DNA of 64,000 nt from Bizionia myxarmorum (GTDB taxonomy: Bacteria; Bacteroidota; Bacteroidia; Flavobacteriales; Flavobacteriaceae): assembly GCF_008086205.1 (NCBI RefSeq), contig NZ_VSKK01000001.1, positions 558,001 through 622,000 of the forward strand, in the 5' to 3' direction. Below are positions 1-64,000 of this stretch, in pieces. Each line of letters begins with the position of its first letter. Within the stretch, counting starts at the first letter, position 1. The notes beneath the pieces are model-generated. The model saw only the letters and a program-made list of their open reading frames with translations. It ran no database searches and had not been told where the DNA came from. Position numbers and translations under genes: made by a program.

Positions 1-1
1 T

Positions 2-295
2 CCTAGCATCAATCAAAAGTTGTGCATAACGGAAGGACAAAGTTTAACGGTTGAAGATTACGAGTTGGAAACGCTTACTATTTATCCGAATCCTGCAGAA
101 AACATATTGAATATTTCAGCGCCTATTTCCATAAACGGCCGTATTGGAACTGTTTTTGATATTAACGGTAAAAAAGTTATAAATGCGAGATTGGAAGATA
201 ACTCCATTGATGTTTCAAGCTTGCAAAGCGGATTCTATATCTTACGCTTAGAATCTGAAGGTCGCGTGATTAATCGTAAATTTATTAAGAAATAA
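2..295 (+). CDS. C-terminal end of a T9SS-secreted protein (partial)
   Basis: The frame is open to the left edge, so only the last 97 codons of a longer gene are present. What is visible is a type IX secretion sorting domain: a TIYPNPAENILNI segment, a FDINGKKV strand, a SGFYILRLE strand and the Lys-rich terminus RKFIKK. In the family this domain sends the protein across the outer membrane and is then removed or used to attach the protein to the cell surface. The function of the missing N-terminal part cannot be told. A TTG at position 20 can be read as a start, but the frame continues upstream without a stop and the domain would be left without a signal peptide, so I treat it as truncated. 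A strong terminator follows. Confidence 0.85.
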   Translation, partial: PSINQKLCITEGQSLTVEDYELETLTIYPNPAENILNISAPISINGRIGTVFDINGKKVINARLEDNSIDVSSLQSGFYILRLESEGRVINRKFIKK

Positions 296-315
296 TTTAT
301 AAATCAAAACATTTC

Positions 316-352
316 AAATTCGCTTCTATTCAGCTAGAGGCGAATTTTTTTT
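316..352 (+). terminator. Rho-independent terminator after the T9SS cargo gene
   Basis: A 12-bp stem (one G-T pair) formed by aaattcgcttcta and tagaggcgaattt is followed directly by a run of eight or more T. It ends transcription of the truncated gene to the left and lies just ahead of the ABC ATPase promoter. Confidence 0.8.
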
Positions 353-356
353 GCCG

Positions 357-364
357 TATTTTTG
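357..364 (+). promoter_or_regulatory. -7 promoter box TATTTTTG of the ABC ATPase gene
   Basis: TATTTTTG matches the Bacteroidota -7 consensus TAnnTTTG. It ends only 4 nt before the ATG at 369, so the transcript probably begins at or near the start codon. No clear -33 TTG is seen; that area is the terminator of the preceding gene. Confidence 0.45.
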
Positions 365-368
365 CCAA

Positions 369-1280
369 ATGCTACACGTAAAAAATCTTGTTTTCGCTTA
401 TCAAAAATCACCTATTTTACGGGACATAAACTTCACTATTAAAGCTGGAGAAAACACGGCTATTATTGGCGAAAGTGGTTCTGGAAAAAGCACGCTTTTA
501 AAACTTATTTATGGTGAATACAATTTAAATGAAGGCCAAATATTTTGGAATGACACTGAAGTTTTAGGCCCAAAGCATAATTTAGTAGTTGGCTATGAGT
601 TTATGAAATATGTAGCACAAGAATTTGAGCTCATGCCATTTATAACGGTTGAAGAAAACATAGGAAAACATCTTTCTAATTTTTTTCCCGAAGAAAAAAA
701 GATACGTACCGCCGAACTGTTGGAAGTTGTAGAACTTACTAGTTTAGCTAAAACCAAAGTGAAATTATTAAGTGGCGGCCAAAAACAACGGGTTGCATTA
801 GCACGAGCTTTAGCAGAAACTCCCGAAATATTATTACTAGACGAACCCTTTAGTCATATTGATAACCACCAAAAACAGGCATTAAGGCGTCGCGTTTTTA
901 ATTATCTCAAAGAAAAAAACATTGCGTGTATAGTAGCAACGCATGATAAAGAAGATGTTCTCGGTTTTGCAGATCAAATAGTCGTTTTAAACAACCAAAC
1001 TATTGCTGCTCAAGGTCAGCCAAAACAACTTTATAAAAACCCAAAAAGCGCTTTGGTGGCTGCGTTTTTTAGTGAATTTAATTTTTTAGAAGGCACGTTC
1101 GTTTACGCACATCAGCTTAAAGTTGTTCAAAATTCGGCATTAAGAGTTACCGTAAAAAAAAGCTATTTTAAAGGGTCTTATTGTTTGATAGAATCGCAAT
1201 TCAATGAACAGACTATTATGTTTGAGCATTCATCCGAATTATTTCAAAATGATGAAGTTTGTTTAGAAATCTCTAAATAA
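369..1280 (+). CDS. ABC transporter ATP-binding protein (no permease partner)
   Basis: A 303-residue nucleotide-binding subunit. All ABC elements are visible: Walker A GESGSGKST (34-42), Q-loop VAQEF (82-86), signature LSGGQKQR (134-141), Walker B ILLLDEP (154-160) and the H-loop His in VATHD (192). About 80 residues after the ATPase core form a small beta-rich tail that may be a TOBE-like regulatory domain, as in PotA/ModC-type importers. An in-frame TTG lies six codons upstream, but the ATG at 369 begins the conserved LHVKNLVFAY strand and the promoter box overlaps the longer version. No permease or binding protein gene adjoins it, so the substrate is unknown. Its 3' end overlaps the convergent GreA-C-like gene by 8 nt. 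Confidence 0.85.
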   Translation: MLHVKNLVFAYQKSPILRDINFTIKAGENTAIIGESGSGKSTLLKLIYGEYNLNEGQIFWNDTEVLGPKHNLVVGYEFMKYVAQEFELMPFITVEENIGKHLSNFFPEEKKIRTAELLEVVELTSLAKTKVKLLSGGQKQRVALARALAETPEILLLDEPFSHIDNHQKQALRRRVFNYLKEKNIACIVATHDKEDVLGFADQIVVLNNQTIAAQGQPKQLYKNPKSALVAAFFSEFNFLEGTFVYAHQLKVVQNSALRVTVKKSYFKGSYCLIESQFNEQTIMFEHSSELFQNDEVCLEISK

Positions 1281-1731
1281 TAGTTAGGATTTCAAAGCAT
1301 TGCTGATTAAAATTTATCGTGTCATTTACGGTTTTGCCCAACAATAAAATACCAATAGGTGTTTTTGGTGAAATAGCGTAAAAGGATTGCTTGTTAACGG
1401 TAAATTCACCAGCACTAACAGCTATAAAATAATTAGCTTTCGTTGTGTAAACAACACTTCCCAAACAAATAGTTTCAGATGTTTTAAGCACATTTACTTT
1501 ATTAATAATTTTTAGTTGTTTTTGTATTTCTGCTAGTTGTGCACCTGCTTTTTCGCGTTCCAGTTGCAGCATAGCACGGCCAGTTTCGTGTTTGTCACCT
1601 GCGCTACTTTTCGTTTCACTGGTTAAAGATTCCTGAATTTCTGAAATTTGTTTCTGAATAGCTTCTAGCCTGACATTTAAAGACGTTGCGCATAATTCAT
1701 GCAACTGCCTCTTAATTATATTATTTTCCAT
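1273..1731 (-). CDS. Coiled-coil protein with GreA/GreB C-terminal-like domain
   Basis: 152 residues. The N-terminal half (about 1-75) is a helical, probably coiled-coil segment with the striking stretch SSAGDKHETGRAMLQLE; the C-terminal half (about 85-152) is beta-rich and contains GSVVYTTKANYFIAVSAG and SPKTPIGILLLGK, resembling the FKBP-like C-terminal domain of GreA/GreB transcript-cleavage factors. Flavobacterial homologues are, to my recollection, often labelled '3-oxoacyl-ACP synthase'; nothing here supports a thiolase fold, so that name should be avoided. It starts inside the end of mtgA (11-nt overlap), so it is translated with that gene. The Gre-like assignment is an inference from domain order and pattern. 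Confidence 0.6.
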   Translation of the reverse strand: MENNIIKRQLHELCATSLNVRLEAIQKQISEIQESLTSETKSSAGDKHETGRAMLQLEREKAGAQLAEIQKQLKIINKVNVLKTSETICLGSVVYTTKANYFIAVSAGEFTVNKQSFYAISPKTPIGILLLGKTVNDTINFNQQCFEILTII

Positions 1732-2422
1732 TGGCTTTTGGGCTATAATTTAATGGTCCAAAATAGCCCATTTGTCTTACAATCCATTGCTTTCTGCCGG
1801 CAATAAAATTAGAAGCTGGTTGCGCTTTATAACGCATTGGACTTGGTAAAATAGCTGCAATAGAAGCCGCTTCCATAGCGGTTAATTTAGCAGCGGATTT
1901 TCCATACCAATATTTGGCAGCGGCTTCCGCGCCATAAATACCGTTGCCCATTTCTATACTGTTTAAATAGACTTCCATAATCCGTTCTTTACTCCAAGTT
2001 AGTTCAATTAAAAACGTGAAATAGGCTTCTAAACCTTTACGCAACCAACTGCGAGTTGGCCATAAAAACACATTTTTTGCCGTTTGTTGGCTAATAGTAC
2101 TAGCTCCTTTTATGCGTTTGCCTTTTTTGTTGTTTTCTAATGCTTTTTCAATGGCTTCCATATCAAAACCTTTGTGTTTTAAAAAGTTTTGATCCTCGCT
2201 GCAAATTACAGCCAACTGTAAATTAGGAGAAATGTTTTCAATAGAAACCCAGTCATGTTCCCAAGTTACACTGAATCCTTTTTGATGCTGTTCTATATTC
2301 CTAATAACCATTAATGGTGTAATAGGAACTGGAACCCATTTAAAGAGTAACACCAATGCTACGGATAAAATGATAAGGCCTAAAAAGACTTTAAATATAA
2401 ATTTGAGTATTTTTTTCAGCAT
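1721..2422 (-). CDS. mtgA: Monofunctional peptidoglycan transglycosylase
   Basis: 233 residues, a usual length for MtgA. One N-terminal membrane anchor (about 8-28) precedes a GT51 domain with its conserved blocks: catalytic glutamate in SEDQNFLKHKGFD (Glu76), KGASTISQQTAKN (106-117), RKGLEAYFTFLIE (128-140) and NSIEMGNGIYGAEAAA (154-169). The enzyme polymerises lipid II into glycan strands in the periplasm without a transpeptidase domain. The gene begins 1 nt after the stop of the upstream FAD oxidoreductase and overlaps the start of the GreA-C-like gene, so the three form a tight operon. The function is clear from sequence; the link with its neighbours is not. Confidence 0.9.
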   Translation of the reverse strand: MLKKILKFIFKVFLGLIILSVALVLLFKWVPVPITPLMVIRNIEQHQKGFSVTWEHDWVSIENISPNLQLAVICSEDQNFLKHKGFDMEAIEKALENNKKGKRIKGASTISQQTAKNVFLWPTRSWLRKGLEAYFTFLIELTWSKERIMEVYLNSIEMGNGIYGAEAAAKYWYGKSAAKLTAMEAASIAAILPSPMRYKAQPASNFIAGRKQWIVRQMGYFGPLNYSPKANGK

Positions 2423-2423
2423 A

Positions 2424-3539
2424 TTAATCTAGTAATTGTGCAAGTTCTTTTCCTATAATACTGCCAATAGCAACGCCCATTCCGCCTAAACGTACGCCAC
2501 AATATACATGGTTGGAAAGTTGTTTAACTATGGCTTCCTTTTTAGTTCCAACGCCCATAATGCCGGACCATCGGTAATCAATTTCAAAAGGTGTATTTGG
2601 TAAAATGGTGGTTTTTAAAAGCTGTTCTAAATGATTTTGAATCAACGCTGTTTCGGTCATTTCAGTAGTTTCTTCGGCTTTAAAATCTAAATTTCTTCCA
2701 CCGCCTAACAGAATTCGATTATTAATATTTCGAAAGTAATAATAGCCTTTATCCAAATGAAAAGTACCTTTAATCTGCAAATTTTCAATGGGTTTTGTAA
2801 TTAACACTTGAGCTCTTGCAGGTTTTACAGCTTCATTTATTAATTGCGATGCAAAACCATTGGTTGCAATGAGTAGTTTATCGGTTTTAAATTCAAAAGC
2901 ATTTGTTTTTAACTCAACGGCATCATTCAGTTCTGTAAAAGCTTGAACAGTTACTTTGTTGAGTATTTTAATGCCAGCTGACTGCACTTTAAGTAATAAA
3001 GCTTCCATCATCATCCCTGTGTCAATTTGGCCTTCAAACGGGTTGTAAATAAGCTGGTTTTGAATTCTTTGAAATCCAAAATTATTCGACTTCACAGTAA
3101 ATACGGCTTCTTTTAGTATTGGAAATAGCAATTCATTAATCGTTTCTCTTTGAGATAAACAGGTTTCAAATAAATCTTGACTATTAGTATCAAATAACTC
3201 ATAACCGCCTAATTGTTGATAATCTATAACTTGATCCGATAAATTTTGTCTTAATAAATGTAATCCGTCAATTCGTTTTTGAATGAGTTCTAAAACATCC
3301 GTTTCTGAATGGGATTGTAAATCATCTAAAATTTCACTTAAACTACCAAAACACGCAAATCCTGCATTTTTGGTACTTGCGCCTTGTGGTAACATTCCAC
3401 GCTCTAAAATTAAAATTTTTGCTTCAGGGAATTGCCGCTTTAATTGTAAGGCACAATTTAAACCAACAATACCACTGCCAACAATGGTGTAATTTATATT
3501 ACTTAACCAGGATTTAATTTCCCAATACGATAAATTCAT
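2424..3539 (-). CDS. FAD-dependent oxidoreductase, DAO/glycine oxidase-like family
   Basis: 371 residues with a Rossmann dinucleotide fold near the N-terminus: GSGIVG (21-26) and the ribose-binding acid in ILILERG (about residue 47). The middle has a substrate-domain layout typical of D-amino-acid-oxidase relatives (GGYELF, KTNAFEFKTDKLLIATNGFAS), and the C-terminus has SGIMGVGTKKEAIV and GVRLGGMGVAIGS, the second FAD-contact region. It likely oxidises an amine or amino acid in the cytoplasm; the substrate cannot be predicted. About 15 residues precede the fold, slightly longer than usual, but no better ATG follows. It is the first gene of the operon with mtgA. Confidence 0.8.
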   Translation of the reverse strand: MNLSYWEIKSWLSNINYTIVGSGIVGLNCALQLKRQFPEAKILILERGMLPQGASTKNAGFACFGSLSEILDDLQSHSETDVLELIQKRIDGLHLLRQNLSDQVIDYQQLGGYELFDTNSQDLFETCLSQRETINELLFPILKEAVFTVKSNNFGFQRIQNQLIYNPFEGQIDTGMMMEALLLKVQSAGIKILNKVTVQAFTELNDAVELKTNAFEFKTDKLLIATNGFASQLINEAVKPARAQVLITKPIENLQIKGTFHLDKGYYYFRNINNRILLGGGRNLDFKAEETTEMTETALIQNHLEQLLKTTILPNTPFEIDYRWSGIMGVGTKKEAIVKQLSNHVYCGVRLGGMGVAIGSIIGKELAQLLD

Positions 3540-3564
3540 AATTAAAAATATAACCGAATATAAT

Positions 3565-3590
3565 AAAAAAAGCCCCTTTATAAAGGGGCT
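3565..3590 (-). terminator. Rho-independent terminator of the metalloprotease gene
   Basis: A perfect 20-base palindrome (agccccttta then taaaggggct, 3571-3590) is followed on the minus strand by six T (plus-strand A at 3565-3570). It lies 26 nt after the metalloprotease stop. Confidence 0.85.
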
Positions 3591-3615
3591 TTTAATAAAT
3601 TAATCTGTGTAAAAA

Positions 3616-6600
3616 TTATTTAATAATAATCTTTTTAGTTCCTGATTTAGAACCAGCTTGAACTTTTAATAAGTAAACGCCAGTTGAAACTGAACTTAAA
3701 TCTAACTCTTGCTTGAAAGATGCGTTGTTTACAAAGTTATTTTGGTAAACAGAACGTCCGCTAATATCAAATACAGTAACAGAAACATCATCAAAAGTAT
3801 TTAAAAGAATGGTGATATTACCATTAGATGGGTTTGGATAAACGCTGAACACATCAAAACCAAATTCATCAACACTTAAACCATCTGTAACTTGAATATT
3901 TACTAATAAGTTTGGAAGTGATCCGCCGTTATTATCGTCTACATCAACTCTAAATCCGTCTGTAGCATCAACTGCCGAAGTGGTTGTATATGTAACATTT
4001 CCGCTGTTAATATCAGCTTGTGTAAATGTGCTATTTAAACCTAAAGCAGCGCCATTTAAAAACAATGTTCCAACAGTTGGTAATTCCTTAACTGTAAATT
4101 GAATTTCAGAAGCATTGGTTGTATTAGGACTTGTTACTACTAAATTGGTATCTGCAATAATTGCTGAAGATTCCACATTAACTTGAACAGTAGTTTGTGT
4201 TGATCTGCTTGGCGCTAAAAAGGCTTGAGTTCCTGCATAACAAATTTCTAAATCTGCCGAGTTAAATATCATAGTTGATGGACCAATGTTTGCTACTTGT
4301 AAACCCCAAGAGCCATTCATTTGATCGCCATAAATAGCATTTAAAGGTAATGGCGTTTGTGTAGCTACTGGTTCTGCAATTCCAGTAACTGGATCTGTTC
4401 CACAAACAACAGCGTTTGTTGATTCAAAATCCCAAGTTACTTGCATATTAGCTCCTGTAGAACAAGGTCCAGCAGGATATAAATAAGCACGTGTGTTTTC
4501 TGGACTTACTATAGCCATATGTAATTGATTTAATGCAGAAGATGTAATATCATATTTCACATTTACATCTGTAATGATTCCTGAATCAGGAACGTTTACG
4601 CCTACGGTTTGGAAAGAAGCAGAGTTTGAAGCAAGCTGAAGACCTAAATCAAAACTATAGGTTGTACAAACTTCACCAGCATCTAAATTATAACCAATGG
4701 CAATACGCGCCATATTAATATTAAAGAAAATATTATTATAACCTTTAACCATAACAATACAATTCTCAGCTAAAATGTTTGGAACAATAATATCATAAGA
4801 TCCCGAGTTTGGAACTTGCGTAGCCAATACAGTTTCAAAAGATACACCACCGTTTGTTGATAAAAGAATATCTACGTTTGGTGTGTTAACAGTTCCCATA
4901 TCCGTTCCTGCAACATTCCAAGTAATCGTTTCAGTATTTCCTTGTGACCAAGTTGTAGCTGTATTTTGAGATGTTACTGCAAATGGGCCAGCAGAATTTA
5001 CTACTGTAGCACTCATATTGTCAGTAGCTGTTTGTCCACCACGCATATCGTTGTCTCTAACAGTAAGTTGAAAGTTTATATTTCTATTAACAGAAGCTAA
5101 TTTCTCCCAAGTTGTAGAGCCACCAGTTTGAATTAAACCAGCAATATTAGGTATATAACGAATTGGATTATTAGTACCTTCAACAGAACGTACTAATGGA
5201 CCAGAAGCAGTAGTTTCTGTCGGTGTTCCTGTAGGTCCAAGATCATATTGTTCCCAAGTATAGGTATGAGTAGTTGTACCATCAGCATCTGTAGAACTTC
5301 CTACTAACATATATGGTGTTGAAATTGGAATATTATAATTTGTACCAGCATCAGCAGTTGGAGCAGCATTTCCAGTAGCAGACAAACTTGCACATGTGCT
5401 ATTTCCAGATGTAATGTTAGCCCAAATCATTTGTAAACTTTTTTGGTGGAAATACGCATCACCATTAGATTGTACATCTTGAGGTGAACAAATACCAGCG
5501 TATGCCATAATAGTTGATCCACTACCTGGCTCATAAGCATTACTTGCAGTTCTATTTCCGCCAGCACAGTTTCCAGTACTACCATTAAAAGTGTGCGGTG
5601 CACCAAATTGGTGACCCATTTCATGAGCTACATAATCAATATCATATGCATCACCTACAGGAGCTGAAGAACCAGTGATTCCTCTAGCCTTTCCAGATGT
5701 ACAAGGAGAATTTAAAGAAGCTAATCCGCCTCCACCTGTACTAAAAGTATGGCCAATATCATAATTTGATAATCCAATATTACTATCGATTACCGATTGA
5801 CTTTGATTAATTAAAACATTCGCATTCGTGTTATTAAAGGTATCAGAATCAATAAAGATGATTGAATTATTATTAGCAACAAATGTCATTGTAATTGATA
5901 GATCACGCTCGTAGATTCCATTAACACGCGTCATAGTTGTAATCATCGCATCCATTACTGCTGTTTTTTTATCAGCTTGTGAAGCAGCAGCCGTTAAGCC
6001 AGCAGCCATCCAATGAAATGAAGAATATTCTATAGTAGTTGCAATAGCTAATCTGAAATTACGCAAATTACCATCATTAGCATTTCTTGCAGCATCTAAA
6101 TCAAAATCAGTTGAATCATCTAGATTTATATCATTTTCAAAACCACAGATGAAATCGTTTTCTAAAGCAGGTAAATCTCTTTTAGCATAAACAATATAGT
6201 TATTACCGTTTTTTGTGAAAGGATCTATAAATTGAGCGCCTTCATCACCTGACAATGTCATTGTGTGTAATCCTTTTGGCGTAACACTAAAACGAATGGT
6301 TTTAGATGGGTTTTCCAAACTGGTACCAACATAAGATCTTAATTGTGGGTAACTTGCTTGTAAATCTGGATGCATAATAGATGCTTCCATCACTCTAAAT
6401 GCTTCTAAATTTCCATTTGCATTAGGAAAATTAATGATAACATTAGATTTAGTAGCTTGACTTCTATTTGGAGCTGTAGCAAGAATAGCTTTTAAACCCT
6501 CAAGGTCCAATTCAAAGTGTTTCCCTTTGGTAGGCTCGGATTTTCTAAACTGTAATTCTTCAACTGAAAAGTCTAATTGAGATGATTTTGTCCATAATTT

Positions 6601-6681
6601 ATTGTTTTGTGCAAATCCTTGCAACGAAAAAAATAAAATGGTCATGAACATCAAACTCATTCTTGAGTAATATTTTTTCAT
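3616..6681 (-). CDS. Secreted reprolysin-type zinc metalloprotease with P domain and T9SS sorting domain
   Basis: 1021 residues. A signal peptide (1-24, ending GFAQ) is followed by a pro-region, then a metzincin catalytic domain with the zinc site HEMGHQFGAPH (353-363; Glu354 catalytic), as in peptidase family M12B. Next come fibronectin/Ig-like segments, a proprotein-convertase P domain (about 690-800, with MNGSWGLQVANIGPSTMIF), a CSPG/cadherin-like repeat (GTLFLNGAALGLNSTFTQAD), and a T9SS type A sorting domain (VYPNPSNGNITI to GTKKIIIK). The protein is therefore exported and released or anchored at the cell surface, probably to degrade external protein. It is monocistronic with its own terminator. 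Confidence 0.9.
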   Translation of the reverse strand: MKKYYSRMSLMFMTILFFSLQGFAQNNKLWTKSSQLDFSVEELQFRKSEPTKGKHFELDLEGLKAILATAPNRSQATKSNVIINFPNANGNLEAFRVMEASIMHPDLQASYPQLRSYVGTSLENPSKTIRFSVTPKGLHTMTLSGDEGAQFIDPFTKNGNNYIVYAKRDLPALENDFICGFENDINLDDSTDFDLDAARNANDGNLRNFRLAIATTIEYSSFHWMAAGLTAAASQADKKTAVMDAMITTMTRVNGIYERDLSITMTFVANNNSIIFIDSDTFNNTNANVLINQSQSVIDSNIGLSNYDIGHTFSTGGGGLASLNSPCTSGKARGITGSSAPVGDAYDIDYVAHEMGHQFGAPHTFNGSTGNCAGGNRTASNAYEPGSGSTIMAYAGICSPQDVQSNGDAYFHQKSLQMIWANITSGNSTCASLSATGNAAPTADAGTNYNIPISTPYMLVGSSTDADGTTTHTYTWEQYDLGPTGTPTETTASGPLVRSVEGTNNPIRYIPNIAGLIQTGGSTTWEKLASVNRNINFQLTVRDNDMRGGQTATDNMSATVVNSAGPFAVTSQNTATTWSQGNTETITWNVAGTDMGTVNTPNVDILLSTNGGVSFETVLATQVPNSGSYDIIVPNILAENCIVMVKGYNNIFFNINMARIAIGYNLDAGEVCTTYSFDLGLQLASNSASFQTVGVNVPDSGIITDVNVKYDITSSALNQLHMAIVSPENTRAYLYPAGPCSTGANMQVTWDFESTNAVVCGTDPVTGIAEPVATQTPLPLNAIYGDQMNGSWGLQVANIGPSTMIFNSADLEICYAGTQAFLAPSRSTQTTVQVNVESSAIIADTNLVVTSPNTTNASEIQFTVKELPTVGTLFLNGAALGLNSTFTQADINSGNVTYTTTSAVDATDGFRVDVDDNNGGSLPNLLVNIQVTDGLSVDEFGFDVFSVYPNPSNGNITILLNTFDDVSVTVFDISGRSVYQNNFVNNASFKQELDLSSVSTGVYLLKVQAGSKSGTKKIIIK

Positions 6682-6776
6682 GGTATCAATGTTTTTTTTT
6701 AATAAGCCTCCAAATTACCATGTTATTTGCGAAATTGCAAGGATTCAATAGTCATTTTAAAAACTTATATTGTAAT

Positions 6777-7310
6777 ATGAAATATTTTCAGCTTTTTATT
6801 TTCTCATTGTTCTTGTTTTCGTGTGCAACGAAACCAAATATCATAACAGATAAGACGGTAATTTGGAGGCTTATTAAAAACAATCATTGTCCTGATGATG
6901 GAGTTTGTTCTTTAGAAATCACACCCAACCAGAATCTAACACTTGAAAAAGACGGTATTGGTGTTTTATATCCTCATATAACTGAAGGTGATAAGACGCT
7001 ACTTGTTTTTGAATATAAGCGAAATGACATTCCAGATACGGTAGATGGTATTTATCGGGAACTTATTTATTTAGAATTGAATACAGATAATATAGAAGTA
7101 AATTTTGAAGAGACAGACTTACAGCAAGTAAAAGCCTTATTTGCGCGGCTGTGTTTTTGTAGAGGTCAAACAGGTTATTATCCCATAAAACAAGGAACGC
7201 TTTCAATAAAAAAGCTAGATAAAAATGAATATAGCTTGAAGATGAATTTTAAAATTGATGAAGTCCCTCAAATTGTAAATAGTATAGATACCGTTTTTAC
7301 TTTAAACTAA
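6777..7310 (+). CDS. Hypothetical lipoprotein
   Basis: 177 residues. The start is placed at the ATG at 6777, because MKYFQLFIFSLFLFSC is then a proper lipoprotein signal with lipobox LFSC; a longer frame from 6663 would overlap the divergent protease start and lacks a signal peptide. The mature protein has five cysteines after the lipid cysteine, notably NNHCPDDGVCSLEI and LFARLCFCRGQTGYY, suggesting disulfides in the periplasm. I do not recognise a family. It is divergent from the protease and ends in a shared bidirectional terminator. Confidence 0.7.
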   Translation: MKYFQLFIFSLFLFSCATKPNIITDKTVIWRLIKNNHCPDDGVCSLEITPNQNLTLEKDGIGVLYPHITEGDKTLLVFEYKRNDIPDTVDGIYRELIYLELNTDNIEVNFEETDLQQVKALFARLCFCRGQTGYYPIKQGTLSIKKLDKNEYSLKMNFKIDEVPQIVNSIDTVFTLN

Positions 7311-7344
7311 AAAAAGCCCCGAAACAATTTCGGGGCTTTTTTTT
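7311..7344. terminator. Bidirectional terminator between lipoprotein gene and accC
   Basis: A long stem, aaaaagccccgaaa pairing with tttcggggcttttt around a 3-base loop, is flanked by A on one side and T on the other. It serves both the plus-strand lipoprotein gene and the minus-strand accC, whose stop codon lies at its edge. Confidence 0.9.
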
Positions 7345-8696
7345 TAATTATCAGTGGGCTTTTCTATAACAAAATCTTCCATAAATTTAGTGGTATAATT
7401 ACCAGCTAAATATTCTGGATGATCCATTAACTGTCTATGAAAAGGAATGGTTGTTTTAATACCTTCAATAACAAATTCGTCTAAAGCACGTTTCATTTTA
7501 TTAATTGCTTCTTCCCGTGTTTGCGCTGTAGTAATTAATTTCGCAATCATAGAATCATAATAAGGCGGAATAACATAACCAGCATATACGTGCGTGTCTA
7601 AACGAACGCCATGTCCTCCTGGCGCATGAAGCGTTGTGATTCTTCCCGGTGACGGTCTGAAATCATTAAACGGGTCTTCTGCATTAATACGACATTCTAT
7701 AGAATGTAATTTTGGGGTATAATTTTTACCAGAAATTGGAACGCCATATGCTACTAAAATCTGTTCGCGAATTAAATCGAAATCTATTACTTGTTCGGTA
7801 ATTGGGTGTTCTACTTGAATACGCGTATTCATTTCCATGAAATAGAAATTACGGTTTTTATCAACTAAAAACTCCACCGTTCCAGCACCTTCATACTTGA
7901 TATATTCTGCAGCTTTCACAGCGGCATCACCCATTTTTTTACGCAAAGCCGCAGTCATAAATGGCGATGGTACTTCTTCTGTTAATTTTTGGTGACGACG
8001 TTGAATAGAACAATCGCGTTCCGATAAATGACAGGCTTTTCCTGTAGAATCGCCTACAATTTGAATTTCAATATGTCTAGGCTCTTCAATGAGTTTTTCC
8101 ATGTACATATCATTATTCCCAAAAGCAGCTTTCGATTCTTGTCTAGCAGAATCCCATGCGTCTTTTAGATTTTCTTTTTTCCAAACAGCACGCATACCTT
8201 TTCCCCCACCTCCGGCAGACGCTTTGAGCATAACTGGATAACCAACTTCACTAGCTAGTTTTTCACAATGTGCATAATCGTCAATGATACCTTCACTTCC
8301 TGGAACACAAGGAACGCCAGCTTCCAACATAGTTGCTTTTGCATTGGCCTTATCACCCATTCGGTTTATCATTTCCGCAGAAGCACCGATGAATTTGATA
8401 TCGTGTTCTTCACAAATTTTGGAGAATTTCGCATTTTCCGAAAGGAATCCATAACCAGGATGAATAGCATCCGCATTGGTTATTTCAGCCGCAGCAATAA
8501 TATTCGACATTTTTAAATACGATTCACTACTTGGTGGCGGTCCTATACAAACCGCTTCATCTGCAAATTTAACGTGAAGACTTTCGGCGTCTGCTGTTGA
8601 ATAAACAGCTACCGTTTTTATGCCCATTTCCTTACAGGTTCTAATAACACGTAAGGCTATTTCCCCTCTATTAGCAACTAATATTTTTTTAAACAT
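7344..8696 (-). CDS. accC: Biotin carboxylase subunit of acetyl-CoA carboxylase
   Basis: 450 residues, the standard AccC length. N-terminal pre-ATP-grasp domain begins [16 protein letters not shown]; the ATP-grasp glycine loop [14 protein letters not shown] lies at 158-171 and the catalytic/metal segment [15 protein letters not shown] at 287-301. It carboxylates the biotin carried by AccB, the first step of malonyl-CoA formation. It lies 142 nt downstream of accB in the same direction, so the two subunits are probably co-transcribed with fabH. The 142-nt spacer is longer than the others in the run and holds an imperfect hairpin (about 8753-8775) and a gagttaacggg-type inverted repeat near 8816-8830. 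Confidence 0.97.
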
Positions 8697-8838
8697 ACCT
8701 TTTTGTATTTAAAATTTCACCCATACATATTACAACCTGACACGTATTCACGCGTATTTTGGCGTCCACCAAATACCCGATGTAAAACAAGTATTTTTTC
8801 AGGATGAGAATTGACCCCGAGTTAACGGGATTAAACAG

Positions 8839-9318
8839 TTATGATGGATCTACTAAAAATAAAGGTTGATCAAATTCAACTGGTGAAGAATCATCAACAA
8901 GTACTTTCACTACTTTACCAGAAACTTCAGATTCAATTTCATTGAATAATTTCATAGCTTCAATAATACAAAGTACATCACCTTCTTTAATATTCTGACC
9001 TACCTCAACAAAAACGGGTTTGTCTGGTGATGGTTTTCTATAAAGTGTTCCAATAATTGGCGACTTGATAGTAATATATTTAGAATCTTCAGAAGCGGCT
9101 TCTGCGGCTGGTGCAGCTGCTGTTGGCGCTTGTTGTTGCATTGGCATTTGACCCATTGGTGCATTTACAGGAATTTGTTGCACATAAGTTGTGGTTTCAG
9201 ATCTTTCTTCTCCACCTGTTTTAATAGTAATTTTAACATCGTCAGTTTCTAGTTTTACTTCACTAGCACCAGACTTCGCTACAAATTTTATTAAATTTTG
9301 AATATCTTTTAAATCCAT
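8839..9318 (-). CDS. accB: Biotin carboxyl carrier protein of acetyl-CoA carboxylase
   Basis: 159 residues. An N-terminal helical part (MDLKDIQNLIKFVAKSGASEVKLE) is joined by a Pro/Ala/Gln-rich flexible linker (about 50-78) to a biotinyl domain whose attachment motif EAMKLFNE places the biotin on Lys123. It carries carboxybiotin between AccC and the carboxyltransferase, whose genes are not in this window. It sits between fabH (36 nt upstream) and accC. Confidence 0.97.
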   Translation of the reverse strand: MDLKDIQNLIKFVAKSGASEVKLETDDVKITIKTGGEERSETTTYVQQIPVNAPMGQMPMQQQAPTAAAPAAEAASEDSKYITIKSPIIGTLYRKPSPDKPVFVEVGQNIKEGDVLCIIEAMKLFNEIESEVSGKVVKVLVDDSSPVEFDQPLFLVDPS

Positions 9319-9354
9319 AATTATTCAGATTTTTAGTTTATTTTTTTTAGTTAG

Positions 9355-10350
9355 TTAAGAGTTATATGCCCATTTTAAATAAATGGAGCCCCAAGTAAAT
9401 CCACCGCCAAAGGCCGCAAAAATAACGTTATCGCCTTTTTTCAATTGGGATTCGTAATCGTTTAATAATAACGGTAAAGTAGCCGAAGTGGTATTACCAT
9501 ATTTTTCAATATTTATCATGACTTTGCTTTCCTCTAAATCAATTCTACTAGCAGTAGCCGAAATAATGCGCTTATTTGCTTGATGTGCTGCCAACCAAGT
9601 TACATCATTATTTGTTAAGTTATTACGTTCTAATATTTTAACAACTACATCTGCCATGTTAAAAACAGCATTTTTAAATACCGTTTTTCCATCTTGATAT
9701 ATATAATGTTTTCCTTCTTGAACGGCTTCTGGTGTAGATGGGTAAGATGAACCACCATGAGTAGCTCGTAGAAACTCGCGTCCAGAACCATCACTTCTTA
9801 AATACTCATCTTGCAAACCGAGATTTTCAGTATTGGGTTCAAACAATACGGCTCCAGCACCGTCACCAAAGATGATACAAGTGGCACGATCATTATAATC
9901 AATCATTGAGGAGTTTTTATCAGCTCCTATTAAAAGTACTTTTTTGTAACGTCCAGCTTCAATATAACTAGCGGCTGTAGACATGCCGAATAGAAAACTA
10001 GAGCAAGCGGCTTCTAAATCATAAGAAAAAGCATTTACAGCGCCTATTTCAGTGGCCGTATATGCGGCAGTTGAAGCTGCTTTCATATCGGGTGTTGCAG
10101 TTGCAACAATGACTAAATCTATTTCTTTGGGATCAAGACCTGTTTTTTGAATTAAGTCTTTGGCAGCGTTTATGGCTAAAAAGGAAGTGCCTTTGCCTTC
10201 CTCCTTTAAAATCCTACGTTCCTTGATGCCAGTTCTGGTTGTAATCCATTCATCATTTGTATCAACCAACGATTCAAGAATTTTGTTGGTTAACACATAA
10301 TCTGGCACATACGCACCTACAGCGGTAATTGCTGCCGAGATTTTACTCAT
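9355..10350 (-). CDS. fabH: Beta-ketoacyl-ACP synthase III
   Basis: 331 residues. The Cys-His-Asn triad of FabH is visible: Cys116 in DLEAACSSFLFG, His256 in LAAHQANKR and Asn286 in EKYGNTTSATLP. It condenses an acyl-CoA starter with malonyl-ACP to begin fatty-acid synthesis; in this phylum branched starters are common, but specificity is not readable here. It is the first gene of the fabH-accB-accC group, cut off from rpmF by a terminator, and a long palindrome lies 38 nt upstream of its ATG. Confidence 0.95.
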   Translation of the reverse strand: MSKISAAITAVGAYVPDYVLTNKILESLVDTNDEWITTRTGIKERRILKEEGKGTSFLAINAAKDLIQKTGLDPKEIDLVIVATATPDMKAASTAAYTATEIGAVNAFSYDLEAACSSFLFGMSTAASYIEAGRYKKVLLIGADKNSSMIDYNDRATCIIFGDGAGAVLFEPNTENLGLQDEYLRSDGSGREFLRATHGGSSYPSTPEAVQEGKHYIYQDGKTVFKNAVFNMADVVVKILERNNLTNNDVTWLAAHQANKRIISATASRIDLEESKVMINIEKYGNTTSATLPLLLNDYESQLKKGDNVIFAAFGGGFTWGSIYLKWAYNS

Positions 10351-10387
10351 ACCGTTTAAATTATTTCGCTAAAACCATAAAAACGAG

Positions 10388-10415
10388 GCGTTTTGATGAA
10401 AATTCATCAAAACGC
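10388..10415. promoter_or_regulatory. 13-bp-arm palindrome upstream of fabH (possible operator or attenuator)
   Basis: gcgttttgatgaa and ttcatcaaaacgc are perfect inverted copies separated by two A. It lies between the rpmF terminator and the fabH start, 37 nt before the ATG. On the fabH-sense strand a run of five T follows a few bases later, so it could also act as a weak terminator or attenuator. No protein binding site of this sequence is known to me. Confidence 0.45.
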
Positions 10416-10478
10416 AGCATTTTCCGGTTTAATTTAGTGCAAATTAAGTCGTTTTTGGCTTCTATAAAAATTTATCAT

Positions 10479-10506
10479 AAAAAAAACGCTCAGTGATGAG
10501 CGTTTT
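10479..10506 (-). terminator. Rho-independent terminator after rpmF
   Basis: Stem aaaacgctca / tgagcgtttt with loop gtga, followed on the minus strand by a T run (plus-strand A at 10479-10484). It lies 21 nt past the rpmF stop and separates rpmF from fabH. Confidence 0.8.
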
Positions 10507-10526
10507 CTTGTATGCACGCATAGTAG

Positions 10527-10730
10527 TTATGCTGCGTTCTCTTCTGCTATCGAGTTGTCAATTAAAACTTGACCTCTGTAGTATAGTTTTCCTTCAAACC
10601 AGTGAGCTCTGTGGTATAAGTGTGCTTCACCTGTAGTTGGGCAAGTAGCAATTTGTGGAGCTACTGCTTTATAATGGGTTCTTCTTTTATCTCTTCTTGT
10701 TTTCGAGATTTTTCTCTTAGGATGTGCCAT
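10527..10730 (-). CDS. rpmF: Large ribosomal subunit protein bL32
   Basis: 67 residues. The N-terminal [20 protein letters not shown] is the L32 signature, followed by [19 protein letters not shown]. Only one cysteine is present in this zone, so the zinc-binding four-Cys form is absent. It lies 8 nt after the DUF177 gene, the same pairing as yceD-rpmF in many bacteria, and is followed by a terminator. Confidence 0.97.
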
Positions 10731-10738
10731 TTTTATTA

Positions 10739-11278
10739 TTATTTATCCGTTAATAGTTTTTTTAATGTATTCCAACGTGGATCGGTTTCCTCGTTATCTT
10801 CTTTTTCTTGTTTCTCTTTAGGGCTTAATTCTTCTAATTTATCAAGTATTTCAGAATCTAATGTGCCATCTTCAACGCCAGGATGAACTAGTTTTGAAGG
10901 AAGTGACAATATTACAGTTTCATATATATATTGCTGTACATTCACTTCATATTCGCCATGTGGTACAATTAATAAATCAATTTCTTCATCATTATACTCG
11001 TCACCAAATTTTACCACCAAATCAAATTCATTATCAATGACTTGATTATAAGGTTCGTTGGTTACATCGCAATTCACATTTACTGTTCCTGAAATTTCAA
11101 AATGCAATTCTAATAAAGTTGTTTTCTTGTTTAATTCCAATTTAACAGCAATATCAGCATCATTAAAATCTTGATACTCAAAAAAATCAAAGAACGTCTT
11201 ATCTATTTTATACTCAAATTGATGTTTCCCTAATTTTAACCCTACAAATGGTATTGTAAACGTTTTCAATTCCCTCAT
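10739..11278 (-). CDS. DUF177 (YceD-like) family protein
   Basis: 179 residues from the ATG at 11278 (a GTG two codons upstream is less likely). Starts [23 protein letters not shown]; conserved region about 85-140 with [13 protein letters not shown] and [16 protein letters not shown], then an acidic, Lys/Glu-rich tail. The family is found next to rpmF and has been implicated in large-subunit rRNA accumulation in plants and bacteria; its biochemical role is not settled. Its position directly ahead of rpmF supports the family call. Confidence 0.85.
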
Positions 11279-11351
11279 AATCACATCTATTTTGAGCCTG
11301 CAAATATATAAAATAATATTTAGCTTCTAACACTTATAAACATTTTTTTGT

Positions 11352-12398
11352 TTATATCTTTTTCTGTGGCGTAACTAATGGGTTTTTAGCCAATTCAGCA
11401 TTTTCCATTCTGTTATGATATAATTTCAGCGCTAAAAAAACAGCTTCTTTAAATGAATTTATATTGGCTTCTCCTTTTCCTGCTATCTCAAAAGCAGTAC
11501 CGTGATCTGGCGATGTTCTAATTTTTGATAGTCCAGCCGTGTAATTTACACCGTTCCCGAATGATAGGGTTTTAAATGGAATTAAACCCTGGTCGTGATA
11601 GGATGCAATAATTGCATCAAAGTTTTTATAGTTACCCGAACCAAAAAAACTATCCGCAGCGTAAGGACCGTAAACTAATTTACCTTTTTCATTAAGGGCT
11701 TTTAGTGTTGGACGCATAATTTCATCGTCCTCATTCCCAATAACACCATTATCACCTGTATGTGGATTGATGCCTAAAACAGCAATTTTTGGACGTCTAA
11801 TATTGAAATCCTTTTGCAAGCTTTTATAAACGGTATTAACCTTGCTTTCTATTAATTCCGGCGTTATATGACTCGCAATATCTTTTACAGGCACATGGTC
11901 CGTTAGCAAACCAACACGCAATTCATTACAAATCATAAACATTAAACTATCGCCACCTAATTCCTGGGCAAGATAATCGGTATGTCCAGGGAATTTAAAA
12001 TCTTCCGATTGAATAGTATGCTTATTTATGGGTGCCGTAACTAAAACATCAATAGCATCTTCTTTTAAAGCTTTAGTAGCCGCAAATAGCGATTTTATAG
12101 CAAACTCACCAATAACAGGATCTTCTTGACCAAAATTAATATTAACACGATCATTCCAAACATTAAAAACATTGATTTTTCCAGTAATAATTTGATCCAA
12201 ACTATTAATACCATTAAAATTGATATCTAACTCAAAATGCGTTTTTAAAAACGTAATCGTTTTTACGGAAGCAAAAATAACAGGCGTAAAAAACTCTAGT
12301 ATTCTAACATCTTCCAACGTCTTTAATACAATTTCACCACCAATACCATTTAAATCTCCTATGGAAATTCCTACGATAACATTTTCTGCTTTCCTCAT
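11352..12398 (-). CDS. pdxA: 4-hydroxythreonine-4-phosphate dehydrogenase
   Basis: 348 residues. Begins with VIVGISIGDLNGIGGEIVLKTL and carries the metal/substrate segments FKFPGHTDYLAQ, ILGINPHTGDNG-type (AVLGINPHTGDNGVIGNED) and the C-terminal SPDHGTAFEIAGKGEA. It oxidises 4-phosphohydroxythreonine in the DXP-dependent route to pyridoxal phosphate. It is the first gene of the minus-strand run leading to DUF177 and rpmF (67-nt gap), and is divergent from riboflavin synthase; both are vitamin cofactor genes that share the intergenic promoter region. Confidence 0.95.
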   Translation of the reverse strand: MRKAENVIVGISIGDLNGIGGEIVLKTLEDVRILEFFTPVIFASVKTITFLKTHFELDINFNGINSLDQIITGKINVFNVWNDRVNINFGQEDPVIGEFAIKSLFAATKALKEDAIDVLVTAPINKHTIQSEDFKFPGHTDYLAQELGGDSLMFMICNELRVGLLTDHVPVKDIASHITPELIESKVNTVYKSLQKDFNIRRPKIAVLGINPHTGDNGVIGNEDDEIMRPTLKALNEKGKLVYGPYAADSFFGSGNYKNFDAIIASYHDQGLIPFKTLSFGNGVNYTAGLSKIRTSPDHGTAFEIAGKGEANINSFKEAVFLALKLYHNRMENAELAKNPLVTPQKKI

Positions 12399-12420
12399 TA
12401 CTTATACTAACTTTTGTTTG

Positions 12421-12428
12421 TAATTTTG
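12421..12428 (+). promoter_or_regulatory. -7 box TAATTTTG of riboflavin synthase gene
   Basis: Exact match to TAnnTTTG, 31 nt before the ATG at 12460. Paired back to back with a minus-strand box at 12434-12441, forming a compact divergent promoter for ribE and pdxA. Confidence 0.45.
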
Positions 12429-12433
12429 TTTTG

Positions 12434-12441
12434 CAAATTTA
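12434..12441 (-). promoter_or_regulatory. -7 box TAAATTTG of pdxA
   Basis: Minus-strand match to TAnnTTTG, 35 nt before the pdxA ATG. It overlaps the leader of the divergent ribE transcript, so the two promoters may interfere with each other. Confidence 0.4.
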
Positions 12442-12459
12442 ACTAAATAATCTGTACTT

Positions 12460-13050
12460 ATGTTCACTGGCATCATAGAAGATATTGGCCGCATTCAACA
12501 AATAGAAAAAGAAGCGCAAAACCTGCACATTACGGTTAGCTCCGCGATTACTTCTGAATTAAAAATAGATCAAAGTGTTGCTCACAATGGTATTTGTTTA
12601 ACGGTTGTGAAAATTAATGATCAAAATTATACGGTAACCGCTATTGATGAAACGATAAAGAAAACCAACATCTCCAATTTAAAGGTAGGTGATTCTGTTA
12701 ATTTAGAGCGTGCCATGAAATTAGATGCGCGATTAGATGGCCATATGGTGCAAGGCCATGTAGATCAAATAGCCACATGCATCCAAGTTGAAGAAGCTGC
12801 GGGAAGTTGGGTTTTTACTTTTGAATATGATGCATCACTAAACAATATTACTATTGAAAAAGGATCTATAACAATTAATGGCGTGAGCTTAACGGTTGTT
12901 AATTCAGGAAAAAATAGATTTAGCGTTGCCATTATTCCTTATACCTATGAGCATACAAACTTTAACACATTCCTAGTAGGAACCATAGTAAATTTAGAGT
13001 TTGACTTGATAGGAAAGTATGTAAAGAAACTCTTTGAACTGAACAAATAA
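12460..13050 (+). CDS. ribE: Riboflavin synthase, alpha chain
   Basis: 196 residues with two tandem lumazine-binding domains: the first begins MFTGIIEDIGRIQ and carries the second-domain junction motif GHMVQGHVDQIA (about 91-102); the second repeats the pattern with GSITINGVSLTVV. The enzyme dismutates two 6,7-dimethyl-8-ribityllumazine into riboflavin and a pyrimidine. Divergent from pdxA. No FMN riboswitch is seen upstream; the 61-nt gap is too short for one. Confidence 0.96.
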   Translation: MFTGIIEDIGRIQQIEKEAQNLHITVSSAITSELKIDQSVAHNGICLTVVKINDQNYTVTAIDETIKKTNISNLKVGDSVNLERAMKLDARLDGHMVQGHVDQIATCIQVEEAAGSWVFTFEYDASLNNITIEKGSITINGVSLTVVNSGKNRFSVAIIPYTYEHTNFNTFLVGTIVNLEFDLIGKYVKKLFELNK

Positions 13051-13055
13051 GCTTA

Positions 13056-13250
13056 CTATTTGGCTTTAAAAAGACGGTAAGCACCATAAAATAATCCCGT
13101 AATTAATCCCGTAAACACGCCGCCATCAATTGGTAAACCAGGTGGCGGTGGTGGCATAGGCGGTGGTGGCACTCCTGCTTGCGCAAAACAAACAAAACTT
13201 ATTAGCATTAATAAGATTGAAGCTACTATTTTAATTTTTGGCATTTTCAT
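13056..13250 (-). CDS. Small exported poly-proline protein, PID-CTERM-like
   Basis: 64 residues: a signal peptide (MKIKIV-type core, ending FAQA), then GVPPPPMPPPPPGLPIDGG, a hydrophobic helix (VFTGLITGLFYGAY) and the basic end RLFKAK. The order Pro-rich stretch, PGLPID, single membrane helix, basic tail resembles the short flavobacterial protein-sorting tails I know as PID-CTERM, here making up nearly the whole protein. The function of such tiny substrates is unknown. It converges on riboflavin synthase with only 5 nt between stops. The family assignment is from memory of the motif and should be checked. Confidence 0.6.
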   Translation of the reverse strand: MKMPKIKIVASILLMLISFVCFAQAGVPPPPMPPPPPGLPIDGGVFTGLITGLFYGAYRLFKAK

Positions 13251-13618
13251 TCAGCTGTAAATGTATAAAAAAAAGTGGCTTTACAAAATAAATTCATTTT
13301 TTTAAGGTCGTCTAACGGTAAAAAACATCGACAAAACTATTGTCGTCCTAAATATTTCGTAACATACCCTACAAAAATCAAAGATATATTAATTTAAATA
13401 CAACTTATAATTTTATCGATAAGCGTCTCTAAAAGTTGTTATCTTGAATTATAGTAGAATGTTCCATTTTAATTCAACGAATGAATATACCAATAAATTT
13501 TAAAATAGAACGATTTTTTTTAGAATTGCAATCTAATTGTTTTAATACACGGCCTTCTATTTAAATAAAATTTTATTTAGCGGTGTTCAAATATGAGATT
13601 GTTATTTACAATTAGGTT
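13251..13618. other. Intergenic region, 368 nt
   Basis: AT-rich. Two minus-strand TAnnTTTG matches (TAGTTTTG at 13332-13339 and TATCTTTG at 13379-13386) could drive the small poly-Pro gene. Near the tamL end there is an all-AT 18-base palindrome (13562-13579) that might act as a weak terminator, though it lacks GC pairs. No open frame of interest. Confidence 0.4.
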
Positions 13619-15898
13619 TTAAAAAGGGTATCCAATAGCAAAGTTTAAAATAGGTGAACCTACATCAAAATTAAAGCGCTCTCCTTTTGGCAAAGACGGA
13701 TCATGGAATGGTGCCGCTAAATCAAAACGTATTACAAAACTTTGAATATCAACACGCAAACCTATACCGGCTCCCATACCTAATTCGCTTATAAAGTTTT
13801 TGCTAAATTTATCTTTTCCATTGTAAATGGGGTTTTCTTTAGAGTTCCAAATATTACCTGCGTCAGCAAAAACAGCACCTTTTAGAAAAGAAATGATTGG
13901 AAATCGGTATTCCAAATTCGCCTCTAATCTGATATTTCCCGTTTTATCGAAATATACCTCACCTTCTACAATATCTGCATCTGGATCATAGGTTCCCGGT
14001 CCTAATGATCGAATATTAAAAGCTCGAACACTATATGGTCCGCCAGAATAATATTGTTTTACAAAAGGAATTACATCAGAATTTCCATAAGCCAAACCAT
14101 AACCTCCAAAAACACGCGCTGCAATAAGTTGTTCTTTACCTAAATTTAAATGGTAATGAAAATCTACATCGGCTTTGGCATATTGCGCATATTCAAAACC
14201 TAAAAATGTTTTTGTTTTATCGGGTCCTTGATCTTTTCCAAAAAGTCCAACGGTATTTCCAGCAACATCAAACTTGAATTTAAAATATATTTGATGTTTC
14301 TTTTGCCCATCAATCATTTCATTATAAGTAAAACCGTAAGTTAAACCAGCAATAAATTGCTGTTCAAAACTGCGTCTTAAAAAAGGATCTTTATCTAAAA
14401 TCTCTTCAAACTCAGGTGTTTTTCTTAAAAGTTCTGTGTAATTTATGGATATAGGATTAATTTCATGAGTTACATACCTATTAGAATCCCAAAAATAACC
14501 AAACAAAGCAGTTCCCGAAAGCAGTGTATACAAATCACTACGCTTTAAATAGTCAACACTTAAAGAGGTCTTTGTTTTAGGAATGGAATACCTAAAAAAG
14601 TCGTCGTTAATTTTAACTGGAAAAAGCATTCTAGGAAAAATTAGTTCGTTTTGTATTCCTAGTTCCAAGCTACTATTCCCCGCATTATTTTTACCACCTA
14701 TTTGTTTTTCATACCCTACTTTTGGTGTGATATTAAAGGTTTCGCCACCGCCAAATAAATTTCTATTACTTAAGGTTAGGGTAAATGCAGGACCCGCAAA
14801 ACTATTGGATTTAGTTACTACTTGAAGCTCGGCTCGAAGTGCTCGTTTATTTAAAGGCGATAAATAAATATTGGCTTCTAGAAGTCCTAAATTATCATCG
14901 GCCACAGTATCTAACTCCTTGTACTGAATGTTTACATATTTATAAGCGCCAATAGTAGATAGACGGCGAGCTGTATTTCGAGAATTTTCTGGATTAAAAT
15001 AATCTCCTGCCTTCAAAACAACAAAAGGATCTAAATATTTAGGTTTAAAAAACTCCACTTCTTGAATATAATTTTTCTCATTGTAACGTGTTGGTTCCAC
15101 CTCAACAGAATCTGCAATTTTATAGTCAGGATAAATATTTACTTTTGAAATTTTATAAGGAATTAAACTCTTTTTAGGCACTTCGTTTTTTAATTTCAGA
15201 AACAAATCAAAGTTTTTATTACTATATTGATTCGTGTCTGCTTCAAAAATTAAAAAGTTATCATTAAAATTATAATACCCGTTTTTCTTTAAATTTTTAT
15301 CAATTCGAAGCCGCTCTAGTTTCATACTGCTCAAGTCAAAACGCATGCCTTTTTCTAAAGGAGATTCTTTAACGAGCTTTTCAATACTTCCATAAATGCT
15401 AGATGGCATAGAATCCAACTGATAGCTTACCATTCTGTATGGTTTTGGAACCGTTACCGTATATTCCACGGAGGCTTTCTTTTCTTTTTCTTCAAAAGTG
15501 GATGCTGCTCTGCTGTAGAAAAATCCGCGATTTTCTAATCGGTTTACTAGTAAATCTTCTACGTCATAAGTTTCAACATCCGACTGATAAACCGGCTCTT
15601 CCCCTAATTGTTTATAAAGCCAGCGATTAATAAATCCTGGTTTTTCCTTTTGATTTTTGTAATAATAATACAGGCCAAGATGGATTCCTAAAAATTTTGA
15701 ATTCGGTTCAGGGCGTAAAACAGTTTCCAATTCTGATTTTAAATCCGATTCATTAACAATAATACTATCCGATTCTATTTTTAAAGTTGCGCCTGTGTAA
15801 AGACGTTCATCCTCGGGAATATGTTTGGTAATACTGCAGGAGTAAAAACCACCTATGAGGAAAATAATCAGAAGTTTATATGCTAATTGACGTTTCAA
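13619..15898 (-). CDS. tamL: TamL: BamA/TamA-family outer-membrane lipoprotein
   Basis: 759 residues. The signal MKRQLAYKLLIIFLIGGFYSC ends in a lipobox cysteine (Cys21), so this is a lipid-anchored Omp85 protein, as described for Bacteroidota TamL. POTRA-like segments occupy about 30-370, followed by a C-terminal 16-strand-type beta-barrel (about 380-759) with the Omp85 features GGPYSVRAFNIRSLGPG (near residue 620) and a final aromatic strand FAIGYPF. It should work with TamB, encoded 70 nt upstream, in inserting or translocating outer-membrane components. The TamL name rests on the lipobox plus the neighbouring tamB. Confidence 0.88.
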   Translation of the reverse strand: MKRQLAYKLLIIFLIGGFYSCSITKHIPEDERLYTGATLKIESDSIIVNESDLKSELETVLRPEPNSKFLGIHLGLYYYYKNQKEKPGFINRWLYKQLGEEPVYQSDVETYDVEDLLVNRLENRGFFYSRAASTFEEKEKKASVEYTVTVPKPYRMVSYQLDSMPSSIYGSIEKLVKESPLEKGMRFDLSSMKLERLRIDKNLKKNGYYNFNDNFLIFEADTNQYSNKNFDLFLKLKNEVPKKSLIPYKISKVNIYPDYKIADSVEVEPTRYNEKNYIQEVEFFKPKYLDPFVVLKAGDYFNPENSRNTARRLSTIGAYKYVNIQYKELDTVADDNLGLLEANIYLSPLNKRALRAELQVVTKSNSFAGPAFTLTLSNRNLFGGGETFNITPKVGYEKQIGGKNNAGNSSLELGIQNELIFPRMLFPVKINDDFFRYSIPKTKTSLSVDYLKRSDLYTLLSGTALFGYFWDSNRYVTHEINPISINYTELLRKTPEFEEILDKDPFLRRSFEQQFIAGLTYGFTYNEMIDGQKKHQIYFKFKFDVAGNTVGLFGKDQGPDKTKTFLGFEYAQYAKADVDFHYHLNLGKEQLIAARVFGGYGLAYGNSDVIPFVKQYYSGGPYSVRAFNIRSLGPGTYDPDADIVEGEVYFDKTGNIRLEANLEYRFPIISFLKGAVFADAGNIWNSKENPIYNGKDKFSKNFISELGMGAGIGLRVDIQSFVIRFDLAAPFHDPSLPKGERFNFDVGSPILNFAIGYPF

Positions 15899-15968
15899 AT
15901 TATACTATTTTTTTTCAGATTGATGTAAAAATCAAGCATCCTATTTTTAAAAATTGCTTAATTTTAAG

Positions 15969-18900
15969 TTACTTATTTTTATCCTTTTTTTCTCTTATAC
16001 TTTTATTTGTAGCCGCTTCTTTTTCCTTGCGTTTTTGTTCTACTGCATTCTTTTCTGCTTTTTTACGTTCCTTCGCTTCCTTCTCTTCTTTGGTTTCAGC
16101 TTTAAATAAGGCGTCCCAAAGTTCATTATATTTATTAAATTCCTGTGTAAAAATAACAGCAATTCCGCTCACAACGGTTTGACCGTCTATCACGTTTTCA
16201 AACTCATTTCTACTAAAACCTTTTAAACGATAGCGGCCGCTTTCAGTAAGCAAATATTCAATACTGACATTTCCAATTATAGGTGTTTCTTCGCCTGTAG
16301 AACTACTACCTTCAATATCTACTTCACTGCCAACGCGTACTATTAAACGATCATCAAACAATTTTTTCTGTGCGGCAATATCTAATTGTGTACGTTGCTG
16401 TGGCGATGTGCCTTGATAGTCTGTAAAAGAATTAAGTCCGAAATCGAGCTCAAAACCAGAACTTCCTAATAATTTATCCGAGAACATATTTAACTGATCC
16501 GATACCGCATCATTTAAGTTATCTCTTGCAATAGAGGCAACACCACCCGAACTTCCGTCACTGCCTGGATCTGGGTAAAAACGATTCAATACTAATAGTG
16601 AAAATACCTGTCTATTTAATTCGTCTTCTTGACTATTTAATTGTTGAATTCTGCCGTAAACTTGACCACCAATGGCACCTTGTTTATCTTCGGGCATATC
16701 TAAATTAAAGTTAATTTCAGGTTCCATTAAATGTCCATCAATATTAAGATATACATAAAATGGTAATACCTGACGGAATTTTCCTTTCACAGCTGGATCA
16801 CTGCCCGAATAAACAGGAGCCATTAGAGAAGATGCGGATGACTCCACTTGATAAATTGCCTTGACATCTAACTTGGCATCCAGCGGATCACCAGACCACG
16901 TGACGCGGCTACCAGGAACTAAATTAAATTTTCGGTTTACTATTTTGTAAAGATTCAATTCATAATGACCAGAGGTTACTTCATAAACACCCGAAAGCGT
17001 TAAATTACCATTTGGGTTCATTCTCATATTAAAATCGCCAGCACCAGAGACCTTGAAATTATCCCCTGTTTCTTCATTAATAATAATGGTTACAGCAGCT
17101 TCTTTTCCTATTTTAAGAAGCGCAGAAATATCGAATCCCGTTACCGTAGCCGTTTTTTCTTCCGTACGCGTTAAAATAGCATCGGGATTTTCACGATTTA
17201 CAAAAATGACAACACCCTCACGTTCTTCAACGTTTACAGTAGATGAGGGTAATACATAGGTTATGTCCGTATCTGAACTAACCGTCATATCCATATTTAT
17301 TTTAGGAACTTGTACATCGCCTGTTATTTTGGCTGTACCTGAAAAACTTGCTTTTCCGTAAAGAAAATCGTTATCCTCTTTTGTGGCGTTTAAAACTTGA
17401 AAATCATCTGCATTTATCTGCAAATCGAAGGTTGGATTAATAAAGGTTTTAGTCCCTATTTTTCCTGACATTTCAAAAGTATTCTGGTTTTCATCACGAA
17501 CGGTGAAGCTTTCCATAGTTAATCCTGAATTATCAATACTTAAGGATTCATTGCGCAAATTAAAGGCCGAATTAAACATGGCAATCTTAAAATCGGCATC
17601 ATTAAACTTCAAATTCCCCTTATATTTAGGTTCTTTTGTCGTGCCGTTTACTGTAAATTTTCCTGAAAAACTTCCTGAAGTTTCGGTAATTTCACCTCCA
17701 GAAAACCCTGTTAGAGCATTCATGTTAAACCTATTAATATCTAAAGTCAAATCTAAATTAGCGCCAGTTTGGCTTGCCACATAATCGCCTTCCAAATCCA
17801 AATCAATTTCGCCTTCTTTTAAGTGCGCGTTAAAATCATAGCTGTTACCTCCTAAAGATTTCGCATTAATCTCCATAACGCCTAAATCCACATCTAAAAC
17901 GTGGAAATCTTTAACATCCAAATCGGCGAGAATACCTGTATTATTAAAAGGATCTTCTAAAATAAAATCGCCATTTAAATTTCCAGAAGCCAAAGTAGCT
18001 TCAGGATTTAAAAAGCTTAAAAATTCTTTTAATTTGAAATTTTTAAAATTTACTGCCAGATGATCTTTACTTTCATTAGCAAGTTTATCGGTCCATTCAA
18101 CCGCTTGATTGCCTTTGGTAAAGCGGAAATCATTAAAAGCTATTTTAGCTGGATAAATAAGCATTTCATTGGTCTCTGGTGTAATCCACGTTTCTCTATT
18201 AACAATTAAACCTTCTGGCTCCACGTGCAAACGAAGTTCCTCACTAGTTCCTGTGATTTTAGTGAAAATTTGAGCTAAAATTTCTTTCTTATGGTAAGCT
18301 GAAAAGTTTAATGATAATTCATTATTAATTTGATTGCCAGAAATGACGGTTTTATGAATGTTTAAAGGACCTGCAACAATTTCATTAAAGCCCAAGTTGA
18401 AATTAAACTTATCTAAATCGGTATCCATATTAAAAGACAAACTATCTAAAACCAAATCACTATAATTAATATGAGGTGCGGTAATATTAGCTTTTAGTTT
18501 GCGTTCCAATTCATTATAATCTACAGCCAAATTTATGGTGTCTAAATCCTTAACATTAACCAGAAAAACCTCATTTAAAATTGGCGATTGACTAATTTTT
18601 CCACGTAATTTCAAATTCACTGGAACCGTAATGCTATCTGGTAATTTATTGTCTCGGTAGAAATAGCTTGAAACATGACGATTTATGGAAGTAATCCACG
18701 TTTTTGGGTCGGCGTTAGATTGTAATTGCAAATCCAACATTTTATTTTTAATAGAAACAGATGTCGTATCCGTCCGAACGTGCGCTAAAGCATTCAATTT
18801 TCCTAGTAAATAGCTTTTATTGTCGTAAACAAAAACCCCATCTTCCACTATAGCTGCAACGTCAAAATCTGAACCATTACCTTTAAAATCCGTATAGATA

Positions 18901-21092
18901 TTCATGGCGGTTTTTACATTCCGATCCATAATGCCCAAGGCTTGCAAATCCGCGCCTATTATATTAATTTCGGCTGTGGCTTCTGGAGCTATAGAATCTA
19001 AAACTACGGTGGCGTACAAATTGGCATTTAGATTTCTATCTTTATAATTAGAGGTTAAAGCGCCGGTACCATTTTTTATATTACCAAGTAATTTTAGGTC
19101 TTTTATAGCGTAGTTATTGTATTGCATACTTGTAACGGTTGCTTCTAAAGTCGCATCTAAATTATTGAGGTTATCACCTTTACCTTGTGCCGTTAATTTG
19201 AAATTTAAAGCTCCTAATTGCTCATTATTTAAAAGTTCATTTAGCTTATAATCTTCAATAGCCAAGTCCGCATTAAACTCTAATGTTTTGCCGTTTTTAA
19301 AATTTCCTTTTACGGTAGCCAAACCTTGAGACGTTGTTAAGGTAGCATTGGCTATAATATCGTTAAGATTTCCTTTGGCTTTCCCCACTAATTTTACGTC
19401 TTCTGGTAAGCTCACGCCTAATTCTTCTTCATCTACAAACTGAATAATATCACCTCGTTTGGTTATAGCTGCAAATGCGGGAATATTAAAGGCTAAATTA
19501 TCTGGATTGGTCACATTTTGAATTCTACCATTTGCAGAAATTTTGGTATTATTCCAATTAATACGCATTTTTGATAGATTAATATCAGACAAATAACCGT
19601 TTGCTTTTAAATTTCCAGTTATAAGCTTTTTACTTAACGCCTTTAAATATTCATTCTTTTTTAAATCGGGTTGAATTAAAAATAAATCTTTAAGTGACAC
19701 CTTAAACGTTGGCATATTTAAAGCCACTTTGGTTTGGTCTGGCTCTTGCATTAATTTCGCTAATGAGGGATAATCCAATTGAAAATTCCCTTCTAATGCA
19801 TTATTATTTAAAGCCGTTTTTAAGTTGGAAAGTTTTAGTTGTTTATCCGATGCGTTGAGATTGAAATTAAGATTTTTTAAATTAACCCCTGAAATTTCAT
19901 GAAAAGAAGCTTCATCCAATTGTAGCTCGGCTATTTTATCCTTCAATACAATAGCTTCTGCTTTCAAATTGATATTCGTTAATACAATAGCATTCGAATT
20001 AAAGACGCCCTTTTTACCTTTTTCATTATTCACCGAATAGCTGAAATTGTTATTTTCCAAATCAATTTCACCAATAACCAGTTGCAAACTTGGCCATTCA
20101 AAAGCTTTTATATCTTGTTCAATATCTTCGGAAACTTCCTTAACTTTCTCAACAACGGCATTATTTTCCGTTTCGGTTTTAAGTGTAATTGTGGAATTTT
20201 TTAGGCTAAACTCATCCACTTCAAACAATTCATTTGCTATATCCAGATTGGGTATTTCAGCGTATAATTCCTGGATATCCAGTACGGCGGAAATTCTATT
20301 AGGTTCACTTTTATAATCGGCAAAAACGTTGGTAAGTTTAAACTCATCTACCGTTAAATGTGGTAATGTATTATTTTCGGAATCTGGTGTTTCAGGAACG
20401 GGTATTTGTAAGAATGTAACTCGGCTGTTTGCTAATTCTAAATAATCCGCTTTAAAAGTTAAGGTTTCTAAATCGGTTTCATCCATGTCTGCACGGAGTT
20501 TACCAATTTTATAACGACTATTTATTCCAGTAACCGCATCGTTATAAACGACATCAAAATCTTTAAATTTAAGACTTCCTAAAATTAATTTAAAAGGGGC
20601 GGCTGTGGAATCTTTTTCCACTTGTATTGCATCTTTTGAGGCAAATGCATCAATAATAAATTGAAAATTGAAACCTTCAATACTATCTTTTCTGGTCACA
20701 TTTGCGCGAACACCTTCCCAATATAAACCGTCTACACCCAAGCCATTTCCACGAATCAGAGCCAAAATAGGAACGTTAGCCTCTAATTTTTTGGAATAAA
20801 TAAGCGTATCGCCTTTTTTATCTTCTAGATATAATCCGTTTAATTGAATATTGCCATTAAAGGTTATAAAGAGTTTTTCAACGGCTACTTTCGTCTTCGT
20901 TTTCTCAGACAGGAAGCTAACAGCTTTGGTTACAATAATATCTTGACCCCAAGGACTGCGAATAAAAAGAATCAGCAAAAATAAAAACAAGAGAATGCCA
21001 AGAATAATCCTACCAACTATTCTTAAAAATCTAAACCGTTTCTTTTTCTTTTTAGTAGGTTGCTGTATGTCTTTGTTTTCGGATGTTTCCAA
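15969..21092 (-). CDS. tamB: TamB-like translocation and assembly module protein (DUF490)
   Basis: 1707 residues. One N-terminal membrane anchor (about 22-47, FLRIVGRIILGILLFLFLL) follows a basic stretch; the rest is a very long run of AsmA/TamB-like beta-strand repeats predicted to form a periplasm-spanning groove. The conserved TamB C-terminal domain lies at about 1350-1640 (GVYEVTSGHYELNLYKIV, LPFYVYLNIDGHLMEPEI, SVEIDIEGSS-type strands). The final 40 residues are almost all Lys, Glu and Arg. Family members bridge inner and outer membranes and are linked to phospholipid transport and barrel assembly. It is the first gene of the tamB-tamL pair; a minus-strand -7 box (21110-21117) lies 17 nt upstream of its ATG. 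Confidence 0.88.
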   Translation of the reverse strand: METSENKDIQQPTKKKKKRFRFLRIVGRIILGILLFLFLLILFIRSPWGQDIIVTKAVSFLSEKTKTKVAVEKLFITFNGNIQLNGLYLEDKKGDTLIYSKKLEANVPILALIRGNGLGVDGLYWEGVRANVTRKDSIEGFNFQFIIDAFASKDAIQVEKDSTAAPFKLILGSLKFKDFDVVYNDAVTGINSRYKIGKLRADMDETDLETLTFKADYLELANSRVTFLQIPVPETPDSENNTLPHLTVDEFKLTNVFADYKSEPNRISAVLDIQELYAEIPNLDIANELFEVDEFSLKNSTITLKTETENNAVVEKVKEVSEDIEQDIKAFEWPSLQLVIGEIDLENNNFSYSVNNEKGKKGVFNSNAIVLTNINLKAEAIVLKDKIAELQLDEASFHEISGVNLKNLNFNLNASDKQLKLSNLKTALNNNALEGNFQLDYPSLAKLMQEPDQTKVALNMPTFKVSLKDLFLIQPDLKKNEYLKALSKKLITGNLKANGYLSDINLSKMRINWNNTKISANGRIQNVTNPDNLAFNIPAFAAITKRGDIIQFVDEEELGVSLPEDVKLVGKAKGNLNDIIANATLTTSQGLATVKGNFKNGKTLEFNADLAIEDYKLNELLNNEQLGALNFKLTAQGKGDNLNNLDATLEATVTSMQYNNYAIKDLKLLGNIKNGTGALTSNYKDRNLNANLYATVVLDSIAPEATAEINIIGADLQALGIMDRNVKTAMNIYTDFKGNGSDFDVAAIVEDGVFVYDNKSYLLGKLNALAHVRTDTTSVSIKNKMLDLQLQSNADPKTWITSINRHVSSYFYRDNKLPDSITVPVNLKLRGKISQSPILNEVFLVNVKDLDTINLAVDYNELERKLKANITAPHINYSDLVLDSLSFNMDTDLDKFNFNLGFNEIVAGPLNIHKTVISGNQINNELSLNFSAYHKKEILAQIFTKITGTSEELRLHVEPEGLIVNRETWITPETNEMLIYPAKIAFNDFRFTKGNQAVEWTDKLANESKDHLAVNFKNFKLKEFLSFLNPEATLASGNLNGDFILEDPFNNTGILADLDVKDFHVLDVDLGVMEINAKSLGGNSYDFNAHLKEGEIDLDLEGDYVASQTGANLDLTLDINRFNMNALTGFSGGEITETSGSFSGKFTVNGTTKEPKYKGNLKFNDADFKIAMFNSAFNLRNESLSIDNSGLTMESFTVRDENQNTFEMSGKIGTKTFINPTFDLQINADDFQVLNATKEDNDFLYGKASFSGTAKITGDVQVPKINMDMTVSSDTDITYVLPSSTVNVEEREGVVIFVNRENPDAILTRTEEKTATVTGFDISALLKIGKEAAVTIIINEETGDNFKVSGAGDFNMRMNPNGNLTLSGVYEVTSGHYELNLYKIVNRKFNLVPGSRVTWSGDPLDAKLDVKAIYQVESSASSLMAPVYSGSDPAVKGKFRQVLPFYVYLNIDGHLMEPEINFNLDMPEDKQGAIGGQVYGRIQQLNSQEDELNRQVFSLLVLNRFYPDPGSDGSSGGVASIARDNLNDAVSDQLNMFSDKLLGSSGFELDFGLNSFTDYQGTSPQQRTQLDIAAQKKLFDDRLIVRVGSEVDIEGSSSTGEETPIIGNVSIEYLLTESGRYRLKGFSRNEFENVIDGQTVVSGIAVIFTQEFNKYNELWDALFKAETKEEKEAKERKKAEKNAVEQKRKEKEAATNKSIREKKDKNK

Positions 21093-21109
21093 GCAAAATT
21101 TTTGAGTTA

Positions 21110-21117
21110 CAAATTTA
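21110..21117 (-). promoter_or_regulatory. -7 box TAAATTTG of tamB
   Basis: Minus-strand TAnnTTTG match, 17 nt before the tamB start. No matching TTG at the usual -33 distance. Confidence 0.35.
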
Positions 21118-21241
21118 TTATATTAATTTATGGGAATGTACTTTAAAACGATTATTAATAGCTTCAAAACTGAAATGTTATAATAAATTTAACGAAAGTT
21201 CTGCGATAATGACTATATTATAAAGTCTAGATTTGAATTCC

Positions 21242-21249
21242 TATGTTTG
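21242..21249 (+). promoter_or_regulatory. -7 box TATGTTTG of the 49-residue Lys-rich gene
   Basis: TATGTTTG fits TAnnTTTG and lies 35 nt before the ATG at 21285, which supports the very small frame being expressed. Confidence 0.35.
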
Positions 21250-21284
21250 TAGCATAAATTCACCAGATATTAAACTAAAACATT

Positions 21285-21434
21285 ATGCCAAAACCCAAGG
21301 GTCAAAAAAATACTAAAAATAAAGCGGAACATACCAAGCTTCTAAACAGAAAAACAAATAAGAAAAAAGCAGATGAAGCCCAGCGGAAGGAGCGATTAAA
21401 GGCTATTATTAAAAAATCTAAAGGTGAAGAATGA
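21285..21434 (+). CDS. Small Lys-rich protein of 49 residues
   Basis: An ATG-to-TGA frame of 50 codons beginning MPKPKGQKNTKNKAEHTKLL and ending KAIIKKSKGEE. More than a third of residues are Lys or Arg, with no hydrophobic segment, so a soluble nucleic-acid- or ribosome-associated helix is plausible. A -7 box lies upstream, and codon use resembles its neighbours. I do not recognise a named family. It stands alone between the divergent tamB and the convergent M1 peptidase gene. Confidence 0.5.
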   Translation: MPKPKGQKNTKNKAEHTKLLNRKTNKKKADEAQRKERLKAIIKKSKGEE

Positions 21435-21445
21435 ATTCGAAATTG

Positions 21446-21469
21446 AAGTTCAAGTTCAAGTTCAAGTTG
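21446..21469 (+). repeat. Hexanucleotide tandem repeat AAGTTC
   Basis: Three exact AAGTTC units followed by a fourth with one change (AAGTTG), 11 nt after the stop codon of the 49-residue gene. Slippage here would not alter any recognised frame. Confidence 0.7.
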
Positions 21470-21537
21470 AAATAAATATTCTCTCCAAGCTTACTTTAAT
21501 AACTTCATTTTAAAAAACTCACAACTTATTTCTAATA

Positions 21538-21576
21538 TAAAATGCCTCTAAAAACGTATGTTTTCAGAGGCATTTC
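21538..21576. terminator. Terminator hairpin at the end of the M1 peptidase gene
   Basis: aaatgcctct pairs with agaggcattt, extended by an imperfect aaaac/gtttt stem around a short loop; T-rich on both outer sides. It lies between convergent genes and may serve both the M1 peptidase (minus) and the 49-residue gene (plus). Confidence 0.65.
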
Positions 21577-21606
21577 TTTTAATATGAACTTTACTTAAAA
21601 TAACAC

Positions 21607-23535
21607 TTACTTTTTATCCCAAGTATCATTCAAGGTATTAATATCTGCCAACATCTTATTTGGATCTAAAACCACACGCTTCACGCTTTTCTTCGTCTTT
21701 AAAAGGTGCGTCCAGCTATTTCCACGCTGCCAAATTTCCACTGGAAGTGATACGTTTTCAGTAGAATTATCTGAATAGGTTACTTGAAGTTCAACAGGCA
21801 TTGGAATTTGTCCGTTATTTTCAACTGTTATAAGATAATTACCTTCATGAGGTTTCACATCAGAAACGCTCATATCTATGTTGCCATTTCCATAAAACCA
21901 ACCTTTCCAGAAATAAGATAAATTTTCTCCCGCCACATTTTCCATATGATTAAAAAAGTCATTTGGCTGTGGATGTTTATATGCCCAATTACGGATATAA
22001 CTATTGAATGCATTATCAAAACGTTCGGTACCCAATATATACTCACGTAGCATAAAAAGTCCAGCTGCAGGCTTATAATATGCCGTATACGCTAAATTTC
22101 TAGCGTGCGCTACTTCTGGAGATGTATCAATACCTTCACGGTTTTCAAACGTAAGATATTTCACTATTCCACGAGGTTTATCTGTGTCTGTAGGATATTC
22201 ACCTTTATTAAAAGCGGCCGTACTGTAATGGTTTATAAAAGTATTAAAGCCTTCGTCCATCCAAGGATAGCGACGTTCATTAGAGCCAACAATCATTGGA
22301 AACCAGTTGTGACCGAATTCATGATCTGTTACGCCCCATAAACCAGCTTCCTTACTTTTATAACTACAAAAACTAACGCCTGGATATTCCATACCGCCCA
22401 CATTTGCAGCCACATTTATAGCATTATGATATGGGTAAGGAAAGTATGTTTTAGAGTAATATTCTATGGAACCTTTGGTATATTCCGTTGATCGTGACCA
22501 AGCTTTGGAGCCATCACTTTCAATAGGATATACGGATTGCGCCAATCCTGTTTTGCCATCACCAAGATCCATACGAGCTGCATCCCAAATAAATGCTTTT
22601 GAAGAAGCCCAAGCCACATCACGCGTGTTTTCCATTTTGAAATGCCAAGTTAAGGTACCTTTATTTTTTAAGTTTGAAATAGGCTTTCCAACCTCATCTG
22701 GTTTGATAATATATACCGTTTTATCACTTTTTTCAGCTTGTGAAAAACGTTCTAATTGGGTTTTAGTAAGAACCTCTGTTGGGTTTTGCAAAATACCGGA
22801 ACACACAACCGTTTGATCAGACGCAGCGGTGATTTTCACATCAAAATCGCCATATTCACAATAGAATTCACCAGCACCTAAATAAGGCTCCGTATTCCAA
22901 CCTACAACATCATCAAAAACAGCTACGCGAGGATACCATTGTGCCATAGCGTAAATAGTTCCCATTTTAGTGTCTAACCTTCCCATACGATCCATTCCTT
23001 CAACAGGTACTTTGAATTTAAAATTCATGCTAATAGTAACTTCACCACCTTTAGCAGCTAATGGTTTATCTAGAAAAAGTTGCATTCTCGTATCCGAGAT
23101 TAAATGTTTGGAAGATGTTCCCGTTTTTGTTTTTGCCGAAATGTTAGTTAATTCTAAACCACCTTCGACATCACCACTATAACGACTTCCTAAAACGGAT
23201 GTGGTTAATGTACCACGCGAGTTTTCGGTAAAACGGTTTTGCTCTAAATAAAGCCAGATAAAATCTAAAGTTTCTGGACTGTTATTTGTGTACTGGATTG
23301 TAACCTTCCCGGAAACCATATGGTTTTTATCGTCTAAAGAAACTTCCAAATTATAGTCGGCAGAATTTTGCCAATATTCAGGACCCGGTTTTCCAGAGGC
23401 CGAGCGGTAAACGTTGCCCTCACGGTAGGTAAATTCATTAAATAATTGCTGATTGCCATAATTTGCTTCTTGGGCAACGAGTGAAAAAGAAAAAGCGAAC
23501 AGCAATATAGACATGCTGCGTCTAAAATACGTCAT
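21607..23535 (-). CDS. M1-family zinc aminopeptidase, exported
   Basis: 642 residues with a signal peptide (1-21, ending SLVAQ). The gluzincin site HEFGH (405-409) with Glu428 in WMDEGFN, spaced 18 residues on, is complete. The exopeptidase motif GGMEYPG (about 380) matches the GXMEN-type loop that binds the substrate N-terminus. Family M1 enzymes remove N-terminal residues from peptides; here it should act in the periplasm or outside. A second M1 gene lies at 47935 and is a lipoprotein. No T9SS sorting domain is present. Monocistronic. Confidence 0.9.
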   Translation of the reverse strand: MTYFRRSMSILLFAFSFSLVAQEANYGNQQLFNEFTYREGNVYRSASGKPGPEYWQNSADYNLEVSLDDKNHMVSGKVTIQYTNNSPETLDFIWLYLEQNRFTENSRGTLTTSVLGSRYSGDVEGGLELTNISAKTKTGTSSKHLISDTRMQLFLDKPLAAKGGEVTISMNFKFKVPVEGMDRMGRLDTKMGTIYAMAQWYPRVAVFDDVVGWNTEPYLGAGEFYCEYGDFDVKITAASDQTVVCSGILQNPTEVLTKTQLERFSQAEKSDKTVYIIKPDEVGKPISNLKNKGTLTWHFKMENTRDVAWASSKAFIWDAARMDLGDGKTGLAQSVYPIESDGSKAWSRSTEYTKGSIEYYSKTYFPYPYHNAINVAANVGGMEYPGVSFCSYKSKEAGLWGVTDHEFGHNWFPMIVGSNERRYPWMDEGFNTFINHYSTAAFNKGEYPTDTDKPRGIVKYLTFENREGIDTSPEVAHARNLAYTAYYKPAAGLFMLREYILGTERFDNAFNSYIRNWAYKHPQPNDFFNHMENVAGENLSYFWKGWFYGNGNIDMSVSDVKPHEGNYLITVENNGQIPMPVELQVTYSDNSTENVSLPVEIWQRGNSWTHLLKTKKSVKRVVLDPNKMLADINTLNDTWDKK

Positions 23536-23663
23536 AGTTTCGTGTTTTAAATTAATGATGGAATGCGAAGATACTCAATTGTAATGAGGTCTAAAACTGT
23601 TATATCTAAATCTAAACTATAATATGAATAGAGAAATTTTAGAAGACTATTTAAAGTGACAAA

Positions 23664-23999
23664 TTAATACAGTAAATGCTGTTTGGCTTTTGAGCCCCAC
23701 CCAGCTTGATTTTCATAGTCTACGAAGAAAATTTTTAAATCGGCCTGATTGGCGTAATCCACATAATAGATTTTCTTTTTAGCTTGATTAGCATAGTCTG
23801 TAAAAAACCATTTCCCGTCATTTTTTCCAGCTTGGTTGCTATATTTTACTTTATAAACCTTTAAATCTGCTTGGTTTTCATAGTCTACTACAAACACCTT
23901 AACATCGGCTTGATTTGCATATTCAACAGAAAATATCTTTTGTGCCGAGCAGGTAAATCCGAAACATACAACAGCAAATGTAAGTAGTAGAGATTTCAT
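23664..23999 (-). CDS. Exported repeat protein with YxNQA units (DUF6150-like)
   Basis: 111 residues: signal peptide (1-19, ending TCSAQ) followed by six to seven short units each built around a (D/E)Y-x-NQA core, for example SVEYANQADVKVFVV and YYVDYANQADLKIFF, about 13 residues apart. One unit carries an insert GKNDGKWFF. The regular strand-turn pattern suggests a small beta-rich structure. It resembles the short periplasmic DUF6150 type proteins in layout; function unknown. It stands between two unrelated minus-strand genes and appears to have its own transcript. Confidence 0.65.
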   Translation of the reverse strand: MKSLLLTFAVVCFGFTCSAQKIFSVEYANQADVKVFVVDYENQADLKVYKVKYSNQAGKNDGKWFFTDYANQAKKKIYYVDYANQADLKIFFVDYENQAGWGSKAKQHLLY

Positions 24000-24062
24000 A
24001 AAGTTAGATTCATAACGATGGATTAAAATACAAAAAAAACATCAAAGATTGTTCCGCTATTA

Positions 24063-24782
24063 TTATTTACAAACGCCGTCTGTGTCGCAGCTTTGTCCTT
24101 GGGTAACTTCCAATTTTGTAACTGGATTAAGTTTTCGCCATTCTGAAAATGCTTTATTTAAAGTTTCTAAAAAAGCTTCGGCCGGTTGCGCTCCCGAAAC
24201 GGCAAATTTTCTATCCAAAACAAAAAATGGCACACCGCCAACACCAACTTGTTGGGCTTCCTGAATATCTTGTTTCACAAAATAAGCATATTGGTCGTCT
24301 ATAAAAGCGGTTTGTATTTCAGATTCCTCTAAACCAATTTCTTTACCCAATTGCGTTAATGTTTCCAAATCGGCTATGTTTTTTCCTTCTGTAAAAAAGG
24401 CTAGAAATAAGCGTTCTTCAGCGGCATCTCCTAAATCTTTTGATTTAGCAAACTGAATAAGTTTGTGCGCATGCAGGGAATTCACCATGATGGCTTTATC
24501 TAAATTATATTCCAAACCCACTTTTTTGGCAGATTGGGTAACGTTATCCAACATTCCGGCAACTTGCTCCGCACTCATACCCTTGTGTTTGATAAGATAA
24601 TCTTGATAGCTTTCGTTTGCTACTTCAGGAATGGAAGGGTCTAGTTGGAAACTTTTCCATTCTACTTCAACATGATTTTTGTCTGTAAATTGTTTCAATG
24701 CTGATTCAAAATTCCGCTTTCCGATGTAGCAAAATGGACACATAACATCGCTCCAAATTTCTATTTTCATCTTATTTTCCAT
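24063..24782 (-). CDS. DsbA-family oxidoreductase, FrnE-like
   Basis: 239 residues (235 if the second ATG, at 24770, is used, which begins MKIEIWSDVMCPFCYIG). The redox site is CPFC directly after the first beta strand, as in FrnE and 2-hydroxychromene-2-carboxylate isomerase relatives; the cis-Pro loop is VGGVPFFVLD. There is no signal peptide, so it is cytoplasmic. A C-terminal Cys pair (SCDTDGVCK) is unusual and might form a second redox pair or bind metal. Physiological substrate not known. Confidence 0.85.
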   Translation of the reverse strand: MENKMKIEIWSDVMCPFCYIGKRNFESALKQFTDKNHVEVEWKSFQLDPSIPEVANESYQDYLIKHKGMSAEQVAGMLDNVTQSAKKVGLEYNLDKAIMVNSLHAHKLIQFAKSKDLGDAAEERLFLAFFTEGKNIADLETLTQLGKEIGLEESEIQTAFIDDQYAYFVKQDIQEAQQVGVGGVPFFVLDRKFAVSGAQPAEAFLETLNKAFSEWRKLNPVTKLEVTQGQSCDTDGVCK

Positions 24783-24890
24783 AATCTATAAATTTTCTGA
24801 ATTAACGTATTTTAAAATATGTATAACTATTCTGTAATTAGTCATCAATTAGTAAATAGCTTACAAATTATAAACAATCGCATATTAAAC

Positions 24891-24919
24891 AAAAAACCCA
24901 TCTCGAAAGACAGGTTTTT
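24891..24919 (-). terminator. Rho-independent terminator after nrdA
   Basis: Stem aaaaacc / ggttttt with an internal ca/ca mismatch, then tct/aga around loop cgaa; the minus strand ends in T. It lies 31 nt past the nrdA stop. Confidence 0.7.
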
Positions 24920-24949
24920 AGAATCCAATTAAAAGTTGCTTGTTAGCAA

Positions 24950-26746
24950 TTATGCTTCACAACTTGTACAATCTTTTTTCTGCTTAAATTTCTGCGCAGC
25001 ATTCATACTATGCTGATAGTAAAGCGATTTTAAACCTAATTTCCATGCGGTAACATGAATTTTATTAATCTCTTTAACGGGCATATCTGGATGTACAATA
25101 ATATTTACAGATTGACCTTGATCTATATGATTCTGGCGATTTGCTGCTTGATAAATAATATCCATCTGGTCAATTTCAGAATAGGTTTTAAAGACGTCTT
25201 TCTCTAAATCTGTTAAGAAATCAAGATGTTGTACAGACCCATCAAAATCACGAATACTATGCCATACATCTTGTGTATTTTGACCTTTTTCTTCTAATAA
25301 ATCTTCTAAATAGGCATTTTTAATGGTCGTTTTAATTTTGGCAATATCTTTCACATAAATATTGGACCAAATTGGCTCAATTCCTTGAGATACTTGACCT
25401 AAAATAAAAGCGGACGACGTTGTTGGCGCAATGGCATTTAAGGTGGCATTACGTCTGCCGTAGCCTTTCAACACTTTTGGTTCGCCAAATATTTGCGCTA
25501 ATTCAGCTGAAGCCGCATATGATTTCTCCTTAATAAGTTTAAAAATATCACTATTTAAACTATAGGCCTCTTGACTGTTAAATGGCAACATTTTAGATTG
25601 AAGCAAAGAATGCCATCCTAAAACGCCTAAACCTAAAGCTCTATTTTCTTTGGCGAAATTATAAGCGCGTTCCATAAATAGGAAGGTTTGACGGTCTTCT
25701 CTATTTTCAGAATCTCTATAAGCTTCTAATTTTTCAATAAATTCAGTAATAACCGCATCCAAGAAATAGACCATGGTTTCAACTGCATCGGTATCTTTCC
25801 ATTTGTCATAATGCAATACGTTTACTGATGATAAAACGCAAACAAAAGACCAATCATCATTAGACGGCAACATAATTTCCGTACACAAATTACTAGCATA
25901 AATAGTGTGTTTTTCATTTTTGTACACATCAGCAGCGGCATTGTTGGCATTGTCTTTAAAGAAGATATATGGATAACCCATTTCACCTCTTCTTTGTAAT
26001 ACTTTAGCCCAAACAGTACGCTTTTGCTCATCGCCGGCAACCATACTTTCCATCCACTCATTGGTAACAGTAACACCATGCGTTAACTCCTGAATGGGGT
26101 TTCCTTCTGTACCAATTTCCAAGAACTCCATAATATCAGCGTGCTCAACAGGTAAATACGGTGAAAAACGACCACGTCTTACCGAACCTTGACTAACCAC
26201 ATCCACCATAGATTCAAAAAGTTGCATAATATGAACTGCTCCTGAAGCTTGACCGTTATTTTTTACTTCTGCACCACGCGGACGAATTTTTCCAAAATAT
26301 CCAGATGTTCCACCACCTAGTTTAGACATCATCCCTACTTCTGACTGCGTATATAAAATATTACCCATGTCATCCGATACATGCGATCCAAAACAACTAA
26401 TTGGCAACCCTCTTTTTTGCCCAAAGTTTGACCAAACTGGTGATGCTAATGAATAAAAGCCTTCAGACATATAACCATAAAACTTGTCTGAATAGCCGGG
26501 TATTTGAAGAATTTCTTCTGCACGATCTGCAATTTCGCGAATTCGTTGTTCAGCGGTCATTCCGTTAGAAATGTAACCAAGAGATAAAAAGTTTCGGCTG
26601 TGATCTGTTAACCATTCAAAACCCTTACTTGACTCTTGTTGATTATTTTTTAAAGCTTCTTTTCTAGATTTTACAAGTAGGTCGTTGTCGTTTGAGGTTT
26701 TAACTTCTGTGTTTTCTGTGTTTAGCGTAAGTTTTTCGTTGTTCAT
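24950..26746 (-). CDS. nrdA: Ribonucleoside-diphosphate reductase, catalytic alpha subunit (no ATP-cone)
   Basis: 598 residues from the ATG at 26746, 1 nt after the nrdB stop; an upstream frame start inside nrdB is less likely. The class I active-site set is visible: Cys118 in PISCFGS, the radical triplet Asn286-Cys288-Glu290 in SNLCTEIMLP, and Cys303 in FVCVLSSVN. The C-terminal tail ends in a redox pair, CTSC. The protein is short for NrdA because the N-terminal ATP-cone that normally senses ATP/dATP is missing; that domain is on NrdB instead. It makes deoxyribonucleotides in the cytoplasm. Translationally coupled to nrdB and followed by a terminator. Confidence 0.93.
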   Translation of the reverse strand: MNNEKLTLNTENTEVKTSNDNDLLVKSRKEALKNNQQESSKGFEWLTDHSRNFLSLGYISNGMTAEQRIREIADRAEEILQIPGYSDKFYGYMSEGFYSLASPVWSNFGQKRGLPISCFGSHVSDDMGNILYTQSEVGMMSKLGGGTSGYFGKIRPRGAEVKNNGQASGAVHIMQLFESMVDVVSQGSVRRGRFSPYLPVEHADIMEFLEIGTEGNPIQELTHGVTVTNEWMESMVAGDEQKRTVWAKVLQRRGEMGYPYIFFKDNANNAAADVYKNEKHTIYASNLCTEIMLPSNDDWSFVCVLSSVNVLHYDKWKDTDAVETMVYFLDAVITEFIEKLEAYRDSENREDRQTFLFMERAYNFAKENRALGLGVLGWHSLLQSKMLPFNSQEAYSLNSDIFKLIKEKSYAASAELAQIFGEPKVLKGYGRRNATLNAIAPTTSSAFILGQVSQGIEPIWSNIYVKDIAKIKTTIKNAYLEDLLEEKGQNTQDVWHSIRDFDGSVQHLDFLTDLEKDVFKTYSEIDQMDIIYQAANRQNHIDQGQSVNIIVHPDMPVKEINKIHVTAWKLGLKSLYYQHSMNAAQKFKQKKDCTSCEA

Positions 26747-26747
26747 A

Positions 26748-28022
26748 TTAAAAAAGGTCATCACTGGTTATACTTTGCGTTCTTTTACTGTAGTTGATTG
26801 AGCGTTTCACGAAGAAATCACCGTGTTTGGTGCCAATAATTTCATCATCAAACCATTCGGTTCCTGCTAGAAGGTTTTTATCTATCTCAAATATTTTACC
26901 AATTCCTATACTTTCTAGTGAATTGTTAAAACGGTGTTTAATAAACTCATTGATTAGGTTTTTTGGTAAGAAATCCAATTCACCGTCTTCAAAAATCCAG
27001 TCTATAATTTTACTTTCTGATTCAAAAGCTTCGCGACACATGTCTTGAATTCTTATTTCATATTCTTCATCAAACCAATCTGGATTTTCCGCTTTTATAA
27101 TTTTAATAAGATCAATACCAAAATCACCGTGAATTTGTTCTTCTTTAGACGTTGCTTCAACCACATTAGATATCCCTTTCAGCATATTTTTATGTTTGTT
27201 AAAAGCCATAATTATTAAAAACTGCGAGAATAAGGACACGTGTTCAATAAAAAGAGAGAACAACAATACTGATTCTGAATACTCTTTATTATCGTCACTT
27301 TTAGCGTTCTTTAAAGCAGTTTCTAAATACTGCACACGCTTCATAATAACAGGTTTCTTTTTCAGGTTTTTAAATTCTTCATTTAAACCTAAAACCTCTA
27401 ATAAATGCGAATACGCATCGTGATGACGTACTTCACTTTCCGCAAAAGTTGCCCCGACTGAACCTATTTCTGGTTTCGGCATTCTGTGATATAATTCACC
27501 CCAGAAATTCTTTACAGCCACTTCAATTTGAGAAATAGCCAACATGGTATTTTTTATAGCCGTTTGTTCTGGACCTGATAATAGGGTTTTAAAATCCTGA
27601 ACATCACTTGTGAAATTAAATTCGGTATGAATCCAGTATGAATGTCTGATAGCAGGAACATATTCGTATAATTCTGGATATTCATATGGCTTTAAATTAA
27701 TACGTTTTTCAAAAATATTGCTTTTACGCTTTTTAGACTGCTCATTTCGGTATAAAATATAGGCTTTAGCAACATCAAAAAACCCACTTTCCATAAGTTT
27801 AGTCTCTACAAAATCTTGCACTTCTTCCACAGTCGGTAAATAATCCGTGTCTAGTTGTTTTCTATGTAACAGCGATGTAAAAACCTTGTTTGAAATGCGT
27901 TCAGCATCTTCCAATTGGCCGTGTTGAACGGCAGTCATTGCTTTTAAAATAGCGTTTGTAATCTTGTTTAAATCAAAGGGTTCCGTTAGGAAGTCTCTTT
28001 TTAAAACAGAAATAATTTTCAT
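26748..28022 (-). CDS. nrdB: Ribonucleotide reductase radical-generating beta subunit with N-terminal ATP-cone
   Basis: 424 residues, about 90 longer than ordinary NrdB. Residues 1-90 (MKIISVLKRDFLTEPFDLNK through VEETKL/AYILYRNEQ) have the ATP-cone pattern normally at the NrdA N-terminus. The ferritin-like core has metal ligands at about Glu167 and in SEVRHHDAYSH (Glu197, His200), with Tyr204 at the position of the E. coli radical Tyr122. The same design is known from Leeuwenhoekiella blandensis, where dATP inhibits through the beta subunit and the cofactor is dimanganese (class Id). Whether this protein uses a Tyr radical or Mn(III)Mn(IV) cannot be read from sequence. First gene of nrdB-nrdA. 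Confidence 0.92.
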   Translation of the reverse strand: MKIISVLKRDFLTEPFDLNKITNAILKAMTAVQHGQLEDAERISNKVFTSLLHRKQLDTDYLPTVEEVQDFVETKLMESGFFDVAKAYILYRNEQSKKRKSNIFEKRINLKPYEYPELYEYVPAIRHSYWIHTEFNFTSDVQDFKTLLSGPEQTAIKNTMLAISQIEVAVKNFWGELYHRMPKPEIGSVGATFAESEVRHHDAYSHLLEVLGLNEEFKNLKKKPVIMKRVQYLETALKNAKSDDNKEYSESVLLFSLFIEHVSLFSQFLIIMAFNKHKNMLKGISNVVEATSKEEQIHGDFGIDLIKIIKAENPDWFDEEYEIRIQDMCREAFESESKIIDWIFEDGELDFLPKNLINEFIKHRFNNSLESIGIGKIFEIDKNLLAGTEWFDDEIIGTKHGDFFVKRSINYSKRTQSITSDDLF

Positions 28023-28462
28023 GTTGCTGTATGGTTTGAGGGTTCAGAAATTTCGCGACCATAAAGGTCTCCTTTTATTCTTAAGTTTACATGATATCTC
28101 TTTTGGGTTTTCCACATTGTTATCAACATTTGTAATTTTGATGTTGAAAAACTTTAAAATTCTGTGAAATATTATGAAGAAACATACTCTTTATTTTGAT
28201 ATAAAAATGTAAAGCAAATTTTACGTACTAATTTGAAATCTCACTCAAATTACCCTCAGAGTTAGGTCGGAGTTAGCTCGGACTCAGAACGGACTTAAAA
28301 TGGCGACTTTAGCGTAGTGAAATTTGCAGAATTTTATTGGAGTTTAAAAGACTCAAAATTTGAACAGCAAAGCGTTTTTACAGATTAAATTTTTCAAAAC
28401 TTTAGAAATAATGGGTAACAATTACGGCTAATGATTGATATATTAACAAACAACGTCTTATT
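28023..28462. other. Intergenic region upstream of nrdBA, 440 nt
   Basis: Divergent gap between nrdB and a lipoprotein gene. Between 28108 and 28150 it has three 9-mers close to the DnaA box TTATCCACA: TTTTCCACA (28108-28116), TTATCAACA (28120-28128) and, on the minus strand, TTTTCAACA (28142-28150). Nearby are short direct repeats gagttaggtcg / gagttagctcg (about 28260-28280). No NrdR-type box pair and no TAnnTTTG box for nrdB were found by eye. Confidence 0.35.
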
Positions 28463-29536
28463 ATGAAAAATATAGTAATAGTATTTACACTAGCTTTGAC
28501 CACTTTAATGAGTTGCGATACAGATTTCGACAACGACCCAACAACTGTTTGCAACGCAAAATTTTATGCTTTTCAAGCCAGCAATGAAGCCACCGTTATT
28601 GGCGATATGTTAAATGTTGGTTATCTTACCAAGTTTAACCCAAATACAGCTCCCGTATTTAATAATTCCATTCCCAATAGCAGCTTTAATGATGAGGGCA
28701 CCCTATTTTATCCAACTAGCGCGTTAAAAAACGACAATTCACAATTGGTTAGTTTAGCAGCTAAAACGGGAGGAAAAAGGCTTTTAAAAGCTGATTTTCC
28801 TAGCGCTACCGTAACTCAAAATAGTACCATAAGCTCCGATTTAAGCGCTGTAGTTTATGTGAATAATGATTTAAGGTTTTTAAAAATAACAGATAAGGTA
28901 AATCAAATAAGCGCCCCTTATAATGATGTAATTAATTTTAAGGCTGAATTAGTTGACGAATCTGGAACATCTTTTTCGGGAGCACCTCAAATAATTAATC
29001 TTCCAGACACTGTAGAAAACGGATTTAGAGATTCTAATATTGAAGGTGTCTTTTTAGATAATAAAGTCTACTTTCTAGCAAATTGTCAGCTTTTAGTTTA
29101 CGACTTGCTGACCTCTAATTTCAATGTAGAAACCATTGCTTCGTACGCTGGTGCCAACGACAGAAAATTTATGCAAGGTCTGGAAATAAGCCAATCCAAC
29201 ACCTTATTAATGATGAAGCAAACCGTTTTACCAAATTATAAAATTGAAATTTTAGAGCTGCCATCAATCTCCGCTGGAGATTATACGTCTACCTCATTAT
29301 TTAATTTGGAGGCATCAAGTTTTCCAGCAAACAGTCCGCAATTATCTTCTATAATTAATGCACAAGAAAGGCGATCGACCACTTATGACTCTTGCGATAA
29401 CACCTATTATTTTACTTTTATGAGTAGCTATTCACCATACAATACAAGCGTTTACGAAATAGATTTGAATGCGTTTAGCATTGCCAATTATCCATTTAAT
29501 AACAGTTATATTTTTGGATTAGAAGTTCAGAAATAA
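28463..29536 (+). CDS. Hypothetical lipoprotein
   Basis: 357 residues. MKNIVIVFTLALTTLMSC is a lipoprotein signal with lipobox LMSC. The mature part is rich in beta strands and Ser/Asn, with no catalytic motif seen; spaced segments such as VYVNNDLRFLKITD, GVFLDNKVYFLANCQLLVYDL and TYYFTFMSSYSPYNTSVYEIDL are compatible with a beta-propeller. I do not recognise a family. No operon partner; a degraded coding stretch follows downstream. Confidence 0.75.
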   Translation: MKNIVIVFTLALTTLMSCDTDFDNDPTTVCNAKFYAFQASNEATVIGDMLNVGYLTKFNPNTAPVFNNSIPNSSFNDEGTLFYPTSALKNDNSQLVSLAAKTGGKRLLKADFPSATVTQNSTISSDLSAVVYVNNDLRFLKITDKVNQISAPYNDVINFKAELVDESGTSFSGAPQIINLPDTVENGFRDSNIEGVFLDNKVYFLANCQLLVYDLLTSNFNVETIASYAGANDRKFMQGLEISQSNTLLMMKQTVLPNYKIEILELPSISAGDYTSTSLFNLEASSFPANSPQLSSIINAQERRSTTYDSCDNTYYFTFMSSYSPYNTSVYEIDLNAFSIANYPFNNSYIFGLEVQK

Positions 29537-29643
29537 AAAATTTCTTGAAATAGACTATCCTCGAGGCGGAGCCATCGAGGTATTTTACCAGTTTCATTTT
29601 GGCTTCTGCCAAAAAGCGAAATTTTGTTTTTTGCCTCACCTGA

Positions 29644-29661
29644 CCCCGATAACTATCGGGG
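29644..29661. repeat. Palindrome of the CCCGATA-nn-TATCGGG type
   Basis: ccccgata / tatcgggg around ac. Shares its core with the element at 30562-30579. It lies in a stretch (about 29550-29690) of short GC-rich inverted repeats unlike the surrounding sequence, probably remnants of dispersed intergenic repeats. Confidence 0.6.
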
Positions 29662-29668
29662 GCCGAAA

Positions 29669-29904
29669 ATGGCAGTTCTGACATCTCCCAAAGAATATCA
29701 ATTTCAAAAAGCGGAACTAGTAAAAGACATACTTATTTTCCATCGATAAAAACATTAAACTTTCACATTAGTCCACATGAAAAAAATTCACTTGACACAT
29801 TTCCATTGCCTGTAAAAGAGAAAAAGCTAAATGCATTAGAGTACACCAAGCATTCTTTTTGGTTTAACAAAGAATATATACGAGATGAGATTTATTTAAA
29901 ATAA
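29669..29904 (+). pseudogene. Possible frameshifted coding remnant
   Basis: An ATG at 29669 opens MAVLTSPKEYQFQKAELV and stops at 29747-29749; a second frame, offset by one base, carries on from about 29740 with FHISPHEKNSLDTF, LEYTKHSFWFNKEYI and RDEIYLK before TAA at 29902-29904. Both halves have normal protein composition, so together they look like one small gene broken near 29740. No family recognised, and chance reading in AT-rich DNA is possible. Confidence 0.3.
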
Positions 29905-29934
29905 TTCGTCCCCTCATTCTTCCCCTATAAAATA

Positions 29935-29966
29935 AAAAGCCCCGTAATCGCATTGATTACGGGGCT
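29935..29966 (-). terminator. Rho-independent terminator after tRNA(CAU)
   Basis: agccccgtaatc pairs with gattacggggct around a 5-base loop; the minus strand then runs into T. It lies 16 nt beyond the tRNA 3' end. Confidence 0.85.
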
Positions 29967-29982
29967 AGATAAGTAAAATAAG

Positions 29983-30056
29983 TGGTCCCACCTGGGCTCG
30001 AACCAGGGACTTTCTGATTATGAGTCAGATACTCTAACCAGCTGAGTTATAGGACC
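29983..30056 (-). tRNA. tRNA with CAU anticodon (Met or Ile2)
   Basis: 74 nt. Acceptor GGTCCTA pairs with TGGGACC (one G-U), D-stem ACTC/GAGT, anticodon loop CTCATAA, T-arm CCTGG-TTCGAGC-CCAGG, discriminator A; no CCA is encoded. CAU can be elongator Met or lysidine-modified Ile2. The acceptor pairs C4-G69 and C5-G68 are those reported as recognised by TilS in E. coli Ile2, leaning towards Ile2, but this is weak evidence. Initiator features (three G-C pairs in the anticodon stem, mismatched first pair) are absent. Confidence 0.9.
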
Positions 30057-30140
30057 CATTAGCGCAAGGCTAACTTCTGGTTTCTCTTTTTTCAAATAGA
30101 GTGCAATATTACTACATATTTTATTAGTCTCAAAGTATTT

Positions 30141-30545
30141 TTATTCCTTTATATCTTGGCATAACTCAATCAATACGCCATTTGTGGATTTTGGATGTAT
30201 AAAAGCCACTAATTTGTTATCGGCTCCCTTTTTTGGTGTTTTATTTAAAACTGTAAATCCTTCTTTTTCAAGTCGTGCTATTTCGGCTTCAATATCATCC
30301 ACATCAAAAGCAATATGGTGAATACCTTCACCTCGTTTTTCTATAAATTTCGCTATCGGGCTATCCGGATTTGTAGCTTCTAGCAATTCAATTTTATTAG
30401 AACCAACTTGGAAAAACGATGTATTAACTCCTTCACTTGCCACTTCTTCAATCTTATAATGCGATGCATTAAAAAGCTTAGCAAATAAGTCATTTGAGGC
30501 TTCTAAATTTTTTACGGCAATACCTATATGTTCAATTTTATTCAT
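30141..30545 (-). CDS. mce: Methylmalonyl-CoA epimerase
   Basis: 134 residues from the ATG at 30545, which begins the conserved MNKIEHIGIAVKNLE; the frame continues 43 codons upstream over a repeat and a promoter and is not used. A glyoxalase/VOC-fold enzyme with metal ligands in IEHIGIAV (His6), RGEGIHHIAFDVDD and GVLIELCQ. It interconverts (R)- and (S)-methylmalonyl-CoA in propionate metabolism, partnering a B12 mutase not in this window. Divergent from rbfA; a minus-strand -7 box TATTTTTG at 30614-30621 is a likely promoter. Confidence 0.92.
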   Translation of the reverse strand: MNKIEHIGIAVKNLEASNDLFAKLFNASHYKIEEVASEGVNTSFFQVGSNKIELLEATNPDSPIAKFIEKRGEGIHHIAFDVDDIEAEIARLEKEGFTVLNKTPKKGADNKLVAFIHPKSTNGVLIELCQDIKE

Positions 30546-30561
30546 GGCTATTTTCCGGCAA

Positions 30562-30579
30562 TCCCGATAGGTATCGGGA
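30562..30579. repeat. Palindrome of the CCCGATA-nn-TATCGGG type
   Basis: tcccgata / tatcggga around gg, in the leader of mce. It shares the core with 29644-29661. Confidence 0.6.
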
Positions 30580-30613
30580 GAGTTCTTTTTAATTAAAACT
30601 ATTTTAGTATCTT

Positions 30614-30621
30614 CAAAAATA
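30614..30621 (-). promoter_or_regulatory. -7 box TATTTTTG of mce
   Basis: Minus-strand TAnnTTTG match, 68 nt upstream of the mce ATG and back to back with the rbfA box. The mce leader would contain the CCCGATA palindrome. Confidence 0.35.
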
Positions 30622-30641
30622 CAATAATCTTTAAATATGCG

Positions 30642-30649
30642 TATTTTTG
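30642..30649 (+). promoter_or_regulatory. -7 box TATTTTTG of rbfA
   Basis: Exact TAnnTTTG match ending 4 nt before the rbfA ATG, so the mRNA may be leaderless or nearly so. Confidence 0.45.
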
Positions 30650-30653
30650 TGCC

Positions 30654-31049
30654 ATGGAAGAAAGTCAAAGACAAAAAAAGATAGGATCCGTTTTACAACG
30701 TGATCTGGTAGAAATACTTCAAAAGGCTGCTATTGATGGCGGTATGCAAGGTGTTTTAATTTCCGTTTCAAAAGTGAAAGTTACCGTCGATTTATCGGTT
30801 GCTAAAGTATATTTAAGTATTTTCCCTAACGATAGAGCTAAAGAATTACTTGTTGGTATCCGCTCCAATGCGCCACTTATTAAGCACGAATTAGCACAAC
30901 GCACCAGACATCAACTTCGCCGTATGCCACAATTAGAATTTTTTGTGGACGACTCATTAGAATATATTGATGGAATTGAAAAATCATTGAAAAGAACCGA
31001 AAATCCAATTAATGATCCAGATCTTTTAGATAAGCGTAGAAAATCTTAA
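30654..31049 (+). CDS. rbfA: 30S ribosome-binding factor
   Basis: 131 residues, KH-type fold. Family features: N-terminal RQKKIGSVLQRDLVEILQ, central VSKVKVTVDLSVAKVYLSIFP and RHQLRRMPQLEFFVDDSLEY. It helps mature the small ribosomal subunit at the 5' end of 16S rRNA. It is followed 67 nt later by a LolC/E-type permease in the same direction, an arrangement that could be one transcript. Confidence 0.95.
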   Translation: MEESQRQKKIGSVLQRDLVEILQKAAIDGGMQGVLISVSKVKVTVDLSVAKVYLSIFPNDRAKELLVGIRSNAPLIKHELAQRTRHQLRRMPQLEFFVDDSLEYIDGIEKSLKRTENPINDPDLLDKRRKS

Positions 31050-31116
31050 TCGGTTTAAAAAATCTTCAAAACGATAGGCTTTTCAAGTTTCAATCTGTTT
31101 ATAGCTTGTGTAATTT

Positions 31117-32322
31117 ATGAATTTTTCACTCTATATAGCGAAACGGTATTTGCTTTCTAAAAGCAGCAACAATGCTATTAACTTTATTACACTCATTGCC
31201 GCCATTAGTGTGGTTTTAGGTGCATTATCGCTATTTATTGTTTTGTCTGGATTTGCAGGTTTAAAAGATTTCACCTTACAATTCACCTCTTTAGTGGATC
31301 CCGATTTAAAAGCGGAAGCTGCCGTTGGGAAATCGTTTAAAGTTTCTTCAGAAGAACTTCAAGCACTCCAAAACCATCCTGATATTGTTTTTTTTTCTCA
31401 AATTGTTGAAGAACGCGTTTTCATCACTTTTGAAGACAAGAATTATCCAAATGCCTATATAAAAGGTGTGGATGAAAATTTTGAATCGGTTACAGCTATC
31501 GATTCTGTAGTGCCGCTTGGTAGTTGGTTTTCTGAAAACAGCAACCAAATTGTAACGGGTTGGGGCATTGCAAACCGATTGAATATTGGAGTAATGGACT
31601 ACGGAAAAACCCTTGAATTATATATCCCAAAACCAGGAAAAGGTCAGGTAACCGATGTTAAACAAGCATTTACCAGCACCAAAGTAATAAATGTTGGCAT
31701 TTTTGATATTAACGAAGCAGCTAACAATAAATATATTTATGCACCTATAGAAATGGCGCGTTTTCTTTTAAATTTTGAAGGCAATCAAATCACAGCTTTA
31801 GAATTTAAAACCCGTGAAGGCAGCAAAGAATCTGATACCCGAGAAGCGATTACAACTATTTTAGGCGATAAGGTTATATTAAAAAATAGCGAGCAGTTAA
31901 ATGATGCGCTGTATAAAATGCTAAATACCGAATATTTAGCGGTATATCTCATTTTCACGCTAATACTAATTATTGCTTTATTTAACGTGGTTGGAACTAT
32001 TATTATGATGATTCTAGATAAAAAGAAAACGCTTCATACGTTATATCATATGGGCGCAACGATTCAAGATATTAGACGAATTTTCTTTCTGCAAGGCTCG
32101 TTAATGACCGTTTTTGGTGGATTGATTGGGCTGCTTGTTGGTTATCTAATCGTGCAAGTTCAAATAAGTTTTGGATTGGTAAAAATTACACCTTCACTAC
32201 CCTACCCAATGGCTATTAATTTGGAGAATTTTCTGATTGTATTTATTACCATTTCAGTTTTAGGAATTTTAGCATCTAAAGTTGCTTCCGTTCGCATTAC
32301 GAAAAACTTAGTGAGTTATTGA
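31117..32322 (+). CDS. ABC permease of the FtsX/LolC-LolE type
   Basis: 401 residues. One N-terminal membrane helix (about 22-47, NFITLIAAISVVLGALSLFIVLSG), a large periplasmic domain (about 50-270), then three C-terminal helices (about 275-300, 325-350 and 370-390): the FtsX plan. The start MNFSLYIAKRYLLSKSSNNAINFIT is typical of LolC/LolE proteins that release outer-membrane lipoproteins from the inner membrane. No ATPase gene (lolD) lies beside it; the ATPase would have to come from elsewhere. The role in lipoprotein sorting is inferred from family. Confidence 0.85.
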   Translation: MNFSLYIAKRYLLSKSSNNAINFITLIAAISVVLGALSLFIVLSGFAGLKDFTLQFTSLVDPDLKAEAAVGKSFKVSSEELQALQNHPDIVFFSQIVEERVFITFEDKNYPNAYIKGVDENFESVTAIDSVVPLGSWFSENSNQIVTGWGIANRLNIGVMDYGKTLELYIPKPGKGQVTDVKQAFTSTKVINVGIFDINEAANNKYIYAPIEMARFLLNFEGNQITALEFKTREGSKESDTREAITTILGDKVILKNSEQLNDALYKMLNTEYLAVYLIFTLILIIALFNVVGTIIMMILDKKKTLHTLYHMGATIQDIRRIFFLQGSLMTVFGGLIGLLVGYLIVQVQISFGLVKITPSLPYPMAINLENFLIVFITISVLGILASKVASVRITKNLVSY

Positions 32323-32463
32323 TTTTTAAAAAGACTTAAGACCGCTGTGCTTATAGAATCCAGAAAATAGACTGGAGCAAAACAGACTCAATATATAGGT
32401 ATGTAAACGATAAGCAATTTGCTTTCGAGTTTTGAACCACAAATAAATATAATATAGGGTTTG

Positions 32464-33459
32464 TTATTGAGCAAATTCGTAGCCTGAAAATGATTCTAAA
32501 ACAGCATCAAAAGTAGCAAAAACATCTTCAGATTCATCACTCGTTACCATTTTCATGCGGTATTCTTTAAAGTTTGGAATCCCTTTAAAATAGTTGGTAT
32601 AATGTCTTCTGGTTTCAAAAACACCTAACTTTTCACCTTTCCAATCAATAGCCATTTGTAAATGACGTTTGGCGGCATCCACCCGTTCTTCTAAAGAAAC
32701 TGGCGCTAAATGTTCACCTGTATTAAAAAAGTGTTTCACTTGCTTAAAAAACCAGGGATTTCCAATGCTTGCGCGACCAATCATACAGCCATCTAAACCA
32801 TAAATATCACGCATTTCCATGGCACGTTCAGGCGTATCCACATCGCCATTTCCAAAAACAGGAATATGCATGCGTGGATTGTTTTTTACGGCAGCAATTG
32901 GTGCCCAGTCGGCTTGACCTTTATACATTTGTGCACGTGTACGGCCGTGAATGGAAATAGCTTGGCAACCTACGTCTTGTAATCGTTCAGCAACTTCTAA
33001 AATCCGGATAGAATCATGATCCCAACCCAAACGGGTTTTTACAGTTACGGGTAAATTGGTGCGTTTTACCATTTCAGCGGTGAGTTTTTCCATGAGGCAG
33101 ACATCTTTTAAAATACCAGCGCCAGCTCCTTTACTCACTACTTTTTTAACAGGACAACCAAAATTAATATCAATGATATCAGGATTGGATTTTTCTACAA
33201 TATCAATGGTTTGCAACATGCTTTCCAAATTGGCGCCAAAAATTTGAATACCAACAGGACGTTCCTTTTCATAAATATCAAGCTTCATGATGCTTTTTGC
33301 CGCGTCACGAATTAAGCCTTCACTAGAAATGAATTCCGTGTAAACCACATCTGCGCCTTGTTCCTTACACAATGCCCGAAATGGTGGATCGCTTACGTCT
33401 TCCATAGGTGCTAAAAGCAGTGGAAAGTTTGGAAGTTCTATGTTACCTATTTTTACCAA
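32464..33459 (-). CDS. dusB: tRNA-dihydrouridine synthase
   Basis: 331 residues from a TTG at 33459, giving MVKIGNIELPNFPLLLAPMEDVSDPPF, the usual Dus start. A longer frame to 33504 would take in the -7 box and has an atypical N-terminus. TIM-barrel flavoenzyme with the catalytic Cys102 in NFGCPVKKVVSKGAGA, substrate/FMN segments VTVKTRLGWD and SIHGRTRAQMY, and IGRASIGNPWFF. It reduces uridine to dihydrouridine in tRNA D-loops. The subgroup letter is uncertain. Confidence 0.92.
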   Translation of the reverse strand: MVKIGNIELPNFPLLLAPMEDVSDPPFRALCKEQGADVVYTEFISSEGLIRDAAKSIMKLDIYEKERPVGIQIFGANLESMLQTIDIVEKSNPDIIDINFGCPVKKVVSKGAGAGILKDVCLMEKLTAEMVKRTNLPVTVKTRLGWDHDSIRILEVAERLQDVGCQAISIHGRTRAQMYKGQADWAPIAAVKNNPRMHIPVFGNGDVDTPERAMEMRDIYGLDGCMIGRASIGNPWFFKQVKHFFNTGEHLAPVSLEERVDAAKRHLQMAIDWKGEKLGVFETRRHYTNYFKGIPNFKEYRMKMVTSDESEDVFATFDAVLESFSGYEFAQ

Positions 33460-33476
33460 GAGACTATTAATTTGTG

Positions 33477-33484
33477 CAAAATTA
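33477..33484 (-). promoter_or_regulatory. -7 box TAATTTTG of dusB
   Basis: Minus-strand TAnnTTTG match, 17 nt upstream of the TTG start. It supports the short form of the protein, since a longer form would begin 20 nt upstream of this box. Confidence 0.45.
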
Positions 33485-33673
33485 CGACTTTTTATAGTTA
33501 TCAATATAATTTTTACAATTATGGCTGTTTAAAATCCAAAAACCATAAAATCCTATGAATAATTCGGCAATGGTTCCAAATTGAAAACCATAATAAAATG
33601 AAACAGGAACCACAATGGACACTGAAATAATGAGATGAATTTTTGCTATAAATTCCTGTTTGTTGAATCGCAT
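33482..33673 (-). CDS. Small membrane protein, 63 residues
   Basis: Begins MRFNKQEFIAKIHLIISVSI; two hydrophobic segments (about 11-28 and 34-50) and a short polar tail ending NYKKS suggest a two-helix inner-membrane protein. It lies in the gap before dusB in the same direction, ending inside the dusB -7 box. No family recognised; start codon ATG, composition normal. Could be a chance frame. Confidence 0.45.
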   Translation of the reverse strand: MRFNKQEFIAKIHLIISVSIVVPVSFYYGFQFGTIAELFIGFYGFWILNSHNCKNYIDNYKKS

Positions 33674-33811
33674 CGAGTTAATTAAAAGTTTATTTTTTTG
33701 TCAGTTCAAGTGCAGTCGCGAACCAATCGTCTTATAAATTAGTTTTCGACTGCGCTCTACCTGACATTCCCAATGATAACCGACCATTAAATATGCAGGT
33801 AAAAATGATCT

Positions 33812-35035
33812 TTAAAATTTTAAATTAACTTCCAGTGGTTTCCCATCTCTTTTTACGGTTACTTTGGTACTATCGCCCGTATCAAAAGCAGATAAAGCAC
33901 GCATATAACTCATCATATTTGTAACGGTGCTATCACCTAATTTAATAACCACATCACCTTTTAGTAAACCTGCTTTTTGGGCTGGTTTATCTTCACTAAC
34001 GCCATCAATTCTCATGCCTGCGCCATCATATAAATAATCGGGAACAACCCCTAATCCGACTTTAAAACGCGGTGTTTCTTCACTTTCGTTCTTGGTTTTT
34101 CTGAAGGCTAATTTGCCGTTGTCGTTTAAATCTGTAATTAAATCAAAAATATAATCGGAAATCGTTTCCATTCCAGCGTAATTCAACTTATCAGAATCAT
34201 CACCTGGTTTGTGATAATCTTCATGCTGACCTGTGAAAAAGTGTAAAACAGGAATATCAATTAAATAAAATGAGGTATGATCACTTGGACCTACACCAGA
34301 TTCATTTTCAATTAATTTAAATTTATCATTATGAGAACTTAAAACTTGTTTAAAAATAGGTGATGTTCCCGTACCATAAACTGCTAAAGTGCTGTCTTGT
34401 TTTAAACGGCCTACCATATCCATATTAATCATGTAGCTAACCGCTTTACTATCAACGGTCGGGTTTTTGGCGAAATAATTAGAACCTAATAAACCCATTT
34501 CTTCTCCAGAAAAAGCCATAAACAAATAATTATTTGCCGTATTTGTTTTCTGTAATTTTCCTGCTAAATCTAGCATTACAGCCACGCCACTCGCGTTATC
34601 ATCGGCACCGTTATGAATAGCTTTTTCACCTTTATAAAGTGAACCTTCGCCTCCATAACCCAAATGATCATAATGCGCGCCAATAATGATAGTGTTTTCA
34701 GCTTTATTATCAATATATCCCAAAACGTTTGTTCCTGTAATGGTGCTATCCTGACTATTTTTAGTAAAATCTACATCACCATGCGGCTCTGTTTTAGGTT
34801 TAAACGTAAAGGCTTGGTAGAAGTTGTTGGTGCCTTTACCTTGTAATCCAATTTCTTCAAACCGTTTTACAATATAAGCAGCCGCTTCTTTTTCACCTTT
34901 GGAACCCGTTTCGCGACCTTCTAACTTATCATCAGCTAGAAAAGCCACGTCTTCTTTCATTTTATTTTCGTGTTTGTAATCCTTTTTACAACCTAACAGC
35001 GATATAAAAAGTGCGAGTAGCGCTATTTTCTTCAT
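33812..35035 (-). CDS. M28-family zinc peptidase lipoprotein with PDZ domain
   Basis: 407 residues from the ATG at 35035; MKKIALLALFISLLGC gives lipobox LLGC (Cys16). The co-catalytic zinc ligands of family M28 are all visible: GAHYDHLG, NGADDNASG, FSGEEMGLLGS (Glu-Glu), NMDMVG and QHEDYHKPGDD. A C-terminal PDZ domain (about 315-407, GLGVVPDYLYDGAGMRIDGV) probably binds substrate C-termini or partners. It should be an aminopeptidase held at a membrane facing the periplasm. Divergent from the TolB-like propeller gene. Confidence 0.9.
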   Translation of the reverse strand: MKKIALLALFISLLGCKKDYKHENKMKEDVAFLADDKLEGRETGSKGEKEAAAYIVKRFEEIGLQGKGTNNFYQAFTFKPKTEPHGDVDFTKNSQDSTITGTNVLGYIDNKAENTIIIGAHYDHLGYGGEGSLYKGEKAIHNGADDNASGVAVMLDLAGKLQKTNTANNYLFMAFSGEEMGLLGSNYFAKNPTVDSKAVSYMINMDMVGRLKQDSTLAVYGTGTSPIFKQVLSSHNDKFKLIENESGVGPSDHTSFYLIDIPVLHFFTGQHEDYHKPGDDSDKLNYAGMETISDYIFDLITDLNDNGKLAFRKTKNESEETPRFKVGLGVVPDYLYDGAGMRIDGVSEDKPAQKAGLLKGDVVIKLGDSTVTNMMSYMRALSAFDTGDSTKVTVKRDGKPLEVNLKF

Positions 35036-35046
35036 ATTAATAGTGT

Positions 35047-35054
35047 TATTTTTG
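35047..35054 (+). promoter_or_regulatory. -7 box TATTTTTG of the TolB-like gene
   Basis: TAnnTTTG match 44 nt before the ATG at 35099. Confidence 0.4.
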
Positions 35055-35098
35055 ACGAAATTAAACAATAATTGCCAATTATTTATTACAACCGTAAT

Positions 35099-36202
35099 AT
35101 GAAACCACTTTTTTATAGCCTCTTTATTCTACTTCTTTTAACTGTTTCTTGCAAAAATGATAAAACTGCATACCCAGATGCTGAATCTGGAGCAACCAAA
35201 TGGGTTGATACCTTAATTTATCCTGAAGAAGTCCATTTTAAATCATTAAAACAAATAACGTTTGGTGGTGATAATGCCGAAGCATATTGGAGTTTTGACG
35301 ATAAACAACTGGTATTTCAATCCAATAACGCAGCATGGGATGTTAACTGCGATCAGATGTTTTTAATGAACGCGGACGAAATTTTTAAAGACAACATACC
35401 ACCAATGGTTAGTACCGGAAAAGGCAGGACTACCTGCGCCTACTTTTTACCAGATAATAAACATATTATTTACGCATCCACACATTTGGCGGATAACGAT
35501 TGCCCGGAAACGCCTTTGCGTAAAAACGGCAAATACATTTGGCCGATTTATGATACTTACGACATTTTTGTGGCCGATTTAGAAGGTAATATCACGGCGC
35601 AATTAACCAACGAAAAAGGTTATGATGCCGAGCCAACAGTTTCGCCTAAAGGTGATAAAATTGTGTTTACGTCTGATAGAAGTGGTGATTTAGAATTATA
35701 CACCATGAATATTGATGGGACTGATGTAAAGCAAATTACTTTTGAATTGGGTTATGACGGCGGCGCTTTCTTTTCACCAGATGGTACCAAATTGATTTTC
35801 CGTTCATCACGACCAAAAACAGAAGAAGAAATTAAAGAATACAAAGATTTATTAGCGGAAGGTTTGGTACAACCAACTGAAATGGAATTATATATCTGTA
35901 ATGCAGATGGTAGCGATTTACGCCAATTAACCAATTTAGGAAATGCCAATTGGAGTCCGTTTTTTCATCCTAATGGGAAAAAGGTTTTATTCTCTTCTAA
36001 TTTTGAATCTGAACGTGGTTTCCCATTTAATCTGTATTTAATTGATATAGATGGTAAGAATTTAGAACGCGTTACGCACAGTACCACTTTTGATGCATTT
36101 CCGGTTTTTTCAAACGATGGTAAAAAACTAATTTTTTCTTCAAATAGAAATAATGGTGGTGGAAGAGATACGAATTTGTTTATTGCGGAATGGCAAGACT
36201 AA
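35099..36202 (+). CDS. TolB-like PD40 beta-propeller lipoprotein
   Basis: 367 residues from the ATG at 35099; MKPLFYSLFILLLLTVSC is a lipoprotein signal (Cys18). The mature protein carries repeated PD40-type units: DAEPTVSPKGDKIVFTSDRSGDLELYTMNIDG, GGAFFSPDGTKLIFRSSR, SPFFHPNGKKVLFSSNFE and AFPVFSNDGKKLIFSSNR. These form a beta-propeller as in the C-terminal domain of TolB. No peptidase domain follows, so it is a binding or scaffold propeller. The divergent M28 peptidase beside it might act on the same substrate, which is inference. Confidence 0.85.
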   Translation: MKPLFYSLFILLLLTVSCKNDKTAYPDAESGATKWVDTLIYPEEVHFKSLKQITFGGDNAEAYWSFDDKQLVFQSNNAAWDVNCDQMFLMNADEIFKDNIPPMVSTGKGRTTCAYFLPDNKHIIYASTHLADNDCPETPLRKNGKYIWPIYDTYDIFVADLEGNITAQLTNEKGYDAEPTVSPKGDKIVFTSDRSGDLELYTMNIDGTDVKQITFELGYDGGAFFSPDGTKLIFRSSRPKTEEEIKEYKDLLAEGLVQPTEMELYICNADGSDLRQLTNLGNANWSPFFHPNGKKVLFSSNFESERGFPFNLYLIDIDGKNLERVTHSTTFDAFPVFSNDGKKLIFSSNRNNGGGRDTNLFIAEWQD

Positions 36203-36285
36203 CAGGATTGCTATTTTACGTTAGTAAAATTTCAGAAGTAATATTCAGAATGTTATAAAAATTGTGAACTAAAATTACTTATTAA

Positions 36286-36331
36286 AAAAACCAGCAAAGG
36301 ACAAGTAAACATCGTTTTCTGCTGGTTTTTT
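36286..36331 (+). terminator. Terminator after the TolB-like gene
   Basis: aaaaccagca pairs with tgctggtttt around a longer loop, followed by T. Placed between the two convergent genes. Confidence 0.65.
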
Positions 36332-36376
36332 CAATTTCAATAAGCTGCTTTAAACACCTAGTTATTTAATATGAAA

Positions 36377-38794
36377 TTACTCACCCTTCTCCAAACGGGC
36401 GCGCTCTTCAAGTTCTTTGTTACGTTGGTTAGTTTCTAATCCAGTGTTACCAAAGTTGTAGCTAAAGCCTAATTTCACGTACCGATCATCTTGATTTAAA
36501 TAACGGGCATTATCCTGATATAAATAACGTGATTTTACGGTGTAGTTCTGGGTGTTGAATAAATTGGCGAACGCTAATGTTAGCGAACCTTTCTTATTTA
36601 AAATGGTTTTTTTAATGGCTAAATCACTAATTAATCGCGAACCTACTGTTTGAAAACCTTGTTGGTAGTCGCTCATGTAAACCATTGAAAAATTGGCGGT
36701 TAAACTATTATCTTTCAAAAATGTGAAGGAATTACTTAATACAGAATAGTTGGACCAGGTGTCCATTTCCAAAATAGAATTATTAATAGTGGCTTTATCT
36801 GACCAATTAAAAAAGGATGTCACAGCATAAACGTTCCAACGCGATGTTATATCAAAAATAGCTACAAAATCGAAACCATATTCAACAGTCTTTGTCAAGT
36901 TTGTGGGCGTATAAACCAATAAACTATTAGCATTATCCTGAAGCGGCAATTCCATAAAACTAGATTGCGTATCCTTATAATAAGCTTCAACAAAGAAACT
37001 ATCATTTAATGAAATACCTATAACGTAGTGATCCGATATAGCGGGTTGCAAATTGGGATTTCCTGTTACAATCGTATTATCATTCAAATAAAATTTAAAC
37101 GGATTTAAAGATTGAAAATCTGGACGTTCTATGCTGCGTTTGTAGTTGGAATAAACGCTAATCTTTTCTGAAGCTTGAAAGCTAATATTAGCCGTAGGAA
37201 ACCAATCAAAATAATCTTGCTTTATAATACTGTTAGTCACGACGGATTTCCCCTCCGTATCCGTTTGCTCTAAACGTAAACCGAAACTTAAACTCCATTT
37301 ATCCCAATCATTTTCATAACTGGCATAAGCTGCAAATACACTTTCATAATATTCAAAAGCATTGGAATTGGCGGCATCAAATATTGAAATCCCCGAATTT
37401 AAATTATACTGATTCAAGGCGCTATCCGTATTTACAAAAGATGCTTTTGCACCTGTGGTAAATGAAGACGAATCGGAAAGTGGTAAACTATAATCTGCTT
37501 GAACCGTATTAATCAAGGTGTTTTGGTCTGATTGGGTGTTGAATAAATTCAGAAAATCAAAGCTATTATTTACATCAAAATACTGACTTCTTACACTTTG
37601 ATCGCGATAATAGTCATAGGTTGTTAAATGGGTGTTTAAGGATAAACTGCTACCATTTTCAAAATTAAGACTGTAATCTAAATCAAAGCCGAAGTTATAT
37701 TTATCGTCATCCGATTTGTTTTTAGTGGTGAAATTATATAGTCGATTATAAGCAGGATCAAAAACATCCGTATGTCCTTTGGTGATATATTTATAGTCTG
37801 GAAGGTACAGCAAGTTCGCTGAAAAACTCAAGGTGTTTTTATCATTAATAAAATAATCGAAATTGGTATTTAAAGTATGGGTTTTAGACCAGGTTGTTCT
37901 ATCAATATCTGAAACCCAACGTTCCGTTATTCCAGAAATATCTCGGTAATTAACAAGCTCATTACTTGCTCGCGCTATTTTAGCATCGTTATAACTATAG
38001 CTGGCAAAAACGTTTATTTTTTCGGTTTTATAAAAATTAGAAAAACCCGCATTATAACGTGCGTAAGTTCCTTGTGTGAAATTGGCAAAAACAGATCCGT
38101 TGTAACCGGTTGCCAAATTTTTACTCATTACAATATTTAAAACGACGCCAGATTCTGCATCATATTTTGCCGACGGATTCGTAATAACTTCAATAGATTT
38201 GATGGAATTGGCAGGCGTACCTTCTAATAATTGAAGTAATTCAGAATCAGAAAGATGTATTTTTCGGTCGTTAATATAAACGGTAGGCGCCGCATTTCTA
38301 ACCGTTAAACTATTACCAAGAATTAAAACGCTGGGCGTGCTTCTTAAAACATCCTTCATATTTCCAGCACTTAAAGCTGTATTCGCCACATTAAAAACAA
38401 GACGATCTACTTCCTTTTTAAGTGTGGGTTTTTTAGCAATTAGGGATATTTCGTTAAGCGCTTCCGCAGATTCTTCTATGGTAATTGTTTCAAGTACTAA
38501 ATCTGAATTCTCAACATGAATAGGCAATAACACATCTTTAAAACCTACAAAACTGATTTGAACAATGTATTTTTCGTTAGAAACATTGGTGATTTTAAAA
38601 AATCCTGAATCTAAAGACGTTGTTCCTCTTACAGCTGTTGAATCTGAAACTGAAAGCAAAACGATGTTGGCATAAGCAACCGGTTGATTTTGTTGGTCGA
38701 TTATTTTTCCAGAAACTTCAAAATTTTGTGCCATTGCAGAAAAAGAAAAGAACAAAGTAAAAAATAGAAAGGCTTGTAAATGCTTGGTTTTCAT
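36377..38794 (-). CDS. TonB-dependent outer-membrane receptor, OMP_b-brl type
   Basis: 805 residues. Signal peptide (1-22, SFSAMAQ), then a carboxypeptidase-like regulatory domain (about 24-105, GKIIDQQNQPVAYANIVLL), a plug (about 115-230, with NMKDVLRSTPSVLILGNSLTVRN and YINDRKIHLSD) and a long beta-barrel ending RYVKLGFSYNFGNTG. No SusD partner follows, so this is a stand-alone receptor of the family found widely in Bacteroidota; substrate unknown. The C-terminal ~20 residues after the last strand are charged (NKELEERARLEKGE). Monocistronic. Confidence 0.85.
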   Translation of the reverse strand: MKTKHLQAFLFFTLFFSFSAMAQNFEVSGKIIDQQNQPVAYANIVLLSVSDSTAVRGTTSLDSGFFKITNVSNEKYIVQISFVGFKDVLLPIHVENSDLVLETITIEESAEALNEISLIAKKPTLKKEVDRLVFNVANTALSAGNMKDVLRSTPSVLILGNSLTVRNAAPTVYINDRKIHLSDSELLQLLEGTPANSIKSIEVITNPSAKYDAESGVVLNIVMSKNLATGYNGSVFANFTQGTYARYNAGFSNFYKTEKINVFASYSYNDAKIARASNELVNYRDISGITERWVSDIDRTTWSKTHTLNTNFDYFINDKNTLSFSANLLYLPDYKYITKGHTDVFDPAYNRLYNFTTKNKSDDDKYNFGFDLDYSLNFENGSSLSLNTHLTTYDYYRDQSVRSQYFDVNNSFDFLNLFNTQSDQNTLINTVQADYSLPLSDSSSFTTGAKASFVNTDSALNQYNLNSGISIFDAANSNAFEYYESVFAAYASYENDWDKWSLSFGLRLEQTDTEGKSVVTNSIIKQDYFDWFPTANISFQASEKISVYSNYKRSIERPDFQSLNPFKFYLNDNTIVTGNPNLQPAISDHYVIGISLNDSFFVEAYYKDTQSSFMELPLQDNANSLLVYTPTNLTKTVEYGFDFVAIFDITSRWNVYAVTSFFNWSDKATINNSILEMDTWSNYSVLSNSFTFLKDNSLTANFSMVYMSDYQQGFQTVGSRLISDLAIKKTILNKKGSLTLAFANLFNTQNYTVKSRYLYQDNARYLNQDDRYVKLGFSYNFGNTGLETNQRNKELEERARLEKGE

Positions 38795-38912
38795 TCATGA
38801 AAAATTTGGAAGTGCAATATAAAAATAGTTTTCTTCTAAAAATTACGGTTTCCCCGTAAATAAAATAAATTAAGATTGTTAGTTAGAAATAATTAAAGCG
38901 TAATAAAACAAT

Positions 38913-38920
38913 TATATTTG
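38913..38920 (+). promoter_or_regulatory. -7 box TATATTTG of lepA
   Basis: TAnnTTTG match 30 nt upstream of the lepA ATG at 38951. It overlaps the longer possible frame start at 38918 and so supports the downstream start. Confidence 0.45.
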
Positions 38921-38950
38921 CTAATTAGTTATAATGCTAGACAACAGGTT

Positions 38951-40747
38951 ATGAAGCACATTAGAAATTTTTGCATTATTGCACATATTGATCATGGTAA
39001 AAGTACTTTGGCTGATAGATTATTGGATTTTACGGGAACAGTAACAGAACGTGAAAAACAAAATCAGCTATTGGACAGCATGGATTTGGAGCGCGAACGT
39101 GGGATTACAATCAAATCGCACGCCATTCAAATGGATTACACCTATAAAGGTGAAGAATATGTTTTAAACTTAATTGACACACCAGGCCACGTAGATTTTT
39201 CTTATGAAGTTTCACGATCTATTGCCGCTTGTGAAGGTGCCTTGCTGATTGTAGATGCGGCTCAAAGTATTCAAGCCCAAACTATTTCTAACTTATATTT
39301 AGCTTTAGAAAACGATTTAGAGATTATTCCTGTTCTTAATAAAATTGATTTACCAAGCGCCAATCCGGAAGAAGTGATGGATGATATAGTGGATTTATTA
39401 GGTTGTGATAGATCTGATATTATTCCTGCAAGTGCAAAAACGGGTATTGGTATTGAAGAAATTTTAACAGCTATTATTGAACGCGTTCCACCACCAAAAG
39501 GTAATGTTGATGAACCGCTTCAAGCTTTAATTTTCGATTCGGTTTACAACCCCTTTCGTGGTGTTGAAACCTACTTTAGAGTTATTAATGGCTCTATTAA
39601 AAAAGGACAGCATATAAAATTTATTGCTACAGGAAATACCTATTATGCGGATGAAGTAGGCACTTTACGCCTCAAGCAATTTCCTAGAAAAGAAATAAAA
39701 GCTGGTGATGTTGGATACCTTATTACAGGTATTAAAGAAGCCAAGGAAGTGAAAGTTGGGGATACCATTACTGATGCTAAAAATCCAACTACAAACGCAG
39801 TTAGTGGATTCGAAGATGTTAAGCCTATGGTTTTTGCAGGAATTTATCCTGTAGATACTGAAGATTATGAAGACCTACGCGCTTCCATGGAAAAACTGCA
39901 ACTTAATGATGCCTCATTAGTGTTTTTACCAGAAAGTTCAGCTGCTTTAGGTTTCGGTTTCCGATGCGGGTTTTTAGGCATGCTACACTTGGAAATTATC
40001 CAAGAACGTCTAGAACGCGAGTTTGATATGACGGTTATTACAACGGTTCCTAACGTGTCTTACCATGCGTTTTCTAATAAGCATCCAGATCAAGTTATTA
40101 TTGTAAATAACCCAAGTGATTTGCCTGATCCTTCCTATTTAAACCGTGTGGAAGAACCATTTATTAAGGCAACCATTATTACAAAAGCCGAATTTGTTGG
40201 TAACGTCATGTCTTTATGTATTGATAAGCGTGGTATTATAACCAATCAAACCTACTTAACTACCGAACGTGTGGAGTTGACGTTTGATATGCCTTTGGCT
40301 GAAATTGTTTTCGATTTTTACGATCGTTTAAAAACGGTTTCTAAAGGCTATGCTTCTTTTGATTATTCACCAACAGGCATGCGCGCTTCTAAATTGGTAC
40401 GTGTAGATATTTTATTGAATGCGCAATTAGTGGATGCACTATCCGCTTTAATTCATGCTGATAATGCCTATAGTATCGGTAAAAAAATAACAGAGAAATT
40501 ACGCGAATTAATACCAAGACAACAGTTTGACATTCCAATTCAAGCTGCTATTGGCGCCAAAATTATTGCGCGGGAAACTATTAAAGCACTTCGAAAAGAT
40601 GTAACCGCCAAATGTTATGGTGGTGATATTTCTAGAAAGCGTAAGCTTTTAGAAAAACAGAAAAAAGGTAAGAAGAAAATGCGTCAAGTTGGTAATGTAG
40701 AAATACCACAGCAAGCATTTATGGCGGTTTTAAAGTTAAATGACTAA
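38951..40747 (+). CDS. lepA: Elongation factor 4 (ribosome back-translocase)
   Basis: 598 residues from the ATG at 38951 ([25 protein letters not shown]), the standard LepA start. GTPase motifs: AHIDHGKST (P-loop), DTPGH (G3) and NKID (G4); the characteristic LepA C-terminal domain runs to [21 protein letters not shown]. It binds stalled ribosomes and influences initiation and translocation. The extra 11 codons of the longer frame are not conserved in the family. A terminator follows. Confidence 0.97.
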
Positions 40748-40823
40748 ACTCCTGCGCAGGTAGGGGTCTCATAGCTCAATCAACGAGTCTTATTCAATTA
40801 CAACAAATCAAGCTATTCTATTA

Positions 40824-40850
40824 TAAAGCACGCCATCAACGTGCTTTATG
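40824..40850 (+). terminator. Hairpin terminator after lepA
   Basis: Perfect 10-bp stem ataaagcacg / cgtgctttat with 7-base loop, then a T-rich stretch (gctttt). It lies 76 nt past lepA. Confidence 0.65.
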
Positions 40851-40925
40851 CTTTTAAGCTTATTTTATAAATATGGCGTGACAAAGTAATATGCGGTTCT
40901 AAATAAAATCCATATTGAACAGCAC

Positions 40926-40953
40926 AAAAAAGCACACTGAATAGCGTGCTTTT
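40926..40953 (-). terminator. Terminator after the cation/proton antiporter gene
   Basis: aaaagcac / gtgctttt with an imperfect inner pair; minus strand ends in T (plus A at 40926-40930). It is related in sequence to the lepA terminator hairpin 80 nt away. Confidence 0.65.
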
Positions 40954-41000
40954 CTTATTAAAATTCTTCCGGTTAAAAATACTTTAATATCAAATTTCTT

Positions 41001-42911
41001 CTATTGAGTTAACTGTTCTTTCACATTGTTTTTAAGCTTTTCTATATCCATAGGTTTGCCTAAATAGACCAATTCCCAATCGACTCGAATCTCATCTAAA
41101 TCTAATTTTTCAGATCCAATAATGTACAACTCCTCATTGGTATCTTTAATAAATAGCGGAATGATTTCGCCATCATTTTTGGCTATTTCAATTAATTCTT
41201 CGTAATGTGCTCTACTTTCCAATTTAACCTCCTGAATAGATGGATATTTATTGGTTACCATAACCAAAGTACTATAATCCGTAGTATGTGAAAACAAACC
41301 TTCACCAGGAGTAATATCGGATTCTAGTGCTTCTGTAGCCGTTAAGAGTCTAAACGTACCATTTTCACCATATTGCTTACCAAATTTACTAATGGCGTAT
41401 TTATTAATATCAGAACTTCCCGTTAAAGCCATTACATAACCCATATCACTCAATTCAATATTATCCATGAGTTTATCGGAGTATATGTTGGTGTTAATAG
41501 CTTCAAGGCCTAATTCTTTAGCTTTTGCAACGTTATTTTGGTTACTATCAATGAGCACCACATGTCTTCCATGTGTTTCTAAATAATGTCCGAGTAGTCT
41601 AGAAACTTTAGACGCTCCAACTATTAAAACTCCTTCAGATTTGGTTAAAAATACACCCACCAATTTAGCAATCCATCTGGCCGTAGTAGCGTTTAATAAG
41701 ACGGTTCCTAAAACAATCATAAATACTAAAGGTGTAATATATTCGGCTCCTTCAACACCATCACTAGCTAATTTTAAGCCAAATAAGGACGCAATACCCG
41801 CGGCCACAATCCCACGAGGTCCAACCCAACTAATGAAGAGTTTTTCGTTGAGTTCTAAATTTGAACCATGTGTACTTAAAAATACGCCAATTGGCCTCAA
41901 CACAAATACCACAATTGTAAAAAGAAGCACCGTATTCCAATTAAAAATTAATAACAGTTCTTGATAATTAATATTGGCTGCCAATAGAATAAAGAGAATA
42001 GATATTAACAAAATACTCAATGATTCTTTAAAGTATAAAAGCTCTTTTAAATAGGGTGAATTGGAGTTACCTAAAACCATACCCATAACCACTACGGCTA
42101 GAAGTCCTGATTCATGAGCAAATATATCAGAAAGGATAAAAACCCCTAAAACGGCCGCTAAAGCGAATACATTCATTAAATAATGAGGTATCCATTTTCT
42201 ATTCATAATAAAATTAAGAGCATGTGCAAAGGTAAATCCGAAGGTAAAGCCAAACAGAACAATTTTACCAAACTCTATAAAAGCAGTTTTGGTGTATTCG
42301 CCACCGGCATCTACACTGATAAATTCAAAAACCAAAACGGCTACTAATGCACCAATAGGATCAATTAGAATTCCTTCCCACTTTAAAACAGCCGAAACAT
42401 CCTTTTTTAAAGGAATATTTCTCAAAATTGGCGTGATAACCGTTGGTCCAGTAACAATAATTAAGGCCGAAAATAAAAACGAAATTTCCCAACTTAAATA
42501 AAAGATATAGTGTGCGGCAACAGAGGCACCGAAAAACGTGACTATAGAACCAATAGTAATTAATTTAGTAATAGCAGGACCCACATTTTTAATTTCACCC
42601 ATGCGTAAGGTTAATCCACCCTCAAAAAGAATAATACTAATAGCCAAGGATACGAAGTAAAATAAACTTTCGCCGGGAAATAAACCTTCTTCTCCATTCC
42701 ATCGCGGTTCAATCCATTTAGTACCATCGGCACTTAAAAATTCTTGAGCAATTGGACCTACCAATAAACCTATTAGGATTAAAGGTAAAATAGCTGGAAT
42801 TTTTAATTTCCACGCTACCCACTGGGCTAAAATTCCTAAAATAATAATACCACCGAGTTCTAACATATAAGGATTGGTTTTTTCGTATAAAGATGGTCGG
42901 TTTAAACCCAA
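41001..42911 (-). CDS. CPA1-type cation/proton antiporter with RCK (TrkA-N) domain
   Basis: 636 residues (621 if the ATG at 42866, MLELGG, is the start). About 12 membrane helices fill residues 15-425, with the antiporter segments LIGLLVGPIAQE, ALIIVTGPTVITPILR and GILIDPIGALVAV (the TGP-T and DPIGA region around the exchange-site Asp) and SWVGPRGIVAAG. A cytosolic RCK/TrkA-N domain follows (about 430-550, GVLIVGASKVSRLLGHYLE with the nucleotide-binding glycine run) and a short C-terminal regulatory part. It likely exchanges Na+ or K+ for H+ under control of a nucleotide. Next to another TrkA-C transporter. Confidence 0.88.
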   Translation of the reverse strand: MGLNRPSLYEKTNPYMLELGGIIILGILAQWVAWKLKIPAILPLILIGLLVGPIAQEFLSADGTKWIEPRWNGEEGLFPGESLFYFVSLAISIILFEGGLTLRMGEIKNVGPAITKLITIGSIVTFFGASVAAHYIFYLSWEISFLFSALIIVTGPTVITPILRNIPLKKDVSAVLKWEGILIDPIGALVAVLVFEFISVDAGGEYTKTAFIEFGKIVLFGFTFGFTFAHALNFIMNRKWIPHYLMNVFALAAVLGVFILSDIFAHESGLLAVVVMGMVLGNSNSPYLKELLYFKESLSILLISILFILLAANINYQELLLIFNWNTVLLFTIVVFVLRPIGVFLSTHGSNLELNEKLFISWVGPRGIVAAGIASLFGLKLASDGVEGAEYITPLVFMIVLGTVLLNATTARWIAKLVGVFLTKSEGVLIVGASKVSRLLGHYLETHGRHVVLIDSNQNNVAKAKELGLEAINTNIYSDKLMDNIELSDMGYVMALTGSSDINKYAISKFGKQYGENGTFRLLTATEALESDITPGEGLFSHTTDYSTLVMVTNKYPSIQEVKLESRAHYEELIEIAKNDGEIIPLFIKDTNEELYIIGSEKLDLDEIRVDWELVYLGKPMDIEKLKNNVKEQLTQ

Positions 42912-43088
42912 AACCTAACAAAAAAATAATGCTAGCTCACAGTAAAATCTATGAAATGCGACTTCTTTTTAATCGGTAATTTTCTAAATACGGCTTTTGT
43001 ATTTCAAATTTTTTGGTAAAATAAGGTTTTTTATTTTACGATAAAGTAATTTTTAAAGATTGGACGCGCTAAATTCAAATAAAACGCT

Positions 43089-44861
43089 TTAAAATGGGAA
43101 AAAATAGGGAATTATAAAGGATGCTGCCGCCCAAATAATAATATTTAAGGGGGTACCAACTTTTAAAAAATCGGTGAACTTATAATTTCCTGGTGCATAA
43201 ACCATAGTATTCGTTGGGTAGCTCATAGGTGTCATAAACGTTAAGGAACAGGCAAACATAATGGCCACCAAAAACGGTCTTTCACTAACTTCCATAATAG
43301 CCGCTAAACTAATTACAACAGGCGTCATTAACGCAGCAGTGGCTTTACTAGAAATTAAGTTGGTGGAAATAAAGGTTACCAAATACAATAAACTTAAAGT
43401 AATATGCGCATCATATTGTCCGAAGCCTTTTTGAATAACATCTGCAATTAATGTGGCACCACCCGTTTTTTCTAGGGCTGTTCCCATTGAAAGTACACCC
43501 GCCATCATAAAAATCACCTTCCATTCTACAGCTTGATACGCTTCTTTAGGTTTTAAAATCCCTGTTAATACCATCAATAAAGCACCAATCATAGCACTTA
43601 TTAGAATGGTTGTTAGGTTTAAGGACGCCGCCAATATAACGCCTACTCCAATTAAAACGGCCGGAATAGCTTTTTTATAATTGGTTTGTTTCTTTTCATA
43701 GTCTGAAAGTTTAACTACCAACTTCTGATTTTCCAAATTTTCTAAATCCGTTTTATTACCTAAAACGAGTAGCATATCGCCTTCTAGCAATTTTACAGAT
43801 GTTAATTTATCTAATAAAACATCCCCACGTTGACGAATGGCTAAAACTGACATGTTATAAGTACGTGTAAAACGCATGGATTTTAAAGATCCTCCAGCTA
43901 AACGGGAGCCAAAAGGAATAATAACTTCATAAATATGGTAAGCGTCAGCGCTGTCTTCCGCTGTTTTAATGCGCTTACTCCCTTCTACATGATAACCTTT
44001 TATATCTAATAAACGGTTAATGGTTTGTGGGGGCATCATGACTTTTAAAATATCACCTTCTCTAATAGTTGTCTCTGGTTTTAATTCATGCATTAATTGA
44101 GAGCCTCTTAAAATTGATAAAACCGAAATTTTATAGTCATTAGTTAGTTTAGCATCTTTAATAAATTTACCAATATCACTGCAGTCTTCAGCCACCAAAA
44201 GTTCAGTAATGTATTGCTTGGCGGCATGAGTTAATGCATTGGGTTTTTTATTTTTAGGAAGTAAAAAAGGCGCAATAAAAAACATGTACAGAAAACCAAT
44301 AACTAATAAGCATAGTGCGGCTTGGCTAAACTCGAACATTCCAAAAGGTTCCAAGCCATATTGTTTGGCATAACTGCTAACTAGAATATTTGTAGAAGTT
44401 CCTATAAGCGTACACGTACCACCAAAAAGCGCAGCAAATGAAATCGGCATCAGTAATTTTGCAGGACTAATTCCTGTTTCCCTACACACCGTTAAAGCTA
44501 TAGGTAACATAAGTGCTACAACAGCTGTATCATTAATAAAAGCAGAAAATAAGGCAGTAATGACACAGAAAACCACCAAGGCCACGATATAATGGATTTT
44601 GGCGAGTTTTATAATCTTATAACTCAATCCGTCTAGAATTCCCGAATGAAAAACGCCGCCACTCACCACAAAAATACAACCTAATGTAATTGTAGCCGGA
44701 TGGTTAAAACCTGAAAAACCTTCTTCAGGATTAAGTACGCCCGACACAATAAAGAGTGCCATAATTAATATGGACGTGGTATCAATAGAGAAATAATCTT
44801 TTACAAATAGAAAGACCCCAATTAAAATAATAGCAAACGTAATCATGAGACTTAAACTCAT
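43089..44861 (-). CDS. SLC13/DASS-type transporter with tandem TrkA-C domains
   Basis: 590 residues. Membrane helices flank (about 1-200 and 385-590) a central cytosolic part with two RCK_C (TrkA-C) domains (about 210-290 and 300-380), which carry the ILRGSQLMHELKPETTIREGDILKVMM and LAIRQRGDVLLDKL patterns. The SNT-like anion-site loops are FIN-D-TAVVALMLPIAL and SSKATAALMTPVVISL. Members take up sulfate or dicarboxylates with Na+; the exact anion is unknown. Located between DUF202 and the antiporter gene, all minus strand, but gaps (34 and about 180 nt) allow separate transcripts. Confidence 0.85.
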   Translation of the reverse strand: MSLSLMITFAIILIGVFLFVKDYFSIDTTSILIMALFIVSGVLNPEEGFSGFNHPATITLGCIFVVSGGVFHSGILDGLSYKIIKLAKIHYIVALVVFCVITALFSAFINDTAVVALMLPIALTVCRETGISPAKLLMPISFAALFGGTCTLIGTSTNILVSSYAKQYGLEPFGMFEFSQAALCLLVIGFLYMFFIAPFLLPKNKKPNALTHAAKQYITELLVAEDCSDIGKFIKDAKLTNDYKISVLSILRGSQLMHELKPETTIREGDILKVMMPPQTINRLLDIKGYHVEGSKRIKTAEDSADAYHIYEVIIPFGSRLAGGSLKSMRFTRTYNMSVLAIRQRGDVLLDKLTSVKLLEGDMLLVLGNKTDLENLENQKLVVKLSDYEKKQTNYKKAIPAVLIGVGVILAASLNLTTILISAMIGALLMVLTGILKPKEAYQAVEWKVIFMMAGVLSMGTALEKTGGATLIADVIQKGFGQYDAHITLSLLYLVTFISTNLISSKATAALMTPVVISLAAIMEVSERPFLVAIMFACSLTFMTPMSYPTNTMVYAPGNYKFTDFLKVGTPLNIIIWAAASFIIPYFFPF

Positions 44862-44894
44862 AGGGAAGCGTATTAGTTATTTCTAATTAATAAA

Positions 44895-45239
44895 TTAAGA
44901 ATTATTTTTGTTTTCGGAATTATAAAATAAATGCTTTAAGCTTCTTTTCAATAAAACAAAGCGATAGACACCGATTACAAAGAAGAGCGCACTAAATACT
45001 AATGATAATAACGATAAATATTTAAAGTTTGGAAACCCTTCCAATTGTAAGAAAGCAATGCCTCCTAAAAGTAAATAAAGCGAAGATCGAATATAGGATA
45101 ATAAGGTACGTTCGTTTGCCAATCGGGTGCGTTCAATGGCTAAATAATCTCTTAAAATGACCTCATCATCGGGTTTAAAATCACGTCCAAAACGAAGTAA
45201 ATCCATTTTTCTAATTTTCAGTGCATCCGGAGTTTTCAT
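44895..45239 (-). CDS. DUF202 family membrane protein
   Basis: 114 residues. A soluble N-terminal part with DYLAIERTRLANERTLLSYIRSSLYLLLGG, the characteristic DUF202 stretch, is followed by two membrane helices (about 50-70 and 76-95). Function unknown in the family. It lies 33 nt upstream of the SLC13-type transporter on the same strand and may be co-transcribed. Confidence 0.8.
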   Translation of the reverse strand: MKTPDALKIRKMDLLRFGRDFKPDDEVILRDYLAIERTRLANERTLLSYIRSSLYLLLGGIAFLQLEGFPNFKYLSLLSLVFSALFFVIGVYRFVLLKRSLKHLFYNSENKNNS

Positions 45240-45382
45240 AGTAAGCTTTTTATAAATTTAATTTAAATTTCCACAGCAGCAAATAATTTGGCTACCTTCT
45301 TCAGTTTTCAAAATGTTAAAAAACATCTAATATCCCACTAAATTTTTCAGAAATATGGCATGAATTCGTAATTTGCACAGAT

Positions 45383-46243
45383 ATGAAATTATATCCTATA
45401 AATTCTGGAAATTTTAAATTGGATGGTGGTGCTATGTTTGGCGTGGTTCCTAAATCACTTTGGCAACGTACTAATCCAGCAGATGCTAACAATATGATTG
45501 ATATTGCAGCCCGTTGCATGCTTATTGAAGATGGCGATAAATTAACGTTAATTGATACAGGCATGGGCGATAAGCAAAACGATAAATTTTTTGGATATTA
45601 CTATTTATGGGGTGATGATTCTATTGATAAATCGCTAAAACAACACGGTTTTCATCGGGATGATATTACAGATGTTTTTATGACACATTTACATTTTGAT
45701 CATTGTGGTGGCAGCATTCAATGGAATAAAGACCGAACGGATTACGAGCCCGCTTTTAAAAATGCACATTATTGGAGTAATAAAGACCATTGGCAATGGG
45801 CAACACAACCCAATAACCGTGAGAAAGCTTCATTTTTAGAAGAAAACATTTTGCCTATTAAAAAAAGCGGACAACTCAAGTTTACCGATGTTCCAAATGC
45901 CGACATGCAACATAAATCCGAACTGGGTTTTGATATTTTTTACGCCAATGGCCACACAGATAAACAAATGATTCCCATGATTAATTACAAAGGAAAAACT
46001 ATTTGTTTTATGGCCGATTTATTGCCAACCGTTGGACACTTACCATTACCTTTTGTAATGGGCTATGATACAAGGCCTTTGCTCACATTGGACGAAAAAG
46101 AAAAATTTCTGAAAATGGCAGCAGATAATAATTATTACCTATTTTTGGAACACGACGCACATAATGAAATAATTACAGTAAAAAACACAGTAAAAGGCGT
46201 GCGATTACAAGACGTTTATAGCTGTAAAGAAATTTTTAACTAA
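45383..46243 (+). CDS. MBL-fold metallo-hydrolase
   Basis: 286 residues with the metallo-beta-lactamase metal motif THLHFDHCGG (about 105-114), further ligands in NGHTDKQM and in FLEHDAH near the C-terminus, and LIDTGMGDKQ in the N-terminal half. It has no signal peptide, so it is cytoplasmic. The family includes lactonases and other hydrolases, and the substrate cannot be assigned. A CGTAATTTGCA stretch at 45374-45384 resembles a shortened -7 box just at the start. It is followed 14 nt later by the S8 protease, so the pair are probably co-transcribed. Confidence 0.85.
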   Translation: MKLYPINSGNFKLDGGAMFGVVPKSLWQRTNPADANNMIDIAARCMLIEDGDKLTLIDTGMGDKQNDKFFGYYYLWGDDSIDKSLKQHGFHRDDITDVFMTHLHFDHCGGSIQWNKDRTDYEPAFKNAHYWSNKDHWQWATQPNNREKASFLEENILPIKKSGQLKFTDVPNADMQHKSELGFDIFYANGHTDKQMIPMINYKGKTICFMADLLPTVGHLPLPFVMGYDTRPLLTLDEKEKFLKMAADNNYYLFLEHDAHNEIITVKNTVKGVRLQDVYSCKEIFN

Positions 46244-46257
46244 ACTTATATTTTAAA

Positions 46258-47865
46258 ATGAAATTAATTAAATCCTTTGTATTTACAGCGGGAATTGCTG
46301 CAGTAATGACCAGCTGTGGTAGTGGTGCCGAAATTTTATCGACACCTATAGAAAATATTGACATGGTTCCTTTAAAAATCAGCGAACTTACAGAAGCTGA
46401 AAAACACAATTGGGGTCACTTAGACCTAGTGAAGGACACTATTCCTGGTATGAGTGTTGACAAAGCGTATGCTGAAATTATAAAAAACAAAAAAGGCGAA
46501 ATCGTAATTGTTGCGGTTATCGATTCGGGTATTGATATTGAGCACGAAGATTTAAACGGTGTGCTTTGGACAAACAAAAAGGAAATTCCTGGAAACGGCA
46601 TTGATGATGATAACAACGGTTATATTGATGATATTCACGGCTGGAACTTTTTAGGAGATGCTTATGATGAGCAATTGGAATTTGTAAGAATCATTGCTAA
46701 AGGTGATGAGTCTAATCCACAATACGCAGCTGCTGTAGCGGAATATGATGAAAAATATCAAGAAGCTTTAGCAAACAAGCAACGTTATGACCAAATTTAC
46801 GAAATGGTTCAAAGTGCTGATGAAACCATCTCTAAACATTTAGGTAAAAAAGAATATACTAAAGAAGAAGTTGCTGCTATTGATACAGACAAAGCAGACG
46901 TTAAACAAGCAGCTGCCATGTTACAAAACATGTATGCTAACGGTTTAGATTCGTCTACAGCTGCTTTATCTGCTATAAAAGAAGGTGTTACCTACTTTTC
47001 AGATCAAGTAAATGTTAATTTAAATAAAGACTTAAAAGGTAGAACTACCGGTGATAATCCCGATGATTTAACCGATGTAGGTTACGGAAACGGAAACGTT
47101 ATGCCATCTCAAAAAGATGAAAGTCACGGAACGCATGTTGCTGGTATCATTGCTGCAGAGCGTAATAACGGTAAAGGTGCAAATGGTGTTGCTAATAATG
47201 TTCAAATTATGAGCTTACGTGCTGTACCAAATGGTGATGAGTACGATAAGGATATTGCATTAGCTATTCGTTATGCAGTAGATAATGGTGCTAAAGTTAT
47301 CAACGGAAGTTTCGGTAAATACTACTCGCCACACAGTGATTGGGTACGTGATGCTATTGCGTATGCAAGTGATAATGATGTGATTTTTGTCAATGCTGCC
47401 GGAAACGAAGGTATTGATATTGATACGAAAGATGTTTATCCAAATGATGCCATTGGAACTGGTACTGAAGTTTCTAAAACCTTTATTACAGTAGGTGCTT
47501 TAGAGCCTAAATATGGTCCAAGTATGATTGCTGGATTTTCTAACTACGGAAAAATTAATGTAGATGTTTTTGCCCCAGGCGCTAAAATATATTCTACAAC
47601 TCCAGAAAACGAATATGATACTAAAGGTGGAACGTCTATGGCTGCTCCTGCTGTTGCTGGAGTTGTTGCTTTAGTTCGCTCATACTATCCAAAATTAACT
47701 GCGGCGCAGGTTAAACAAGTTATTTTAGATTCAGGTATTCCTGTTATGACTAAAGTAGTTGTTGGTGGTGATGCGACGGATGTTAGACCTTTTAGTGAAT
47801 TAACAAAATCAGCTAAAATGGTAAATGCTTACAACGCCCTAATTATGGCGAGCCAAATGAAATAA
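46258..47865 (+). CDS. S8 subtilisin-family protease lipoprotein with large insertion
   Basis: 535 residues. MKLIKSFVFTAGIAAVMTSC is a lipoprotein signal (Cys20). The triad is visible: Asp89 in VAVIDSGIDIEHED, His290 in DESHGTHVAGII and Ser460 in GGTSMAAPAVAG, with the oxyanion Asn in VNAAGNEG. About 200 residues separate Asp from His, far more than the about 30 of classical subtilisin; residues about 140-260 form a helical, Glu/Lys/Ala-rich insert. It probably faces the periplasm or surface. Downstream of an MBL hydrolase by 14 nt, and ends in its own terminator. Confidence 0.9.
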   Translation: MKLIKSFVFTAGIAAVMTSCGSGAEILSTPIENIDMVPLKISELTEAEKHNWGHLDLVKDTIPGMSVDKAYAEIIKNKKGEIVIVAVIDSGIDIEHEDLNGVLWTNKKEIPGNGIDDDNNGYIDDIHGWNFLGDAYDEQLEFVRIIAKGDESNPQYAAAVAEYDEKYQEALANKQRYDQIYEMVQSADETISKHLGKKEYTKEEVAAIDTDKADVKQAAAMLQNMYANGLDSSTAALSAIKEGVTYFSDQVNVNLNKDLKGRTTGDNPDDLTDVGYGNGNVMPSQKDESHGTHVAGIIAAERNNGKGANGVANNVQIMSLRAVPNGDEYDKDIALAIRYAVDNGAKVINGSFGKYYSPHSDWVRDAIAYASDNDVIFVNAAGNEGIDIDTKDVYPNDAIGTGTEVSKTFITVGALEPKYGPSMIAGFSNYGKINVDVFAPGAKIYSTTPENEYDTKGGTSMAAPAVAGVVALVRSYYPKLTAAQVKQVILDSGIPVMTKVVVGGDATDVRPFSELTKSAKMVNAYNALIMASQMK

Positions 47866-47880
47866 TTTCTTATAAATCGA

Positions 47881-47918
47881 AAAAAATCTCATCACTTAAA
47901 TGATGGGATTTTTTTTAC
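47881..47918 (+). terminator. Terminator after the S8 protease gene
   Basis: aaaaatctcatca pairs with tgatgggattttt (one G-T) around cttaaa, followed by T. 15 nt past the stop. Confidence 0.85.
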
Positions 47919-47934
47919 TTAAATTTTACTTATT

Positions 47935-49734
47935 ATGAAAAAACTCCTATTCTCTATTTGCTGTTTAAGCCTTTTACTCGCTTGCGGTACGGCGAGCCAA
48001 ATGGACACGCAGAAATCTGTAACTAAATCAGACAATTCGTACTATTGGCAACAACATGTAGATTACAAAATGGAAGTTGATATGGATGTGGAATCCTATC
48101 AATATCAAGGAAAACAGAAATTAGTTTACACGAATAATTCACCAGATGTTTTAAAACGCGTTTATTATCATTTATACTTCAACGCTTTTCAGCCAGGTAG
48201 TGAAATGGATGTACGTTCTAGAACTATTTCCGATCCAGATGGTCGTGTAGGTGATAGAATTAGTAAACTTAAACCGAATGAAATTGGCTATGTAAAAGTG
48301 AATTCTTTAAAACAAAACGGAACGACTTTAAATCATAAAACGGTAGGAACTGTTTTAGAAGTGCAATTAGCCAAAGCTATTCAGCCAGGAGAATCCGTAA
48401 CTTTTGATATGGATTTTGACGGACAAGTACCAGTTCAAATTCGTCGTTCTGGGCGTAATAGTTCAGAAGATGTGGCATTATCTATGACACAATGGTATCC
48501 AAAATTAGCTGAATATGATTTTGAAGGTTGGCATGCAGATCCTTATATTGGTCGTGAATTTCATGGCGTTTGGGGAGATTTTGATGTAAAATTAACTATT
48601 GATAAAGATTATGTTGTAGCTGGAACAGGTTATCAGCAAGAACCTGTTAAAACAAACGGGAATAAAAAAACAATACATTTTATAGCACCAAGAGTTCACG
48701 ATTTTATGTGGGCAGCAGATCCTGATTATATTCATGATACCATGCAAGTTCCAGATGGCCCTATTTTAAATTTTTACTATAAAAATACCCTATCTGATGA
48801 TCAAAAAGCAGATTGGAAAAAGCTACAGCCAAAAACGGTAGCCTTAATGCAGTATTTCAGTGAGCAAATTGGCGAGTATCCTTATAAGCAATATTCAGTA
48901 ATTCAAGGTGGCGATGGCGGAATGGAATATGCTATGGGAACTTTAATTACAGGAAAACGTTCTTTAGGTAGTTTAGTGGGCGTTACAGCACACGAATTAG
49001 CACATACATGGTTTCAGTTTTTACTAGCTTTTAATGAGTTGAAACACGAATGGATGGATGAAGGTTTCACCAGTTATATTAGTGATTATGCTATGAATGA
49101 AGTCATGAACCAAAACAAAGCAAATCCAACAGAAAGTGCGTACAGAAGCTATATTTATTTAGCTAAATCTGATAAAGAGCAACCTTTAACAACACATGCG
49201 GACCGTTATGTCTATAACCAAGTTTATGGAATTCAAGCTTACAGCAAAGGTTCTGTGTTTTTAGAGCAATTAGGCTATGTTATTGGTGAAGAAAATTTAA
49301 AAACAACCATTAAAAAATTCTATACTGATTTTGCTTTCAAACATCCAACACCTATGGATTTCATCCGCACGGCTGAAAAGGTGACCGATTTTGAATTAGA
49401 TTGGTATTTAATGGATTTTGCACAAACAACGAACACGATTGATTATGCTGTAACTGATATTGCCGGTAAAACTGTTTCGTTAGCGCGTATTGGTTTAATG
49501 CCAATGCCTATAGACATTACCGTAACTTATACAGATGGTACATCAGAAAATTTCTACATTCCGTTGCGTATGATGCGTGGATCTAAACCCACAACGGCTA
49601 CCATTATTGCAGATTGGGCTTGGGCTTTCCCAACTTATACATTTGAAGTTTCTAAAACGGTGAAATCTGTTGAAATTGATCCAGCAAAAGGAATGGCCGA
49701 TATTGATAGAGATAATAACACAATGGAAAAATAA
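47935..49734 (+). CDS. M1-family zinc aminopeptidase lipoprotein
   Basis: 599 residues. MKKLLFSICCLSLLLAC is a lipoprotein signal (Cys17). Zinc site HELAH (353-357) with Glu376 in WMDEGFTSY, and GGMEYAMGT for substrate N-terminus binding. Shares layout with the other M1 enzyme at 21607 but with clearly different sequence and with lipid anchoring, so they are separate paralogues rather than a recent duplication. It lies between the S8 gene's terminator and rnpA. Probably membrane-anchored peptide trimming. Confidence 0.9.
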   Translation: MKKLLFSICCLSLLLACGTASQMDTQKSVTKSDNSYYWQQHVDYKMEVDMDVESYQYQGKQKLVYTNNSPDVLKRVYYHLYFNAFQPGSEMDVRSRTISDPDGRVGDRISKLKPNEIGYVKVNSLKQNGTTLNHKTVGTVLEVQLAKAIQPGESVTFDMDFDGQVPVQIRRSGRNSSEDVALSMTQWYPKLAEYDFEGWHADPYIGREFHGVWGDFDVKLTIDKDYVVAGTGYQQEPVKTNGNKKTIHFIAPRVHDFMWAADPDYIHDTMQVPDGPILNFYYKNTLSDDQKADWKKLQPKTVALMQYFSEQIGEYPYKQYSVIQGGDGGMEYAMGTLITGKRSLGSLVGVTAHELAHTWFQFLLAFNELKHEWMDEGFTSYISDYAMNEVMNQNKANPTESAYRSYIYLAKSDKEQPLTTHADRYVYNQVYGIQAYSKGSVFLEQLGYVIGEENLKTTIKKFYTDFAFKHPTPMDFIRTAEKVTDFELDWYLMDFAQTTNTIDYAVTDIAGKTVSLARIGLMPMPIDITVTYTDGTSENFYIPLRMMRGSKPTTATIIADWAWAFPTYTFEVSKTVKSVEIDPAKGMADIDRDNNTMEK

Positions 49735-49752
49735 AATTTTTTATACCATTTC

Positions 49753-49787
49753 AAAAAGCTGCTTTCGTTATAAAAGCAGCTTTTTTT
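49753..49787 (+). terminator. Terminator after the second M1 peptidase gene
   Basis: aaaaagctgcttt pairs with aaagcagcttttt around a 7-base loop and runs into T. Confidence 0.85.
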
Positions 49788-49799
49788 ATGCTTAATTTG

Positions 49800-49807
49800 T
49801 ACCTTTG
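49800..49807 (+). promoter_or_regulatory. -7 box TACCTTTG of rnpA
   Basis: TAnnTTTG match ending 7 nt before the rnpA ATG at 49815, implying a very short or absent leader. Confidence 0.45.
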
Positions 49808-49814
49808 AAAACGC

Positions 49815-50213
49815 ATGGATAAAACGTATAATAAACACGAAAAATTAAAAAGCAAAAAACTGATTGACCAACTCTTTACAGAAGGCAAATCGGTGTCTGT
49901 GTATCCGTTTCGTATGGTTTATTTGGAAACGATCTTTGAAGATCATGTTCCCTTTAAAACCGGTGTTTCTGTTTCCAAAAAATATTTCAAAAAAGCAGTA
50001 GATAGAAATCGGATAAAACGCCTCATGCGTGAAGCATATCGCTTAAACAAAACCACCTATTTTAACAACATTACAACACCTTATGCGTTTATGATTTTGT
50101 ACATTGGTAACACAAAACCAACCTACAACCATGTTGAACAGTCTATGAACAAGCTGTTTAAAAAGTTTACAAACGTCACGCCTAAACAAACTATTGATGA
50201 AAAAACTACTTAA
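49815..50213 (+). CDS. rnpA: Ribonuclease P protein component
   Basis: 132 residues, within the normal range. The basic RNA-binding signature is visible: FKTGVSVSKKYFKKAVDRNRIKRLMREAYRLNK (the RNR motif). It binds the catalytic RNA for 5' tRNA maturation. It is not next to rpmH here, unlike many bacteria; instead its last 17 nt overlap the start of a CtpA-like protease gene, so the two are translated from one message. Confidence 0.95.
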   Translation: MDKTYNKHEKLKSKKLIDQLFTEGKSVSVYPFRMVYLETIFEDHVPFKTGVSVSKKYFKKAVDRNRIKRLMREAYRLNKTTYFNNITTPYAFMILYIGNTKPTYNHVEQSMNKLFKKFTNVTPKQTIDEKTT

Positions 50214-51831
50214 AAAGCGCATTCTTATCCCCTTTTTTGCGCTTACTGTTTTTATAACGGGTTCCGCTTTTCAAAATGACTTTTTTGAAATCGCGAAGCA
50301 AATTGAAATCTTCACCACTTTATATAAAGAAATTAATATGAATTATGTGGATGAAACCAACCCTGCTGAATTGATGGATACCGCCATTAAAAGCATGCTA
50401 AAAGATTTGGATCCTTACACACAGTTTTACAACGAACAAGATGTTGAAGCTGAAAAAATTAGAAGAACAGGCGATTATACAGGCATTGGTGCTAACGTGC
50501 GCACCATGAAAGATAAGCTTGTTATTATTGAGCCTTATAAAAATTATCCTGCAGACAAAGCCGGACTTAAAGCTGGTGATGAAATAATAAAAATTGAAAA
50601 CACCGTTATTGCCAATTATAAAGATGATGCTGGCGATTTATTAAAAGGAACAAACGGCACCCAAGTAAACGTCACTTATTTACGTCAAGGCAAAGAGTTT
50701 ACGACTAAAATTATCCGATCAGAAATTGAAATAGATGCCGTGCCTCATTTCTCTATGGTGGATGATAAAACAGGTTATATTGTTCTGGATAAATTCAATA
50801 ATAAAGCATCACAACAAACAGGTTATGCGCTGCGCGATTTAAAAGCCCAAGGTGCGCAACGCATTATTTTAGATTTACGGGGTAATCCAGGTGGCTTGTT
50901 ATTAGAAGCTGTAAACGTGGTAAATTTATTTATTCCAAAAGGGCAATTGGTCGTGACTACCAAATCCAAAGTTAAAAAATACAACCGCGAATATTACACA
51001 CAAAAAGATCCGATAGATACAGCTATTCCATTAGTTGTTTTAATTAATGGCAGCAGCGCATCGGCCAGCGAAATTGTTTCAGGTTCTTTACAAGATTTAG
51101 ATCGTGCGGTAATTGTTGGATCAAGAAGTTTTGGAAAAGGTTTAGTACAGCGCCCAAAACCATTATCCTATGGTACGCAGCTTAAAATTACTATTTCGCG
51201 TTATTATACGCCTTCAGGCCGTTGTATTCAAGCATTAGATTATGTGCATCGAGATAAAGATGGCAATGCGGTACGTATTGAAAAAGATAAATACAATGAA
51301 TTTAAAACTAAAAATGGCCGCAAGGTTTTTGATGGTGGCGGCGTATTGCCAGATGAACGCTTGAATGTTACTGAAAATTCATCCATTACTAATGCCATTA
51401 CAAACGATTTCTTGATTTTTGATTATGCTACTGAATATTATTACAAGCATCCCGATTTAAATGTGACGGATTTTGAACTAACAACTGGCGATTTTGACGC
51501 CTTTAAAAGCTATTTGAAAGCTAATAACTTCAACTTCATAACCGAGACTGAAAAAGCTTTGACAGAGGTCCTTAAAAGCGCTGAGAAGGAGAAATTGGAT
51601 GATAATATTCAAAAAGACTATAAAGCTTTGGTTGATAATTTAAACAATTCAAAAGCATTAGCCATTGATGAGAATAAAGAAGACTTATTAACTATACTAA
51701 CCGATGAAATTGTAAAGCGATATGTGTACCGTGAAGGTTTGTATGATTACTATAAAGTTCATAATTTAGAGATTAAAAAAGCAGCTACAATATTGTCTAA
51801 TTCAAGCACTTATAATGGATATTTAAGATAA
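50197..51831 (+). CDS. S41-family C-terminal processing peptidase (CtpA-like)
   Basis: 544 residues from the ATG at 50197, within rnpA. A signal or anchor (about 8-25) leads to a PDZ domain (about 96-170, GIGANVRTMKDKLVII) and the protease core with Ser289 in GSSASASEIVSG and Lys314 in SFGKGLVQRP, the Ser-Lys dyad 25 residues apart as in Prc. C-terminal ~150 residues are helical. It cleaves C-terminal tails of periplasmic proteins; in this phylum such proteases may relate to T9SS or envelope maturation, which is inference. Confidence 0.92.
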   Translation: MKKLLKKRILIPFFALTVFITGSAFQNDFFEIAKQIEIFTTLYKEINMNYVDETNPAELMDTAIKSMLKDLDPYTQFYNEQDVEAEKIRRTGDYTGIGANVRTMKDKLVIIEPYKNYPADKAGLKAGDEIIKIENTVIANYKDDAGDLLKGTNGTQVNVTYLRQGKEFTTKIIRSEIEIDAVPHFSMVDDKTGYIVLDKFNNKASQQTGYALRDLKAQGAQRIILDLRGNPGGLLLEAVNVVNLFIPKGQLVVTTKSKVKKYNREYYTQKDPIDTAIPLVVLINGSSASASEIVSGSLQDLDRAVIVGSRSFGKGLVQRPKPLSYGTQLKITISRYYTPSGRCIQALDYVHRDKDGNAVRIEKDKYNEFKTKNGRKVFDGGGVLPDERLNVTENSSITNAITNDFLIFDYATEYYYKHPDLNVTDFELTTGDFDAFKSYLKANNFNFITETEKALTEVLKSAEKEKLDDNIQKDYKALVDNLNNSKALAIDENKEDLLTILTDEIVKRYVYREGLYDYYKVHNLEIKKAATILSNSSTYNGYLR

Positions 51832-51867
51832 TTTGAATATATTGAGCTTTGTTTGCCCTAATAATTC

Positions 51868-52713
51868 ATGAAAACGCGATTATTACTCCTTTTTCTTATT
51901 GGTTTTAACTGGCTTTTTTCTCAAGAAGAGCGCAGGCATATTGTCTTTTTTGAAACAGATCAATATATTGTTTTACCAACAGAAGAAAGTCGCTTGCTTT
52001 TATTCCTTTCCGAAATTGAATCTTTAGACATTGAAAAAATATCCATTTACGGGTTTTGCGATGATACCGGATCTAAAAATTATAATTTAAGACTTTCACA
52101 ATACCGCGCCAATTCTATTAAAACCATTTTTTCTAATAATGAATTTGATGAAACTAGAATCACCAATGTGGATGGTAAAGGTGAAGTATTATTAAAAGTG
52201 GTTGATGAAGAAGATGTGGCAAAAATTCGTGGTTTAAACCGCAAGGTAGAAATCCGCGTGCAACCCTATTCTCCGCCACGAACTGAAGCCGATTTAGTAA
52301 AACCGAAACCCAAAGAATTTTCAGAAGCTATAAAAGGGGATGTCAAAGCTGGCGATAAGTTTTTACTAGAAAACATGTTGTTTAATACCGGATACAGTAC
52401 GCTGCTGCCTGAATCTAAAAAAACACTTCAAAAAATAGCTGAAACACTAATTGAACGTGAAGATATTTACTTCACTATTCAAGGACATGTTTGCTGTACC
52501 CAAAATGGCCGCGATGCTGTTGACAGACGCACTAACAAGCAAAATTTATCGGCTGCCAGAGCTAAATATATCTATGATTATTTAGAGAAAAAAGGTGTAG
52601 ATAAGCGCCGAATGAAATATGTAGGCATGCGCCGTAAATTTCCATTAGGTGGCGAACCCAAATATGATAGACGTGTGGAAATTTTGGTTACTTATGTTGG
52701 TGCCGCCGATTAG
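51868..52713 (+). CDS. OmpA-family protein with two tandem OmpA domains
   Basis: 281 residues. Signal peptide (1-18, NWLFSQ), then two OmpA-C-like domains: about 20-130 (ISIYGFCDDTGSKNYNLRLSQYRANSI) and about 155-275 (IQGHVCCTQNGRDAVDRRT with NLSAARAKYIYDYLEKKGVD). Both keep the helix signature LSxxRA(N/K) that binds peptidoglycan, but the second has a Cys-Cys pair in place of the usual acidic contact. It lacks a barrel or lipobox, so it is probably a soluble periplasmic protein. Its last 4 nt overlap the convergent GNAT gene. Confidence 0.8.
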   Translation: MKTRLLLLFLIGFNWLFSQEERRHIVFFETDQYIVLPTEESRLLLFLSEIESLDIEKISIYGFCDDTGSKNYNLRLSQYRANSIKTIFSNNEFDETRITNVDGKGEVLLKVVDEEDVAKIRGLNRKVEIRVQPYSPPRTEADLVKPKPKEFSEAIKGDVKAGDKFLLENMLFNTGYSTLLPESKKTLQKIAETLIEREDIYFTIQGHVCCTQNGRDAVDRRTNKQNLSAARAKYIYDYLEKKGVDKRRMKYVGMRRKFPLGGEPKYDRRVEILVTYVGAAD

Positions 52714-53153
52714 TTTTTAAGCATTCCAATATGTGGAATACCATCTTCTAAATAACCTTCACCAACTTCCTGAAAGCCTAAATTATTATAGAATTTTTTT
52801 AAATAGGTTTGCGCCGAAATCTTTATAGTGGTTTCGTTATAAGTAGTTTTTATTGCCTCAATAGAAGCCTTCATAATATCATAACCATATTGATGTTTTC
52901 GCTCGTTTTCTTGAACAACCACACGGCCAATGCTCGCTTCATCAAAATAAAAACCCGGTTTAAAAATACGTGTGTAAGCTACAAGCTTGTTATTTTTAAA
53001 ACCTAACACATGCAAGGCTCTCTCATCTTTTCCATCCACATCTTGGTAAACGCAATTTTGTTCTACTACAAAAACTTCGCTTCGTAATTGTAATACCTGG
53101 TAAAGCTCTACGGTTGTTAATTCTTGAAAGGTTTTGGTTATAATTTCTAACAT
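52710..53153 (-). CDS. GNAT-family N-acetyltransferase, ElaA-like
   Basis: 147 residues. The N-terminal LTTVELYQVLQLRSEVFVVEQNCVYQDVDG is the ElaA signature; acetyl-CoA contacts in ASIGRVVVQENERKHQYGYDIM (Q/RxxGxG-like) and C-terminal YNNLGFQEVGEGYLEDGIPH. Function of ElaA is not known. Converges on the double-OmpA gene, 4-nt overlap; two nt upstream of it is a lipoprotein gene's stop. Confidence 0.85.
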   Translation of the reverse strand: MLEIITKTFQELTTVELYQVLQLRSEVFVVEQNCVYQDVDGKDERALHVLGFKNNKLVAYTRIFKPGFYFDEASIGRVVVQENERKHQYGYDIMKASIEAIKTTYNETTIKISAQTYLKKFYNNLGFQEVGEGYLEDGIPHIGMLKN

Positions 53154-53155
53154 AT

Positions 53156-53548
53156 TTAAAAGGACTTTCGGGTTACAACTAAATTATTTCCTGGAATTTC
53201 TAGGGATACCTCAAAATAATAACGGCCTTTAGTTACTAGGGTATTTTCGTCATATCTAACCGGTGAATAGGCATAAAAACCATTCGCAGTTTGGACCGTT
53301 ATTTCCACCTCGGAATAAACAGCGCTTACTTCATAAAAACCTGAATAACTTTCTGGTTCTATTTGTTGAAATACTAAACTTCCGTTGGCCGTTATAATTT
53401 CAGTTCGTAAAAGTTTGGTATTGGTATTGTTCTTAATGGCTATTTCTAAATTTTGAGGTGGCGGAAATGCTTCATTAATAAGCGCATCTGTAGCCCGTGA
53501 ACAGGATAAAATGCTCAAGAGCATAAATAATAAAAGCGAATTTCTCAT
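53156..53548 (-). CDS. Hypothetical lipoprotein
   Basis: 130 residues from the ATG at 53548, whose MRNSLLLFMLLSILSC gives lipobox ILSC. A longer frame to 53644 would overlap the end of the CDF gene and lacks a signal. The mature part is beta-strand rich (LEIAIKNNTNTKLLRTEII, YSEVEITVQTANGFYAYS, GRYYFEVSLEI) without known domain. In a minus-strand run with CDF and rpiB (13 nt after CDF stop). Confidence 0.7.
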   Translation of the reverse strand: MRNSLLLFMLLSILSCSRATDALINEAFPPPQNLEIAIKNNTNTKLLRTEIITANGSLVFQQIEPESYSGFYEVSAVYSEVEITVQTANGFYAYSPVRYDENTLVTKGRYYFEVSLEIPGNNLVVTRKSF

Positions 53549-53561
53549 CAGAGTTTGGTTT

Positions 53562-54473
53562 TTAATCCTGGACAATAACTTCTTTAGGATCTGCTTTTTC
53601 GTATTCTGGTTGAATGGTGACGTGGTTGATATTAAATTCGTCATGCAACACCTGTTCTATCGTTGTTAATAAGCTATCAAATTCGCTTACGGATATGTCT
53701 TCAAATAAATCTAAATGTGCCTCTAAATGCAACTCATCATCACTTAAATTCCAGATATGAACATGATGCATTTTTTTTACTTTCGGAATCTGATTTACTG
53801 TTTTAACAACTGTTTCGATATTGATATGATCTGGTGTAAAAAGCATAATCATTTTGGTGGATGTTTTTAGTAAATCCCAGCCAACCCAAATTAAATACAC
53901 GGCAATTAAAAAAGTTAGTAAACTATCTACCCAAAATAATTGGTAGTATTTCATAAGTAAACCACCTATTAAAACCGCAACGCTAGCCAGCATATCCGTT
54001 AGAAGATGCAAATAAGCTGATTGCATATTTAAATTCGATTTTGCGTCCTTTTTAAGTAATAAAACACTTAAACCGTTTCCTAAAATAGCAATAAAAGCTA
54101 ACCAAATTACCAGCGTAGAATCAATTACTTGCGGATTTAAAAAGCGTTTAAAGGCTTCAATAATTAGAATTACCGCAACAATAACAAGCGTGGACGCGTT
54201 TATAAACGCCGCTAGAATTTCGGCGCGTTTAAAACCAAACGTTCTACTTACCGAGGCTTTTTGCTTGGTTAATTTGGAAGCAACATAACTTATTATTAAG
54301 GTAATAACATCACTAAAATTATGCAAAGCATCACTTAACAAGGCCAAACTTCCTGATATTAAACCACCTATAACTTGCGCAATGGTAATTAGAATATTCA
54401 GAAAAATAGAAATGAGAAGTTTGCGACCTCTCAAATCTGGATGGGCGTGGTTATGTGCTTGCTGGTGCCCCAT
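53562..54473 (-). CDS. Cation diffusion facilitator (CzcD/ZitB type)
   Basis: 303 residues. A His-rich start (MGHQQAHNHAHPD), six membrane helices with the two metal-binding pairs LLSDALHNFSDV (helix 2) and HLLTDMLAS (helix 5), and a cytosolic C-terminal dimer domain (about 205-303) with MHHVHIWNLSDDELHLEAHL. It exports Zn2+ (and possibly Cd2+/Co2+) using the proton gradient. It begins immediately after the rpiB stop, a strongly coupled pair. Confidence 0.9.
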   Translation of the reverse strand: MGHQQAHNHAHPDLRGRKLLISIFLNILITIAQVIGGLISGSLALLSDALHNFSDVITLIISYVASKLTKQKASVSRTFGFKRAEILAAFINASTLVIVAVILIIEAFKRFLNPQVIDSTLVIWLAFIAILGNGLSVLLLKKDAKSNLNMQSAYLHLLTDMLASVAVLIGGLLMKYYQLFWVDSLLTFLIAVYLIWVGWDLLKTSTKMIMLFTPDHINIETVVKTVNQIPKVKKMHHVHIWNLSDDELHLEAHLDLFEDISVSEFDSLLTTIEQVLHDEFNINHVTIQPEYEKADPKEVIVQD

Positions 54474-54908
54474 TTAACAAGATGTCGAAATTTTTTCAAC
54501 TCTATTTTGATGTCTGCCACCTTCAAAAGCAGTTTCTAAAAACGTATCAACCATTGCTATGGCTTGCTGAACCGATGTATATCGTGCAGGAATACTCAAT
54601 ATATTGGCATTATTATGTTGCCTAGCCAAAGCGGTAATTTCGGTGGTCCAACATAATGCGGAACGCACAGCTTGATGTTTATTGGCCGTCATGTTGGCAC
54701 CATTTCCAGATCCGCAAATAATAATTCCGAAATCCGCTTTTTTACTTTCTACATCTTTAGCAACAGGATGTACAAAATCTGGATAATCTACACTGTCGTT
54801 GGAATCGGTTCCGTAGTTAGTAACTTGGTGACCTTTGCCTTCCAAATGTTTAATAATAGCAAATTTATAATCGGTTCCGGCGTGATCGTTTCCTATAGAT
54901 ATTTTCAT
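54474..54908 (-). CDS. rpiB: Ribose-5-phosphate isomerase B
   Basis: 144 residues. RpiB/LacAB family: GNDHAGTDYKFAIIKHLEGKGH at the N-terminus, catalytic Cys in GIIICGSGNGANMTANK and active-site His/Arg segment ARQHNNANILSIPARY. It interconverts ribose 5-phosphate and ribulose 5-phosphate. First gene of the minus-strand run with the cation exporter and the lipoprotein. Confidence 0.93.
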   Translation of the reverse strand: MKISIGNDHAGTDYKFAIIKHLEGKGHQVTNYGTDSNDSVDYPDFVHPVAKDVESKKADFGIIICGSGNGANMTANKHQAVRSALCWTTEITALARQHNNANILSIPARYTSVQQAIAMVDTFLETAFEGGRHQNRVEKISTSC

Positions 54909-55111
54909 TTTTTATAGCTTTTTGTATCTCGTTAAAGGTAAAAAAATAAAAGGATATCTATAGGTTTAGATAAGTACCATAAAATGGTTAATTTTTAAGG
55001 TTTCAAATTAGTAAATCCACCAAGGTTTTGCTTAATAAACCTACACAAAATATTAAAACCATATTATCCAAGTTTGCTAATCTTAAGAAATCAAACAATT
55101 ATTAAGTCCCA

Positions 55112-55336
55112 TTAAAATTGTGCTTTGTAAAAAATGTGGCTAGAAATATTTACACTAACTATTAAAGTTAAATCGCTTATTAAAACTTTACCATCTAGCG
55201 TACCTTCGCTATCAATAGATTGAGTTATTAACAATTGCTCAAATGCAACATCTGGTATCGTAGTATACTGCGATATGGCAAGTTGAATAACTAAAAAAAT
55301 AAGGACTGTTGAAATTAAAGTTTGACTTTTCTTCAT
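55112..55336 (-). pseudogene. Truncated N-terminus of an LRR-type surface protein
   Basis: 74 residues with a signal peptide (ending AISQYT) and then TIPDVAFEQLLITQSIDSEG-type text. IPD-x-x-FE-x-x-L-x-x-x-x-ID(S/T)EGTLDGKVL is the usual opening of long flavobacterial leucine-rich, T9SS-exported proteins; here it ends abruptly after ISDLTLIVSVNISS with no repeats. No open continuation is found downstream in any minus-strand frame. I read it as a decayed fragment of such a gene, though expression as a tiny secreted peptide cannot be excluded. The neighbouring gene at 56039 is an intact LRR protein of a different type. Confidence 0.45.
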
Positions 55337-56038
55337 TGTAAAATAGTTTAATAGATTCGTAAAAAGTATTATGCTATTTTAACTTGAAAAAGAAATTAGT
55401 GGAAAAGAGGATTCCAATGCTATAAATCTATAAAAATATAACTAATTGATTGCAAGTGTTTTAAAATTATTTTTAATAAATATTTAAGACTCTTAATAAG
55501 TACCCATTTTACACCTCATAACTTGTTCATAAGTGTTTATCAAATTCTAACAGGTAAATTTTTTAAAGTCAATTAATTTTTTCAAGCGAAAACTCAAAGC
55601 AATAAACCTAAAAAGTTAGCCCTTTTTTTTGGACAAGTTGTAAGACCAATTTTAAAGCTTTATAAACATAGAAATTGAAAATACTTGTCAGCTATTAACT
55701 ATTAATATCAGTTGTTAACAGTTGTTAATAGCTTTCAAAATTCACCTAAAAATGAACTCATTAAGAACATATAACATGTTAACTACGTATCAATAAATTG
55801 TAAACTACGTGTAATCAAAATTAAAATTGATAAAGTTATAGGCTCTATTAACACCCTATAATAACCATCATTATTTTTTTAAATTTTAAAAGAAAAAGAT
55901 GATTATATATATATATGTGGATAACTACTTCTGGATTCAATTTTCAAAAAATAAACTATTTAATTTTTAAATGTTAACCTTCCAATATATGATTCATTAA
56001 TAATAAACAATGAAAGATTAATTTAAAACATCTATATT
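55337..56038. other. Long AT-rich intergenic region, 702 nt
   Basis: No frame of interest. It contains an inverted repeat agctattaac / gttaatagct (55690-55699 and 55724-55733) enclosing two direct copies of agttgttaa, several runs of A and T, and a perfect DnaA-box 9-mer TGTGGATAA on the plus strand (55916-55924) preceded by an alternating AT tract. Probably promoter and decayed coding sequence between the LRR remnant and the LRR gene. Confidence 0.4.
55690..55733. repeat. Inverted repeat enclosing two direct repeats
   Basis: Arms of 10 bp (agctattaac / gttaatagct) around 24 nt that contain agttgttaac and agttgttaat. The arms are AT-rich and could be an operator or chance. Confidence 0.4.
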
Positions 56039-57307
56039 ATGAAATTAACACTATTTTTATTTTTAAGTTTATTTAGTATTATTATAAGCCAAAGCCAAAC
56101 GTTTAATGACGGTATTTTGGAGTATACCGTAACAGATGCTACTAATAATTTTGTTTCAGTAAAAAAATATAACAATAACTGTCCAACAAGTAATCTCGTA
56201 ATTCCAGAAAATGTCACGGACAATAGCATAACGTATACTATTACAAGTATTGCTGATTTTGGTTTTAGTAATTGTTCAAGTTTAACTAATGTATTACTAC
56301 CTAACGGAATTAATAGAATTGGAAGTGCGGCCTTTAGGAATTCTACAGCTCTTATAACTATTAATTTTCCTAGCTCGCTTACGTATATTGATGCCGAAGC
56401 ATTTTCTGGTTGTAGTAGTTTGACAAATTTAACGTTTCCATCAGGCTTAACTAATTTACAATCAAAAGCTTTTAAAGATTGTACTAGTTTGACTCAAATT
56501 ATGTTACCGGACAGTATTACTTATTTGGGCCTACAGGTTTTTATGGGATGTACAGACTTAACTACTGTAAATTTATCTAATGGTTTATCATCTATAAATG
56601 GAAGTGTATTTTATGGTTGTACTAGTTTAATAAATGTAACAATTCCTGATAATATTACGACAATAGGAACTTACGGATTTTATGGTTGTATAAACTTAAC
56701 TGATATTATTTTGCCTCCAAATCTTGATATTATAGCAGATGTTGCATTCTTTGGATGCACGAGTTTAAGTTCTATTAATTTTCCAGAGACGCTTACTAGT
56801 ATTGGTGTCCAATCTTTTTTTAACACTAATCTCAATTCCATTAGTATTCCTAGTAGTGTTACAACTATAAAATCTGAAGCATTTAAATCTTGCGATAATC
56901 TTACAAATGTTTCGGTAAACTGGAATAATCCACTCGCAATTGACGCTGATGTATTTGATAATGTTCCCATAAATACTATTCCGTTAACGGTGCCAGCAGG
57001 AACCATTCCAGATTATCAAGCGGCGCCTGTTTGGCAAGATTTTGAATCGTTTAACGAGTTAAGTATTTCGGATTTCGAATTAGCGGAAAGCATTAGTTTA
57101 TATCCAAATCCAACATCCGACATTTTAAGAATTGAATTAAACCAGATATCAGCACTTAAAAAAGTGCTAATTTATAATCATTTAGGACAAATAGTTTCAG
57201 AAGAAGATACCACTAAAATTGATGTTTCTAATTATTCTAAAGGTATGTATTTTGCTCAAATAGAAACAACTTTAGGGAAAAGTGTTAAGAAATTTATAGT
57301 GAAATAA
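56039..57307 (+). CDS. BspA-type leucine-rich repeat protein with T9SS sorting domain
   Basis: 422 residues. Signal peptide (1-18, IISQSQ), then about eleven LRR_5 units of ~23 residues with the pattern I-x-x-x-AF-x-x-C-x-x-L-x-x-(I/V)-x-(I/L)-P, from about 60 to 310, followed by a T9SS domain (SLYPNPTSDILRIEL to VKKFIVK). Such proteins are displayed on the cell surface or released and bind proteins or surfaces. Repeats are intact, with one short unit (SFFNTNLNSI). Monocistronic with its own terminator. Confidence 0.9.
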   Translation: MKLTLFLFLSLFSIIISQSQTFNDGILEYTVTDATNNFVSVKKYNNNCPTSNLVIPENVTDNSITYTITSIADFGFSNCSSLTNVLLPNGINRIGSAAFRNSTALITINFPSSLTYIDAEAFSGCSSLTNLTFPSGLTNLQSKAFKDCTSLTQIMLPDSITYLGLQVFMGCTDLTTVNLSNGLSSINGSVFYGCTSLINVTIPDNITTIGTYGFYGCINLTDIILPPNLDIIADVAFFGCTSLSSINFPETLTSIGVQSFFNTNLNSISIPSSVTTIKSEAFKSCDNLTNVSVNWNNPLAIDADVFDNVPINTIPLTVPAGTIPDYQAAPVWQDFESFNELSISDFELAESISLYPNPTSDILRIELNQISALKKVLIYNHLGQIVSEEDTTKIDVSNYSKGMYFAQIETTLGKSVKKFIVK

Positions 57308-57329
57308 AATAATAAAAATTACATATTAT

Positions 57330-57361
57330 AAAAAGGCTCACATGAATATGTGAGTCTTTTT
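57330..57361 (+). terminator. Terminator after the BspA-type gene
   Basis: aggctcacat pairs with atgtgagtct (one G-T) around gaat and is followed by T. Confidence 0.8.
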
Positions 57362-57406
57362 ACGTTAACGTAATATTAAAGAAACACGCATTTAATATTA
57401 AAAACG

Positions 57407-57414
57407 TAGCTTTG
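57407..57414 (+). promoter_or_regulatory. -7 box TAGCTTTG, possible rnr promoter
   Basis: TAnnTTTG match 138 nt before the rnr ATG. If used, rnr would have an unusually long leader. Confidence 0.3.
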
Positions 57415-57552
57415 TATGAAATTTAATACTTCTAATAACCTGATCACTACTATTAATTGCTGTGATTCTGTTAAACTCTTCTCTAAAAGTATTAAATTTA
57501 TAAAACTATAAAATTCCTTATTTCAAAGGAATGAAATGATTACAAGTAATAC

Positions 57553-59784
57553 ATGACAAGAAAGAAAACACGGAAACCATCACATAACAAGATTTCCAAC
57601 CTTACAGATACTATTTTAAGTATTTTAAAAAAAGACCGCAACCAAGCATTTAATTACAAACAAATAGCGTCAAAATTAGGCGTAAATGATGCCAGCAGTC
57701 GCAATCAAATTATTAAAAAACTTCAAGAACTTAAAGTTAAACAAGAAGTAGAAGAAGTAGAACGTGGCAAATTTAAAGCCCTTGTTTCTACAGAATATCA
57801 TACGGGTCGCGTAGATATGGCTTCTAGAGGATCAGGCTATATTATTAGCGATGATTTTGAAGACGATATATACATTGCCTCCAATAATATGAATAAAGCG
57901 CTTCACGGGGATGAGGTAGAGTTTTATGCCTATAAACGCCTTAAACAGGGAAAACGTGAAGGCGAAATTACTCAAATTATCAAACGCGCTAAATCTGACT
58001 ATGTTGGCGTTATTCAATTGCATAATAATTATGCTTTTGTAGTGGCAGATAGTAATAAAATGTACACCGATATTTTTGTGCCTATTAATAAAACCATGAA
58101 TGCCAAAGATGGCGATAAAGTATTGGTTTCATTAGAGGAATGGCCAGAAAAGGCGGATTCGCCAAACGGAAAAATTATTGAAGTTCTTGGAAGACCTGGA
58201 GAACACAATACCGAAATTCATGCTATTTTAGCCGAATATGGTTTGCCATTAGAATTTCCGAAGGAAGTAGAAGATTTTGCTAATAAAATTGATACCGCTA
58301 TTACCCAAGAAGAAATTGCTAAACGTCGGGATATGCGTAAGGATTTAACCTTTACTATTGATCCAAAAGATGCCAAGGATTTTGATGATGCTTTATCTTT
58401 TGAAGTTTTAGATAACGGTTTATACGAAATAGGAATTCACATTGCCGATGTTTCGCATTACCTGCAACCTGGAACTATTTTAGATGAAGAAGCTTACGAA
58501 CGGGCCACTTCGGTTTATTTAGTAGATCGTGTGGTGCCTATGCTACCTGAAGTTTTATCAAATAATGCCTGTTCATTACGTCCAAATGAAGAAAAATACA
58601 CCTTTTCGGCCGTTTTTAAAATGAACGAGAAAGCGGAAGTCGTAGATGAATGGTTTGGTAGAACGGTTACGTATAGTGATGCGCGTTTTGCTTATGAAGA
58701 AGCGCAAGCTATTATTGAAGAAAATGCAGATTTAAACATGTCATCTAACACCGTTGATATGTCTAAAATTGATACAACCATTCCTGCTGAAGTCGCTATT
58801 TCGGGAAAACAATATAATACCACTCCAGAAATTGCTTTTGCCACTTTAAAGATGGATGCTTTTGCAAAAAAAATGCGTTCTAAACGAATGAGTTCAGGCG
58901 CTATTTCCTTTGATAAAGTAGAAGTGAAATTTGATTTAGATAAAGATGCAAATCCAATTGGCGTTTTCTTTAAATCGTCCAAGGACGCTAATAAAATGAT
59001 TGAAGAATTCATGTTATTAGCCAACCGAAAAGTTTCAGAATTTGTTGGAAAGCAGAAAAAAACCTTTATTTATCGGGTTCATGATGAACCAGATGATAGT
59101 AAATTAGAGGCACTTCAAAATGTCGTTAGCCGCTTTGGTTATAAATTAAATTTGAAAGATAAAAAATCTGTTTCGTCTTCATTAAATAATTTATTAAGTG
59201 AAGTAGTCGGTAAAAAAGAACAAAATTTGGTAGATACTTTAACCATACGAACTATGAGTAAAGCCGAATATACCACACATAATATTGGTCATTACGGACT
59301 AGCTTTTGACTATTACAGCCACTTTACATCACCAATTCGTCGTTATCCAGATATTATGGCGCATCGTTTATTACAAATGTATTTGGATGGTGAAAAATCT
59401 GCTAATGCCGATATCTACGAAGAAAAGTGTAACCATTCCAGTAATATGGAAAATCTAGCAACGAAAGCGGAACGTGATTCTATTAAATACATGCAAATTC
59501 GTTTTATGGAAGATCATAAAAATGAAGATTTTGTAGGTGTTATTTCTGGCGTTACAGATTGGGGACTTTATATAGAAATCATTGAAAATAAATGTGAAGG
59601 TATGGTAAGTGTTCGCGATATGAAAGACGACCATTATCAATTTGATCAAGATCATTATGCTTTAATTGGGAATAAGAATAAAATTATGTACCAATTGGGT
59701 GATGAGGTTATTGTTAAAGTAAAAAACACGGATTTAGTTAAAAAACACCTTGATTTCTATTTAGTAGGAAAAAATGAGGCCTAG
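57553..59784 (+). CDS. rnr: Ribonuclease R
   Basis: 743 residues. A winged-helix N-terminus (about 15-75, KDRNQAFNYKQIASKLGVNDAS), cold-shock domains (about 85-230), the RNB catalytic domain (about 260-590) with FTIDPKDAKDFDDALSF carrying the metal-binding Asp residues, and a C-terminal S1 domain (about 645-730). It degrades structured RNA 3' to 5'. No Lys-rich tail beyond the S1 domain. The start ATG gives the basic opening MTRKKTRKPSHNK. Confidence 0.95.
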   Translation: MTRKKTRKPSHNKISNLTDTILSILKKDRNQAFNYKQIASKLGVNDASSRNQIIKKLQELKVKQEVEEVERGKFKALVSTEYHTGRVDMASRGSGYIISDDFEDDIYIASNNMNKALHGDEVEFYAYKRLKQGKREGEITQIIKRAKSDYVGVIQLHNNYAFVVADSNKMYTDIFVPINKTMNAKDGDKVLVSLEEWPEKADSPNGKIIEVLGRPGEHNTEIHAILAEYGLPLEFPKEVEDFANKIDTAITQEEIAKRRDMRKDLTFTIDPKDAKDFDDALSFEVLDNGLYEIGIHIADVSHYLQPGTILDEEAYERATSVYLVDRVVPMLPEVLSNNACSLRPNEEKYTFSAVFKMNEKAEVVDEWFGRTVTYSDARFAYEEAQAIIEENADLNMSSNTVDMSKIDTTIPAEVAISGKQYNTTPEIAFATLKMDAFAKKMRSKRMSSGAISFDKVEVKFDLDKDANPIGVFFKSSKDANKMIEEFMLLANRKVSEFVGKQKKTFIYRVHDEPDDSKLEALQNVVSRFGYKLNLKDKKSVSSSLNNLLSEVVGKKEQNLVDTLTIRTMSKAEYTTHNIGHYGLAFDYYSHFTSPIRRYPDIMAHRLLQMYLDGEKSANADIYEEKCNHSSNMENLATKAERDSIKYMQIRFMEDHKNEDFVGVISGVTDWGLYIEIIENKCEGMVSVRDMKDDHYQFDQDHYALIGNKNKIMYQLGDEVIVKVKNTDLVKKHLDFYLVGKNEA

Positions 59785-59827
59785 TTTTTTATTTAATCTA
59801 GTAAATAATTTCACAATTTTAAATGAC

Positions 59828-60502
59828 ATGAGAAAGTTTCTTTTTGCACTCATTTTATGTGCATGTATATCTGTAAGTCAAGCGCAAACAGAAAGATCGC
59901 TTGGCGATTTTAATGAAATAAAAGTTTACGATAGGATAGAAGTAGCCTTAATAAAATCGGATGAAACTAAAGTAATTATCCAAGGTCGGAATTCGGAAGA
60001 TGTTATTATTGATAACAAAAACGGAAAACTAAAAATTAAAATGTCGCTTAAAAAATCTTTTGATGGCGCTTTAACTACGGTTGAAATTTACTACAAACAA
60101 ATTGATAAAATTGATGTCAACGAAGGTTCCTTTGTTGGTTCCAACGAGATTTTTAATCAGTTTGAATTAAAACTGGATGCCCAAGAAGGCGGTAGTATTA
60201 AGGTACTAGTAGACAACATGACTTTTTTAGAAGTTAAAGCCGCAACTGGTGGTGTTGTGCGTGTATCGGGAGCCACCAAAAATCAAAAAATTGATTTAAA
60301 TACGGGTGGATCATTTTTGGGTAAAGAATTAGAAAGTGAAACCGCTAAAGTTACTATTCGAGCAGCTGGTGAAGCAGATATAAAAGCTTCAGAAGAAGTG
60401 GATGCAAAAGTACGTGCTGGCGGAACTGTTTACATATATGGAAATCCGAAATCTGTTAAAGAAGACACCGTTTTTGGTGGAAAGATAATTCGTAAGGATT
60501 AA
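59828..60502 (+). CDS. DUF2807 (putative auto-transporter adhesin, GIN) domain protein
   Basis: 224 residues from the ATG at 59828, giving signal MRKFLFALILCACISVSQAQ; the frame upstream to 59774 overlaps rnr and is not signal-like. The mature part shows the DUF2807 pattern of repeated short strands: FNEIKVYDRIEVALIKSDE, LEVKAATGGVVRVSG, DLNTGGSFLGKELES, VDAKVRAGGTVYIYGNP, giving a beta-helix-like fold. Such proteins are abundant in Bacteroidota envelopes; function unknown. Confidence 0.85.
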   Translation: MRKFLFALILCACISVSQAQTERSLGDFNEIKVYDRIEVALIKSDETKVIIQGRNSEDVIIDNKNGKLKIKMSLKKSFDGALTTVEIYYKQIDKIDVNEGSFVGSNEIFNQFELKLDAQEGGSIKVLVDNMTFLEVKAATGGVVRVSGATKNQKIDLNTGGSFLGKELESETAKVTIRAAGEADIKASEEVDAKVRAGGTVYIYGNPKSVKEDTVFGGKIIRKD

Positions 60503-60517
60503 TACATAGGATTTTCA

Positions 60518-60525
60518 TAAATTTG
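60518..60525 (+). promoter_or_regulatory. -7 box TAAATTTG of the LysE-family gene
   Basis: TAnnTTTG match 23 nt before the ATG at 60549. Confidence 0.45.
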
Positions 60526-60548
60526 TAGAAATAGCTTTTAAATAATTT

Positions 60549-61235
60549 ATGATTGACGATATTTTAACGGCCATTCCCTTCGGAATAATATTATCCTTTA
60601 CCATTGGACCTGTGTTTTTCGTTCTTCTAGAAACCAGCGCCACTAAAGGATTTAAGAGCGCGTTAATTTTCGACTTTGGCGTTATTGTAGCCGATATGTT
60701 ATTTATAGTGGTTGCCTATTATAGTACCACGAAATTATTGGATAAAATTAAAGATGATCCTAATTTCTTGGTTTTTGGTGGCGTCCTTTTGGCGGTTTAT
60801 GGATTTATATCTTTTATAAAAACCTCCAAATCATTTCGGGTTATTGTTCGGGAATTTCACACCGTGGAAATTAAAAAGAACTTCGGAAAACTCTTTATTA
60901 AAGGCTTTTTACTTAATTTTATTAATATTGGCGTTTTGCTGGGTTGGTTGGGTTTCATAGTTATTGGCAACTCATTAACTGAAAATAATCAAGGGCTTTT
61001 TATATTTTTAGGAACCATTTTAGCCGTATATTTTCTAGTAGATCTTCTTAAAATTTTGGCTGCTAAAACACTTAAAAACAAACTTACACCAAGGCTTATT
61101 TTTAAAACTAAAAAAATTGTCTCTTTGGTAATTATGGGATTTGGTATTTTACTACTTTTACAAGCCTTTTTCCCTAGAGAAAAGGAAATTTTAAAAGAGA
61201 AACTTCAAAATATTGAACTGTTTAAATCTGAATAA
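60549..61235 (+). CDS. LysE/RhtB-family exporter
   Basis: 228 residues with six hydrophobic segments. N-terminal ILTAIPFGIILSFTIGPVFFVLLETSATKG is the LysE signature (helix 1 with the GP-x-x-x-x-V/L pattern). It exports amino acids or related solutes by proton exchange; substrate unknown. A long-looped inverted repeat agacctca / tgaggtct (61304-61344) lies downstream but has no T run, so termination there is doubtful. Confidence 0.85.
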   Translation: MIDDILTAIPFGIILSFTIGPVFFVLLETSATKGFKSALIFDFGVIVADMLFIVVAYYSTTKLLDKIKDDPNFLVFGGVLLAVYGFISFIKTSKSFRVIVREFHTVEIKKNFGKLFIKGFLLNFINIGVLLGWLGFIVIGNSLTENNQGLFIFLGTILAVYFLVDLLKILAAKTLKNKLTPRLIFKTKKIVSLVIMGFGILLLLQAFFPREKEILKEKLQNIELFKSE

Positions 61236-61454
61236 TTTTTAGTGGCCTACTTATAATAGTCCAACTAACAATTCTTAAGAAATGGATTTCTTCGCATACT
61301 AAAAGACCTCAAAGTCCAATATCTCTATTAGAATTATGAGGTCTGATTAATTCAAAAAAATTATAATTGCAATTATAAAAAGGCGGTGCTTAAATACCTA
61401 ATGGCTTTTCTAATTTTAAAATAGAAGACTTTTTAAATGTGTATTTAGACCAAT

Positions 61455-61991
61455 TTAAATCCTTTCAAGTGTCATTTTAATTATAATATTCATACTTTCT
61501 AGCATAGGGTTTGGAGTACCTGTATTCATATCTTTAACATTAGCACTTAAATAGAGCACATTTCCTTCTAGTTTATCAATATAATATTTAATAGTAGTGC
61601 CATTTTCATTGTGTATTAGTAATTCACTTCCGTTCAGTTCCCAAGTACCTTGTCCAAACATATCACTGCCTTCAAAACTTTGGGTTTGCGGTGTACCCAT
61701 TACAGTTAAGTCCATCTCTAAAGAAATGTTACCAGTAACAGAGGTAAAGGTATTGTCCTGTTGAAAATTTAGTCTATTATTTTCATCTATTTCTACAAAA
61801 CTTCCCGAATATTGTATTGGTACAGACATGCCTCCTAAATTAACATTAGTAGAACCTGCTGGAATATAACCTTCTTTTAAGGTCCATGAACCAGTTATAT
61901 TGATTGGCGGATTATCACTATCATCGTCAGAAGAACAGGAGACATTTGTCCCGATTAAAAAACAAATTAAAACGAATTTAAGGATTTTCAT
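61455..61991 (-). CDS. Lipocalin-like hypothetical lipoprotein
   Basis: 178 residues. MKILKFVLICFLIGTNVSC is a lipoprotein signal (Cys19), followed by a Ser/Asp-rich spacer SSDDDSDN. The mature part starts ITGSWTLKEGYIPAG and shows GTWELNGSELLIHNENGTTIKYYIDKLEG, the strand pattern of lipocalin-like domains in Bacteroidota lipoproteins. Role unknown. Stands alone. Confidence 0.7.
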   Translation of the reverse strand: MKILKFVLICFLIGTNVSCSSDDDSDNPPINITGSWTLKEGYIPAGSTNVNLGGMSVPIQYSGSFVEIDENNRLNFQQDNTFTSVTGNISLEMDLTVMGTPQTQSFEGSDMFGQGTWELNGSELLIHNENGTTIKYYIDKLEGNVLYLSANVKDMNTGTPNPMLESMNIIIKMTLERI

Positions 61992-62401
61992 ACATGTATT
62001 TTTTTAGAGATTTATACTAAATTATAGTGTAAAGGTTAATGTACAGTACGTTGTAAGGTTAACAAATTTAGATCTTAAAAAGTTTTAATTTAAGAAATAT
62101 AACAATTTATTCAAAAATGGAATTTTTTGAAAGTTTTTTATACTAATCATGCAAGTTTGTACAACGTAAGCTAGTCGATTCAAAAAATGCAGTTCAGTTA
62201 ATTTTAAAACCAATCGTTTGCAAATTATTGAAGTTGGTAATACCTAGAAATTTAAATTTAAAAATAAACTAAATAGAAGTTTCTTACCTATAAAATTTCT
62301 ATAATAACACGTAATAATCTCTATTTTGGTGCAAATTGGAAAAGTGAAACACCAACGTAATTACTAAATGCATTTACATGTTTTCAATGTCAGTTGGCCT
62401 G

Positions 62402-62417
62402 CCTGCCGTTAGGCAGG
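62402..62417. repeat. GC-rich short inverted repeat
   Basis: cctgcc / ggcagg around gtta, in an otherwise AT-rich gap; of the type scattered between genes in flavobacterial chromosomes, from recollection. Confidence 0.4.
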
Positions 62418-62468
62418 AGTGAAAGGGCGTATTTCAGCCATTTTGTATCGCGAACTTGTATCTAGAAC

Positions 62469-62499
62469 AAAAAAAAACCTCCAACGTACGTTGAAGGTT
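62469..62499 (-). terminator. Terminator after tRNA-Cys
   Basis: aacctccaacgt pairs with acgttgaaggtt (one mismatch); minus strand runs into T (plus A at 62469-62477). Confidence 0.75.
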
Positions 62500-62504
62500 C
62501 TTGG

Positions 62505-62575
62505 AGGTGTCGAGCGGATTCGAACCGCTGTAGCAGCTTTTGCAGAGCTGAGCCTAGCCACTCGGCCACGACACC
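62505..62575 (-). tRNA. tRNA-Cys (GCA)
   Basis: 71 nt. Acceptor GGTGTCG/CGACACC, D-arm GCCGAGTGGCTAGGC, anticodon loop CTGCAAA (GCA) in a CAGCT/AGCTG stem, T-arm AGCGG-TTCGAAT-CCGCT, discriminator T as expected for tRNA-Cys; CCA not encoded. Confidence 0.95.
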
Positions 62576-62647
62576 CAATTCCTTTAAATAAAAGGAGTCT
62601 CTTTTTTAAGAGAGCACAAATGTAAAAAAAATATAACTACTTCGCTA

Positions 62648-63016
62648 CTACTTTTGCTTTTTTCGCTTTTCCTGCATTTTTATCGTCACCATTTCCACAT
62701 CACCGCCAATTGGAGGATTCATTTTACTCACCCAAACAGTTGCTTTTGTAACCATTGTATCTTCATTAAAAATACGATTCAAAATACGTTTGGCAACCGT
62801 TTCTAATAAATAAGAAGGTTTCGCCATTTCTTCGCGCACTATTCTATTTAAAAACACATAATCCACAGTATCATTTAGTGAATCAGATTTTGCTGATGCT
62901 TGTAAATTAGCTTTGATCTCTAAATCCACACGATAATCACTACCAATTTTAGTTTCTTCTTTTAAGCAACCATGATTGGCAAATACCCGAATATTTTCAA
63001 CTTTGATAGTTCCCAT
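62648..63016 (-). CDS. folB: Dihydroneopterin aldolase
   Basis: 122 residues. FolB features: KVENIRVFANHGCLKEETKIG at the N-terminus, DTVDYVFLNRIVREEM, SYLLETVAKRILNRIF and the catalytic-Lys region ATVWVSKMNPPIGGDV. It converts dihydroneopterin to the hydroxymethyl pterin in folate synthesis. Starts at the last base of the zinc-ribbon gene's stop codon (TAATG arrangement), so the two are coupled. Confidence 0.93.
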   Translation of the reverse strand: MGTIKVENIRVFANHGCLKEETKIGSDYRVDLEIKANLQASAKSDSLNDTVDYVFLNRIVREEMAKPSYLLETVAKRILNRIFNEDTMVTKATVWVSKMNPPIGGDVEMVTIKMQEKRKKQK

Positions 63017-63225
63017 TAGCTTGTAAAGAAATCAAAAACATTACTTAATCCACTGGTTTTAGTTTTGTAAAACTCCGTATACGTGCAGCGTGCGCACGTT
63101 ACAGAGGTAAATTTTTTATTTTGAATATCAAAAATTTTAGAGAAAGTACCACCTGTTGCGCGCATTTCACTTACTTGATAGTTTTTATGGTCGCATTTAG
63201 GACAGGAATAATTAAGTTGTTTCAT
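63016..63225 (-). CDS. Small zinc-ribbon protein
   Basis: 69 residues. Two Cys pairs, SCPKCDHK (near the start) and TCARCTYTEF (about residue 44-50), form a zinc ribbon, like the putative nucleic-acid-binding Zn-ribbon proteins. Role unknown. Overlaps folB by 1 nt. Confidence 0.8.
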   Translation of the reverse strand: MKQLNYSCPKCDHKNYQVSEMRATGGTFSKIFDIQNKKFTSVTCARCTYTEFYKTKTSGLSNVFDFFTS

Positions 63226-63328
63226 GGTCTGTTATTTTGGATAAAATTAAACAATAATGCGCGAAATGTTAATACAACAAACGTATATTTCCGTAATTTG
63301 CAGCAGTTTTTAAAAACACGTATTGAAT

Positions 63329-64000
63329 ATGTCTGAAGAAACAAAGTCACTCAATTTTATTGAACACATTATAGAAGAAGATTTAAGTAATGGTTTAAAA
63401 AAGGAAGCCTTGCGTTTTCGTTTTCCACCAGAACCTAATGGCTATTTGCATATTGGACACACTAAAGCCATTGGCATTAGCTTTGGTTTGGGCGAAAAAT
63501 ATAATGCGCCTGTAAACTTGCGTTTTGATGATACCAATCCAGCCAAAGAAGAGCAGGAGTACGTGGATGCTATTAAGCGTGATATTGCTTGGTTGGGCTA
63601 TAAATGGGCTGAAGAAGTGTATTCATCAGATTATTTTCAGCAGTTATATGATTGGGCAGTTGCTTTAATTAAAGAAGGTAAAGCGTATATAGATTCGCAA
63701 ACAAGTGCGGCTATGGCGGAACAAAAAGGAACACCAACGCAACCAGGTGTTGACGGTCCGTATCGAAACAGAAGTATTGAGCAGAATCTTGATTTATTTG
63801 AACGCATGAAAGCGGGCGAATTTCCAGAAGGTTCTCATGTTTTGCGTGCTAAAATAGATATGCAACATCCCAATATGCTTATGCGTGATCCGTTAATGTA
63901 TCGTATATTAAAGAAATCCCATCACAGAACTGGAAACGATTGGTGTATTTATCCTATGTACGACTGGACACATGGTGAAAGCGATTATATTGAACAAATA
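63329..64000 (+). CDS. glnS: Glutaminyl-tRNA synthetase (partial, 3' end beyond window)
   Basis: The first 224 codons are present; the frame is open to the edge. The class I synthetase HIGH signature is in [18 protein letters not shown], followed by [18 protein letters not shown] and the GlnRS-specific [20 protein letters not shown]. Absent GatCAB genes here say nothing, but a GlnRS means direct charging of tRNA-Gln. A CGTAATTTGCA stretch at 63291-63301 resembles the -7-like element ahead of the MBL gene. Confidence 0.95.

Follow-up and report, generated by a model that had tools for sequence, protein, structure and literature searches.

The nrdBA operon of Bizionia myxarmorum most probably (we put the probability at about 0.94) encodes an ordinary NrdAi/NrdBi, or class Id, ribonucleotide reductase (RNR) of the Leeuwenhoekiella blandensis type, in which dATP would act through an ATP-cone carried by the radical-generating subunit, NrdB. 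The operon lies within the window, the 64,000-nucleotide stretch of DNA analyzed here, and its genes run on the minus strand in the order nrdB, then nrdA. What was observed directly is the domain layout, the conservation of metal ligands and interface residues, the order of the genes, and their distribution among relatives; the features concerned are:

26748..28022, minus strand: nrdB, class Id (NrdBi) radical-generating subunit with N-terminal ATP-cone, 424 aa, from Pfam matches and identity to 5OLK
27735..28010, minus strand: ATP-cone domain, NrdB residues 5-96 (PF03477, E 1.2e-21)
26880..27704, minus strand: NrdB ferritin-like core, residues 107-381 (PF00268, E 2.6e-63)
27393..27545, minus strand: NrdB residues 160-210, with E167, K171, W174, E197, H200 and Y204; 43 of 51 identical to L. 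blandensis NrdB
24950..26746, minus strand: nrdA, catalytic subunit lacking an ATP-cone, 598 aa from the ATG just past the nrdB stop codon
24892..24919, minus strand: terminator-like stem-loop and T run 3' of nrdA; three such sites in the stretch against 2.0 expected from shuffles

Profile searches place the cone on NrdB. Residues 5-96 of NrdB score 77.5 bits against the PF03477 cut-off of 25.8, ahead of the Ribonuc_red_sm core, whereas Pfam at E up to 1 revealed no ATP-cone in NrdA, only a strong Ribonuc_red_lgC match (E 4.6e-96) and, below cut-off, Ribonuc_red_lgN at residues 87-119 (17.4 bits) and DnaJ-X (12.7 bits). A cone profile of our own, built from three seeds that include the window's cone, gave the same division at E up to 10: it matched 81 of 81 NrdB proteins and 0 of the 81 adjacent NrdA proteins. 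These represent the window and 80 relatives, the best 80 of 560 stretches with relatives in a scan of named genomes; as the nearest, they are uninformative on distant NrdBi. NrdA itself exceeds the cut-off of the NCBIfam model TIGR02510, NrdE-prime (E 5.6e-230), and its best PDB match is 6dqx (E 2e-217), while NrdB falls below the cut-off of all 16 NCBIfam models listed, which were only beta-subunit and cone-bearing RNR models. The usual class I layout, with the cone at the N terminus of NrdA, is thus not the one found in the window. The first-pass annotation had proposed precisely this from the letters alone, namely that the extra N-terminal ~90 residues of NrdB are an ATP-cone and that NrdA has none of its own, and both proposals hold: the cone match of NrdB lies across this N-terminal part (residues 5-96), and the N terminus of NrdA yielded none.

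We considered that an NrdA cone might have been overlooked through a wrongly chosen start, and rejected the idea. The gene starts at the nrdB stop codon, leaving no room for such a domain, and a scan of the genome gave no second nrd-linked cone. An in-frame GTG at 26764, inside nrdB, would extend the product only to 604 aa (24950-26764), and the ATG at 26746 is the likelier start. Tight spacing is general among the relatives: measured from the last base of the nrdB stop codon, the first suitable nrdA ATG is at -14 to +4 nt in 80/80 of the nearest 80 of 560. The stem-loop downstream of nrdA fits an nrdB-nrdA transcript that stops before the DsbA-like gene, although, with three sites against 2.0 expected, it is weak evidence. 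As a separate observation, NrdA bears a charged stretch of ~12 residues, EAYRDSENREDRQ, at residues 347-362 (numbered from the GTG); it corresponds to a gap when NrdA is aligned with two solved class Id NrdA proteins, 6dqx and 6dqw, and is present in the eight commonest forms among the 80 relatives (39/80 rows).

The closest solved protein to the window's NrdB is L. blandensis NrdB, 5OLK (E 2.2e-216), with 320 of 422 aligned residues identical (76%); numbering in the window protein is that of L. blandensis minus 3. Identity is unevenly spread, at 55/98 in the cone and 265/324 in the core, so that by sequence the cone is clearly less conserved than the core. Within the cone, we examined the residues that form the cone-cone interface and bind phosphate in the dATP tetramer (L. 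blandensis positions 73, 76, 80, 89, 92, 93, 95 and 102). Seven of the eight are identical and one is a conservative change: D70, E73, M77, K86, I89, R92 and R99 are as in 5OLK, and L90 replaces Ile93. The same proportion, 7/8, is invariant across 80/80 of the nearest relatives among 560, and position 90 in this set is Leu in 54, Ile in 25 and Gln in 1. One detail of the interface deserves caution. The salt-bridge residue of L. blandensis NrdB is printed as Asp76 in PMC5794259, and the letters of 5OLK read Glu76 and Asp77, for which the window has Glu73 and Thr74. If Asp77 is the residue meant by the paper, Thr74 would be predicted to remove the salt bridge.

The lower identity of the cone raises the prospect that it is a degenerate passenger, present but no longer serving as a dATP switch, a notion that gains some color from the description, in part of PMC5794259, of ATP-cones as dynamically gained and lost. 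We nevertheless regard this as very unlikely: the nucleotide and interface residues listed above are kept, seven of the eight throughout the near relatives as well, and the Pfam score stands far above cut-off.

The metal site also points to the L. blandensis enzyme. All six metal ligands are kept (E167, E197, H200, E260, E295 and H298, equivalent to Glu170, Glu200, His203, Glu263, Glu298 and His301 of L. blandensis), and K171, W174, Y204 and T291 are identical to Lys174, Trp177, Tyr207 and Thr294. These ten residues, Tyr204 included, are invariant in 80/80 relatives (the nearest 80 of 560). According to the relevant passages of PMC6754362, NrdBi proteins are marked by Glu rather than Asp as first metal ligand and by Trp in place of the Tyr of NrdBk. 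Both marks are found in the window's protein, as E167 and W174, as is the Lys three residues ahead of the Trp that marks the subgroup to which the three studied members belong (L. blandensis Lys174; K171 here). The first-pass annotation had named L. blandensis class Id as the precedent, and an overall identity of 320/422, with ligands, Lys and Trp kept, bears this out; the alignment of residues 160-210 that it had suggested as a check gave 43/51 identities.

The same annotation took the retained Tyr204 to leave the use of a tyrosyl radical open. The residue is indeed there, yet the question is hardly an open one: L. blandensis NrdB has an equivalent Tyr (207), far from the metals and held by Thr294, which corresponds to Thr291 here. 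The case for a Tyr204 radical beside a diiron or dimanganese center, as in class Ia or Ib, would be that this Tyr occupies, by alignment, the place of the radical-bearing Tyr in other classes, as stated for L. blandensis Tyr207 in an excerpt of PMC6754362. However, the same source places the Tyr207 hydroxyl 7.6 Å from Mn1 in the Mn-loaded structure, held by Thr294, and its authors consider that, at such a distance, a standard Mn2(III,III)-Tyr radical cofactor is apparently precluded in L. blandensis NrdB. A Mn(III)Mn(IV) EPR signal is reported for active samples of that protein in the part of PMC5794259 concerned, and the EPR of Facklamia ignava NrdB, as summarized in PMC6754362, has no tyrosyl radical signal. 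With the class Id signatures Lys171 and Trp174 also present, a Tyr204 radical seems most improbable, and a class Id reading lacking a stable tyrosyl radical is what we would expect, by analogy, for the window's NrdB.

For the metal, the radical type and the oligomer switch we draw on published work on L. blandensis and F. ignava, from which a working model can be proposed. NrdB would assemble a Mn2(IV,III) cofactor and form no stable tyrosyl radical. With ATP in the N-terminal cone, NrdB would stay a dimer and form active alpha2beta2 with NrdA; with two dATP bound per cone, the cones of two NrdB dimers would pair to give an NrdB tetramer. This tetramer would bind NrdA unproductively, as alpha2beta4 and alpha4beta4 complexes in which no productive radical transfer could occur. 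Each element of this switch in L. blandensis (ATP dimer, dATP tetramer, alpha2beta4 and alpha4beta4, two dATP per cone) is described in the sections of PMC5794259 that deal with it.

Any such switch would act in a genome with few other ATP-cones. A PF03477 scan of the whole genome returned two only, the cone on NrdB and another fused to an Mrr-like nuclease. The repressor NrdR is expected to match PF03477, so the scan, having returned just the NrdB and nuclease cones, gives no apparent NrdR in an assembly rated 99.91% complete. On these search results, the NrdB cone would be the sole ATP-cone on an RNR or RNR repressor in the genome. The genome also encodes NrdJ (852 aa, TIGR02504 E 1.8e-166), which has no cone; a further RNR in the host is a feature of the L. 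blandensis-type enzyme, since hosts of NrdB-cone RNRs are said in part of PMC5794259 to encode another RNR. The nuclease fusion merits mention in its own right. This 295-aa protein (L002:889-1776, minus strand; cone at G000:C5:117655-117870) combines an N-terminal ATP-cone (E 2.6e-8) with an Mrr-type nuclease domain (E 3.1e-5), adjoins two genes that look universal-stress-like by eye, and is a candidate nucleotide-sensing nuclease. The five other genomes of the genus have cones on frames of 281-302 aa.

The NrdB-cone architecture is common in the family. In a draw of 299 family genomes, 121 had an NrdB match at E up to 0.001 (counted by hand from the table). The match was full length with a cone in 67/299, the window's included, at 73-100% identity and starting at residue 1-6, and was confined to the core in 16, at 42-50% identity, starting at residue 88-102 in frames of 322-359 aa (two of the 16 have a stop inside the match). 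In the remaining 38 genomes the matches were all weak and to other small subunits. The interval from 50 to 73% identity contained no long match, just one short stretch (G007, 54%). Among the best 80 of the 560 relatives, cone, core and a directly following nrdA were found in 80/80; the genera named in their titles include Bizionia, Xanthomarina, Arenibacter, Maribacter, Gelidibacter, Aequorivita and Leeuwenhoekiella, and the other titles are bins of Flavobacteriaceae, Flavobacteriales or Bacteroidia. RefSeq was reported to hold 93 NrdBi with a cone, 70 of them in Flavobacteriales, in the portion of PMC5794259 on this point. At the level of the bacterial class, a draw of 60 genomes (mostly one per family) gave an ATP-cone of some kind in 45. 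Of these matches, 30 were taken as loci and comprise, by best hit, 27 NrdA-like and two NrdD-like cones besides the window's own, one of the two NrdD-like cones being weakly so; one match outside this set lies on a 386-aa frame.

Within the genus, the cone-bearing NrdB is found in 2/6 genomes, the window's (100%) and G300 (95% identity), and was sought and not found in G107, G299, G301 and G302. In each of those four, a frame of 827-845 aa that matches the NrdA barrel also has a cone (E 1.6e-15 to 2.5e-15). In G107, for instance, a 326-aa NrdB precedes an 826-aa NrdA, with Pfam matches to the small subunit (E 1.6e-111), the barrel (3.7e-219) and the cone (5.7e-14); this NrdA is above the cut-off of TIGR02506 (NrdE/NrdA) and the NrdB is above that of no model, so the sister enzyme is another class I RNR that we name no finer than class I. 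Searching these four with the window's NrdB gave a weak small-subunit match in G107 and G299 and none in G301 and G302. Frames of 853-856 aa give a further barrel match in 6/6 genomes of the genus, the one in the window's genome being the cone-less NrdJ.

The first-pass annotation had cast this arrangement as a cone moved from NrdA to NrdB of the same enzyme, and the presence of cones on NrdA in the sister genomes might seem to favor such a move within the lineage. This part of the annotation does not survive. The sisters hold a different class I enzyme, with large subunits only 27-28% identical to the window's NrdA and, in G107, the one tested, above the TIGR02506 cut-off; NrdB cones separate from 29 NrdA cones of the same bacterial class in each of three trees (100/100, 100/100 and 100/99); and, according to PMC5794259, no NrdAi/NrdBi RNR has a cone on the catalytic subunit. 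A transfer of the domain within the lineage is therefore scarcely credible, and the difference within the genus is one of whole enzymes, not a domain shift from NrdA to NrdB.

The trees comprised 46, 44 and 43 cones over 104-116 columns. Rows were loci that passed our three-seed profile (46), among them 8 of the 80 named NrdB loci; the nuclease-type cones L002 and L126-L135 were given to the profile and did not pass, and class-draw matches that had no locus were left out. Hosts were labelled by the best hit to a set of five references of our own, and the label of L149 comes from a weak hit (29%, 52 bits). L149 and L151, and then L150, were dropped for long branches or doubtful host. The nine NrdB cones form one group in all three trees (support 94/94, 91/93 and 91/86) and fall on the side of five NrdD cones. 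In the first tree, L150 joins the NrdB cones (88/80, with a long-branch warning); in the second, which omits L149 and L151, this join has no resolution; in the third, which omits L150 too, NrdB and NrdD cones lie on one side, in an analysis whose bootstrap had not settled. The only stable result of these trees is the separation of NrdB cones from the 29 NrdA cones. L150 itself (G319:C63), from another family of the class, is a 919-aa frame with two successive ATP-cones, an arrangement like that of the P. aeruginosa type of NrdA. Searched alone against solved structures, the window's cone matches, after 5OLK, 5im3 (E 4.3e-7) and the class III reductases 8p23 (E 5.9e-7) and 9d3x (E 3.2e-4), the sole other hits at E up to 1 being two titin chains at E about 0.8.

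The chromosomal position of the operon bears on its history. The window's nrdBA adjoins a group of five genes (30141 to 35068), among them a glyoxalase-family gene and rbfA, that is kept together in G300, G107, G299 and G301 at 83-95% identity. Past the glyoxalase-family gene, 19-kb regions of G107, G301 and G299 matched none of the 20 window genes compared. The cone-bearing NrdA lies hundreds of kilobases from rbfA in G107, G301 and G299 and on a different contig from rbfA in G302, and nrdBA lies ~14 kb from rbfA in G300. In Xanthomarina contigs L039 and L040, nrdBA and the glyoxalase-family gene are separated by 0.5 and 2.5 kb. This position suggests that the class Id operon was already here before the genus split and was then lost in some species; gain of the operon by exchange is a possible alternative. 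We lean toward a composite view: that in 2/6 genomes of the genus the dATP switch would be borne by the NrdB of a class Id manganese enzyme and in 4/6 by the NrdA of another class I RNR, through whole-operon exchange or differential loss and with no NrdR-like back-up seen in the window's genome, and that the NrdB cone would be kin to those of class III NrdD or double-cone NrdA, not to ordinary NrdA cones of the same bacterial class.

Genes beside the operon show a similar patchiness. In the 2/6 genomes of the genus that have the class Id operon, it is accompanied by the DSBA-domain gene (24063-24782) and a close copy of the M1-peptidase-domain gene (21607-23535). In the other four, no match to the former was found, and the M1-peptidase copies are 39% identical or less. 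The two genes and the operon are possibly one block, gained or lost together. A functional link between nrdBA and the DsbA-like gene was rejected, the pair being found in 2/81 nrdBA loci (L038 and L136, which, judged by length, are the same contig) within flanks of 4 kb or less, some of which end early. Between the DSBA-domain and peptidase genes lies a 111-aa protein (23664-23999, minus strand) made up of repeats such as YANQAD / YENQAD that matches the uncharacterized family DUF6150 (E 4.9e-25). On the other side, the gene at 28463-29536 is present in 1/6 genus genomes, the window's own, and matched no Pfam family at E up to 0.001.

The operon adds another genome confirming a published case, in which an allosteric domain is placed on a different subunit. 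Sister species that differ in their class I enzyme, and so in the subunit that bears the switch and perhaps in the metal, would suit a comparison of whether cellular dNTP control depends on where the switch sits.

Among known systems, the nearest solved cone by sequence outside NrdB is that of 5im3 (E 4.3e-7), which we take to be Pseudomonas aeruginosa NrdA. That identification is also given in PMC5794259, where the sections concerned report the binding of two dATP, as in L. blandensis; the P. aeruginosa cone, unlike the window's, is on the catalytic subunit. The class Id enzyme of F. ignava (Grx-ATP-cone-NrdB) likewise has its cone on NrdBi, and a Mn(III)/Mn(IV) cofactor is reported for it in part of PMC6187632, but it has an extra N-terminal glutaredoxin domain, of which Pfam found none in the window's NrdB. 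The core-only homologues of the family draw reach 42-50% identity to the core of the window's NrdB. That core also matches 6cwo (E 2.2e-101), from a set, 6cwo-6cwq, presumably of Flavobacterium johnsoniae class Id NrdB. The F. johnsoniae protein shares the class Id core and differs in having no ATP-cone, according to PMC6754362. Closest of all is the class Id RNR of L. blandensis (NrdB 5OLK; NrdA A3XHF8), which also has a cone on NrdB and none on NrdA (from the relevant parts of PMC5794259 and PMC8350387) and shares the metal ligands, Lys174, Trp177, Tyr207 and Thr294; it differs in overall sequence (76% identity; cone 55/98), with Ile93 replaced by Leu and Asp77 by Thr here. The window's RNR is thus an ordinary member of a known group, already described and crystallized from a close relative.
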